Below, piece after piece: positions 1 to 45,868 of a stretch of 45,868 bases of DNA; positions within the stretch are counted from its first letter, which is position 1, and every line of letters starts with the position of its first letter. Both the position numbers and the translations under genes were made by a program. The stretch covers positions 1-45,868 of the forward strand of contig CANHQJ010000028.1 in assembly GCA_947462875.1 (NCBI GenBank). Direction: 5' to 3'. This DNA comes from Verrucomicrobiia bacterium (GTDB taxonomy: Bacteria; Verrucomicrobiota; Verrucomicrobiia; Verrucomicrobiales; Akkermansiaceae). Below the pieces are notes generated by a model. It worked only from the letters and a program-made list of their open reading frames with translations, ran no database searches and was not told where the DNA came from.

Positions 1-80
1 ACTTCAGCGACTTTCATCCCCGTATCGGTTTCTTTGAGGATCGCAACAATTTGGCTCTCTGTGTATTGGCTCTTTTTCAT
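1..80 (-). CDS. IS3-family transposase OrfA, 5' fragment
   Basis: The minus strand encodes MKKSQYTESQIVAILKETDT followed by GMKVAEV, cut by the window edge. This is the typical N-terminus of OrfA from IS3-family elements (ESQIVAILKE...G.KVAE), the helix-turn-helix subunit that binds the terminal repeats. Only 26 codons are visible. Reading outward on the minus strand, a plausible left IS end starting TGTCTAGAAAGC lies at 102-91, just upstream of the ATG, with 10-12 bases between. The element was therefore probably inserted next to, or into, the downstream end of the neighbouring cassette gene. The family call rests on N-terminal similarity alone; the IS boundary is inferred. Confidence 0.8.
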   Translation of the reverse strand, partial: MKKSQYTESQIVAILKETDTGMKVAE

Positions 81-117
81 CGTTTCGTTTGCTTTCTAGA
101 CACCAAAACCTCTCATT

Positions 118-609
118 TCAATCTGTTTCACCTGCGGGGACTCTTACAATCTTACGGGGCGGATTCTTGCTTAGTATGAACTCGATGAACCGATTCAGAA
201 CTGCTTCGGATTGAGCCTTACCCACGATGTAGACAACCTCAATGGATGCGTGTCCACCCACATAAAGGCCATCAAACTCACCGTCACTTCTCATTTCAGC
301 ATGAAAAGACTGTACCCAATCCTGAATGGCAGATACATACTTCCCTCGCTCCGACTTTGCCCATGTAAAATCCTCTCGAATTTCGCTCAATTCCTCTGTC
401 AGTGCCGCAAATGTTGACGTTGTAAGATCGCGCTTCACTGAAGTCAGCGCTTTCTTGAGGAGCGTCACCTGGGGTGCGCTTTCAATCTCGCCGCGCAGGA
501 CTGCCTCAACATCAGGAGCAATCGCACCACCGGATTCCAGTATTGCGTCATCTACAAGCCAGGAAGAGAGCGAGGAGCGAACGATCGACTTTGACCAGGG
601 TTGGGACAT
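118..609 (-). CDS. Cassette gene, hypothetical protein (163 aa)
   Basis: I do not recognise this protein. It is soluble, with no signal peptide or membrane segment, and mixed alpha/beta in appearance. A central region (about residues 60-100, TSTFAALTEELSEIREDF) looks helical, and a C-terminal part (EVVYIVGKAQSEAVLNRFI) resembles a small alpha/beta fold. The ATG lies ten bases after a GTTAGCC core (625-619, read on the minus strand), the usual layout of an integron cassette whose gene starts right after the recombination point. Its downstream attC is not visible: the IS3-like element begins about 16 bases past the stop. It is probably a real gene because three consecutive genes share this layout. 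Confidence 0.6.
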   Translation of the reverse strand: MSQPWSKSIVRSSLSSWLVDDAILESGGAIAPDVEAVLRGEIESAPQVTLLKKALTSVKRDLTTSTFAALTEELSEIREDFTWAKSERGKYVSAIQDWVQSFHAEMRSDGEFDGLYVGGHASIEVVYIVGKAQSEAVLNRFIEFILSKNPPRKIVRVPAGETD

Positions 610-618
610 ATTTCTTTT

Positions 619-745
619 GGCTAACGATGAGCGCGTGCACCACTACCAGCAAGGGCACACGTCGATCACGGGTTTGAGGTTGAAACTGCGGGAGATCATG
701 AAAACAGGGCGGCTGATAGGGGTTGCGTGTCTCGTCTTGTTAGGC
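619..745 (-). other. attC-like integron recombination site
   Basis: A 127-bp imperfect inverted repeat separates two minus-strand cassette genes. On the minus strand it opens with GCCTAAC (fits RYYYAAC) and closes with GTTAGCC (one base off GTTRRRY). Inner arms match imperfectly: AAGACGAGACACGCAACC near one end against the complement of GGTGCACGCGCTCATC near the other. The upstream gene's stop codon lies inside the first core box and the next gene's ATG follows the last box, as in integron cassettes. Length is within the usual attC range (about 60-140 bp). Confidence 0.65.
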
Positions 746-1192
746 TGTCTTCATTATTCGGTGAAGGGAAAGACCTTCGCGAATATACCGATTACGCTTC
801 GATACCGAAGGCATCAATCTAAGAATAAACCACAAAAAATGACATGTGACGACTTGAAATCGGTATTGAGTGTTCTCGTAAAGTGACATGTAGAGCTGAT
901 ACGGATCATGGGGTGGAGATGGCATCCTCTCAACACAGGCAATGTAGCGAGCCCCCAATGAACGTATACCCAATAGCTTGATACTGGAATCGCCTGCTCG
1001 GGCGGACTCGTAAAATCGTCCTGCGCCCTCGTCGCCTTGAATCTCATTCGGCCGGAATATCCATACCCGGCATCCAACGACGCACACACGATCTTGGGAA
1101 ATCCAAATGAAGTCAATGGGCTTGTCATTGTCCCCTGCGAACTTACGAAACGCCTTCAAGGCTTCATCGAAAGGAGTGCGGGTATCTGTCAT
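740..1192 (-). CDS. Cassette gene, hypothetical protein (150 aa)
   Basis: I do not recognise the family. The protein is soluble, with several Trp and Cys residues (FIWISQDRVCVVGCRVWIF, residues about 28-46) and a basic C-terminal third. The start ATG is eight bases after a GTTAAGC core (1206-1200 on the minus strand), and the last codons and stop (TAA, 742-740) overlap the next attC, so the gene fills the cassette end to end. An overlapping minus-strand frame (1128-814) is a shadow. Function unknown. Inclusion rests on cassette placement and the uninterrupted frame. Confidence 0.55.
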   Translation of the reverse strand: MTDTRTPFDEALKAFRKFAGDNDKPIDFIWISQDRVCVVGCRVWIFRPNEIQGDEGAGRFYESARAGDSSIKLLGIRSLGARYIACVERMPSPPHDPYQLYMSLYENTQYRFQVVTCHFLWFILRLMPSVSKRNRYIREGLSLHRIMKTA

Positions 1193-1199
1193 TTTCTTT

Positions 1200-1319
1200 G
1201 CTTAACGTTTGAGGCCTGGCGCCCGCTATCGGGGGGCAGGCTCCGATTCAGATTTAGTGTTCTCACCACCCTCAGGCTTCGACTCGGCAGCGGTAGCGGG
1301 TTGCCCAGTGCCGGATTGT
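1200..1319 (-). other. attC-like site, interrupted by the group II intron
   Basis: This is the larger part of a second attC-like site. Its last bases (TAGCC, 3174-3178) lie on the far side of the intron. Rejoined, the minus-strand site runs from GGCTAAC to GTTAAGC over about 125 bp. Its arms are related: plus-strand GCTTAAC plus TTGAGGCCTGGCGCCCGCTA at one end mirrors GGCTAAC plus CCGGCACTGGGCAACCCGCTA at the other. GTTAAGC fits the GTTRRRY consensus; GGCTAAC is one base off RYYYAAC. It lies between two cassette genes, as expected. Confidence 0.65.
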
Positions 1320-1701
1320 GTGTGCCCAGCATGGGCACGTTGTAAATGGGGTTCAAGTCCCCTGTAGGAATACCAAACATGAAAATGAACATACTACTAT
1401 CAGAGGCCAACTCGGAAAGGGTAACCGCTCCGAGGAAGGAAGGCTATGAGAAAATTGCGAGCTGATGGACAAGAACTGCATAGGAGGCCGACATGGAGCG
1501 ATGAGGGGGCACAACACTCCGAAATCATCTGGTATGCCTGGGGAGGTAAATGCAGCAGCAGTGCAATGGAGCAACGTGTCATTACCTGGGGAGATCCACT
1601 CGGAGCAATCCGAGCGGAAGTCAGCAGAGGTCATAGTAGTCGAGGAAACGAGCCGGGGGCAGCATGCCCGTTTAACCAATGATACCGGAGAGACTCACCC
1701 G

Positions 1702-3090
1702 ATGAAGGACCGAACCAATGAGGAGGGGATCAATCCCGCGATGGACAAGCCAACCGAAGACGCCAGACGGCGAGGCGAACTTGAGAACCATGGCGGCGAG
1801 AAGCATAGAGCCCCTCAAGAGCGAACCATGATCGAGCAAATCCTCGAACCGCAAAACCTCTCCGAAGCGTGGAAACGTGTGAAGAGAAACAAAGGTGCTG
1901 CGGGGATCGATGGCATGTCCATCGCAGAGTTTCCCGCCTTTGCGCGGGAGCACTGGCAGAGGATTGCTCAAGCGATCAACGAAGGGAACTACCGCCCCGC
2001 GCCAGTGCGCAGGGTGTTCATTCCCAAACCCGACGGAACAGAGCGTCCGCTAGGCATCCCGACGGTGCTGGATCGCATGATCCAGCAAGCCATCGCACAA
2101 GTGCTGAGTCCGCTTTTCGAAGCAGACTTCAGCGAACACAGTTACGGATACCGTCCCAGTCGATCCGCCCACCAAGCAGTCGCTGAGATGGAATCCGCTT
2201 GGAACGAAGGCCGCCGCCACGCCGTGGAATGCGACCTCAAATCGTTCTTTGACACAGTCAATCACGACCGCCTGATGAACGCGCTCAAAGGAAAAGTCCG
2301 CTGTCCTAAGACACTGAGGCTCATCCAGCGCTATCTAACGGCAGGAGTGGAGCTGCCCGACGGCACCCGCGAGGCCACGCCTCAGGGAGTGCCACAAGGT
2401 GGTCCCTTGTCGCCCCTGTTAGCCAACATCGTCCTCGATCCACTCGATAAAGAACTCGAATCACGCGGACACAAATTCGCGAGATACGCAGACGACTTCA
2501 TTGTGATGGTGAAAAGCGCGAACGCAGCAAAACGGGTGCTGGCATCATTGATACGCTTCTGCGAAGGACGACTGCGACTAACAGTCAACCGAACCAAAAG
2601 CCGCGCCGCGCCACTCAAACAATGTGCCTTTCTGGGCTACCGGATCGACAACAAAGGGAAACTGGCGTGGACGGACAAAGCGCAACATCGTTTCAAACAA
2701 CGAGTGCGTGAAATCACCACACGCAACCGCGGACACAAAGTGGAAACCGTCATCGACGAGCTGAACTTATACATCCGAGGTTGGCTCAACTACTACAAAA
2801 TCAGCTCTACCTACAAGGAGGTGCTGTCATTATCAGTATGGGTCAGGCGAAGAGTGAGGTTGTACTACTGGAAGCAATGGAAACAGCCGCGAACGCGTCG
2901 TCGTCATCTGCTAGCACTGGGAGCTGATCCCAAGAAAGTGCACATGGCGACACGCAGTAGAAAGGGCTACTGGCGGATGAGTCAGAACGAAATTGTGCGT
3001 TATGCGCTGAACAACCGTTGGTTGGAGAAACAAGGAGTTCCTGACATGAGAGCAATCTGGATCGCACTTTACTACCCTGAGCAAGCTTAG
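1702..3090 (+). CDS. ltrA: Group II intron reverse transcriptase/maturase
   Basis: The intron-encoded protein reverse-transcribes the intron RNA during retrohoming and helps it splice. The RT domain is complete: NKGAAGIDGM near the N-terminus, PKPDGTERPLGIPTVLDRM, YGYRPSRSAHQAV, ECDLKSFFDTVNH (first catalytic Asp), TPQGVPQGGPLSPLLANI, and FARYADDFIVM with the catalytic YADD. A maturase (X) domain follows with the conserved LNLYIRGWLNYYKI and a basic tail. There is no HNH endonuclease domain, as in class C introns. The frame is open from 1465, but 1702 is chosen because the known family N-terminus starts shortly before the RT region and a GGAG lies about 12 bases upstream. An ATG at 1741 is the main alternative. 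Confidence 0.9.
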   Translation: MKDRTNEEGINPAMDKPTEDARRRGELENHGGEKHRAPQERTMIEQILEPQNLSEAWKRVKRNKGAAGIDGMSIAEFPAFAREHWQRIAQAINEGNYRPAPVRRVFIPKPDGTERPLGIPTVLDRMIQQAIAQVLSPLFEADFSEHSYGYRPSRSAHQAVAEMESAWNEGRRHAVECDLKSFFDTVNHDRLMNALKGKVRCPKTLRLIQRYLTAGVELPDGTREATPQGVPQGGPLSPLLANIVLDPLDKELESRGHKFARYADDFIVMVKSANAAKRVLASLIRFCEGRLRLTVNRTKSRAAPLKQCAFLGYRIDNKGKLAWTDKAQHRFKQRVREITTRNRGHKVETVIDELNLYIRGWLNYYKISSTYKEVLSLSVWVRRRVRLYYWKQWKQPRTRRRHLLALGADPKKVHMATRSRKGYWRMSQNEIVRYALNNRWLEKQGVPDMRAIWIALYYPEQA

Positions 3091-3099
3091 GGAAACTGA

Positions 3100-3168
3100 T
3101 TGGAACCGCCCTGTACGGAGCCGTACGCAGGGTGGTGTGGGACCCGGGAGCTAATCACTCCCGGGGAC
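3100..3168 (+). ncRNA. Group II intron domains V and VI
   Basis: Shortly after the maturase stop, GGAACCGCCCTGTACGGAGC followed by CGTACGCAGGGTGGTGTGGGA folds into the short, highly conserved domain V hairpin (ACCGCCCTGTACGG against CCGTACGCAGGGTGGT). A second hairpin with perfect arms CCCGGGAG/CTCCCGGG around CTAATCA corresponds to domain VI, which normally holds the branch-point adenosine. Both are needed for ribozyme activity, so the intron core appears complete at its 3' end. Confidence 0.8.
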
Positions 3169-3204
3169 CCGATTAGCCTTAGATATTCATGGCTCATGGT
3201 TTGA

Positions 3205-3600
3205 CTACTCTACAATCCACTCCACGATAGTATTTGTGCGTGATAATCCGATAGTTGTTACTGCTATGATTGAGATCGTGAGAATACTGACACTTACTGC
3301 AAAAACTCTAAAACTCTTGCTGCCACGAGTAAAGATGTAAATAGTGAGTCCAATTGTGAGTAAGGTAATTGGCATTAATATGAAATTCCGAAAGTAGATC
3401 AATTCCGCAATAAAACTTCCCTCACTATGAAAATAATCACGTGCAATTTGGTGATTCACCCATTCTGAAGGAGTGCGGGAGCCGTATGCTTGCGTCAAAT
3501 AAACCACTTCCCGAAAACCTAGTATCGACGCAATTAGAATAGCGGTAGCCACAATGATGCACAATACCAGGACTCCAGCTGCAAACGTAGGTTTCTTCAT
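3205..3600 (-). CDS. Cassette gene, small membrane protein (131 aa)
   Basis: Three hydrophobic segments are visible: residues about 8-28 (GVLVLCIIVATAILIASILGF), 73-92 (FILMPITLLTIGLTIYIFT) and 100-121 (VFAVSVSILTISIIAVTTIGLS). A loop between the first two contains Tyr/Ser/Arg-rich sequence (YLTQAYGSRTPSEWVNHQIA). The ATG follows a GTTAGCC core by four bases, and an extended -10 promoter lies about 40 bases upstream. It is the first cassette gene on this side of the array. The family is not recognised; small multi-spanning proteins of unknown function are common cassette cargo. It is AT-richer than the core genome to its right. Confidence 0.6.
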   Translation of the reverse strand: MKKPTFAAGVLVLCIIVATAILIASILGFREVVYLTQAYGSRTPSEWVNHQIARDYFHSEGSFIAELIYFRNFILMPITLLTIGLTIYIFTRGSKSFRVFAVSVSILTISIIAVTTIGLSRTNTIVEWIVE

Positions 3601-3637
3601 TATGGGCTAACAGTATTTATTCGTAGCCCATCTGACC

Positions 3638-3646
3638 ATTATATCA
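3638..3646 (-). promoter_or_regulatory. Extended -10 promoter for the cassette genes
   Basis: On the minus strand TGATATAAT matches TGnTATAAT exactly, with no good -35, which extended -10 promoters do not need. The predicted start near 3631 would give a leader of about 30 bases before the 3600 start codon and would read through the core site into the cassette, in the position of an integron Pc promoter. Confidence 0.5.
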
Positions 3647-3711
3647 GGTGGGTATTTCAGAGTATATAAAATCAGGTTTTCTTTGCTAAGACAAGGAAAT
3701 TCTCAAAAAAC

Positions 3712-3777
3712 CGTTCGTATATCAGGGCGCTTTGCTGGGTATCGAGGCGGGAAAATTTGCTAGCTGATATACGAACG
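3712..3777. repeat. 66-bp element with perfect 14-bp terminal inverted repeats
   Basis: CGTTCGTATATCAG at 3712-3725 and its exact complement CTGATATACGAACG at 3764-3777 flank 38 bases that share no further obvious pairing. The element lies in the junction between cassette array and core genome. It could be a miniature inverted-repeat element, a recombinase site or a regulatory palindrome. There is no poly-T after either arm, so a terminator is unlikely. Confidence 0.75.
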
Positions 3778-4081
3778 CCGCAGTGCTGGTTCCCCCCCAT
3801 TTGGCAGATGCTACAATGTCGTTTTCCCGTTTTGTATACTTTTGAACGCTTCTTGCTTGAAAGGGTTCGAATTTAAGATGTTGCTCAAACTCGATACGAG
3901 TGCCTCTGCCCAAACACGCCTTTGCTGGAGAAAACAATGATAATTTGTCTGTCCCCATGTTATGGGTCATTGCCAGCCTGTCGAGTTGCAGCGATGGGTT
4001 TGTCGCAAGTTCCGATACTCCCTTGATCCTCGCTTTACTTCCTGCCGCGCTTGGCCTATAAACACACACTACAAACCACCA

Positions 4082-4579
4082 ATGATGCCGTCCGAACAGC
4101 AGGTCATAACATTCCGCTGCCGACCTTCTCCGAAGTCCATGGGGCTTGCCGCCTTGTTTTTCGGTGTTTGCGCCGCTGTGCTTGGCCACAAGGTATCTAC
4201 GAACACGAGAGGGCTGATACTGAATGGGATGATCGAGTTCAGTCCTGCGGGTGCCTCTGCGTTTTTTTGGGTTCTCACCGTGTTCTCTCTTCTCTTCGTT
4301 TTGGTGGCCGGGTGGACGATCTTCACCACTTTCGTTCATGGGATTCCGGATATTGTCTTGAGCCATGACGCCATTTCCTTTCCGGTCGGCTTTGCGATCA
4401 AACGCGCCCTTCGATTGCCTTATGCGGAGATCACTGGATTTAGCCGGAGCGAGGTAAACGGACAGCGATTTCTGACGCTTCACACCTCTAACAAAAAGTA
4501 TCACATCGTCCTGAACTGGCTTGGCGCGAAGGAGGCAGAAACGGCTCTGCTACATGAGGTGGGTCAGCGGCTTTCCTGA
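4082..4579 (+). CDS. Membrane protein with PH-like domain, hypothetical
   Basis: The frame is open from 3962, but the likely start is the double ATG at 4082/4085 (MMPSEQQVITFRC). Two membrane segments follow (about residues 20-38, LAALFFGVCAAVLG, and 60-85, FFWVLTVFSLLFVLVAGWTIF). A cytoplasmic beta-rich region comes next (ISFPVGFAIKRALRLPYAEITGFSRSEVNG), resembling the PH-like domain of STM3941-type small membrane proteins. About 165 residues. It converges on polX, 94 bases away. No Shine-Dalgarno is obvious. Function unknown; the family link is a judgement from architecture, not a strong motif. Confidence 0.6.
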   Translation: MMPSEQQVITFRCRPSPKSMGLAALFFGVCAAVLGHKVSTNTRGLILNGMIEFSPAGASAFFWVLTVFSLLFVLVAGWTIFTTFVHGIPDIVLSHDAISFPVGFAIKRALRLPYAEITGFSRSEVNGQRFLTLHTSNKKYHIVLNWLGAKEAETALLHEVGQRLS

Positions 4580-4673
4580 GCATGGCGCCAAATCGAATGA
4601 CAACAGAGACCATACGGATCGTTGTTCGTCTCGTATATCGGTTACATCGCCAGTGCGATCCAACTCACGTATC

Positions 4674-6410
4674 TCACCGCTTCTCCTTCGGCCGTTGCAG
4701 CCATTCGGTGATTTTATCCAACGAAAACGCATTGATCACATCCTCGCGGCGCAGCCAGCCTTTGCGGGCGAGGCGGACGCCGAAGTGGAGGAACTGGAGC
4801 TGTTCGGTTTTGTGGGCGTCCGGGTTGATGGAGCAGAGCACGCCTTTGTCGCGGGCGCGGTGCCACCAGCGCCAGTCCATGTCGAGCCGCATGGGATTGC
4901 AGTTGAGCTCGATGACGGTGCGGGTCTCGGCGGCGCAGTCGATGATCTTGCTGTGATTGACCGCATAGCTGTCGCGCTTCAGCAGCAGGCGACCGGTGAG
5001 GTGGCCGATCATGGTGACGTGGGGATTTTCCATGGCGCGGATGATGCGCCGGGTCATGTCGTCCTCGCTCAGGGTGAAGGAGTTGTGCACGGAGGCGACG
5101 CAGTAGTCGAGCTGGGCGAGGATGTCATCGGGAAAATCGAGTGATCCGTCCTTGAGGATGTCCACTTCCGAGCCGGCGAAGACGCGGAAGCCATCGAGCG
5201 ATTCATTGAGCGCACGGATTTCCGCGACCTGCCGCAGCAGTCGATCCTCGTGCAGGCCGTTCGCCTGGAACGAGGACTTCGAGTGATCGGCGATGCCGAG
5301 GTACTGCAGGCCCAGCTCCTGTGCCGCAGCGGCCATTTCTTCCAACGAATTTTTGCCATCGGACTCGGTGGTGTGATTGTGAAAGGTGCCGCGCAGGTTA
5401 TCGATAGCGATCAGTCGCGGCAGGGTGCCGTTTTGCGCGGCTTCGATTTCGCCGAGGTTTTCGCGCAGCTCCGGCTCGATGAAGGAGAGCCCCAGTGCCT
5501 GATAGATGTCCTTTTCCTCGTGCACCTCCGGCAGCGGCTCCGCGTCGTCGTTGACGCGGGTGAAGTCGTATTCATTGAGCGACCAGCCCTTGCGCAGGGC
5601 GAGCTGGCGCAGGGCGACGTTGTGCTCCTTCGATCCGGAAAAATACTGGAGTGCGAAGGGGAACTGCGCGTTCGATACCGCGCGCAGGTCGCATTGCAAG
5701 CCGTTGTCGAGGATGACCGAGGCTTTGGTTTCGCCATGGGCGAGGATTTTCTGGATGCCAGGGAGAGTCGTGAAATACGAGGTAAGGTCGGCGGGGTGCG
5801 CAGTGGCGACGAGGAGATCGACATCGTGCACGGTCTCCTTGGCACGGCGGTACGAACCACAGACCGCCACGCGCAGGGTCTCCGGGTGATCGCGCAGGTG
5901 GTCCAGCATGTCTTCCACCACATGCGCGACGCTGCCGAGGCGGAAAATGCCGGCATGGCTTTCGCGGTGGGCGATGGCCTCCAGCAGATTGCTCTGCGTC
6001 TTCGCGCCGAAGCCCGGTGTGCCCGCGATGCGGTTCTCGACACAGGCCAGTTTCAGATCGGCGATCGAGGAAATGCCGAGGTCGCGATGGAGCGTTTTGA
6101 TTTTTTTGGCACCCAGTCCCTGGAGTTCGAACAGCTCAAATAGCGTGGAGGGAAATTCCGCGCGGAGATTTTCATGGAACGCCAGTTTTCCCGTGGTGGC
6201 CATCTCGTGCAGCTTGTCGCGCAGCGCCTCGCCGATGCCCTTGATGCCCGTGAGCTGGTTCGCGGCCGCGAGGGCGACGATGTCATCGGGAAACGAGCGC
6301 ACCGTCTCTGCGCCGCTGCGGTAGGCCTTGATCTTGAAAGGATTCTCGTCCTTCAACTCTAACAAAAGAGCGATTTCCTCCAGGATGGTGACCATTTCCT
6401 CGCGCGACAT
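4674..6410 (-). CDS. polX: PolX-type DNA polymerase/PHP exonuclease
   Basis: Bacterial PolX fills short gaps in base-excision repair and carries a PHP nuclease domain. In order: an N-terminal 8-kDa-like helical domain (MVTILEEIALLLELKDENPFKIKAYR), helix-hairpin-helix segments (LTGIKGIGEALRDKL and TPGFGAKTQ), the nucleotidyltransferase motif CGSYRRAKETVHDVDLLVAT with GS and paired Asp residues, then a PHP domain with HNHTTESDGKNS, GIADHS and GSEVDIL. At 578 residues it matches the usual bacterial length. The ATG at 6410 gives the canonical N-terminus. A small conserved-looking ORF sits 42 bp upstream in the same direction and may share its transcript. Confidence 0.93.
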   Translation of the reverse strand: MSREEMVTILEEIALLLELKDENPFKIKAYRSGAETVRSFPDDIVALAAANQLTGIKGIGEALRDKLHEMATTGKLAFHENLRAEFPSTLFELFELQGLGAKKIKTLHRDLGISSIADLKLACVENRIAGTPGFGAKTQSNLLEAIAHRESHAGIFRLGSVAHVVEDMLDHLRDHPETLRVAVCGSYRRAKETVHDVDLLVATAHPADLTSYFTTLPGIQKILAHGETKASVILDNGLQCDLRAVSNAQFPFALQYFSGSKEHNVALRQLALRKGWSLNEYDFTRVNDDAEPLPEVHEEKDIYQALGLSFIEPELRENLGEIEAAQNGTLPRLIAIDNLRGTFHNHTTESDGKNSLEEMAAAAQELGLQYLGIADHSKSSFQANGLHEDRLLRQVAEIRALNESLDGFRVFAGSEVDILKDGSLDFPDDILAQLDYCVASVHNSFTLSEDDMTRRIIRAMENPHVTMIGHLTGRLLLKRDSYAVNHSKIIDCAAETRTVIELNCNPMRLDMDWRWWHRARDKGVLCSINPDAHKTEQLQFLHFGVRLARKGWLRREDVINAFSLDKITEWLQRPKEKR

Positions 6411-6452
6411 GGAGCGAGCGTAAAACAGCGGCGTGAAAAGAAAAGCATGGAT

Positions 6453-6656
6453 TCAGGAAAGCAGCTCCTCGCGAAAGGCGCGGTGCAGCTCGGTGGCGGG
6501 ATCGGTGCTTTGTGGTGAGGGAAACGGCACCAGCTTCTGCGCGTGCAGCAGCCAGAGGTGGAAGGGGATGCCGGTTTTTTCCGCGTGTTCTTTCGCACGC
6601 GATTGCGCTTGTTGCCAGAGCAGGTCCGGCGATGGTGAGGAAGAGGTTTGTTTCAT
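6453..6656 (-). CDS. Small hypothetical protein (67 aa)
   Basis: MKQTSSSPSPDLLWQQAQSR... is a hydrophilic helical peptide with a central LWLLHAQKLVPF stretch, no signal peptide and no recognised domain. It lies upstream of polX on the same strand with a 42-bp gap and downstream of lpxI, so it fits a small operon. The frame opens five codons earlier (6671); 6656 is chosen for the ATGAAA start. The amino acid composition is not that of a GC-rich shadow frame, which supports it, but function is unknown. Confidence 0.5.
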   Translation of the reverse strand: MKQTSSSPSPDLLWQQAQSRAKEHAEKTGIPFHLWLLHAQKLVPFPSPQSTDPATELHRAFREELLS

Positions 6657-6723
6657 GGCGAGAGCCCGCATCTCAGCAGCTCACGATGAAGAAATGATGA
6701 AGGAGCGGTGAAAAAAACGTGGC

Positions 6724-7545
6724 TTACGCGAAGGCCACGAGCGTGATGTGCTTTTCCTTGCACAGCGCGGCGATGCGGTCCTTTTCCAGGAGCAAGGTTT
6801 TTCCCGCTTCCACCGCGATCACGCCCACGCCGGCCTCGGCGCAGGTGAGGATCGTTTGCGCGCCGATCACGGGAATGTCGAAACGGAAATCCTGGTTCGG
6901 TTTCGATACCTTCACCATCGTAACCGCCTTGCCGCGTCCGAGCTCGCCGCCGCGTTTGATGCAGGCATTGGTGCCCTCGAAGGCCTCCACCGCGAGCACC
7001 GTGCCATGGCGCACCACCACGGTCTGGCCGATGTCCAGCCGCGAGCTTTCCTTGGCGATGCGTTGGCCGAAGTGGACATCGTCCCAGGCGCGTGTTTTGA
7101 GAGCGGGTCCGCAGATGTGGCCTTCCGGTGCGAGCAGGTCCTCCATGAACGTGGTGGCGGGCAGCAGTGTGATGCCGTCTTTTTGCAATTCATCGGCGAT
7201 GGCTCCGAAGAGGCTTTCGGCATTGCGCTCCTTGACCTTGGCGAGCAGGAAAAGGAGACGCATGTCAGGGCGCAGGTCGAAGAGATTTTTCGGCGCGATT
7301 TGCCCGACCATGATGGCCTCGGTGACGCCTTGTGATTTGAAGTAGCGGATCAGCTTGCCGAGCTGGCCGACGCGGAACCACTCGATCGAATCGACCAGTG
7401 GCGTGATCAAGGCGGCATCGGTTTCATTTTCAAACGCGGCGACGCTGAGCTTCACCGGCTGCGACTGCGCGCGCGCGGAGCTGGCAAAGGTCGAGGGATA
7501 CACTCCGTTGCCAGCGATGATGCCGATGTTGCGCGTGGTTGCCAT
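6724..7545 (-). CDS. lpxI: UDP-2,3-diacylglucosamine pyrophosphatase LpxI
   Basis: LpxI hydrolyses UDP-2,3-diacylglucosamine to lipid X and UMP in lipid A synthesis; it replaces LpxH in many non-enteric Gram-negatives. The protein opens with RNIGIIAGNGVYP, the family's signature N-terminal glycine loop, continues with VGQIAPKNLFDLRPDMR, and has the C-terminal segment RFDIPVIGAQTILTCAEAGVGVIAVEAGKTLLLEKD typical of the former DUF1009 domain. About 273 residues, normal length. The open frame extends 13 codons upstream to a TTG at 7584, but the ATG at 7545 places IGIIAGNG at the expected distance. Its presence implies an outer membrane with lipid A. Confidence 0.92.
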   Translation of the reverse strand: MATTRNIGIIAGNGVYPSTFASSARAQSQPVKLSVAAFENETDAALITPLVDSIEWFRVGQLGKLIRYFKSQGVTEAIMVGQIAPKNLFDLRPDMRLLFLLAKVKERNAESLFGAIADELQKDGITLLPATTFMEDLLAPEGHICGPALKTRAWDDVHFGQRIAKESSRLDIGQTVVVRHGTVLAVEAFEGTNACIKRGGELGRGKAVTMVKVSKPNQDFRFDIPVIGAQTILTCAEAGVGVIAVEAGKTLLLEKDRIAALCKEKHITLVAFA

Positions 7546-7592
7546 GTCGGGCTCTGTTTTCTGTGGGAATGAGGAAACGGGCAATTCTTTTT

Positions 7593-8321
7593 TTATCGCA
7601 CGATCAGCGGCCGCAGGGCCTGGGCGAGCCGTTGGTAGCCTTGTTCATTCGGGTGCAGGCCATCGCTGAAGAGTTTGCCGTTGAGCTTGCCCTCTTCATC
7701 GAGAAACACGGAAGACAGGTCGTGGAAGTGGATGCGCTGGGCACCCGAGAGATGCTGGTGCAGCTCGTTGTTAACCGCAGCGGGGAGGGTTTTGATTTTG
7801 GCGGGAATGGTGCGCGGGAGGATGCCGAGCACATGGATCGTGGATTCCGGCAATTGTTTGTGGATGGCGCTGCAAACGGCCTGAATGCCCATGCGGATCT
7901 CGGCAGCGCTGTTGAACTCCAGGTTGTTCGTGCCGATGAGCAGCACCACCGTTTTCGGCTTCAGCTCGGCGAGTTCGCGATTGTTCACGCGCCAAAGCAC
8001 ATTTTCCACACGATCCCAGCCGAAGCCGAGATTGGCCACGGATTTGCCATCAAACAATGTCTTCCACGAGCCCTCGCTGCGGATGATGGGGGCCTTGGGT
8101 TCGCCCGCCCAGTAGTGCAGGATGGAGTCGCCCAGCATCACCACGTCCACAGGTCCTTTTTTGCCCAGCGCGAGAACCTCCTCGTGACGTTTCGCCCAGT
8201 CGTAAATCGCTTTGTCGCGATCCTGCGTCACGGCGGTCAGAGTGCTCGGTTTTGCTGGCGCGGGCGATTGCGCCAACACGGGCGAGATCGACAAAAGGGC
8301 AAAGATCAAGGCGCGGGTCAT
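7593..8321 (-). CDS. Secreted SGNH/GDSL-family hydrolase
   Basis: An esterase or acetylhydrolase of the SGNH superfamily, like platelet-activating-factor acetylhydrolase domains. Motifs in order: MLGDSILHYW (block I with the nucleophilic Ser), NLGFGWDRVENVLWR (block II), LIGTNNLEF (block III with Asn) and FSDGLHPNEQGY (block V, Asp and His of the triad). A signal peptide MTRALIFALLSISPVLAQS fixes the start at 8321, with GGAG upstream; the frame stays open to 8423. The substrate cannot be told. In Verrucomicrobia such enzymes often deacetylate polysaccharides. It lies directly upstream of lpxI (8-47 bp, depending on start). Confidence 0.85.
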   Translation of the reverse strand: MTRALIFALLSISPVLAQSPAPAKPSTLTAVTQDRDKAIYDWAKRHEEVLALGKKGPVDVVMLGDSILHYWAGEPKAPIIRSEGSWKTLFDGKSVANLGFGWDRVENVLWRVNNRELAELKPKTVVLLIGTNNLEFNSAAEIRMGIQAVCSAIHKQLPESTIHVLGILPRTIPAKIKTLPAAVNNELHQHLSGAQRIHFHDLSSVFLDEEGKLNGKLFSDGLHPNEQGYQRLAQALRPLIVR

Positions 8322-8426
8322 GCTTCGTGGAAACTCCATAGGTTGTTTGAGACGCCTTGACCATGCAATTTGTTCAAAAAGATCAGACCGCTTGAAAAAT
8401 GAGACATTTTCGCACTTTTTCACGAG

Positions 8427-8734
8427 TTATTCACAAGCCTTATGAATGCGTTGCATAGCCCATCATGTGTTGCTTGCTCAGGATACTCAGGTGTGCTGAG
8501 CGGACTGTGAGAAAATTGTGAATAAGTGCGGTCGCGCCAAGCGATCATGAAAAAGGCAAGCAGTCACTAGGGAAATTCGCGATGCTTCGTTTTGCCAAAC
8601 AGTTTGGGCATCCGAAAAACATGCGCGAAATTCCGCTATGTTACGTTTTCGTCGCGTAAAGCGGTCGCCGTAGCGGGCATAAATACTTCGTATGTACATG
8701 AGGCTGTTGTGACTTTTTTCCCAAGTTATTCACA
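8427..8734. promoter_or_regulatory. Cluster of three DnaA-box-like 9-mers in a 535-bp intergenic region
   Basis: TTATTCACA (fits TTATnCACA) occurs at 8427-8435 (plus), 8517-8525 (minus) and 8726-8734 (plus). The surrounding gap, 8322-8856, has no credible gene; a 70-codon minus frame at 8699-8487 has unlikely composition. Transcription diverges from the gap: polX to the SGNH gene run left and icd runs right. A T-rich tract (8713-8719) precedes the third box. This may be a replication origin, or a DnaA-controlled promoter for icd or the left operon. No DUE or dnaA gene is seen, so the role is inferred. Confidence 0.55.
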
Positions 8735-8856
8735 ATGCTGAGTCGGGTGTTTGAAAGCATTGTTTTGCGGCAAAAGAAATGCGGATTTGCCATGTTCCGT
8801 GCTTGCTTGTTGCGGGGAAAACTGCTCCACTCCGCGCGCTCAACGCAACACTCATC

Positions 8857-10149
8857 ATGGCCTACCAACACATCACACCTCCTGCTGGCGAAAAGATTAC
8901 CATTTCCAATGGCGTGCTCTCCGTGCCGAACCATCCCGTGATTCCGTTCATCGAAGGTGATGGAACCGGTCGCGACATCTGGCGTTCCTCGGTGCGTGTC
9001 TTGGATGCGGCGGTGGAGAAAGCATACAATGGCACGCGCAAGATTTCGTGGTTCGAAGTGTTCGCCGGCGAAAAGTCCTTCAACATGTATAAAGACCAGG
9101 TCAGCGATCTCGGTCAGGCTTGGCTCCCGGAGGATACCCTCACGGCCTTCCGCGAGTTTTTGGTAGGCATCAAGGGCCCGCTCACCACGCCCGTCGGTGG
9201 CGGCATCCGCTCGCTGAACGTTGCCCTGCGCCAAATCCTCGATCTCTACGTTTGCCTGCGCCCAGTGATGTACTTCACCGGCGTGCCCAGCCCGGTGAAA
9301 CATCCGGAACTGGTGGACATGGTGATTTTCCGTGAAAATACCGAGGACATTTACGCAGGCATCGACTTCGAGGCCGGCAGCGAAAAAGCGATGAAGTCGC
9401 TGGAATTCCTCAAGGAAAATTTCCCCGCCGATTTCAAAAAAATCCGTTTCGGTGCCGAGGCACCGGAGACCGTGGGCGTGGGCTTCAAGCCCGTTTCCAA
9501 ACCCGGCACCCAGCGTCTCGTGCGCGCCGCGATCCAGTATGCCATCGATCAGAACCGCAAGTCGGTGACCATCGTGCACAAGGGCAACATCATGAAATAC
9601 ACCGAGGGCGCGTTCCGCGACTGGGGCTATGAGTGTGCCAAAAACGAATTCGGCGCCGTCGAGCTCGATGGCGGTCCCTGGTGCGTGATCCCCGAAGGCA
9701 AGCCCGGTGCGGGCATCGTCATCAAGGACGCCATCGCCGACATCACCTTGCAGCAGGTGTTGACACGTCCGACCGACTTCGACGTGATCGCCACACTCAA
9801 CTTGAACGGCGACTACCTTTCCGACGCCCTCGCCGCACAGGTCGGCGGCATCGGCATCGCTCCCGGCGGCAATGCGAACTACATCACCGGTCACGCGATT
9901 TTCGAGGCCACCCACGGCACCGCGCCTAAGTATGCGGACAAAGACCAGGTCAACCCCGGTTCCGTTGTACTCTCCGGCGAAATGATGTTCCGCTACATGG
10001 GCTGGAACGAGGCTGCGGATCTCATCATCAAGGGACTGAACGGCGCCATCGGCTCGAAAAAAGTCACCTACGACTTCGCCCGACTCATGGAAGGCGCCAC
10101 CCAGGTGAAATGCTCCGAGTTCGGTGACAACATCATCGCTCACATGTGA
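8857..10149 (+). CDS. icd: NADP-dependent isocitrate dehydrogenase
   Basis: Converts isocitrate to 2-oxoglutarate and CO2 with reduction of NADP+ in the citric acid cycle. The 430-residue protein follows the E. coli Icd type: [29 protein letters not shown] with the substrate-binding and regulatory Ser at about residue 119, [33 protein letters not shown], and [17 protein letters not shown], whose Lys-Tyr pair selects NADP+. ATG 8857 (MAYQHITPP) is chosen over the open frame's 8779. The gene stands alone behind the long intergenic region and ends at a hairpin terminator. Confidence 0.96.
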
Positions 10150-10161
10150 GGAGAAGTGTCT

Positions 10162-10186
10162 GGTGATCAGTGAGCAGTGATCAGTG
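10162..10186. repeat. Short direct repeat GTGATCAGTG
   Basis: GTGATCAGTG occurs twice, separated by AGCA, between the icd stop and its terminator. Each copy contains the palindrome TGATCA. Such short GATCAGTG tandems are seen scattered in bacterial intergenic DNA; no function is apparent. Confidence 0.6.
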
Positions 10187-10232
10187 GGAAAGACTTTCCG
10201 ATGTAGTCTGATGTCTGAAAGTCTTTCCTTTT
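10187..10232 (+). terminator. Rho-independent terminator after icd
   Basis: GGAAAGACTTT (10187-10197) and its exact complement AAAGTCTTTCC (10218-10228) form an 11-bp stem with a 20-base loop, followed by TTTT. It lies between the icd stop and tadA. The loop is long, so efficiency is uncertain. Confidence 0.6.
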
Positions 10233-10239
10233 AACATCC

Positions 10240-10764
10240 ATGGACGAGCCACTCATCGACACGCAGAGCGACGAGCACTTCATGCGCCTCGCCTTGCGTG
10301 AGGCGCGCAAGGCGCTAGCCGCCACCGAGGTGCCGATCGGGGCGGTGATCGTGCATGAGGGCAAGGTCATCGCACGTGCCTGGAACCAGGTCGAGACGCT
10401 CAAGGATGCCACGGCACATGCCGAAATGCTCTGCCTCACCGCCGCGCAATCGGCCATGGGCGACTGGCGGCTCGAGGGCTGCACGCTCTATGTGACGAAA
10501 GAGCCGTGCCCGATGTGCGCGGGTGCCATCGTGCATTGCCGGCCGTCGCGCGTCGTGTTCGGCTGCTCCGATCCGAAGGCGGGCGCGGCGGGCGGCTGGA
10601 TCAATCTGTTGCAATCGAACCCGCCGCTCAACCATGCCTGTGACATCTCCTCCGGCGTGCTGGCGGAAGAATGCCTCTATCTGATCCAAAGTTTTTTTCG
10701 CGAGGCGAGGGAAAAAAAGAAAGAGAATCCCCGTCGCGAGTATCGCTTTGATGACGGAGAGTGA
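10240..10764 (+). CDS. tadA: tRNA-specific adenosine deaminase TadA
   Basis: Deaminates the wobble adenosine of tRNA-Arg(ACG) to inosine. Zinc-binding deaminase motifs are intact: HAEMLCL with His60 and the catalytic Glu62, and PCPMCAGAI with Cys90 and Cys93. The N-terminal segment FMRLALREARKALAATEVPIGAVIVHEGKVIARAWNQVE is typical. At 174 residues it is slightly long because of a basic C-terminal tail (REAREKKKENPRREYRFDDGE). Its stop overlaps the sequence just before the next start (10767), so the two genes are probably co-transcribed. Confidence 0.92.
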   Translation: MDEPLIDTQSDEHFMRLALREARKALAATEVPIGAVIVHEGKVIARAWNQVETLKDATAHAEMLCLTAAQSAMGDWRLEGCTLYVTKEPCPMCAGAIVHCRPSRVVFGCSDPKAGAAGGWINLLQSNPPLNHACDISSGVLAEECLYLIQSFFREAREKKKENPRREYRFDDGE

Positions 10765-10766
10765 CT

Positions 10767-11189
10767 ATGAAACATCTGTTACGAGCTGGTTTATTGTGGA
10801 TCGCCACAGTCACGGCTGTGAACGCCGCTGACATCACCATCACGGTGCAAGGGGTGCGCAACGACAAAGGAAAAATCGCCGCGCTTGCCTTCGTCAAGGC
10901 CGATGGTTTCCCCGATCGGGTGGCGATGGCAACGACCCAGGCGCAAGTGCCCGCCCGTCAAGGCGCGGTGACCCTGGTGCTGAAAAACGTGCCTGCGGGC
11001 AAAGTGGCTCTCACGATTCTTCACGACGAGGATGGCGACGGCAAACTCAAGCGCAACATGGTCGGCATCCCCACCGAAGGTGTCGGCATGACCGGAAAAC
11101 CGTTAGGCAACCGCGCCCCACGCTTCGCGGAAGCAGTCATCGAAATCCAAGGCAATGAAAAGCGCGAGATCACGCTCAAGTACTGGTGA
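10767..11189 (+). CDS. Secreted DUF2141 family protein
   Basis: A small periplasmic beta-sandwich protein with an N-terminal signal peptide (MKHLLRAGLLWIATVTAVNA). DUF2141 features are clear: ITVQGVRNDKGKIAALAF, VPAGKVALTILHDEDGDGKLKRNMVGIPTEGVGMTG and a C-terminal EIQGNEKREITLKYW. Start ATG 10767 is set by GGAGA eight bases upstream, inside the end of tadA; the frame also has a GTG at 10761. The role of the family is unknown. It is translationally close-coupled to tadA, which probably reflects compact layout rather than shared function. Confidence 0.85.
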   Translation: MKHLLRAGLLWIATVTAVNAADITITVQGVRNDKGKIAALAFVKADGFPDRVAMATTQAQVPARQGAVTLVLKNVPAGKVALTILHDEDGDGKLKRNMVGIPTEGVGMTGKPLGNRAPRFAEAVIEIQGNEKREITLKYW

Positions 11190-11277
11190 ACGGCGGGTGT
11201 CGTTCACAGGATGGGTCGATGCGGGGATGAAAGGCGGCGCGGCGTGTTGGCGAGCGGCAGCGGGCATTGTTGGCAGG

Positions 11278-12264
11278 TTACCTCGCCTGCAGATCCGCCA
11301 CTTCGACGGTGCGTGACATCATTTGTTTGCCTGTGGAATCGGTTGCGACGAATTCAACGCGGGGTTTATCCTTCCAATGAATGTGCAAGTACGCCGCCTT
11401 TTGTGTTTCGTGAATCACCTTTCCCTCACGATGGTCATTGAGAGACTCTTTTTCATCCTGATTGATCCCTGCGAAGGTGAACTCGATGGCATCGTATCCC
11501 AGCGCGTTTTCCCTTGTTGAGATTTCCACAAAATGTTGGTCGCCACTGAGGAAGATGACTCCGCCCGCTTTTTTGCGTTTGATCAGATCGAACAACCGCT
11601 GCTGCTCGGTTCCTGACTTTGACCAGGTTTCGAAGACCGTGTTTTTTGACACGAGGATCTGATGGCCCGAAACGATGAAGCGGAGTGTCGCGGGAATCTC
11701 GAGTTGTTTTTCCAGCCACGCCCATTGTTCCTCGGCCAGAACCCGATCGGAAGATTTCGCATAGCGGCCATCCAGCATGATCACCTGAACCCTTTTGTCC
11801 GAGGGGCCGAAACAGCGGCTGCTGTAAACGCCCGGCTGATTCCGGACAAGAGGATCGGCGGGGAACTTCCAGAAATCCATGAAGATGTTTTTGCTTTCCT
11901 CGCGTTTGGGATACTCCACGCCGGCGTTGTTCCAGCCCATGTCATGATCATCCCACGTCGCCATTTGCGGGATGTGCGCCAGTTGTTTGAATTCCGCGCG
12001 ATCCGCCAGGCTTTGATAATTTTCCTGCAACAGTCTCATGTCAAGGGTGTCGCAGTAGATGTTGTCGCCCAGCCACAGGATCAGATCCGGATTCCACTCG
12101 ATGTAGCGCTGCAGCGAGGGAGCTTCCTGTTTTTGCTTGAAACATCCGATGAGTCCGATGCGATGCAGAACGGTTTCCTCATCCGCCTTGCGCACCTCCC
12201 GGGCGATGCCCGGATGGGAAAAGAAAACACAGATGTATGAAATTGCGATGGATATGGTTTTCAT
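11278..12264 (-). CDS. PhoD-like metallophosphatase
   Basis: A secreted metallophosphatase of the alkaline phosphatase D type. After a signal peptide (MKTISIAISYICVFFSHPGIA) come the metal-binding blocks LIGCF, LWLGDNIYCDTLD, MATWDDHDMGWNNAG, a long central region with VIMLDGRYAKSS, and FIVSGHQILVSK and VIFLSGDQHFVEI with the late His ligands. About 328 residues, short for PhoD but normal for the PhoD-like subgroup. The open frame extends to 12423, overlapping the next gene. ATG 12264 gives the signal peptide and a nine-base gap to the upstream CPBP gene, so both are likely in one transcript. Substrate unknown. Confidence 0.85.
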   Translation of the reverse strand: MKTISIAISYICVFFSHPGIAREVRKADEETVLHRIGLIGCFKQKQEAPSLQRYIEWNPDLILWLGDNIYCDTLDMRLLQENYQSLADRAEFKQLAHIPQMATWDDHDMGWNNAGVEYPKREESKNIFMDFWKFPADPLVRNQPGVYSSRCFGPSDKRVQVIMLDGRYAKSSDRVLAEEQWAWLEKQLEIPATLRFIVSGHQILVSKNTVFETWSKSGTEQQRLFDLIKRKKAGGVIFLSGDQHFVEISTRENALGYDAIEFTFAGINQDEKESLNDHREGKVIHETQKAAYLHIHWKDKPRVEFVATDSTGKQMMSRTVEVADLQAR

Positions 12265-12272
12265 AGGAAGGA

Positions 12273-13058
12273 TCACGGTTCGACCGGGAGGGACTTTTTT
12301 CCCAAGCACCAAACGACGGCCGATAGGTTGAGGATCAGCATGCCCAACACGAGTGTCAAGCTCGCGAGCGAGAGCGCGGTGTCCGGCGGGTGGGACTTCG
12401 AAGTGAAGGTGGAGAAATCCCACAGAGCATGCATGGCAACCGGCAGTACAATGCCGCGGGAAAGCCGCATCGAAACCGAAAGCGTGATGCCCATGAGGAA
12501 GGCGTATGTGACCTGAATCAGTGTCGGACCCGCCGCTTGGCCGACCAACAGGTTCGGCAGATGGAAGAGGCCGAAGCCGAGCGCCGAAACGAGCATGGTA
12601 CGCGCTTCCGACCAGGGACCCGGCCCGCGGGCTCCGTAAGCGAGGATGCCACGGAAGAGCAGTTCCTCATTGATCCCTACCAAGATCATGGCAAAGGCAA
12701 GGATGCCGAGATACGAGGCATCGAACTCCGGCCATGGACTGGACACCAAACGGATCAGGCACAAGCCGAACCAGCAGAAGGGAAGCCACCACAGGAATCC
12801 GGGAAGGGCCGAGGCAGGTTGTCTCGCAACAATCGGCCGCAGCCAACCGCTGCGCCAGGAGACGACAAGACCCCAGATCAAACTGAGTCCGACCATAGGC
12901 ATGATGCCGCGAACGACGTTCGCGGTGTTATCGGCGATGGTATCATAGTCCACACCGGAAAAGTAACCGACCAGAGGCAGGATCAGCGCCGTTGGCAGTA
13001 TCATCCGTACGGCCCTGCGGATGGTGCGGGGCGCGGGAGTGGAGGGTTCGCGATTCAT
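12273..13058 (-). CDS. CPBP-family intramembrane metalloprotease
   Basis: A multi-spanning membrane protein of the CAAX protease/bacteriocin-processing (CPBP, Abi) family. The catalytic motifs lie in membrane helices: NEELLFRGIL (double Glu and Arg), FGLFHLPN (His) and AMHALWDFS (His and Asp). Roughly seven to eight hydrophobic segments are visible over 261 residues. Start ATG 13058 (MNREPSTPAP) is preferred to the frame's 13109, which overlaps the next gene. Some relatives confer self-immunity to bacteriocins; here there is no bacteriocin gene, so the substrate is unknown. Confidence 0.85.
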   Translation of the reverse strand: MNREPSTPAPRTIRRAVRMILPTALILPLVGYFSGVDYDTIADNTANVVRGIMPMVGLSLIWGLVVSWRSGWLRPIVARQPASALPGFLWWLPFCWFGLCLIRLVSSPWPEFDASYLGILAFAMILVGINEELLFRGILAYGARGPGPWSEARTMLVSALGFGLFHLPNLLVGQAAGPTLIQVTYAFLMGITLSVSMRLSRGIVLPVAMHALWDFSTFTSKSHPPDTALSLASLTLVLGMLILNLSAVVWCLGKKSLPVEP

Positions 13059-13105
13059 GGGGAAATGGGGGAACGGGCGGGGTTTTCTCCCGTCCCCGTG
13101 AAAGA

Positions 13106-13627
13106 TCATACTCCGGAGTAACCGCGGGAGCTCTTATTCTCGCGGATGTGGGATTGTACGGCTTTGTTGGCATCGTGGAGTTCCGAGCCGGAAACAGAGC
13201 CGCCTTTTTGGATCACGCGGCCGTGAGCGTCGTAGAGAATCACGCCACCCTTCGGCATGAGCACTTCCAGCTTGCCATCGCCGCGCGGGCGGACTTCGGG
13301 CGGGCGTGAGGATTGGTAGGTGTAATTGGGATGCATGTGGTCGCCGCGATGACCATGCATGTAGTCGCGCACCGCTTCCCGTGCGTGGTGCGCCTGGCTT
13401 GGCGTGGCGGTGCCGGTGCTGATCGGATGGCCCTTTGAGTCAAAGCTGAGGATTTTGCCATCGATGGTGACGAGGTAGTTGCCGTTATTGAGCCTGGTTA
13501 CGCGCGCCGGGCTGTTGTACGGCGCATGATGCGAGTTGTGCTGGTCGGGCACATTGATGACGCAGCTCGGTAGCAAGGTCAAGGCGAGCAGGGCGGCTCC
13601 GAGGAGTGATTGTTGTGATGCTTTCAT
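13106..13627 (-). CDS. Putative lipoprotein, hypothetical (173 aa)
   Basis: MKASQQSLLGAALLALTLLPSC carries a lipobox (LLPSC), so the mature protein should be anchored by a lipidated Cys. The rest is His-rich (DQHNSHHAPYN, HHAREAVRDYMHGHRGDHMH) and contains two similar segments: YLVTIDGKILSFDSKGHPISTG and LEVLMPKGGVILYDAHGRVIQKG, each followed by an A/K-rich helix. The protein is thus an internal duplication of a short beta-hairpin plus helix unit. The open frame reaches 13654, but ATG 13627 gives a proper signal peptide. No function recognised; the His clusters could bind metal. Confidence 0.75.
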   Translation of the reverse strand: MKASQQSLLGAALLALTLLPSCVINVPDQHNSHHAPYNSPARVTRLNNGNYLVTIDGKILSFDSKGHPISTGTATPSQAHHAREAVRDYMHGHRGDHMHPNYTYQSSRPPEVRPRGDGKLEVLMPKGGVILYDAHGRVIQKGGSVSGSELHDANKAVQSHIRENKSSRGYSGV

Positions 13628-13700
13628 GATGCGGTGTTTTGTTGTCTTAAACATGAAACGGGATATCCCCCCCTGTCACAAGAGCAGATTCATCGATTTT

Positions 13701-13723
13701 ACCGTATTCCTTTGAAGTACGGT
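13701..13723. promoter_or_regulatory. Inverted repeat ahead of the GntR/LacI regulator, possible operator
   Basis: ACCGTA (13701-13706) and TACGGT (13718-13723) form perfect arms around 11 bases, about 130 bp upstream of the regulator gene. Nearer the gene, ACTTCCGA is repeated directly at 13825 and 13843 around a TTGACA. Either could be a regulator-binding site. Evidence is limited to symmetry and position. Confidence 0.3.
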
Positions 13724-13849
13724 TTTGTGGAGCAGGTTGCTGACGATATGGCAAGGCTTGCCGACGCCAAGAACGGGCAAAACGGCACAATACATGACGG
13801 TGCCTGCGTCGCGCCGGAGAGGTGACTTCCGAATTGACAATCACTTCCG

Positions 13850-14932
13850 ATGAATGAGTATGACCTCATGAAAAGTCGATTGGAGCGAAAATCCCTTCCT
13901 CTGCGACTTGCCGAACTCATGGAGAAAGAGTTGATGGCCGGCACCTGGGGTGACATTCTCCCCGGACATCGCACGCTGATGAACTTGTTCGCCGTGAGCG
14001 CGAAAACCAGTCTTGCCGCAATCGATCTGCTGGAAGCGCGCGGCATCATCTCAGGCGGTGAGCGCGGGAAAAGACGCCGTATTTTGATCGATCCGAAAGA
14101 GACGAACAAGGCCATGCGGAATTTGTTGCTGATCGATGGCCTCGGCTACCTCAGCGGTGAGGATCAAATGCAGATACAGGCGTATCGCAACGCATGGGAA
14201 GGAGAAGGGGGCAAAGTGCACACCATCAGGTTTGATTTCCCCCGTTACCAAAACCCAAGCGCCTTGTTGCGCAAAGCCGTGGCCAGCTACAGCGCGGACG
14301 CGATCCTCTTGCACGTGCCTCCACTGGCCTGGGTGGAAGCGGCGGTGCGATTGCGGCCGGTGTTTCTCGCGGGAGGGGAGTGGAAAGGAAATGCCATTAC
14401 GGGCAGCGCCTACAATATCAAGGATGAGGTGACGAGGCTGGCGGCGCAGTTGCGGGAGCACGGCCATCAACGTGTGGTTGTGCCGCTGGATCTCATCGGC
14501 CGTAAAATGGAAACCGCTGTGCGTGAGGGTCTTGCTGCCGGGCTGGGGGTCGATCGGAATGATCCTGCCGTGGCTGCCTATTGTCCGGTCTTTTCCGAGT
14601 CCGTGCCTGCCGCCTGGCAGCAGTACTGGAAGAAAATTTTTGCCAAGCTGCGACCGACCGCGGTCATCCTCAGCACGGACATCCAATGCCTATCGCTTTA
14701 TGGGCATTGTGCACGTCAGGGAATCCGCATTCCGGAAGACCTTTCCCTCATTTGCCTCGAAACTTCCGAGCACCTTGAATGGTTTGACCCTGTTCCGACC
14801 CGGATGCGTTTTCCTGTGAATCGCGCGACAGCTTACTTTAAAAAATGGGTCAGAGGTGGATGCCGTCCCATGGGAATGAAATTCTTTCCGCTGGATTATC
14901 TGGAGGGAGCCACTGTCATGCGGCTGTCATGA
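13850..14932 (+). CDS. GntR-type DNA-binding / LacI-type sensor transcriptional regulator
   Basis: Residues about 13-80 form a GntR winged helix-turn-helix (LPLRLAELMEKELMAGTWGD, then LPGHRTLMNLFAVSAKTSLAAIDLLEARGIIS). The remaining 270 residues look like a LacI/periplasmic-binding-protein sensor domain (AILLHVPPLAW, ILSTDIQCLSLYGHCARQGIRIPEDLSLICLE, the last being the typical LacI-family segment before the C-terminus). Such hybrids are frequent in Verrucomicrobia and Planctomycetes and usually respond to sugars. No sugar gene lies beside it, so the target is unknown. The start could also be the ATG at 13868, since a TTGACA sits just upstream of 13850. Confidence 0.8.
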   Translation: MNEYDLMKSRLERKSLPLRLAELMEKELMAGTWGDILPGHRTLMNLFAVSAKTSLAAIDLLEARGIISGGERGKRRRILIDPKETNKAMRNLLLIDGLGYLSGEDQMQIQAYRNAWEGEGGKVHTIRFDFPRYQNPSALLRKAVASYSADAILLHVPPLAWVEAAVRLRPVFLAGGEWKGNAITGSAYNIKDEVTRLAAQLREHGHQRVVVPLDLIGRKMETAVREGLAAGLGVDRNDPAVAAYCPVFSESVPAAWQQYWKKIFAKLRPTAVILSTDIQCLSLYGHCARQGIRIPEDLSLICLETSEHLEWFDPVPTRMRFPVNRATAYFKKWVRGGCRPMGMKFFPLDYLEGATVMRLS

Positions 14933-14996
14933 GCGAGTGAACCGCAGCTTCCTGATTCCTCTCGACGCGCCCTGGAGTTTGTGTTAGCAACATGGC

Positions 14997-15425
14997 ATGA
15001 AATGCGTCTTGTTGTGTCTTTTCAGCAGCTTGTTGATGGTGGGTGCGGACTCGGCAGAGCCGCAGGAAAACCCTGCGAAGCCCGTGGTGGAATCGGTGGA
15101 AAACGCCGAATGGATCAAGGCGCATCTCGATCAGGAAGTGACGGTGAAAGGTGTGCCGAATGCGAAATCCTCCGCATCGGCGGCAGGGCATTTCTTTTAC
15201 AACTTCGATCGCAGCGATCTAACGCTTTTTTGTTTCAAGGCGGTGGCGGCGACCTTGCCCGATGAGAAAAAACCCGGGGCCTTGGTGGGGAAGACGATCC
15301 AGGTCACGGGAAAGCTGGCGCTCTACAAAGACAAGCCGCAGATCGTCATTCGCAAGGCCGAACAAATCGTGATCCTGGAGCAGACGCCTGCTGCTGATGC
15401 CGCACCGAAAAAAGAAGTGGAGTAA
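14997..15425 (+). CDS. Secreted OB-fold-like protein, hypothetical
   Basis: A signal peptide (MKCVLLCLFSSLLMVGADSA) is followed by a domain with the rhythm of an OB fold: LDQEVTVKGVPNAKSSA, HFFYNFDRSDLTLFCFK, and GKTIQVTGKLALYKDKPQIVIRKAEQIVI. Secreted single OB-fold proteins of this kind are known in many bacteria but have no settled role. It ends in an acidic/basic tail. It lies 29 bp upstream of yicC on the same strand and may share its mRNA. The fold call is by pattern; no binding residues can be named. Confidence 0.65.
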   Translation: MKCVLLCLFSSLLMVGADSAEPQENPAKPVVESVENAEWIKAHLDQEVTVKGVPNAKSSASAAGHFFYNFDRSDLTLFCFKAVAATLPDEKKPGALVGKTIQVTGKLALYKDKPQIVIRKAEQIVILEQTPAADAAPKKEVE

Positions 15426-15454
15426 TTCCGGCGTGCGGACTACGCTGCGTGCCT

Positions 15455-16336
15455 ATGGCTCTGCATTCGATGACCGGTTTTGGGCGTGGCACAAATGCCA
15501 CTGAGCAGCTGCATGCTTCGGTGGAAATTTCCTCTGTGAATCGGAAGCAGTTGGAGTTGGCATTTTCCCTCGCGCGCGAGTTGAGCGGGCTGGAGGCCTG
15601 CATGCGACCCTTGCTGTTGCCGCACGTGAGCCGTGGCCGCTTGCAGGTGTCGCTTCACATCAATCGTGTGGCGCAGGGCGCGGCCAGTTTCGAGGTGGAC
15701 ATGGGCCTGGCGCGCGGGCTGGAGGAGGCGTATCAGCGGCTCTCGCAGGAGCTGGGACGCACGCTTGCCCCTGTGGCTGCGGATTTTCTGCAAGTGCCCG
15801 GGATCATTCGCCAGCAGGAGTCCGCGTTGGATTTGGATGAGGCGTGGACCGTGGTGGAGCCGGCATTGCAGAAGGCATTGGTGCAGTTCCAGGAGTCCCG
15901 CCAGCAGGAAGGCCGCGTGTTGTTGCAAGATTTTTTGCAGCGCCTGGGCCTCTTGGAACGATTGGTAACAGAGGTGGAAGAAGCGGCGATGGGGCGTTGC
16001 GGCCGGCAGGCGGAGTTGCTGCGGAAGCGCTTGGCGGATCTGGACTGTCCTGTGTCCGCTGAGGATGAGCGGGTGTGCAAGGAGATCGCGCTGTTTGCGG
16101 ATCGTTGTGACATCAGCGAGGAGATCACCCGCCTGCAAAGTCACCTGATCAAATTTCACGAATATCTGAAAAGCGAAGAGCCGCCGGGCCGCGCCCTGGA
16201 TTTCCTCTGTCAGGAAATCCATCGCGAGTGGAATACCATCGGCTCCAAAGCCCTGGATGCCGCGATCGCGCAGCGGGTGGTGGTCGCGAAAACCGAATTG
16301 GAAAAAATCCGCGAGCAGGTGCAGAACATCGAGTGA
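15455..16336 (+). CDS. yicC: YicC family endoribonuclease
   Basis: The signature N-terminus ALHSMTGFGRG is present, followed by VEISSVNRKQLELAFSLARELSGLE (YicC_N), a long helical middle, and the C-terminal domain with EEITRLQSHLIKFHEYLKS, GRALDFLCQEIHREWNTIGSKA and an ending EKIREQVQNIE. YicC proteins are stress-linked ribonucleases acting in RNA decay. At 293 residues the length is normal. ATG 15455 gives the canonical MALHSMTGFG; a GTG two codons earlier is possible. Confidence 0.92.
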   Translation: MALHSMTGFGRGTNATEQLHASVEISSVNRKQLELAFSLARELSGLEACMRPLLLPHVSRGRLQVSLHINRVAQGAASFEVDMGLARGLEEAYQRLSQELGRTLAPVAADFLQVPGIIRQQESALDLDEAWTVVEPALQKALVQFQESRQQEGRVLLQDFLQRLGLLERLVTEVEEAAMGRCGRQAELLRKRLADLDCPVSAEDERVCKEIALFADRCDISEEITRLQSHLIKFHEYLKSEEPPGRALDFLCQEIHREWNTIGSKALDAAIAQRVVVAKTELEKIREQVQNIE

Positions 16337-16342
16337 GCGAGA

Positions 16343-16525
16343 TCAGCGGCGTTGCAGCATGCCGCCGAACTGGCCGCTGCCTTCGCCGGGCATGGGGCGG
16401 TTCCATGGCATGTTACCGGCGGAAGAGGTGGGCGGCACGGCTTTTCTTTCGGGCTCTTCTTGTCCGCAAGAGCTGAGGAAGGGCGCGCTGATCACCACCA
16501 GAAGAAGAAGCATGTGTTTCATCAT
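16343..16525 (-). CDS. Small lipoprotein (60 aa)
   Basis: MMKHMLLLLVVISAPFLSSC has a hydrophobic signal segment and a lipobox (LSSC), followed by about 40 polar residues rich in Pro, Gly and Ser, with no known domain. It starts 14 bp beyond the upstream gene's terminator hairpin and converges on yicC with a six-base gap. The open frame extends far upstream in a poor composition, so the start is placed at the signal peptide (16525, or the adjacent ATG at 16522). Small lipoproteins of this kind are often missed by annotation. Confidence 0.6.
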   Translation of the reverse strand: MMKHMLLLLVVISAPFLSSCGQEEPERKAVPPTSSAGNMPWNRPMPGEGSGQFGGMLQRR

Positions 16526-16538
16526 GGCCGTAGTATAC

Positions 16539-16569
16539 AAAAAACCCCGCAGCTTGCAAGCGTGCGGGG
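16539..16569 (-). terminator. Rho-independent terminator of the coiled-coil gene pair
   Basis: On the minus strand CCCCGCA...TGCGGGG forms a 7-bp GC stem around an 11-base loop and is followed by six Ts. It lies 27 bp after the stop of the 16597-17397 gene, ending that transcript. Confidence 0.85.
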
Positions 16570-16596
16570 TTGGGAAAGATAAGAAATATTTTCCGC

Positions 16597-17397
16597 TTAC
16601 TGTGTGGCAGGAACGGCGAGGATCACGCGGTCGCCCACTTGCAGTGTGGCACCGGGTGCCATGCTGGTGCGGTCGATTTCGGCAATCGTCTGGGATGGCT
16701 CGATCGAGGTGGGATTGATGCGGCCGACCAGAACGCCATCGCGCTTGACCAGCAGCTTGGTCTGTGGGGTGAAGCCCGAGTTCGAACCGGCACCGATGAC
16801 CACAAACCCCCAATCCGCTTCCACGGCGGTGATGACGGCTTCCTTGGCATTGCGACCGATTTTCTCGTCGCGCTTCGCCTTGCGGGCGGACAGGTCCGCG
16901 ATCGATGCCTTGTTCTTGGCCACGTCGTTCGTGGCTCCATCGGCCAGAGTGGTGAGTTCTTCCAATTTCTTGGTTTGATCTTTTCTGTTGGCCTCGATTT
17001 CATCGATTTTCTCCTTGATGTTATCCAAGGTCACGCCCGGGCCGAGAATCTTGGTGGCTTCCTCCACCAGTTTTTTCTGATCGGCGATTTGCGCGGCTTG
17101 CTCTTCGAGGGTGGCCTCGGTCTCAGCGAGCTGGCGCTGCATGGTTTTCTCCGTGGAGACGGCGGCCTCAAGCTTGGCGACTTGTTCGTCGAAGTCCGAC
17201 TTGGCGGCAGCCAGTCCGGCTTGTTCTTCGGACAATTCTTTTTCCGCCTTCTTGATGTCGGCGTCCAGTTTGAGGTTATCTTTGACAGCGGCCTCGTAGA
17301 TGGCTTTTTGCTCGGTGTGTTTCACGTTGCTCTGCCAAGAGAAGAATGCGCCTGCGCAACCGATTAAGATGACGAGGATGTGAAGAAGTGCTTTCAT
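16597..17397 (-). CDS. Membrane-anchored coiled-coil protein A
   Basis: An N-terminal membrane anchor (LLHILVILIGCAGAFFSW) is followed by a coiled coil over residues about 30-130 (EQKAIYEAAVKDNLKLDADI, LAETEATLEEQAAQIADQKK), a second helical stretch to about 185, and a compact C-terminal beta domain (WGFVVIGAGSNSGFTPQTKL, LVGRINPTSIEPSQTIAEID, GATLQVGDRVILA). The C-terminal part resembles SH3-like barrels such as the FlgT C-terminal domain. It is the second gene of a pair with 17437-18354, which has the same plan, so the two are probably paralogues that may form a complex at the inner membrane. Function unknown. Confidence 0.7.
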   Translation of the reverse strand: MKALLHILVILIGCAGAFFSWQSNVKHTEQKAIYEAAVKDNLKLDADIKKAEKELSEEQAGLAAAKSDFDEQVAKLEAAVSTEKTMQRQLAETEATLEEQAAQIADQKKLVEEATKILGPGVTLDNIKEKIDEIEANRKDQTKKLEELTTLADGATNDVAKNKASIADLSARKAKRDEKIGRNAKEAVITAVEADWGFVVIGAGSNSGFTPQTKLLVKRDGVLVGRINPTSIEPSQTIAEIDRTSMAPGATLQVGDRVILAVPATQ

Positions 17398-17436
17398 GAA
17401 ATAGGATTCAGGTGGTTTTTGTGAGGATAGGAAAGA

Positions 17437-18354
17437 TTATTGGAATGGATCGGCTTCGGCAGGCTCGGCAGCGGGTTTTTCCGCTTCGGCCGCAGGTGCT
17501 GCCGGCTCCGCAGGAGCGGCGGCATCGGGAGCGGCTTCGACCGGTGCGGTAGAAACCGGCGCTGGGGCGGTGACGGGCTTTTTCCCGGCAGAGGCGCGGA
17601 TTTGATCGCCCACCATCAGGACCGTATCAGGACGGAGGCTGTCAGGAATGATTTCGGCAGCGGCGGTGCTGGCTTCCACGGTCTTGACGAGAAGCTTGGC
17701 AACGACTTCACCATCGCGCACCACGTCGAGCGAGGAACCACCGACGACGCCGGCGTTGTTGCCGACGGGCAGCGTCACGAATCCGTAGGTGTCGTAGATC
17801 GCGCTGATGCGGGTGGACAACTTGGGATTCGAGAGGTTCGCATTGCGCCAGGCGTTTTCTTCCTCGTAGGCGGTGATCACGGCCGCGGTGCGGTTTTTCT
17901 CGGCAATGAGATTGTTCAGCTTGGTGGTGGTTTGATCGATGTCGCTCTGAAGCTGCACCAGCTCATCGCTCATGCGGCGCATCTTGGAGGCGAGCTCCTT
18001 GACATCGCCGAGCTCCTTGAGCTGATCGGCGAGTGCGTCGATGCTGGCTTTTTGCTCACGCACCTGATCCTCTTTGGCGGCGATCTCTTTTTTCAGATCA
18101 TCGAGTTTTTTCTGTTGGGCGACGACTTCGGCCGATTTTTCTTCGGCGGCTTTTTGCTGTTCCTCTTTTTGTGTTTTCGTGAGGTCACGCTCATCGAGCG
18201 TTTTTTTCAGCTTGGGTCGCAGAACGTTATCGCGTTTGGATTCCTCCGCTTGGCGGTCGTTAATCTGCTCTTTGTATTTCTCCATATTGTTGTATCCGAG
18301 AAATGCGGACACTGCGAATATGAGTGCGGTTAAAATTCCTAGGGTCGTCTGCAT
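17437..18354 (-). CDS. Membrane-anchored coiled-coil protein B
   Basis: Same architecture as its downstream neighbour: anchor (TLGILTALIFAVSAFLGY), coiled coil over residues about 22-170 (KTQKEEQQKAAEEKSAEVVA, LKELGDVKELASKMRRMSDE), and a C-terminal beta domain (YGFVTLPVGNNAGVVGGSSL, AKLLVKTVEASTAAAEIIPD, VLMVGDQIRA). It adds a long Pro/Ala/Glu-rich tail (from about residue 255) that is probably disordered. The 39-bp gap and shared terminator suggest an operon. Shared motifs G-x-VV, V-x-x-VE and A-EI in both beta domains point to gene duplication. Confidence 0.7.
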   Translation of the reverse strand: MQTTLGILTALIFAVSAFLGYNNMEKYKEQINDRQAEESKRDNVLRPKLKKTLDERDLTKTQKEEQQKAAEEKSAEVVAQQKKLDDLKKEIAAKEDQVREQKASIDALADQLKELGDVKELASKMRRMSDELVQLQSDIDQTTTKLNNLIAEKNRTAAVITAYEEENAWRNANLSNPKLSTRISAIYDTYGFVTLPVGNNAGVVGGSSLDVVRDGEVVAKLLVKTVEASTAAAEIIPDSLRPDTVLMVGDQIRASAGKKPVTAPAPVSTAPVEAAPDAAAPAEPAAPAAEAEKPAAEPAEADPFQ

Positions 18355-18503
18355 AGGGTATTTTGCTTAGGTGGCTTTTTTTTAAAGAAACGTATTGGTC
18401 TGGGGCGAAGACTAAGAAAAAATTTGGGGGATGCGCAACAGGAAAATCAGAAATTTACAACCCGACTTTACAAAGCGGATACAAAAGGCGATGTATCCCG
18501 CCG

Positions 18504-20234
18504 ATGAAGTCAATCTTGCGCGTTTTTTCCTACCTCAAGCATTATCCCCTGCACGCGGCGGGGCAGTTGTTTTGCGCGGTAGGCATGACCTTGGCGGTCT
18601 TTGTTTTCCCGAATGCCACGCGCCACGTGATCGATCACATCATCCCGTTTCCGGAGCGGCATTCCGAGTTCGCCTTCTGGGTTGCGGTTTCGTTCGCCGG
18701 ATACTTCCTGAACTCCGGCCTAAACAGCCTGCGCATCATGGTGAACAATACCTTCGAGCAGAAGGTGATCTATGACATCCGCTCCGACCTTTATGAAAAA
18801 ATCCAGCGACTGCCGTTGCGGTGGTTCGATACCCGCCGCACGGGGGATGTGATGACGCGCGTGGTGGAGGATGTGACGAACATGGAGCGCGTGCTGATCG
18901 ATGGTATCGAGCAGGGACTCGTCTCGTTGCTCCAGGTCGTGGGCGTGGGAGCGTTTTTGTTCTGGCTGAATCCCACCGTGGCGATGTGGGCAACGCTGCC
19001 CGTGCCGCTGCTGGCGGTGGGGGCGTGGATTTACTCGACCAAAGGGCGCGACCGCTATCGCAACCAGCGCGAGGCCTCGTCCGATCTGAACGCGCTGCTG
19101 CACGACAACATTTCCGGCATCCGTCAGATCAAGGCGTATGCGGCGGAAACGGAAGAGCTGGAGCGGTTCAACCAGTTTTCCGATCTCCTGCGCTCGGCCA
19201 ACTTGCGGATGATGAAATGGTGGGCGATCTATTCCCCCAGCATGTCCTTGCTGCGCATGTGCGGCTCGGTGCTGGTGCTGTCCTTCGGTGGCATGGCGGT
19301 GATGCGCGGGGAGCTCAGCAATGGCGAATTCATCAGCTTCTTCCTGTTTCTATCGCTTTTTTACGAACCGATCGACAGGCTCAATTCTCTCAATCAAATG
19401 GTATTGTCCGGCCGGGCGGCGGCGGATCGTGTGTTTGAGATCATGGATACCGATGACGAGATCCACGCCAAGACCGGGGAACTGCTGCCGACGCAGGTCG
19501 TGGGGCACGTGCGCTTTGACAAGGTGGGCTTTTCCTATCAGGAACAGCCGACCCTGGAAGACGTTTGCATCGAGGCGCTGCCGGGTCAGACCGTGGCGCT
19601 GGTGGGGCCCACGGGTGCGGGCAAGACAACGATTCTTTCCTTGCTGGCGCGGTTTTACGAGGCTTCGTCCGGGCGCATCACGCTCGATGGCCAGGACCTC
19701 TCCGTGATCTCCAAAGCGTCGCTGCGCGATCGCATGGCCTATGTGACGCAGGAGGCGTTTTTGTTCAATGGCACGGTGCGGGAAAATCTGCAACTGGCGC
19801 ATCGGAATGCGACCGATGAAACGATGTGGGCGGCGCTGGAGGCGGCGCATGCCGCGCCCTTCGTGAGAGAGTTGCCAAAATGTCTTGATACCAATGTGGG
19901 CGAGCGCGGGGTGAAACTATCCGGTGGTGAAAAACAACGTCTTTCGATTGCCCGGGCGCTTCTCAAGAACGCCCCGATTCTGCTGCTGGATGAGGCCACC
20001 GCATCCGTGGATTCCGAAACCGAGCGACTGATCCAACAGGCGCTGGATCATCTGATGGAAAATCGCACGTCCTTTGTCATCGCGCACCGTCTTTCGACGA
20101 TCCAGAATGCGGATCGCATCTACGTGTTGGATGGTGGCAAGGTGGTGGAGGAAGGGACGCATGCCGACTTGTTGGCGCGCGAGGGCAAGTATGCCGAGCT
20201 GTGCCGCAAGTCCTTCCTGCCGGATCGCGGATGA
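18504..20234 (+). CDS. MsbA-like ABC exporter, fused membrane and ATPase domains
   Basis: A half-transporter that should dimerise to flip lipids or export hydrophobic compounds. Six membrane helices lie in the first about 310 residues. The nucleotide-binding domain has Walker A GPTGAGKTT, the Q-loop (YVTQEAFLFNGTVRENL), the signature LSGGEKQR, Walker B ILLLDEATA and the switch His (IAHRLST). It is 576 residues long, as expected for MsbA. ATG 18504 is chosen over the frame's 18363. With lpxI in the same region, lipid A flipping is a fair guess, but msbA cannot be told from related exporters without a tree. Confidence 0.88.
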   Translation: MKSILRVFSYLKHYPLHAAGQLFCAVGMTLAVFVFPNATRHVIDHIIPFPERHSEFAFWVAVSFAGYFLNSGLNSLRIMVNNTFEQKVIYDIRSDLYEKIQRLPLRWFDTRRTGDVMTRVVEDVTNMERVLIDGIEQGLVSLLQVVGVGAFLFWLNPTVAMWATLPVPLLAVGAWIYSTKGRDRYRNQREASSDLNALLHDNISGIRQIKAYAAETEELERFNQFSDLLRSANLRMMKWWAIYSPSMSLLRMCGSVLVLSFGGMAVMRGELSNGEFISFFLFLSLFYEPIDRLNSLNQMVLSGRAAADRVFEIMDTDDEIHAKTGELLPTQVVGHVRFDKVGFSYQEQPTLEDVCIEALPGQTVALVGPTGAGKTTILSLLARFYEASSGRITLDGQDLSVISKASLRDRMAYVTQEAFLFNGTVRENLQLAHRNATDETMWAALEAAHAAPFVRELPKCLDTNVGERGVKLSGGEKQRLSIARALLKNAPILLLDEATASVDSETERLIQQALDHLMENRTSFVIAHRLSTIQNADRIYVLDGGKVVEEGTHADLLAREGKYAELCRKSFLPDRG

Positions 20235-22287
20235 TCAGGGAGCGGTGGGTGTGCCGTGGAGGGTGAGTTCCGCCATTTGCAGCGAGCCGGTGCTTTTTCT
20301 GGCGCCATCGCGCACATGCAGAACCCAGTTTCCCTGTGCGGATTCACCCCAGTGACGGACGCTGCTGAAAGTCCAGTTGGTATAGTTGGGCCGTCTGTCT
20401 GGATGTACTTCCACCAGCTGGCTGACCATGCCGGAGGGTGAGGTGAGGGTGACCGCGCATTGTCCGCGCGCCGAGTGCCGTATGTTCACGGTGACGGTCA
20501 CCTGTTCCACGCGCATGCCGGCTTCAACCGCAAAGGTGCGGGTGACGCCAATGGGTGAATTGTCCGGAATGGCGGAGACGGTGGATTGGCGCAGGATGAC
20601 GGGTTCCATGCGCGCCGCCAGGTTTTGCCATGTGGCGGCGGTTTGTACGGCCGCCGCGGCGTCGACCAATCCGGCACCGAACTGATGATGGAAGCGCAGC
20701 CCCGCGCCATTGGTGCTCCAGCCGCTGTCAGCAGGTTGGATGCGGGTGGACGAGCGGAGGAGAATCTCCCGCACATCGCGCCAGCCGAGTTCCGGATTTT
20801 TTTCCAACATCAATGCCACCACGCCCGCGACAGTGGGACAGGCCGAACTGGTGCCGCCGAAGGTGGAGACGTAGTTGTCGGAAGTGTAGCCGGCCAGGCC
20901 GGTGCGATCCGTCGTGGAAATCGCCTGGGTATCCAATCTGCGACCATCCGAGGGCGCCACGCACACGAGATTCGCGCCCGGCTCGCTGTACATACGCCTG
21001 GCGCGTGCGGCTATCGACAGCGCCAACGGCGATGGTGTAAATCGAATTGGCGAAGCCGTCTTTATTGGAATTGTCTTTTTTCTCCAGACCGTTTCCTCCC
21101 GCCCAGACAAAAATCGTTCCTTTGCCTTGTCGTCCGCTGCTCACAGCCTGTTGCCAAGCCGCCCGGGTCAAAGGGCCGGTCTCTCCCAGCGTCGTGCCAT
21201 TGTCGGCCGGTCCCCAGCTGTTGCTCTTGATGGCGATCCGCTCGTTCTGATGCGCCATGGCTTCCGCATTCATCTGGTCGGTCGAAGATCCTGCCGTCAA
21301 GCGCAGGCCCACGAGCGTGGACTCGGGAGCCACGCCCGCCACGCCGATGCCGTTGTTTCCTCTCGCTCCCGCCACGCCGGCGCATGCGGTGCCGTGGCGG
21401 TTGCGCGACGAGAGGGGCGAAGGATCATCGTCATTGTTGTTCCAGTCGTAATCGATTTCCGCATCGACGTTTTCCTGCAAGTCCTCGTGGGTGACTTCCA
21501 GTCCGTCATCGACGATGCCGATGCGCACACCCGCGCCTCTGATCCCGCTGCCGCTGTAGTTCCATACCGGGGCGACATTGATGTCAGTACCGGTGAGCAC
21601 GTTGGTTTGGTTTTGGAAGGCGAGATGCCATTGCTGTGCGATCAGAGGATCATTCGGCAGGGAGCGTAGCTGCTGTTGTTGGGCCAGCTGCACTTCGACC
21701 AAGGGCAACGAACCGGTCGCGGCCCAGCGCTGGGAAATTTCCAGGGCGGCGAGAGGATTCTCCGCCTGATAGATGGCGAAGCCCGGCGCGTAGTCGGGAA
21801 TCTTGACGAGGCGCAATCCCGTATCGCGGGCGATTTGCTGGGGAGAGGCTCCTGGCGGAAGCTGGATGGTGACCGATGATGTCAGCAAACACCGGGTCGC
21901 CGGGTCGTGAGCGGCATCGGTAGGATACAGGATGGGAAAAGCGCGACCGTGCGGGTGCAGTGCGTGGAGCCGAGCGGCGAGCGTATTCAGAGTGGCGGCA
22001 GGTTGCAGCGGCTGGAGAATTTCTTTGCCGTCATCCGCCTGCAGCACATAGGAATCCAGTGCGAGCTCGTAGGATTCGCCCGCGACTTCGACCGCATGAG
22101 TGGCCGGCGCGATTCGTTCGGAGCGGAGTTTCGCCGTGGCGGGAAGTGCGGAGTCAGGTGCTGATGCGGCTGCTGTGGCCCTTGCGATGGCAGGCTCGCG
22201 TTTCAGCCAATGGATTCCGATGCCGAGGCCTGCGACGAGAGCCAATAGGGCGAGGGCATGACGGGAACCGAGAGGGAGTCTTTTCAT
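20235..22287 (-). pseudogene. Subtilisin-family (S8) protease with P domain, single-base frameshift
   Basis: The gene reads in two frames. From 22287: signal anchor, a fervidolysin-like propeptide, then VRIGIVDDGLEVTHEDL (Asp), RNRHGTACAGVAG (His), and KSNSWGPADNGTT, to GAVDSRTRQAY. The second frame resumes at YSEPGANLVCVAPSDGR and contains GGTSSACPTVAGVVAL (catalytic Ser), ending in a proprotein-convertase P domain (about the last 130 residues, FAVEAGMRVEQVTVTVNIRH to WVLHVRDGARKSTG). Dropping one base (C at 20991) restores a continuous 683-residue protein across the conserved AYYSEPG segment. All three catalytic residues are intact, so this is either a recent frameshift or a sequencing error. 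Confidence 0.85.
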
Positions 22288-22374
22288 GGCGACGGCTCAC
22301 TCTATGACGAAGGACGGGCGGAAACAAGTGCCAATTCGTGATGGCACGCGCACGATGGCCCCGATCGGTCAGGA

Positions 22375-23685
22375 TCAGGCTGTGGGAATTTCCGCAGCGG
22401 CGGGGCCTGTTTCCCCGGAGGGATGAGCGACCGGTTGCTCTTCCACTTGGCTGGACTGAAGCAGCGCGTTGACCGAAGACCATTCTTCGATCACGCGATA
22501 GGCCACGGCGAGAAGCGTGGGGCCGAGGAATACTCCGACCAGCCCGAAGGCGAGGGCTCCACCGATCACGCCCATGAACACGATGATGAAAGGGATTTTC
22601 GAACCATGGCTGATGAGATACGGCTTGATGATGTTATCGATGCCGCTGACGATGAAAATGCCCCAGACCAACATGAAAACCGCCCAGCCCGTTTTGCCTT
22701 CGCTGAAGAGCCAGACCGTGGCGGGCACCCAGACGAGCGGAGGTCCCACCGGCACGGCGGAGAGGAAAAATGTCAGAACTCCGAGCAATGCCGCGGCGGG
22801 AACGCCCGCAAGACCGAAGCCGAGACCGGCGAGAATGCCCTGGGCGACGGCGGTGCCGATGATGCCATACACCACACCGCGCACGGTATTTCCCGCGACC
22901 GTGATGAGGCGTTTGCCGCGCGCTCCGGCGATGCGTGAGGCGGCCACCGCCACGCGCGCGCCGAGTTCCTGTCCGTCGCGCAGGATGAAAAACGTGAGCA
23001 CGATGCTCAGAGCGATCTGAAACAAACCCGTGCCCACGGCCACCGTGGCGCCGACGAGCCAGGAACGTGCCCAGGCGAAAAATTTCCCGACCAATTCGAA
23101 AATTTTTCCATCATCGATCAAGCCATCCGCCGCGAGCGCATCGGCAGCGGCTTCTTCGGTGAGCGGGCTGCCGAGAGAGAGCGGGTCATCGATGACCTCG
23201 CCATCGGGACCGACGACTTTTGCCTTCGGCGGCACTTCCTGCATGCCCTTGTCGATGCGTTCCAGCCATCTTTTGCGCGCGAGTGTGAAGTCCGCCCAGT
23301 AGCCCTCGACTTCATCACCGACCACCGGGATTTTCGTGGTCCACTCGGGTGGTTTTTCCGATGCCGATTCCACCCATTTTTTTGTCGCTTTGCCGAGCAA
23401 GGCGGCATCATCCGCGAGGCCGACACCGATCAGCACGATGGGGCCGACCAGCAGGAGCGAAACCGTGATGGCGACAAAGATCGCGGCGAGTGATCTGCGT
23501 CCGCGGAACCAGCGCGTGAGCAAACGCTGTGCGGGCCAAAGGGAGAATCCGAGGATGACCGACCACATGATCGCCGTCATGAACGGCTTGAGAATGTAGA
23601 AGCCTCCGATCAGCAGCAACAACAACGCCGCCATGCCGAGCAATTGCTCCAGGCGCTGATTGGTGTTTTTGTTCTGATGTGGCAT
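22375..23685 (-). CDS. AI-2E family transporter
   Basis: A PerM/YdiK-type membrane protein of about 436 residues with some eight helices: two near the N-terminus (LLGMAALLLLLIGGFYILKP; VILGFSLWPAQRLL), two after RSLAAIFVAITV, then a 100-residue extracytoplasmic insert and a C-terminal bundle with the family segment IIGTAVAQGILAGLGFGLAG and the ending LVGVFLGPTLLAVAYRVIEEW. Family members export AI-2 or act as Na+/H+ antiporters; which applies here cannot be told. Start ATG 23685 (MPHQNKNTNQR) replaces the longer frame at 23736. It lies 87 bp upstream of the S8 protease on the same strand. Confidence 0.85.
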   Translation of the reverse strand: MPHQNKNTNQRLEQLLGMAALLLLLIGGFYILKPFMTAIMWSVILGFSLWPAQRLLTRWFRGRRSLAAIFVAITVSLLLVGPIVLIGVGLADDAALLGKATKKWVESASEKPPEWTTKIPVVGDEVEGYWADFTLARKRWLERIDKGMQEVPPKAKVVGPDGEVIDDPLSLGSPLTEEAAADALAADGLIDDGKIFELVGKFFAWARSWLVGATVAVGTGLFQIALSIVLTFFILRDGQELGARVAVAASRIAGARGKRLITVAGNTVRGVVYGIIGTAVAQGILAGLGFGLAGVPAAALLGVLTFFLSAVPVGPPLVWVPATVWLFSEGKTGWAVFMLVWGIFIVSGIDNIIKPYLISHGSKIPFIIVFMGVIGGALAFGLVGVFLGPTLLAVAYRVIEEWSSVNALLQSSQVEEQPVAHPSGETGPAAAEIPTA

Positions 23686-23787
23686 GGATTCCGTTATGGG
23701 TCGCCTCAGATTACGGATGAAAGGAGGAAAATGCAACCTGCAATGTGGACTTCGGATCGTTTTTCCCGTCGTTAGGAAAAGTGTCGG

Positions 23788-25293
23788 CTAGGGCGATGGT
23801 TTGCCGTGACGGCGTACGGTGACGTCGTTCTTCTGCTGCGGGCCGGGCGTGCTGCGGCCTTGGGTGATGAGCGTTTCGAGCCTCTGGCGCATTTCCTTGA
23901 CGCGTTCGGGTTGATCGCTGGCGCGATTGTTCGATTCCGCCAGATCAGTGGCGAGGTCGTAGAGTTGCGGTTCCGGCGCGGGGATGAATTTCCACGATCC
24001 CACCCGCAAGCCGGGGACGCCGTTGGCGGAACAACTCACGGCGGTTTCTCTAACGGATTGGTCCTTGCCTCGCAGAATCGGCAACAGGCTGTAGCTGTCC
24101 TCACCGGCGCCGGCGGGGAGGGGCGACTGCCAGACATCCGCCAGGGTGGCGAGCAGATCCGCATGATGCACGAGCTGATCGCAAACGCCGCCGGCTTTGA
24201 CCACGCCGGGCCAACGGATGACAAAGGGCAGGCGGTGGCCGCCTTCCCAGACATCGAATTTGTAGCCGCGCAGCGGGCCGCTGGGGTAGTGTCCCTTCGC
24301 CTCCAGTTGCTTCGCTCCGACGTAGGGCGCGAAGCCGTTATCGCTGGTGAAAAGCACGAGCGTGTTCGCGGCCTCGCCGGATTGTTCGATCGCATCGAGA
24401 ACCTGCCCGATGGCGGCATCGGTCTCGAGAATCAGATCGGCGCAGTCATTGTCGAGCCCGCTCTTGCCGCGCCAGGCGGGATTGACGGCGAGGGGTGTGT
24501 GCGGTGTGGTCAGGGCGAAATAAAGCAGATAGGGCTGTGGGTGCGCGGCGAGGGTTTTGATGCTGTCGCAGGTGCGCTGGGTGAGGGCGGGCAGGATGTT
24601 TTCCAGCTTCCAGTCAGGCAGTGCGGGACCCTGGCGGCTGGCCTGATTGTTGGTCAGATCTTTCTGCGGTAGCAGTGTGCTGGGCAGGTCGATGGTTCTG
24701 TCGTTTTCGATGAAACAAAACGGCGGCCAGTTCGGGACATCGGTGCCGAAATAGCTCTGAAAGCCGCGGGTGGTGGGGCCGCCGCCGATCGCTTGCGAGA
24801 AAGTTTTTTTCCATGCCGCGAGATGCCGGGGCGTCGCTTCGCCTGTGGCATTTTTTCCGAATTGAAACAAGGACCTATCGTTTTTTTCGATGGACCACTC
24901 CCAGCCGAGATGCCATTTGCCGAAAGCGGCGGTGTGATAACCGAGCTCGCGAGCGAGGCTGGCAATGGTCACGCGCTCCGGCTCGATGAGCGGGGGCCCC
25001 CAGAGATCGACGATGCCGGCTTGTAGCGAACTGCGCCAGTGATAGCGGCCGGTGAGGAGGGTGTAGCGCGAGGGCGAGCACACGCTGGAGGAGGAGTGCG
25101 CGTCGGTGAAACGCATGCCCTGTGCGGCGAGGCGATCGATGTGCGGCGTGTTGATTTTGCCACGGGTGGGATTGTAGCAACTGACATCGCCGTAGCCGAG
25201 GTCGTCGGCAAGGATCACGACGATATTGGGCTTTTCCGCCGCCATCAGACGCAGTGGGCAGAAGATGAAAACAACAGCGATGAGGAATTTCAT
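23788..25293 (-). CDS. Secreted formylglycine sulfatase (S1 family)
   Basis: A signal peptide (MKFLIAVVFIFCPLRLMA) is followed by PNIVVILADDLGYGDVSCY (metal-binding Asp pair) and CSPSRYTLLTGRY, in which Cys72 is the residue converted to formylglycine (CxPSR). Further ligands appear in FGKWHLGW, FTSDNGFAP and LRGYKFDVWEGGHRLPFVIRWPG. 501 residues, normal. Such enzymes remove sulfate from algal or animal polysaccharides, and Verrucomicrobia carry many of them. Maturation needs a formylglycine-generating enzyme or anSME, not found in this window. Substrate unknown. Confidence 0.93.
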   Translation of the reverse strand: MKFLIAVVFIFCPLRLMAAEKPNIVVILADDLGYGDVSCYNPTRGKINTPHIDRLAAQGMRFTDAHSSSSVCSPSRYTLLTGRYHWRSSLQAGIVDLWGPPLIEPERVTIASLARELGYHTAAFGKWHLGWEWSIEKNDRSLFQFGKNATGEATPRHLAAWKKTFSQAIGGGPTTRGFQSYFGTDVPNWPPFCFIENDRTIDLPSTLLPQKDLTNNQASRQGPALPDWKLENILPALTQRTCDSIKTLAAHPQPYLLYFALTTPHTPLAVNPAWRGKSGLDNDCADLILETDAAIGQVLDAIEQSGEAANTLVLFTSDNGFAPYVGAKQLEAKGHYPSGPLRGYKFDVWEGGHRLPFVIRWPGVVKAGGVCDQLVHHADLLATLADVWQSPLPAGAGEDSYSLLPILRGKDQSVRETAVSCSANGVPGLRVGSWKFIPAPEPQLYDLATDLAESNNRASDQPERVKEMRQRLETLITQGRSTPGPQQKNDVTVRRHGKPSP

Positions 25294-25393
25294 AAACGAA
25301 GCCAGGCATCACAACCGCGACACTCATGCGGTTGTGATGCCCAGACTAGGGTCGCTATGAATAAAGTCAATCTTTCACGGCGCACGCCGTTGC

Positions 25394-27511
25394 TCAGAAC
25401 TCCACGGAGGCGCCGACATACACGTTGCGCCCCATGGAGGGATCGATGCCGTCACCGCGCACGCGGGTGAAGTAATCGGCATCGAAGAGGTTGTTCACGC
25501 CGGCAAGCAGTCGCAGGTTTTCATGGACTTGATACTCGGCGGTGAGGTCCCATACGGTGTATGAGGGCACGGCGAAGTTGGCGGTGTTTCCGTCATCGGC
25601 GAAATGATCATCGACCCACGTCGCGGCGAGGGTGACGATGGCCTTGGTGCCGTGGTTGTAGGTGAGACCGCTGCGCAAAATGTAGTCCGCGGCATACTGG
25701 GGTGTATTGCCATCACGCGGGCCGGCGTTGAATTCCGCATCGAGGAAGGTGGCGTTGACGAACCAATCGAGGGTGTTGGCGGTCTTGGCGCCGGTGGCGA
25801 GAGCGAGCAGGTCCACCGTGGCGGAGATGTCGATGCCCTTGTGCGAGCTGTCGCCGACGTTTTCGATCGAGTTGCCGACGGTGCCGATCTGATCTTCGAA
25901 CTGCAGCAGGAAGACACTGGTATCGAGGCTGAGCCAGTCGGTGGGGCGGCTGCGGTAGCCGATTTCATATTCGATCGCCTTGCCTTCCTCCAGGTCGTTG
26001 TTGATCACGGCGTTCGGTCCGGTGGGCACGGCCTCGGTGAAAATGGCGGGGCGGTAGCTTTGGGAAACGTTGGCATAGATCGCGGAACCGGGAGCGGTTT
26101 CATACTCCAGTCCCAGGCCGCCGAGGAAGATGGTATCGTTCTGCTCTTTGTCGCCCAGGGGGCTGCTGGCGGCGGTCTTGTCCACATTCACGATCTCACG
26201 CACCTCCTGCGAGAAGTTCTCGATGCGCAGGCCGGGGGTGATGGAGAATTTGCCGAACTGGAAACGGTTTTCCACAAATACGGGAGCATAGAAGACATCG
26301 CGCTGTGATTTGTTGCGCACGGTACCGTTAGAGGCATCGGGTGTGCTGCCGCGTTTGTCCACGCGCGGCGAGTCGCTGGTGTAGAATTGCACGCCGGAGC
26401 TGAGGGTGTGTTGCTTTTCCGCACCCCAGTTCAGGCGGTAGCGGGCGTCGAGACCGAAGTGCTGGAACTCCTGGTTTTCGATGGTGTTGGTGTTTGCGGT
26501 GGGGCCGCTGGGCGGTGTGCCGAAGCCGCCGCCGCGCTGGCGGGCGCTGTAGCGGGTGTAGTCGGTCCACCACATCGATGCCGTGAAGAACGAGTCCGGC
26601 GTGGGCTCGATTTCATAGGTCAAGGTCGCCGAATCGCGCTCGATGGTCATGGTGTCATAGAGACGCGTGGCCTGGCGTTTTCCTGCGAAGAAATCCGCGC
26701 GCGTCAGACCGCCCGGCTCACCGTGGGTTTCCTCGTAGGTGTCGAGGCTGAGGATGAATTTTCCGCCGTTGTCCATGCTGTAGAGCAGCTTGATCGCGCC
26801 GTTATCGAGATCGTAGTCGGAATTCGCGCTGCGGAAGCCATCGGACTGGCGGTGATTGAAATACGCGTAGTAGCCCAGCTTGCCCACCGTGCCATCGGCG
26901 GAAGTGAAGGTGGCGTAGAGATCGTAGTCGCCGATGACATGCTGGCTGCGCAGGGAAAATTCCTTATCGGTGCGCGGGCGGTGGGTGATGTAGTTCAGCG
27001 CGCCGCCGGGTTGCGGCCCGTATTGCAAGGCCGCACCGCCGTGCACGAACTCCAGGCGATCCACTGTCTCCAGGGGAGGCGTGAAATAGGCCTCGGGGTA
27101 GCCGAATTGATCGGCATGGATCGGAATGCCGTCGCGCAGCATTTGCGTGAACTGCGCGCGGTGCGGATTCAGGCCACGATAGCCGATGCTCACGAGCGGT
27201 GTGCTTTCTTCACTGAGCAGCAAGCTCGGTGTTTGCGACAGCGCCTGGCGGTAGTTGTTGCCGACCACTTTCGGCAGGTTGTCAAAGTCGATGACGTTGG
27301 TTTTTTTGCCCGAGTAAATCGAGGTGCCGATCACTGCGGGCATCCAGGGATCTTGCACGATTTCATCGGATTCCGATTCAGCGGACACGACCACGGCATC
27401 CAGTGTGGTGGCGTCTTGTGGCGCGTTGGTTTCCTGCGCATGGAGCAAAGCGACTCCAAAGCTCAGCGGCAGATAGAACGGACGAAGCGGGAAACAAAGT
27501 TTTGGTAACAT
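25394..27511 (-). CDS. TonB-dependent receptor, FecA/siderophore type
   Basis: An outer-membrane gated barrel for iron chelates. After a signal peptide come an N-terminal plug (TTLDAVVVSAESE near a TonB-box position; VGNNYRQALSQTPSLLLSEE, SIGYRGLNPHRAQFTQMLRD, GIPIHADQFGYPEAYFTPPL, LEFVHGGAALQYGPQPGGALNYI), then a 22-strand barrel ending in a C-terminal aromatic residue (NVYVGASVEF). 705 residues, typical of FecA-like receptors. A 21-bp inverted repeat matching the Fur box lies 11 bp upstream of the start codon, so iron repression is likely. No TonB/ExbBD or periplasmic transport genes are adjacent. No clear Shine-Dalgarno is seen. Confidence 0.92.
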   Translation of the reverse strand: MLPKLCFPLRPFYLPLSFGVALLHAQETNAPQDATTLDAVVVSAESESDEIVQDPWMPAVIGTSIYSGKKTNVIDFDNLPKVVGNNYRQALSQTPSLLLSEESTPLVSIGYRGLNPHRAQFTQMLRDGIPIHADQFGYPEAYFTPPLETVDRLEFVHGGAALQYGPQPGGALNYITHRPRTDKEFSLRSQHVIGDYDLYATFTSADGTVGKLGYYAYFNHRQSDGFRSANSDYDLDNGAIKLLYSMDNGGKFILSLDTYEETHGEPGGLTRADFFAGKRQATRLYDTMTIERDSATLTYEIEPTPDSFFTASMWWTDYTRYSARQRGGGFGTPPSGPTANTNTIENQEFQHFGLDARYRLNWGAEKQHTLSSGVQFYTSDSPRVDKRGSTPDASNGTVRNKSQRDVFYAPVFVENRFQFGKFSITPGLRIENFSQEVREIVNVDKTAASSPLGDKEQNDTIFLGGLGLEYETAPGSAIYANVSQSYRPAIFTEAVPTGPNAVINNDLEEGKAIEYEIGYRSRPTDWLSLDTSVFLLQFEDQIGTVGNSIENVGDSSHKGIDISATVDLLALATGAKTANTLDWFVNATFLDAEFNAGPRDGNTPQYAADYILRSGLTYNHGTKAIVTLAATWVDDHFADDGNTANFAVPSYTVWDLTAEYQVHENLRLLAGVNNLFDADYFTRVRGDGIDPSMGRNVYVGASVEF

Positions 27512-27521
27512 GGCGGCGCGA

Positions 27522-27542
27522 TATTGAGACTCAATCTCAATA
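27522..27542 (-). promoter_or_regulatory. Fur-box-like operator upstream of the TonB receptor
   Basis: TATTGAGA-CTCAA-TCTCAATA has perfect 8-bp arms around five bases. Compared with the common Fur site TTGAGAATnATTCTCAA it matches 14 of 16 defined positions. It sits between the start codon and any upstream promoter, where Fur would block transcription when iron is plentiful. Confidence 0.65.
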
Positions 27543-27785
27543 AGGACAAGAAAAAAGTGAGATTTTTTTGTTTTTTGAGAAAAAGCGACCCGGATGGGCG
27601 GAAGGGAGCTAGTGTCCCATTGGTAAAGAACGATGCTTTCTGCTTTTTATCATAATACAGACTATTTTCTCGCCAATACAGAATTTTCTGAGAGAATCAC
27701 CCAATTAGTCGACAATGTCGGCTGGATTTTTTTCCAGCGGATGATGGCGAGTGATGGATGGTATCGTTAAAAAACACCACACAGT

Positions 27786-30700
27786 ATGAAAAAAACCCAT
27801 ATGCTTCGGAAAAGTACTCCGTACTTGTTAGTCTTGCTATTGCTTGGCTTGATATCCTTGTACCAGTGGCGATCGACGTCGCCTACCAAGACAACGCTTG
27901 GCAGCGAAAGGACCGGTGCCGCGTCAGATGAGAAGACCATCGTCGCTGCGGAAAAGTCGCCGATAGTGGCATCCACGCGACAAGAGATTGCGCCCGAAGC
28001 GCCGCAGGACTTCGGTGCCTGGGCCAGCGCCCCGGTGATCGCGCCTGACTTCGCGAAGATCGACGCGTTCCAGAATTGGCTCCAGCGTTGGCAGAAAGCG
28101 GATGCCGCAGGGCGTGAGGCCCTGGTGGAGGAGGGCGTGAAGCTCGCGGCGGAGCGACGCCTGGAGTTCAAGCGCCTGATCATCAGCGATCCGAAATTGG
28201 CCCTGGAGCTGGCGGTGGCACGCGTGATCCGCCAGGATCTGCCTGCGGAGATCGTGGCCGCTCTGGAGAAACCGGTTTCCGCTACCGGCAATTATGATGT
28301 GCTCATGGCGCGCCCGGCACCGGGTGAGCCGGTACCGACCGAACTGGCGCTGCGCTATTTCGAGGTCGAGGGCATGAGCTACATCGCCCGAGTTTTCGGC
28401 GAGATGACGCCGGTGATGTCGCGCAAACAAATCCCCCTGCGCGGTGTGGCGCTGGACCGCGAATTCGCCGTGGCGGAGAGTCCGTTGCGTGCGTTAGAGC
28501 TGGGCGAGCGCGTCGCGGCCGGCACGAAAGTGGAGGAAGTCTGCCCCGTCTCCGGCAAGGAAACCGAGGCGGTGGCGACAGGTGAGCCCGTGACACAGGA
28601 AACTCCGGTGGTGGAAGTGGGCGAGCGCGTCATCGCTCTCTGCAATGGCACGCACGTGGAGGTGCTGGATGAGAAGTATCGCACGCTGGTCCAGGCCGCT
28701 GGTCCGGGTGGCGCTTCGTTTTTCATCGATGGCTATCCCGGAACTTCCTCGCGCGCCATCGGCAATCTTCGCTGCCTCTACATCCGCGGCACCTATCCCG
28801 ATCGCTTGGAGCAACTCAACACCGAAGACCAGGCCGCTGCCGACATGGCGAACACCGCGCGCTTTTTCTCGGAGAACTCGTTTGGCAAATGCTCGCTCAC
28901 GACCACCATCACGCCGATGGTGGTGTTGCCGCATACCTTCACCTGGTATACCACCAAGGACACGGAAGTGAACGGTCTCGGTCTGTTGCAAACACATGCG
29001 CGCATCGAGGCGCGGCGTCTGGGGTATGACTCGACGCAGTACGACTGCATCATTCTCCGCATCAATGGTCTGCGTAGCGGTGCATCGTGGGGTGGTGGCG
29101 ACAGTGTTTGGCTCGGCTGGGGTGGCATGGATGTGATCAATCACGAGGTGGGTCACTCCCTCGGCCTGAATCATGCGAATTTCTGGCAAACCAGCGACGG
29201 CACGGCCTACGGCAACGGTGCCAATCAGGAATACGGCAACTCGTTTGACGTGATGGGCGGCGGCGGTGGCTTCGGCGCCCATTACAACACGGTTTCGAAA
29301 CGTCAGGTCGGCTGGCTGCCTAACAACTACGTGCATTTCCCGAGGGAAAACGGCGTCTATCGGATTCATGCGTATGACCAGCCGCGCCTTGAGGAAAACA
29401 AACGGTACGGGCTGACCGTCGCCAAGGACAGCATCCGCTCTTACAACATCGAATACCATCCCGAGGGTGGCAGCACTTGGCAGAACAGCGCGCTGGTGAT
29501 CTACAGTGGCATGGGCAGCAATGCCGGTCATTTGCTCGATACCACGCCCGGTTCCAGCGGCGGCAAGGCCGATGGCGGGATACTGGTCGGACGCACGTAT
29601 TCGGATCTGGAGGCGGACATGCATTTCACGGTCCTGGCGAAAAACGACACTTCTCCGCCATCGCTCGATATCGCCTACATGCGCGGGCCGTTTCCCGGCA
29701 ACCAGCCGCCAACCTGCACGCTGGTGGCCAGCGCCACGACTCTGGCGGTGGGACAATCGGTGACTCTCACCGCCAATGCCGCCGATGCCAATGGCGATGA
29801 GTTATCGTACTTCTGGGAGTTCGATGACGGCACCACCGCGGCAAACAGCGCGGTGATCACGCGTTCCTTTTCCGCCGCCACGCAGATCACGGCGATGGTG
29901 ACGGTATCCGACCGCAAAGGCGGGACCGTGCGTCGCCACGTGGTGCTGAATGTGGGCAGTCACGGCAGACAAACCGTTTCCGGAGTGGTCACGCTCAATG
30001 GCCAGCCCCTGCGCGATGTGCGTGTGGCCACCGGCAGCAAGTTTTGTTTCACCGCGGAAGATGGCAGCTATGCGCTCGCCGGCCTGAGCACCGGATCGCA
30101 GACCTTCACTGCCACGCTCAATGGGTATACTTTCACGCCTGATTTCGTCAATCCGCTGACAGTGGTCTCCGGTGGCAATACCGCCAACTGGACCGCCGCG
30201 GCTTCGATGTCATTTGTCACTCTGGTGCGCAATGCGGATGTCGTGGAAAACGGCGCGGCGGGTTCGTTCACCCTGACGCGCACGGGCGATACCACGGCCG
30301 ACATGGTGGTGCGTGTCTCGCCCCAGGGAGGAACGGCGGCAAAAGGAACCGACTACAATTTTTCGCCTGACTTTGTCACCGACGGCTCGTACCGCATCTT
30401 TACCATTCCTGCCGGTCAGTCATCGCTCACCGTTTCGGTGAATCCGATCAATGACACCAGCGCGGAAGGTCCGGAAACCATCACGCTGCAATTGGCTTCC
30501 AACGGCAATTACCTCTCGGGAAGCGCCAATGCGATGACGATGAGCGTCGCCGATGACGACACCGCCTTGCCGCAAGTGGCGCTGCGGATGACCAATCCGT
30601 ACGCTCTGGAATCTCCCGCCGAGAGCGGCACCTTGTTGCTGACGCGCACGGGGTCGACGGCATCCTCTCTCAATGTGGTCCTGACCTGGACGGGCACCGC

Positions 30701-33700
30701 TACCAATGGCACCGACTACGCGAGCCTGCCCACCAGTGCCGTGATTCCTGCGGGACAAAGCTCCGTGACTCTCGCGGTCAATCCTCTCAACGATTCGCTG
30801 ATCGAAGGACCGGAGGATGCGATCGCCACCATCGTCAGCAATGCGGCCTATGTGCGCGATGCCTCTGCCTTGACGGGAACGGTGACGATTACCGATGACG
30901 ACACGCCGGTGGTCAGCCTCACCCTCATTGATGCCTCCGCGAGCGAAGCGGGTCCCGATTCCGGTGTGTTTCTTGTCACCCGCACCGGTTCCACGGCGGC
31001 ACCGTTGAAAGTGTATTATGGCATGTCAGGCACCGCCTATCACGGCACCGACTACGCCGCGCTGACCGGCGAGGTGACCATACCCGCAGGCGCGGCATCG
31101 GCACCGATTGTCATCACTCCCTATGCCGATGATTTGGGTGAAACCGCGGAATCCGCCACGATTTCCCTCACGACGTTCAACAACACCTACAGCATGGCGG
31201 AAAACCATCGTTTTTCTGTAACGATCGAAGATGCGAATGATGTGCCGGTGGTGGCGGTGCGCACGGGAACGGTGGGGGTGGAAGCCGGGGCCAATGCGAC
31301 CGTGATTTTCCGCACCATGGGATCCGCGACGGGTTCGGTGGTGGTGAACTACACGGTATCGGGCACGGCGACCGCCGGTCTGGATTACACCGCTCTCTCC
31401 GGCACGGTCACCATGCCGGCAGCCGGCCCCAGCGATGTGACGGTGACCATCCCGGTGCTCAATGATGTTTCGCCGGAGCCCACGGAAACGCTGTTTGTGA
31501 AAATCACTCCGGCGGCGGGCTATCGGGTCTACAATGACGGATCCGCCACCGCATTCATCCGCGACAATGACAGCGGTGATCGTCTGATGGTCTCCACCTA
31601 CAATGACACGCCTGCGGAAGGCGGCGGCACGGGACGTTTTTACATTCATCGCGCCGGTGCCACCACGAGCGACATGGTGGTGAACTACACCTTGTCCGGA
31701 ACGGCAACTTCAGGAGTGGATTACACCGGGCTCACGGGCACGGCGACCATTCTTGCCGGCGAAGTGGGCGTGAATGTTCCGTTCACGGTCAGTGAGGATA
31801 CGCTGGCCGAGGGCACGGAAACGGTGACCCTGCAACTCGTGGAAGCGGCGGGATATGGCTTGGATCTGCCTTCGTTTGCCACCTTTGAAATCGGCGACAA
31901 CGACGCGATGCCCATCACCGTGGGCTTCCAGAGCGCGACATCGACGACCACCGAGCAGCCTACGGCTTTGGGGGAATATCGCGACATCCCCGTCGTTCTC
32001 TCCGCGGCATCGGCTTCACCCGTCACGGTGCGCTATGCCTCCGGTGGCGGCATTGCCACCGGTGATGATGTGGACTGGGCCTTTGTGGATGCGGCTGCGG
32101 GGAATGCGATCATCCCCCAGGGCGTGTTGACCTTTGCACCCGGAGTGACCACGCAGAACATTCGCATTCGCGTGAAAAATGACAACATGATCGAGCCGAT
32201 CGAATCGTTCATCATGGAATTGCGCGCGCCGTCCGGAGCCGGACTGACGAATGGCGTGAGCCGCCATACGATGATGGTGGGAGACACCAGCGTGTCAGGC
32301 CTGGTGCTGGAAGAGCGTTGGTCCGGCAGCACGGCCTACAGCAGCCAGGCATGGTCGAGTTCCGCGCCATCGTTCACCGGCTACCTCACATCGTTCACTC
32401 CTTCGCAAAATGTCGCGGACAACTATTCGCGCCGTCTTACCGGGCAAATCGTGGCTCCGGTATCCGGAGCCTACCGTTTCTGGATCGCTTCGGATGACGA
32501 TAGCCGGCTTTTCCTCAGCACGACGTCCAGTGCGGCGAACAAGGTGCAAATCGCCAGTCTGGCCGGATGGACCTCCTATCAGAACTGGGATGCGAACACG
32601 AGCCAGCGCTCGGCTCTCATCAATCTGGTGGCCGGTCAGTCCTACTACATGGAGGTCCAGCACCTCGAAGGCGGGGGCGGCGATCACGTTTCCGTGGCAT
32701 GGGAAGGGCCGGGCATCACGCGTCAGGCGATTCCGGCACAGTCTCCGGAAAGCCAGGCCACACGCTATGTCCGTCTGGTGCAGAGCGCCATCACCCGCCG
32801 TGAATCGGATGGCGCGGATACGCAACTGGTGGCGATTCTCGACAGGCCGGCTGGATCGTCCTCCGTATCGGTCGAGTACGCCGTCTCCGGCACCGCGACC
32901 CCGGGCCTTGACTACACCTTGCCGGCAGGGCCGCTGGTCTTCGCGCCGGGTGAACAGATGAAAACGATTCCTCTTGTTTTGTTGACGGATGCCGTGGCGG
33001 AAATGCCCGAGTCTGTCGTGCTGACGCTGACCAACTCCTCAGGCATGGTGGCGAGCAACCCGACGAGTGCGACGATTACCTTGATCGATGACAATGCCCC
33101 CGTGGTGGGCGCGCAAGTGCTCACCGCGCGGTCCAACATGACGGGCGGCACGGTTCTGGGCACGGTCACCGCCTCCGTGGCATCGGGTCGCAGCATCAGT
33201 TCGTGGTCCATCGTGGCCGGAAACGCGGGCGGTCTGTTTTCCGTTAACGCGGCGGGTGTGATCTCCCTTGTCAATCCCGCCGGTCTCCCCAACCCCGGAT
33301 CGCGCGGGTTGTTGTTGCGTGCGGTGGACAATCTGGGGGCCAGTGGTGATGGCCTGATCACGATCGACTGCAATCCTCCGACGGTGGTGGGTGTGCGTGA
33401 GCAGCGCTGGAGCGGTGCCACGGCTTACAACAATCAGAGCTGGACAGGTGCGACAAATTACACCGGAGTCCTCTCCACCTACACGACGGCGCAAAATGTC
33501 GCCGACAGCTATTCGCGCCGCCTGACCGGTTATCTGCGTCCGGCGGTGACGGGACAGTATACCTTCTGGATCGCCTCGGATGATGCCAGTCGCTTGTTCC
33601 TCAGCACGGATACATCGGAGGCGAACAAGGTGCTCATCGCGAGCTTGGCTGGCTGGACCAACTTCCAGACCTGGGATGCGAATGCCTCGCAAAAATCCGT

Positions 33701-36700
33701 GTCCATTCCCTTGGTGGCGGGACAGGTGTATTGGCTGGAAGTGCAGCATCAGGAAGGGGGCGGTGGCGACCACGTCTCGGTCGCTTGGTCGGGCCCCGGC
33801 ATCAGCCGCGAGCCGATTCCGGCCAGCGCCGTTTACACGCCCGGTTCACCCGCCGCGAGTCCGGTTCCGGCGATGGTGGCACTTACCTCACCGCTGGCAG
33901 GATCCACCTTCACGGCGGGAGAAAGCATCGCGCTGGCCGCGGATGTGCTCGCCGGTTCCGAGCCGGTGCAGGCGGTGGAATACTATCAAGGTAGTACTTT
34001 GATCGCGTCGGACAACACGGCACCGTATGCCGTTGCCTGGAACACCGCGCCTGTGGGCTCGCATGTTCTCACGGCGAGAGTGGTCACCAGCGGCGGTGCG
34101 GTATCGTCCGGGCCTGTAACGGTTCAAGTGACCTCCAGCAATATGGCACCCGTTTTCACCAGCAATCCTGTGAACGCCGGTGCCACCGCCCCGGGCCAAC
34201 CCTTCGCCGGCACACTGGCGGGAACGGCCACGGATGCGAACGCGGGTGACGTGCTGACTTTCAGCAAAGTCTCTGGTCCCGCCTGGTTGAACGTGGCGGC
34301 GAATGGCGCACTGTCCGGCACTCCTTCCTCCGCGGATGTGGGCCCCAATGGATTTACCGTGCGCGTGGAGGATCAACTCGGGGCCTCTTCCACGGCGACC
34401 CTGATCATTGATGTCGTTCCGCAGGAGCTGGTATGGATTCAGCCCGCCGGTGGCTCCTGGAACCAATCCACCCATTGGTGGGGCGGATACATCGCCAATG
34501 GCATCGGAGCCACGGCCTTGTTCGATACCCTGGATCTCACCTCCTCTGCCACGGTGACTCTCGATGGCAACATCACTCTCGGTCACCTGCGCATGGCGGA
34601 TACCACGCCTTCGCATCAGTGGACGCTGGCATCCGGAAGCGGCGGTGTGCTCACCCTGGATGTGCCCACGGGGCAGCCTACCATCGTGACCACGAACGGG
34701 ACGACCACCATCAGCGCGGCGATCGCAGGAAACAAAGGTCTGGTCAAGAGCGGTCTCGGTGAGCTAGTGCTCACGAATGCCAATACCTATGGCGGCGTGA
34801 CTGTGGTGAATGCCGGAACATTGACGGTGCAACAAGCGGGTGGCTCGGCCACGGGCACGAGCAGTGTGGCGGTCGCAGCAGGCGCTACCCTGGGCGGCAC
34901 GGGTGCCATCGGTGGCGCGGTATCGGTCAGCGGCACCTTGTCCGCGGGCGGTGCTGCCGTTGGCTCATTGAGCACGGGGGCCCTGACGCTGAATGCCTCG
35001 CCGACACTGGTGTGGCAAGTCGCCGACTGGGCGGGCACGGCCGGCGTGGCGAGTGATCTGGTGCTGGCACCGGGCTTGCAACTCAGCGGACTGACGCAGG
35101 CCACGATCGTCCTGCAAGCGTCGAATCTGGTGAACTTCACCAATGCGAGCAAGGCCTTTCCTTTGATCCGCACGACATCAGGCGTCACCGGTTTCTCGGC
35201 GGCGCAGTTTGTCGTGGATGCTTCCGCCTTGCCTCAGGCGACAGGCACTTGGTCGGTAGCGGTGATGGGCGATGATCTGGTGTTGCTCTACACGCGATCG
35301 AACGTAGCTCCTGCTTTCACGAGTGATCCTGTCGTGGCGGCATCGGCTGCGGAAGATTCGAGTTATCTCACGAATCTCGCCACTGCGGTGAACGATCCCG
35401 ATCTCGGCGAAGTCCTGACCTTTGAAAAACTGAGCGGTCCCGCCTGGCTTCAAGTGCAGGCGAACGGCACGGCTTCCGGCGTGCCGGGCAATGCGGATGT
35501 CGGCTGGAACGAGTGGAGCGTGCGCGTCACGGATTCCTTCCTCACTTCTGCGACGGCCACACTGCGGGTCCTGGTCACTAACGTCAACGACGCGCCTGTA
35601 TTCAGCGGCAATCCGATGGATTTCGGCACGGTATCGCAAGGTTCGGCCATCGCTGCCAGCCTGTCGGGTACGGCGATCGATATCGATGCGGGCGATGTTC
35701 TCACGTTCAGCAAGGTCTCCGGCCCATCATGGCTGGTCGTGGCCGGAAATGGCACGCTCTCGGGAACTCCGGGCAATGGCGACGTGGGCGCGAATGCCTT
35801 TGTCGTGCGCGTCACCGACGCTGCCGGTGCGTTCCAGGATGCGACACTCACGCTCACCGTGCTCAATGTGAATGATGCCCCTGCATTCCTCGCCACTCCC
35901 ATCGCGGGCGGCACGGTCAAGGCGCTGGGAAGTTTCAGCGGCACCTTGAGCGGAACGGCGGCGGATATCGACGTGGGTGATGTCATTTCGTATAGCAAAG
36001 TTTCCGGACCGGCCTGGCTGAACATCACGGCCAATGGCGCGATGAGCGGATCGCCCGCAGCAGGAGATGTGGGCACGAATGTCTTTGTGGTGCGCGTGAC
36101 GGATGTGGCGGGTGCTGCGGCCGAGGCGAATCTTTCGATCAACGTGACTCCTGCGAATGTGGCTCCGACGTTCCTTTCCAATCCGATCACAGGCGCCTCT
36201 GCGGTGCGGGACAATGCCTACGTGGCGACGCTGGCGGGCAGCGCTGCGGATGCGAATGCGGGTGACTCACTTTCTTTCAGCAAGGTGAGCGGACCGGCGT
36301 GGCTGACGGTGGCTGCGAATGGCGCACTGGGAGGCACTCCTACGATCAGTCATCTGGGTGCGAATTCCTTTGTCGTGCAAGTCAGCGATGGCGACGGGGC
36401 GTCCGCGCAAGCGACTCTCAATATTCAGGTCGTCAGCCTGCCCCTGCCGTGGGTGGGAGCAAACATCGGCAGCGGAAATCTCGCGGGCAGCGCCTCCTTC
36501 CTGAACGGGGCCTACACGCTTTCCGGTTCCGGCGTACTCACGGGCTCTTCCGATGGCGGCTACTATGTTTATCAGAGTTTGATCGGCGATGGCCAAATAT
36601 CGGCGCGCATCGATCAAATGCAAAACACGGGCACGAGCTCGCGGGTGGGCGTGATGATTCGCAATACGTTGGCGGACAACGCGCAATACACCGCCATGAC

Positions 36701-36986
36701 TGCCACCGGTTCTGGTTCGTATCGCTGGTCCCGCCGCACCGCCGCTGGGGCGAAAAGCACGGTGTCCAATCATGGCAGCGGCACCTTGCCGAATCTGTGG
36801 GTGAGGGTGACGCGGGTGGGCAATGTGTTCACTTCCTTCACCAGCACCAACGGCACGACATGGACCAGTGTGGGCTCGGTGACGATGACGCTGAACTCGA
36901 ATTGTTTCATCGGCCTCTACGTCGCCAGCGGATCGAGAACCACGCTGAACACTTCGCGCTTTGTGAACTTGAGTGTGACGCCATGA
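27786..36986 (+). CDS. Giant secreted metzincin-like protein with Calx-beta, PA14 and Ig-like repeats (3066 aa)
   Basis: N-terminal signal anchor (YLLVLLLLGLISLY), then a propeptide-like region and a metallopeptidase domain with HEVGHSLGLNH (His453, Glu454, His457, Gly460, His463), the zinc motif of metzincins, in a gametolysin-like context. After it: a PKD-like domain (about 640-720), a carboxypeptidase regulatory-like domain (about 735-812), six or so Calx-beta domains (about 813-1500 and 1660-1770, TGTDYA, DDTP), two PA14-like domains (about 1506-1655 and 1868-2015), a cadherin-like segment between them, an Ig-like domain, a putative-Ig repeat series (VSGPAWL... GTP), an autotransporter-associated beta-strand region (about 2215-2500), four more Ig repeats, and a C-terminal lectin-like beta domain. 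Probably a surface or secreted carbohydrate-binding adhesin/protease. No PEP-CTERM or sorting tail is seen. Confidence 0.85.
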   Translation: MKKTHMLRKSTPYLLVLLLLGLISLYQWRSTSPTKTTLGSERTGAASDEKTIVAAEKSPIVASTRQEIAPEAPQDFGAWASAPVIAPDFAKIDAFQNWLQRWQKADAAGREALVEEGVKLAAERRLEFKRLIISDPKLALELAVARVIRQDLPAEIVAALEKPVSATGNYDVLMARPAPGEPVPTELALRYFEVEGMSYIARVFGEMTPVMSRKQIPLRGVALDREFAVAESPLRALELGERVAAGTKVEEVCPVSGKETEAVATGEPVTQETPVVEVGERVIALCNGTHVEVLDEKYRTLVQAAGPGGASFFIDGYPGTSSRAIGNLRCLYIRGTYPDRLEQLNTEDQAAADMANTARFFSENSFGKCSLTTTITPMVVLPHTFTWYTTKDTEVNGLGLLQTHARIEARRLGYDSTQYDCIILRINGLRSGASWGGGDSVWLGWGGMDVINHEVGHSLGLNHANFWQTSDGTAYGNGANQEYGNSFDVMGGGGGFGAHYNTVSKRQVGWLPNNYVHFPRENGVYRIHAYDQPRLEENKRYGLTVAKDSIRSYNIEYHPEGGSTWQNSALVIYSGMGSNAGHLLDTTPGSSGGKADGGILVGRTYSDLEADMHFTVLAKNDTSPPSLDIAYMRGPFPGNQPPTCTLVASATTLAVGQSVTLTANAADANGDELSYFWEFDDGTTAANSAVITRSFSAATQITAMVTVSDRKGGTVRRHVVLNVGSHGRQTVSGVVTLNGQPLRDVRVATGSKFCFTAEDGSYALAGLSTGSQTFTATLNGYTFTPDFVNPLTVVSGGNTANWTAAASMSFVTLVRNADVVENGAAGSFTLTRTGDTTADMVVRVSPQGGTAAKGTDYNFSPDFVTDGSYRIFTIPAGQSSLTVSVNPINDTSAEGPETITLQLASNGNYLSGSANAMTMSVADDDTALPQVALRMTNPYALESPAESGTLLLTRTGSTASSLNVVLTWTGTATNGTDYASLPTSAVIPAGQSSVTLAVNPLNDSLIEGPEDAIATIVSNAAYVRDASALTGTVTITDDDTPVVSLTLIDASASEAGPDSGVFLVTRTGSTAAPLKVYYGMSGTAYHGTDYAALTGEVTIPAGAASAPIVITPYADDLGETAESATISLTTFNNTYSMAENHRFSVTIEDANDVPVVAVRTGTVGVEAGANATVIFRTMGSATGSVVVNYTVSGTATAGLDYTALSGTVTMPAAGPSDVTVTIPVLNDVSPEPTETLFVKITPAAGYRVYNDGSATAFIRDNDSGDRLMVSTYNDTPAEGGGTGRFYIHRAGATTSDMVVNYTLSGTATSGVDYTGLTGTATILAGEVGVNVPFTVSEDTLAEGTETVTLQLVEAAGYGLDLPSFATFEIGDNDAMPITVGFQSATSTTTEQPTALGEYRDIPVVLSAASASPVTVRYASGGGIATGDDVDWAFVDAAAGNAIIPQGVLTFAPGVTTQNIRIRVKNDNMIEPIESFIMELRAPSGAGLTNGVSRHTMMVGDTSVSGLVLEERWSGSTAYSSQAWSSSAPSFTGYLTSFTPSQNVADNYSRRLTGQIVAPVSGAYRFWIASDDDSRLFLSTTSSAANKVQIASLAGWTSYQNWDANTSQRSALINLVAGQSYYMEVQHLEGGGGDHVSVAWEGPGITRQAIPAQSPESQATRYVRLVQSAITRRESDGADTQLVAILDRPAGSSSVSVEYAVSGTATPGLDYTLPAGPLVFAPGEQMKTIPLVLLTDAVAEMPESVVLTLTNSSGMVASNPTSATITLIDDNAPVVGAQVLTARSNMTGGTVLGTVTASVASGRSISSWSIVAGNAGGLFSVNAAGVISLVNPAGLPNPGSRGLLLRAVDNLGASGDGLITIDCNPPTVVGVREQRWSGATAYNNQSWTGATNYTGVLSTYTTAQNVADSYSRRLTGYLRPAVTGQYTFWIASDDASRLFLSTDTSEANKVLIASLAGWTNFQTWDANASQKSVSIPLVAGQVYWLEVQHQEGGGGDHVSVAWSGPGISREPIPASAVYTPGSPAASPVPAMVALTSPLAGSTFTAGESIALAADVLAGSEPVQAVEYYQGSTLIASDNTAPYAVAWNTAPVGSHVLTARVVTSGGAVSSGPVTVQVTSSNMAPVFTSNPVNAGATAPGQPFAGTLAGTATDANAGDVLTFSKVSGPAWLNVAANGALSGTPSSADVGPNGFTVRVEDQLGASSTATLIIDVVPQELVWIQPAGGSWNQSTHWWGGYIANGIGATALFDTLDLTSSATVTLDGNITLGHLRMADTTPSHQWTLASGSGGVLTLDVPTGQPTIVTTNGTTTISAAIAGNKGLVKSGLGELVLTNANTYGGVTVVNAGTLTVQQAGGSATGTSSVAVAAGATLGGTGAIGGAVSVSGTLSAGGAAVGSLSTGALTLNASPTLVWQVADWAGTAGVASDLVLAPGLQLSGLTQATIVLQASNLVNFTNASKAFPLIRTTSGVTGFSAAQFVVDASALPQATGTWSVAVMGDDLVLLYTRSNVAPAFTSDPVVAASAAEDSSYLTNLATAVNDPDLGEVLTFEKLSGPAWLQVQANGTASGVPGNADVGWNEWSVRVTDSFLTSATATLRVLVTNVNDAPVFSGNPMDFGTVSQGSAIAASLSGTAIDIDAGDVLTFSKVSGPSWLVVAGNGTLSGTPGNGDVGANAFVVRVTDAAGAFQDATLTLTVLNVNDAPAFLATPIAGGTVKALGSFSGTLSGTAADIDVGDVISYSKVSGPAWLNITANGAMSGSPAAGDVGTNVFVVRVTDVAGAAAEANLSINVTPANVAPTFLSNPITGASAVRDNAYVATLAGSAADANAGDSLSFSKVSGPAWLTVAANGALGGTPTISHLGANSFVVQVSDGDGASAQATLNIQVVSLPLPWVGANIGSGNLAGSASFLNGAYTLSGSGVLTGSSDGGYYVYQSLIGDGQISARIDQMQNTGTSSRVGVMIRNTLADNAQYTAMTATGSGSYRWSRRTAAGAKSTVSNHGSGTLPNLWVRVTRVGNVFTSFTSTNGTTWTSVGSVTMTLNSNCFIGLYVASGSRTTLNTSRFVNLSVTP

Positions 36987-37789
36987 TCCGCTGGCCGGTA
37001 GTTGTGTTGATGACTTGGCCCCTGTGGTTCGCGTGCGAAAAACAGGGGCACTCCCCCGATGATGGCACATCCCCGGAGTCCAGTCGCGAACAGAAAACCA
37101 CCGGGATTTCTCAATCACGTCGCGCTCATGAATCGTCACAGTCACGCGTGGAAACTTCTGATGAAGCCAAGCTTGAGTCATTGGTGAGGCATATTTGGAT
37201 TTCTATCGATACGGATCCGGTGGCGGCATGGCAGCGGGTGGTATCTCATGACATTCCTGAAGACCAGCGGCGCTCGATGTTAGCGCAATGCGTCACCATC
37301 CTCATGATGCGGGATCGGGATGCTGCCATCGATTGGGTGGAAAATGCCACGGCGGGAGCGGAAAAGGAATTTGCCGTTTCCCGAGTCGCTGTAGCCTGGG
37401 CGGCAACGGACCCGCAGGCTGCGGCGGAGTTTCTGCGATCAAAGGGAATCGAAGGCCACGATGACGAGGTAGCCGTGGTTCAAATTTTGCAGTTTTGGGC
37501 GCAACGATCGGGACCTGAGGCATCGACATGGGCCTTCTCCCTTCCCACGGAGTTCCTCCGCCAATCAGGACTGGAGGCCGTGAGCGAACAATGGTTTCTT
37601 CATGATGCGGCTGGCTATGGACAGTGGTTGTCGAATCGCGAGACCGGCCCCATGTATGATGTGCTTGTTGCTGCGGCAGGTCATACTCTACAGGGGCATA
37701 TCCCGGAAATGCGCCAGGAATTTCTCAAACAATGGCCTGCTGAATTGCGACAGCGTGTTTTGGCACTCACGGAGCTCACGCCGCGGTGA
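36983..37789 (+). CDS. Secreted hypothetical protein with WA-x-DP-type helical repeats (268 aa)
   Basis: The ATG overlaps the stop of the giant protein gene (ATGA), so the two are translationally coupled. An N-terminal hydrophobic segment (WPVVVLMTWPLWFAC) could be a signal peptide, perhaps with a weak lipobox. A polar linker follows, then repeated helical units: VAVAWAATDPQAAAEFLRSK, FWAQRSGPEASTWAFSLP, EQWFLHDAAGYGQWLSN. Proteins with repeated WA..DP.AA..WL motifs are common in Verrucomicrobia and have no known function. Coupling suggests it may assist secretion or assembly of the giant protein; that is inference. Confidence 0.7.
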   Translation: MIRWPVVVLMTWPLWFACEKQGHSPDDGTSPESSREQKTTGISQSRRAHESSQSRVETSDEAKLESLVRHIWISIDTDPVAAWQRVVSHDIPEDQRRSMLAQCVTILMMRDRDAAIDWVENATAGAEKEFAVSRVAVAWAATDPQAAAEFLRSKGIEGHDDEVAVVQILQFWAQRSGPEASTWAFSLPTEFLRQSGLEAVSEQWFLHDAAGYGQWLSNRETGPMYDVLVAAAGHTLQGHIPEMRQEFLKQWPAELRQRVLALTELTPR

Positions 37790-37846
37790 AAAATTCCCTT
37801 TCGTGACGAACTCAATTTTTTTTGCATGATGCGCAATTGGTGCTAG

Positions 37847-40105
<2,259 letters not shown>

Positions 40106-40134
40106 TCGCCTCTCCATCACAAGAAATACCTCAT

Positions 40135-40168
40135 GGGGGAAACAGAGCCATCTGTTTCCCCCCTTTCT
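40135..40168 (+). terminator. Rho-independent terminator after katG
   Basis: GGGGGAAACAGA and its exact complement TCTGTTTCCCCC form a perfect 12-bp stem with a GCCA tetraloop, followed by CTTTCT. It starts 30 bp after the katG stop. Confidence 0.85.
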
Positions 40169-40217
40169 ATTTCATTCTGATTGCTTCTTCCCTTGCGGCT
40201 CGCTACGCTGCTTGCCC

Positions 40218-40559
40218 ATGAGTGAACTGGCATGCCCCCTTTGCACGATGACAGATGTCCTTTGTCACGCGGACCATTACGAATGCCAGACCTGTGGCCA
40301 CGAGTGGCCCCGTGCCGAAGAAGCCGATGCCCCCGCAGGCGAACGCATCGTCAAGGATGCCTACGGCAATGTGCTGGCGGACGGCGACATCGTCGCGATG
40401 ATCAAGGATCTCAAACTCAAGGGTTCTTCCGAAGTGCTCAAAGTCGGCACCAAATCGAAGCCCATCCGCCTCGTCGACGGCGACCATGAAATCTCCTGCA
40501 AAATGGAAGGCCTCTCCATCGGCCTGAAAGCCTGCTTTGTGAAAAAAGTGATGCCGTGA
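40218..40559 (+). CDS. yjdM: PhnA/YjdM-like zinc-ribbon protein
   Basis: A 113-residue protein with an N-terminal zinc ribbon (CPLC near residue 6 and CQTCGHEW) followed by the conserved YjdM/PhnA domain: VKDAYGNVLADGDIVAMIKD, LKLKGSSEVLKVGTKSK, IRLVDGDHEISCKMEGLSIG and KACFVKKV. Historically named for alkylphosphonate use, the family is not itself a phosphonatase and its role is unclear. ATG 40218 (MSELACPLC) is preferred to a TTG two codons earlier. Confidence 0.9.
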   Translation: MSELACPLCTMTDVLCHADHYECQTCGHEWPRAEEADAPAGERIVKDAYGNVLADGDIVAMIKDLKLKGSSEVLKVGTKSKPIRLVDGDHEISCKMEGLSIGLKACFVKKVMP

Positions 40560-40676
40560 GGGGGGAGGGGGAATAGTGTGACAGAACGCTTACGTTCTTC
40601 TGCCCGTTGAAGAGTCCGTTCCTGAGTTTTGGATTTTGCGGGCCGTACATCTGATCAATTCTGAGCGCCGCAAAGG

Positions 40677-40788
40677 AAAAAGCCGACCTGTTGCAACAGA
40701 TCGGCTTTTCTTAAGAAACGCTTTTGCTAACGGTGTGTCCTATACGGGACAGTTAATCGCTTTGCGCCTCTAACTTTGTCTTGATTCC
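40677..40788 (-). ncRNA. tracrRNA of the type II-C CRISPR system
   Basis: Read on the minus strand, the predicted RNA starts GGAATCAAGACAAAG, which is complementary to CTTTGCCTTGATTCC of the CRISPR repeat at 14 of 15 positions; upstream-overlapping TGCCGG can pair with CCGGCA further along the repeat. Then follow a hairpin (GTTA...TAAC, 40774-40752), a second (TGTCC-CGTATA-GGACA, 40751-40736) and a terminator stem GCCGA.CTGT/ACAG.TCGGC ending in five Us (40706-40677). A good promoter precedes it. About 112 nt, typical for type II tracrRNA. It guides crRNA processing by RNase III and loads Cas9. The terminator is symmetrical enough to work on both strands. Confidence 0.85.
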
Positions 40789-40794
40789 GGCACG

Positions 40795-40823
40795 AAAATA
40801 AGAATAGTTAGGCCATTGGTCAA
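40795..40823 (-). promoter_or_regulatory. Promoter of the tracrRNA
   Basis: On the minus strand TTGACC (40823-40818) and TATTTT (40800-40795) are separated by exactly 17 bases. The expected start point, seven bases on, is the G at 40788, the first base of the anti-repeat. The promoter lies in the 5' region of cas9, so the two are divergently transcribed. Confidence 0.75.
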
Positions 40824-40835
40824 CACAATAATACG

Positions 40836-43800
40836 ATGAATCAAAAAAATTTACTGGTGTCATACGATATAGGCTATGCGTCAATCGGGTGGAGTGTGAT
40901 GGAATCCGATGGGAATGCCGGGTCTGATCCTGGCATACTCGGCTGCGGTGTCGTGACTTTTCCCACCGACGACTGTCTGGCTTCAAGCCGCCGAGCACTC
41001 AGACGAACGCGAAGGAACATCAGGGCGACTCGCATGAGAATCGAAAGATTGAAGAAGTTCTTTGTGTCCATTGGGTTTTTAAGTCGTGCAGATCTTGATA
41101 CCGAAGGTCATCCTGCACCATTTTTCTTGGCGGCAAGAGCACTATTGGAAAAGCAAAAGCTGAGTAAGTTAGAACTTTGGCATGTCATTCGCTGGTATGC
41201 GCACAATCGAGGATATGATGGTAATTCCCGTTGGGCTAATGAAGTGGAGGAGGACGAGGACGAAAATGAAGATACCGAAAAATTGGCGAATGCGTTTAAT
41301 CTCATGACAAAGTTCCAGAAGCGTAGTATGGCGGAAACCGTTTGCGCTGTTCTGGAATTGGATACGGATCAGAAAAAAGCTGCTTTTACTGAGAAAAATG
41401 CAGCCTACAAAACGCAGAATGCGGCATTCCCTCGCAAAAATGTCCTGGAAGAAGTAGGCCGTATTCTCTCTCTTCACTCGGATCTTATTACGCCAGAGCA
41501 AGTCTCTTTCTTGATGAAGGACGATTTAAGCGACACACAAAGGATCAGTCTTAAAAATGCTGACATCAAACTACCAAAGCGCTACTCTGGGGGACTGCTT
41601 TTTGGGCAATTGGTCCCGCGTTTTGACAATCGGATCATAGCGCGCTGCCCGATCACTTGGGCTCGGTTATTTGATGAGCAGATCACCCTTGGCAAAGATG
41701 AAGATACGGCAAAGCACGTCGCAGACCGCGATTCTAAAGTGCCAGCCAAAAACACTGTTGAATTTTACCGGTATCGCTGGGCGCGACTGCTGGCAAACAT
41801 CAAAGCAGATGGCGCACCGCTAAACAGGGAAGCCCGGATTTCTCTTACGCAACTGGCAGAGGCCACAGGAGGTTTGAGCAAAAAAGACATCGAAAAGTAT
41901 CTCAGGGAAACCTACGGGAAAAGTGTAAGCACGAATCTTGAGGCATTTTTCAATATTCATCCCGATAGCGAAGAAGCGCTGGTGCTGAATCCTGCGCTAA
42001 AATTTGCTTACAGCAGTGCGCAAGGCATGCAACACTTTTGGCCGATATTGCCAGATAACCTGAAAAAACTCAGTATGTCCCGTTGGCAACAGGGCAAATC
42101 CATTACGCCCCGTGAATGGAAAGAGCGCATGTTGCAGAAGGGATTGGATACACGGCCTCTCGAAGCTGCCATCAAGACTGTTGATCAGGCGCAAAAACCT
42201 AGGAAGGGTAAGCCAGTCAAATCTTGTTATCTGAAAGCCATTAAACCCAAAATTCCTACAGGCCGGGCTCCCTATGCGCGACCCGTGCTGAAACAAGTGT
42301 ATGATGAGGTTTTGGCTGGTTTTGATCCTACCAAACCTGCGGGCAAAACATCTGCCTCTGAGGGCGAAAATAAACCAAGTGACGGAGTATTGTATGCTCT
42401 TGCTAATCCGAAGTCGCGCGTTCGCGAGCTTGAGTCACAGCGTTCGCTCGATTCGCTCACCAACAATCATCTTGTCCGGCATAGATTGCTAATTCTGGAA
42501 AGACTTACCCAAGATATCGTGAAGCAGTATGCCGACAATCATGCGGAAAATGTTTCACAGGTGATCGTGGAAGTAGCGCGTGAACTGAAGGAGTTTTCCG
42601 GTAGCACGGCCAAAGAAATTGCTAGCGAGTTGAATGGCCGACTCAAAAACTTCAAAGAGGCGGTAAAGTATTTGCAGAAAAATGGCATCAGCGATGATTT
42701 GATCAATGGCAGTCTAATCCGCAAATGCCGTATCGCTATGGATCTGGATTGGCATTGTCCATTCACCGGTCAAAAATATGACGTGCAGGATTTAAACAGG
42801 ATGGAACGGGAACATATCATTCCCTACGCATCGCGCGCAACGAATGCCCTGCATGCGCTTGTCCTTACCTTGCCGGAGGTAAATCGCATGAAGGGTAAGC
42901 GAACAGCCCGCCAGTTCATTATCGATCATGAAGGCAAGGAAGTGCAAGGCAGCAATCTAACGATAATGACGTTGAAGCAATACGACGCCTTCGTTGATAA
43001 ATTGAGCACCAAGGGTCATCCGGATGACACCAAGAGGATGAAAGCGCGCAAGGCTTTGCTGGCTACCACTGAATTTGATGAGAAAGAACAAGGATTCACT
43101 GAAGGCCATCTTACGCAGTCATCTCATCTGATCAAACTCGCGTCGCGCCAGTTGAAACCGCAACTGCCGGCCGCCAGGATCGATCACATTCCAGGTATCG
43201 TAAATGCGGAAATTCGCAAAGCATGGAGACTTGCCGGAACGCTCGCTCTCGCGTGCCCCGATGTGCTTGATGAAAGGGGAGAAGTGAGGCCCAAGGACGA
43301 AATCCGCGGCATTACCCATCTCCATCACGCCTTGGACGCAGCCGTTCTTGGACTTTGCGCGCACTACATACCACTGTCACAGCACGGGCAAGATGTGAAA
43401 GGGAAAATTTGGCAAGCCATACTCAAAAGAAACAAAACGGATGATGAGAAGAAATTCTTGCTCTCTCTTCGCTGCTTCAAGCCTTTTCTGCGGGATCGTG
43501 GGCAAACGCAAGAAACAGACGTGCGCTTGATCGATGTCCCCACCGAAGTGAAAAATACCTTGTCCCAAAAACTGGCGGAATGTCGAGTAGTTCAGCATCT
43601 TCCGGCAGATCGAAGCGGTGCTAAAACCGAATTGACGACTTGGCGAGTAATTGACGTGAAGGGAGAAGGTGACGCGGCAGAGGTGACGCTAAGGCAGAAT
43701 TCTACGACGGTTGATAATGGTAAACGCACGAAGATGGCAAAGCAAACGACTGAAAAAGCAGGAAAATTATTGGGGCTGCGACCTCCGAATGGCGAAGGCA

Positions 43801-44198
43801 AGTTATCGCGTATCAAGGGAGCGATTGTGATTGCAAGTAACTATGGTGTGGCTCTCGATCCTGAACCTTGCATCATTCCATTTCACAAAGTTCATTGGCG
43901 TGTTTATGATCGCAGTAATCCTGACTCGGTCCTTAGCCGCAATGGGGGTGAATTACCACGCATTCTCCGCAATGGAATGTTAATCAAAGTCCGAGGCGGC
44001 ACATGGAAGGGGTTATGGAAGATTAAGTCTGTAAAATCAACAGAGGCTTACGGATTGTCTGTGGATTTATCTAAACCCGAGAGCCTGAAGTTAGGGAAAG
44101 GAAATGCACCTATTACAAAACTTCTCCGCGATGGGCTTATAATTATCGGCAGCAGCTATGTAGGCACGACACTATCCGATTTTAAAGATAAAATTTAG
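40836..44198 (+). CDS. cas9: CRISPR-associated endonuclease Cas9, type II-C
   Basis: RNA-guided double-strand DNA nuclease of 1120 residues, the compact size of II-C enzymes. RuvC-I: VSYDIGYASIGWSV with catalytic Asp11. Arg-rich bridge helix at about 52-76 (RRALRRTRRNIRATRMRIER). RuvC-II: VIVEVARELKE with Glu579. HNH: CPFTGQKYDVQDL...REHIIPYASR with His660, and EVNRMKG with Asn683. RuvC-III: HLHHALDAAVLG with His831 and Asp834. The C-terminal PAM-interacting region starts around 950. An acidic run (EVEEDEDENEDTEK, 136-149) lies in the recognition lobe. All catalytic residues are present, so it should be active. The gene is AT-richer than the core genome. Stop and cas1 start are 13 bases apart. 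No clear Shine-Dalgarno. Confidence 0.97.
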   Translation: MNQKNLLVSYDIGYASIGWSVMESDGNAGSDPGILGCGVVTFPTDDCLASSRRALRRTRRNIRATRMRIERLKKFFVSIGFLSRADLDTEGHPAPFFLAARALLEKQKLSKLELWHVIRWYAHNRGYDGNSRWANEVEEDEDENEDTEKLANAFNLMTKFQKRSMAETVCAVLELDTDQKKAAFTEKNAAYKTQNAAFPRKNVLEEVGRILSLHSDLITPEQVSFLMKDDLSDTQRISLKNADIKLPKRYSGGLLFGQLVPRFDNRIIARCPITWARLFDEQITLGKDEDTAKHVADRDSKVPAKNTVEFYRYRWARLLANIKADGAPLNREARISLTQLAEATGGLSKKDIEKYLRETYGKSVSTNLEAFFNIHPDSEEALVLNPALKFAYSSAQGMQHFWPILPDNLKKLSMSRWQQGKSITPREWKERMLQKGLDTRPLEAAIKTVDQAQKPRKGKPVKSCYLKAIKPKIPTGRAPYARPVLKQVYDEVLAGFDPTKPAGKTSASEGENKPSDGVLYALANPKSRVRELESQRSLDSLTNNHLVRHRLLILERLTQDIVKQYADNHAENVSQVIVEVARELKEFSGSTAKEIASELNGRLKNFKEAVKYLQKNGISDDLINGSLIRKCRIAMDLDWHCPFTGQKYDVQDLNRMEREHIIPYASRATNALHALVLTLPEVNRMKGKRTARQFIIDHEGKEVQGSNLTIMTLKQYDAFVDKLSTKGHPDDTKRMKARKALLATTEFDEKEQGFTEGHLTQSSHLIKLASRQLKPQLPAARIDHIPGIVNAEIRKAWRLAGTLALACPDVLDERGEVRPKDEIRGITHLHHALDAAVLGLCAHYIPLSQHGQDVKGKIWQAILKRNKTDDEKKFLLSLRCFKPFLRDRGQTQETDVRLIDVPTEVKNTLSQKLAECRVVQHLPADRSGAKTELTTWRVIDVKGEGDAAEVTLRQNSTTVDNGKRTKMAKQTTEKAGKLLGLRPPNGEGKLSRIKGAIVIASNYGVALDPEPCIIPFHKVHWRVYDRSNPDSVLSRNGGELPRILRNGMLIKVRGGTWKGLWKIKSVKSTEAYGLSVDLSKPESLKLGKGNAPITKLLRDGLIIIGSSYVGTTLSDFKDKI

Positions 44199-44211
44199 AC
44201 CTCTTGAGTCT

Positions 44212-45138
44212 ATGTCTTTTCACATCATCAGTATTGATGCTCCAGAATGCAGTCTAAGTTGTAAGGATGGTCAATTTCTATGCTCTACCAGTGAAGGCGC
44301 CAACCGTATTCCGTTAGAAGATGTAGCAGCCATCATAATAACTTCTTTCTCTGCCAGCATTCATTCAAATCTTTTGCTTGAAGCAGCAAAGCAAGGTGTG
44401 GCGTTGGTCTTGTGCGAAGCATTCAAACCTGCGTCGCTTATGCTACCGGCCAATCGTGCCACAGATACGCTATTGACCAGATCTCAAGCATATCTAAAAT
44501 CAGCTATCACCAAACGGCTTTGGCAAAAGACTGTAGACGCAAAATGCTCCAATCAGCTTCATTTCATGCGCAGTGTGGCACCGGATCATCCTGATTTGCC
44601 ACGTTTGGAGAAGGCGGCAACGCGTGTCTCCACCGCACAAGAGGCTGATACAGCACGTTGGTATTGGAAAATTTTTGGTGAGCGGATTGCAGAAACGGAT
44701 GACTTTCGTCGTGGACGAACCGAGGGTGGCATAAATCCTCTGCTGAACTACGGGTATGCGATTCTGCTATCCACGATTCTTCAAAAACTTTTTGCTCTCG
44801 GTCTCGATCCGACTTTTGGCATTTTTCATGCGATTCGCGAAAAGTCGACACCCCTAGCCTACGATTTGATGGAGCCATTTCGTCCTTGTGTCGATGCGCG
44901 TGTGGCACAGTGGATTCGGCAGTTTCCCGAGGAAAAAGACTGGCTAGTCACCAAAGAGTTCCGCCGTTGGATCACAGGGTTTACCCTGGAGTCTGTGGAT
45001 TACCTAGATTTGACCTTGGATTTACGCGGCTGCATGGAAGGCGTCGTTCGCTCCTTTCGACAAGCCATACTCAGTGAGCAATCAGGCCCCTACAAACCAT
45101 GGAAAACATCAACTACAAAATGGGGTGGATCATGGTAG
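44212..45138 (+). CDS. cas1: CRISPR integrase Cas1, type II
   Basis: Integrates new spacers with Cas2. The short N-terminal beta domain (HIISIDAPECSLSCKDGQFL, RIPLEDVAAIIITS) is followed by the helical catalytic domain with metal ligands Glu144 (AQEADTARWYW), His206 (PTFGIFHAIR) and Glu221 (AYDLMEPFRPCVD). 308 residues, usual for type II Cas1. It begins 13 bp after cas9 and its last 40 bp overlap cas2, so the three genes form one operon. No csn2 or cas4 accompanies them, which defines subtype II-C. Confidence 0.96.
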   Translation: MSFHIISIDAPECSLSCKDGQFLCSTSEGANRIPLEDVAAIIITSFSASIHSNLLLEAAKQGVALVLCEAFKPASLMLPANRATDTLLTRSQAYLKSAITKRLWQKTVDAKCSNQLHFMRSVAPDHPDLPRLEKAATRVSTAQEADTARWYWKIFGERIAETDDFRRGRTEGGINPLLNYGYAILLSTILQKLFALGLDPTFGIFHAIREKSTPLAYDLMEPFRPCVDARVAQWIRQFPEEKDWLVTKEFRRWITGFTLESVDYLDLTLDLRGCMEGVVRSFRQAILSEQSGPYKPWKTSTTKWGGSW

Positions 45139-45434
45139 CATTTGACCTTCCGGTTCAAACGAAAGAGCAGAGGAAATCCGCCACAAAATTCCGCGATTGG
45201 CTGTTGGACGATGGCTATCAAATGATGCAGTTCAGCGTCTATATCAGGCCCTGTGTAACCTACGCGAGAATGGAGACGCACATCCGTCGTGTCAAAACAG
45301 CCATACCCGAGGAAGGAGAAGTCCGCGTGATTTTTATCACCAAGGCCCAGTGGGAACGATCCTATATCTTGCGTGGTCGGCCTTCTAGCCATGTTCCTCC
45401 GGAAAGTTTGCCTGAACAAATTCTACTTTGGTGA
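45099..45434 (+). CDS. cas2: CRISPR adaptation protein Cas2, type II
   Basis: The structural partner of Cas1 in spacer acquisition. A ferredoxin-like fold is visible: IMVAFDLPVQTKEQRKSATK with the conserved Asp after the first strand, FRDWLLDDGYQMMQFSVYIR, and VRVIFITKAQWERSYIL. 111 residues if started at 45099; the ATG at 45120 (MGWIMVAFDLP) is equally plausible and nearer the usual Cas2 N-terminus. It overlaps cas1 by up to 40 bp and stops 89 bp before the first CRISPR repeat. Confidence 0.95.
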   Translation: MENINYKMGWIMVAFDLPVQTKEQRKSATKFRDWLLDDGYQMMQFSVYIRPCVTYARMETHIRRVKTAIPEEGEVRVIFITKAQWERSYILRGRPSSHVPPESLPEQILLW

Positions 45435-45511
45435 AATAACGTCATTGGACGCTCTGAAGAGACATGGTTTCAAATGGAGCTAAACTTCGCAAATCGTTGA
45501 TAATGAATATT

Positions 45512-45538
45512 CCGGCAGTGTCTATTAAACACTGCCGG
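45512..45538. repeat. Truncated inverted repeat copy at the cas-side edge of the array
   Basis: CCGGCAGTGT (45512-45521) is the exact complement of ACACTGCCGG inside the first CRISPR repeat (45529-45538), with a 7-base loop. The upstream bases TATTCCGGCAGTGT resemble the repeat read backwards, minus part of its length. In a minus-strand array transcript this makes a strong GC hairpin right at the end of the array; there is no U tract, so whether it terminates or processes the RNA is unclear. Confidence 0.7.
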
Positions 45539-45757
45539 GAATTGGAATCAAGGCAAAGCGCAAGAACACTTATTGTGGACTGGGCATCTATTAAACACTG
45601 CCGGGAATTGGAATCAAGGCAAAGCTAGCACTGCAACCGTCCCACGCATCGCGCAATTAAACACTGCCGGGAATTGGAATCAAGGCAAAGCATGAAAACC
45701 ATCCTACTCATCCTCACCGCCATTAAACACTGCCGGGAATTGGAATCAAGGCAAAGC
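45524..45757 (-). CRISPR. Type II-C CRISPR array, 4 identical repeats, 3 spacers
   Basis: Four identical 36-bp repeats start at 45524, 45590, 45656 and 45722 (plus-strand repeat begins ATTAAACACTGCCGGGAATT and ends GGAATCAAGGCAAAGC). The three spacers (45560-45589, 45626-45655, 45692-45721) are exactly 30 bp. Read on the minus strand the repeat begins GCTTTGCC and ends GTGTTTAAT, resembling Neisseria II-C repeats, which also end in AAT, and it pairs with the tracrRNA anti-repeat. The direction of transcription is therefore taken as minus. The array is short, and none of the repeats is degenerate. Confidence 0.97.
45722..45757 (-). promoter_or_regulatory. Promoter embedded in each CRISPR repeat
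   Basis: On the minus strand every repeat contains TTGATT (repeat positions 9-14) and TTTAAT (31-36) with 16 bases between, a good sigma-70 pair whose start point would fall about seven bases into the next spacer. The same element lies at 45524-45559, 45590-45625 and 45656-45691. Neisseria II-C arrays are known to drive each crRNA from a promoter inside the repeat. Confidence 0.65.
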
Positions 45758-45784
45758 AAAAACGGAGCATGGGAAGCATGGCGT

Positions 45785-45868
45785 GTTGCCTCATTGAAGC
45801 GGACACCATAAATATTTCCATGAGTGACTGGGAGAGTGCCGTTGCCTCATAAATAGAGACACCATGGC
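45785..45868. repeat. Second, different repeated motif next to the array
   Basis: GTTGCCTCAT-7 bases-GACACCAT occurs at 45785-45809 and again at 45841-45865, a period of 56 bp. The outer 10 and 8 bases are identical, while the central seven differ (TGAAGCG versus AAATAGA). The second copy reaches the window edge. It shares no sequence with the cas9-associated repeat. It may be the degenerate end of another CRISPR array or another short repeat family. Confidence 0.5.

What the first reader, a model, noticed from the sequence alone, without database searches (positions are those of the whole stretch)
40677..40823. Complete tracrRNA gene divergent from cas9
Promoter (TTGACC-17-TATTTT), start G, 14/15 anti-repeat match, two internal hairpins and a U-tract terminator all line up on the minus strand, and fix both guide architecture and the direction of crRNA transcription for this Cas9. 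The single A-C mismatch and the 5-7 base crRNA bulge are system-specific features.
Basis: partly seen in the sequence, partly recalled or inferred. Interest (0 to 1): 0.8.

Follow-up and report, generated by a model that had tools for sequence, protein, structure and literature searches.

The report
tracrRNA gene beside a Verrucomicrobial Cas9
The marked stretch is very probably a real, evolutionarily conserved gene for the small RNA that a bacterial Cas9 immune nuclease needs to hold its guide; that kind of gene is well known, but related loci also carry an unusual hairpin at the end of the guide array where new memories are added.

Summary
Window 40788-40677 (minus strand, 112 nt) is a type II-C tracrRNA gene, divergent from an apparently intact cas9-cas1-cas2 operon with an array of 36-nt repeats. 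In 35 of 39 loci of the same Cas9 clade an equivalent gene lies upstream of cas9 on the opposite strand. Its body folds into a three-tier hairpin supported by compensatory changes, ends in a terminator hairpin, and mostly has -35/-10 boxes in fixed register. A covariance model finds it in 40 of 386 genomes of the order: 37 of the 40 with a strong match to this Cas9, plus three without a detected Cas9.

Corrections. The C-A mismatch is not peculiar to this genome: a break at that point occurs in all 27 loci that could be scored. The "5-7 base crRNA bulge" has no clear comparative support.

[quoted passage not shown] My searches found no report of this for II-C. Verdict: new member of a known kind, with an intriguing array-end variant.

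The parts
40677..40788 (-). tracrRNA, predicted 112-nt transcript
   Evidence: anti-repeat in 35 of 39 fetched cas9-clade loci; covariance model hit 90.9 bits (the window is one of the 34 sequences the model was built from)
40818..40823 (-). -35 box TTGACC
40795..40800 (-). -10 box TATTTT, 17-nt spacing
40773..40788 (-). anti-repeat, pairs with repeat bases 16-1 with one C-A break opposite repeat base 7
40764..40768 (-). outer stem, 5' arm (GGCGC)
   Evidence: 5 pairs, 100% of cells paired in 34 sequences, 4 of 5 with changes on both sides
40717..40721 (-). outer stem, 3' arm (GCGTT)
40758..40761 (-). inner stem, 5' arm (AGCG)
   Evidence: 76.5% of cells paired in the alignment; not in the window's own minimum-energy fold
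40729..40732 (-). inner stem, 3' arm (CGTT)
40747..40751 (-). apical hairpin, 5' arm (TGTCC)
   Evidence: 83.5% of cells paired
40736..40740 (-). apical hairpin, 3' arm (GGACA)
40677..40708 (-). terminator hairpin plus U-tract
   Evidence: 15-bp stem with loop GCAA; not listed by the simple scan
40836..44198 (+). cas9, 1120 aa; D11, E579, H660, N683, H830/H831, D834 invariant in the 14 ORFs compared
44212..45138 (+). cas1
   Evidence: TIGR03639, 155.6 bits
45099..45434 (+). cas2
   Evidence: TIGR01573
45512..45523 (-). leader arm, inverted partial copy of the repeat's 3' half
   Evidence: 12-bp hairpin with the adjacent repeat
45524..45757 (-). CRISPR array: four 36-nt repeats and three 30-nt spacers, crRNA sense on minus; ten further repeats on contig C24
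45783..45868 (+). end of an insertion sequence that appears to split the fourth spacer

Best explanation
The stretch is the tracrRNA gene of a type II-C CRISPR-Cas9 system. RNA polymerase starts at or next to 40788 and stops at the terminator near 40677. Bases 1-16 pair with the first 16 bases of the repeat in each crRNA, giving a 6-bp lower stem, a one-base break and a 9-bp upper stem. The rest folds into one three-tier hairpin, the Cas9-binding scaffold, and a terminator hairpin. crRNAs are made on the minus strand, from the cas-distal side toward cas2. Shown from sequence: location, conservation, pairing, covariation, promoter register, terminator hairpin. Inferred: transcription, start site, Cas9 binding and DNA cleavage.
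For: An anti-repeat is found upstream of cas9 on the opposite strand in 35 of 39 loci; of the other 4, two are contigs that begin inside cas9, one has its tracrRNA on another contig, and one has a longer insert that the pattern missed. In 34 aligned sequences the 14-pair structure is formed in 87.5% of cells against 24-39% when slid, with 11 pairs changed on both sides. Repeat and anti-repeat change together: GCTTTG...GATTCC with GGAATC...CAAAG, GTTTTG...GAATCC with GGATTC...CAAAA. Promoter register. The model finds it in 37 of 40 genomes with a strong match to this Cas9 and in 3 others of 386.
Against: No transcript data. The window's promoter is not exceptional on its own, and L043 and L052 score only 5 and 6 of 12. 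No Rfam family matched it at the gathering score. In one search the number of further pair types is not above shuffles (113 of 500 reach it). The inner stem is absent from the window's own minimum-energy fold. 34 of the 40 model hits are sequences it was built from; 6 are not. Three genomes carry the gene without detected Cas9.
Confidence: 0.95

Rival explanations
1. The tracrRNA reads from the plus strand and the crRNAs from the plus strand of the array.
For: The gap also holds a weak plus-strand likeness to the repeat's other half, noticed by eye and not scored.
Against: The plus strand of 40700-40830 folds no better than shuffles (z 0.14). Promoter, covariation and terminator hairpin fit the minus strand. 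The repeat-embedded promoter-like pair scores 9 on the crRNA sense and 6 on the other strand.
Confidence: 0.02
2. It is a tracrRNA gene of a locus that is no longer active; the array is already cut by an insertion sequence.
For: An insertion sequence appears to split a spacer; none of the 9 other genomes of the genus searched has this cas9 or tracrRNA.
Against: cas9 is open with its catalytic motifs kept; cas1 and cas2 are over their family cut-offs; the tracrRNA keeps every element; repeats on both sides of the insertion look identical but for the outermost one.
Confidence: 0.05
3. The transcript starts a few bases further up (40793-40791), so that UGCC pairs with GGCA of the repeat across a 7-base crRNA bulge.
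For: A 4-pair run is possible in the window, and runs of 4 or more in 14 of 27 loci, against about 9 expected from shuffles.
Against: The mean longest run, 3.5, is close to that with other species' repeats (3.3) and shuffles (3.3); the -10 box places the start at the first base of the anti-repeat in the window, and in 27 of 35 loci to within a base.
Confidence: 0.15

Closest known systems
type II-C CRISPR-Cas9 systems (Neisseria, Campylobacter kind)
   Same: cas9-cas1-cas2 only; array opposite in direction to cas genes; acquisition at the last repeat; promoters in repeats (PMC6737040 and PMC8092290: passages; PMC12080349: introduction, results, discussion)
   Different: Cas9 only distantly related to solved ones (best PDB sequence hit 9ar4, E 7.2e-15); the break in the window's repeat:anti-repeat duplex is one base
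leader-repeat hairpins of II-A and type VI arrays (PMC13187072: abstract, introduction and passages read)
   Same: leader pairs with the repeat where new spacers enter
   Different: [quoted passage not shown] here the leader lies at the 3' end, and the hairpin mainly uses the half of the last repeat that tracrRNA does not bind
II-C upstream terminators and hairpins (PMC12080349: introduction, results and discussion read, methods not)
   Same: hairpins next to II-C arrays
   Different: those lie upstream of the oldest repeat; the parts read do not treat a hairpin with the newest repeat

Membership tests
tracrRNA | anti-repeat complementary to the CRISPR repeat, next to cas9 or the array | tested here: met
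   15 of 16 pairs counting one G-U; 47 bases lie between it and the cas9 start codon
tracrRNA | own promoter and terminator | tested here: met
   sequence prediction; promoter register conserved across loci, terminator hairpin by folding
tracrRNA | structured body after the anti-repeat, under selection as RNA | tested here: met
   covariation
tracrRNA | expressed, binds Cas9 and is required for cleavage | not testable with these tools
   needs RNA and protein experiments
type II-C CRISPR-Cas | cas9, cas1 and cas2 without csn2 or cas4 in the operon | tested here: met
   the three genes run directly to the array; upstream neighbour is phnA/yjdM
type II-C CRISPR-Cas | acquisition end at the crRNA-sense 3' end; degenerate repeat at the other end | tested here: met
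   outermost cas-distal repeat altered in C24, L039 and L042; L040 and L046 show no altered repeat there. Indirect: acquisition itself was not observed
type II-C CRISPR-Cas | promoter inside each repeat | tested here: inconclusive
   TTGATT-16-TTTAAT, 9 of 12, same register in 25 of 26 distinct repeats, but the -35 part is also fixed by pairing and many -10 parts are weak
Cas9d (NF049971) | score over the curated cut-off | tested here: not met
   113 bits against 375

The most novel reading that the evidence does not exclude
In this clade of type II-C systems the pre-crRNA ends in a hairpin shared between the array and its leader. The leader beside cas2 encodes an inverted copy of the 3' half of the repeat (window 45512-45523), which pairs with the leader-adjacent, newest repeat across a 3- to 7-base loop at the leader-repeat junction and mostly spares the half that tracrRNA binds. 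Each spacer acquisition remakes the leader-adjacent repeat and so remakes the hairpin, so the newest spacer's crRNA always sits next to a structured 3' end that stops or protects the transcript.
Probability: 0.5. Interest if true: 0.55.

Novelty: new member of a known kind. Interest (0 to 1): 0.35.

Why it matters
It gives a complete, testable guide architecture for a compact (1120 aa) Cas9 only distantly related to those with solved structures: a 112-nt tracrRNA, a 16-base duplex with a one-base break, crRNA sense and transcription direction. The set of related genes shows which parts are constrained. The array-end hairpin raises an open question in II-C biology: how the transcript is ended, or the newest guide favoured, when the acquisition end is the 3' end.

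Tried and rejected
Rfam found no known family at the site at its gathering score; weak sub-threshold hits to RefA9 and SpF66 cover the terminator hairpin. Plus-strand fold rejected. Is the inverted leader copy general to II-C in the phylum? Of 40 other type II Cas1 loci, 37 had an array in the stretch. On the cas-proximal side three beat the best of their 40 shuffles: L159 (12 against 9; related repeat core), L172 (10 against 7) and L144 (9 against 8), both with unrelated repeats; L158 (related core) and L179 equal theirs at 9; the rest do not stand out. PAM: 7 of the 13 spacers were scanned in viral contigs, each by one exact 18-20 base part. One gave a convincing protospacer (28 of 30, 3' flank CTTGTTCT), one gave three partial, chance-like matches, five none; too few for a PAM. 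One spacer was tested for self-targeting: no other site within 3 mismatches. Distant Cas9 loci L096-L102 were fetched as outgroups and only looked over for arrays. Rows dropped: L094 left out of alignment A1 (its 3' part diverges); 8 of 35 tracrRNA loci have no array in the stretch and are not in the pairing count; only 14 Cas9 ORFs passed the crude filter.

Literature searches for prior reports; open-licence papers only.

Full report
What is there. The window is contig C28 of a 3.95-Mb draft genome. The two named records with related Cas9 genes are an Akkermansiaceae and a Verrucomicrobiales bacterium; the genomes bear only unnamed family labels, so the name Verrucomicrobial is an inference. 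cas9 (40836-44198), cas1 (44212-45138) and cas2 (45099-45434) form a plus-strand operon followed by an array of 36-nt repeats and 30-nt spacers. Cas9 passes the TIGR01865 cut-off (221 against 100 bits) and not that of Cas9d. D11, E579, H660, N683, H830/H831 and D834 are invariant in the 14 ORFs compared (that these are the RuvC and HNH catalytic positions is recalled).

The tracrRNA gene. On the minus strand a -35 box (40823-40818), 17 bases, a -10 box (40800-40795), the anti-repeat (40788-40773) and a terminator hairpin with U-tract (40708-40677) follow each other. The predicted RNA of 112 nt runs from 40788 to 40677. The stretch 40670-40793 folds more strongly than all 200 shuffles. The anti-repeat is the best in the window outside the array, 14.5 of 16 against 13.0.

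Conservation. I fetched 38 further loci of the same Cas9 clade. An anti-repeat upstream of cas9 on the opposite strand is present in 35 of 39 loci. Of the other 4, L083 has its tracrRNA on another contig and L087 has a longer insert in the anti-repeat; L091 and L092 begin inside cas9. 34 sequences were aligned. A 14-pair structure of three nested helices forms in 87.5% of cells, against 24-39% when the 3' partners are slid; 11 of 14 pairs show changes on both sides (1 of 500 shuffles reaches this), and 0 of 500 shuffles reach the observed paired percentage or covariation score; the number of further pair types is not above shuffles (113 of 500). The outer helix is paired in every cell. RNAalifold on its own predicts that helix and the terminator stem, with 9 of 10 pairs changed on both sides in some sequence. 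In the window's own minimum-energy fold the inner helix is replaced by a two-pair alternative.

Promoter and start. Scanning the 60 bases upstream in each of 35 loci for boxes ending 3-9 bases before GAATC gives a mean of 8.6 of 12 against 6.2 in shuffles (standard error 0.19); 19 of 35 score 9 or more, against 2.2% of shuffles. Several reach 10-12 (for example TTGACA-17-TATAAT in L090). In 27 of 35 the best -10 box ends 6-7 bases before the anti-repeat's first base, so the RNA should begin there. The window itself scores 9; L043 scores 5 and L052 6, so not every locus has a recognisable promoter.

The duplex and its break. In the 27 loci with both repeat and tracrRNA, the duplex covers repeat bases 1-16. 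All 27 have a break between the lower and upper stem: C-A opposite base 7 in 22 loci, C-U at base 8 in one (L044), and one bulged A in four of one family (L045, L078, L079, L080). The loci are related, so this is fewer independent events than 27. L185 and L187 carry extra bases at the same point (read by eye, not in the count). Other departures: a mismatch at base 16 in five loci (L038, L068-L071) and at base 5 in L082. Pairing does not continue past base 16 in register. Allowing any offset, the longest run between the 8 bases upstream and the rest of the repeat averages 3.5, against 3.3 for other species' repeats and shuffles; 14 of 27 loci have a run of 4 or more, against 33% of shuffles.

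Co-occurrence. A covariance model built from the alignment finds matches in 40 of 386 genomes of the order. In a draw of the same size, 40 genomes have a strong match to this Cas9 (E 2.5e-18 or better) and 8 have weak, distant ones. 37 of the 40 have the tracrRNA; the three without are a C-terminal Cas9 fragment (G195) and two contigs that begin inside cas9 (G346, G350). None of the 8 distant ones has it. Three genomes have it without detected Cas9: in G317 cas1 and cas2 directly follow, as if cas9 had been deleted; G048 and G327 show none of the three cas genes in the stretch fetched. 34 of the 40 hits were in the training set; six were not. None of the nine other genomes of the same genus in the draw has the Cas9 or the RNA, so the system is patchy.

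Direction and array end. The tracrRNA fixes the crRNA sense to minus, toward cas2. Published II-C arrays as a rule run opposite to cas genes (PMC6737040, passages), are transcribed toward the leader end (PMC8092290, passages) and acquire at the last repeat (PMC12080349, introduction). Altered outermost repeats at the cas-distal end fit this (C24, L039, L042); L040 and L046 show none. The best promoter-like pair inside the repeat falls in one register (position 9, spacing 16, -10 at the repeat's end) in 25 of 26 distinct repeats; mean 7.4 against 6.0 in shuffles; the window's repeat scores 9. The -35 part overlaps bases fixed by tracrRNA pairing and the repeats are related, so this is only suggestive.

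The leader hairpin. Beside cas2 the leader holds an inverted copy of the repeat's 3' half. 29 loci have both array and leader. In 22 the leader and its own repeat form 9-18 contiguous pairs with a loop of 3-7 bases at the junction; folding gain -9.1 to -25.8 kcal/mol with the own leader, against locus means of -1.3 to -4.8 with other leaders, although single leaders of near-identical systems reach -18.7. By local alignment 20 of the 22 beat the best of 100 shuffles; L077 and L090 do not. Since repeats differ strongly in that half between species, the match is covariation. By family label, 22 of 23 loci of f1 and f2 have it and 0 of 6 of f4 reach 9 contiguous pairs, though L079 has 8. One f4 locus (L081) has instead a strong hairpin wholly inside the leader (-27.8 kcal/mol); the leaders of L045, L080 and L093 also fold strongly alone (-20 to -23), L079 -16, L078 -9.1. 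In the window the hairpin is 12 bp (45538-45527 with 45523-45512). It is followed only by a modest U-rich stretch, so it is not a textbook terminator. Among 37 other type II arrays of the phylum, three beat their shuffles on that side, one of them (L159) with a related repeat core. Possible roles: ending or protecting the transcript next to the newest spacer (favoured), ending the cas mRNA on the other strand, or a DNA role in Cas1-Cas2 docking. Searches that could have shown a prior report did not (listings, plus the parts of PMC12080349 and PMC13187072 named above).

The array is interrupted. After the fourth repeat, 25 bases of spacer are followed by the end of an insertion sequence whose left end has 12 full matches in the genome, the window included, mostly near contig ends. 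Contig C24 ends in the other side of such an element, and the two spacer parts join to exactly 30 bases with a 5-base target duplication ATGGC; that the two contigs are neighbours is inferred. A complete copy on C18 is about 1.4 kb and encodes a 422-aa protein with an integrase core (PF00665). The full array would then have 14 repeats.

Verdict. A genuine, complete and conserved tracrRNA gene of a type II-C system: a new member of a known kind. The array-end hairpin is the part that could be new.

Noticed in passing
window 45783-45868 and contig C24 end (L009 about 8400-8528): An insertion sequence (about 1.4 kb, rve integrase core, copy on C18) appears to split a CRISPR spacer with a 5-base target duplication; its copies lie at many contig ends.
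   Followed up: partly
window 45512-45523 with 45527-45538; 22 of 29 loci: Leader-encoded inverted copy of the repeat's 3' half, co-varying with each species' repeat, can form a hairpin with the newest repeat.
   Followed up: partly
L185, L184, L186 (G317, G048, G327): tracrRNA genes without detected cas9; in G317 cas1 and cas2 follow directly, as if cas9 had been lost.
   Followed up: partly
L044 5830-5850: A lone repeat-like fragment between the tracrRNA and cas9, in crRNA sense on the cas9 strand, possibly a solitary crRNA-like gene.
   Followed up: no
L106 4871-4900 (IMGVR_UViG_3300037189_004340): Viral contig with a 28 of 30 match to a C24 spacer; 3' flank CTTGTTCT, a single PAM hint.
   Followed up: partly
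window 1415-1580: Group II intron D1-D4-3 match (RF02001, 92 bits) that overlaps the start of a 541-aa ORF (1465-3090).
   Followed up: no
window 27786-36986: A 3066-aa ORF with internal DNA repeats at 285-base spacing in its C-terminal part.
   Followed up: no
L078 6612-8128: A 1.5-kb gap after the cas-proximal repeat in the G251 array, perhaps another insertion.
   Followed up: no
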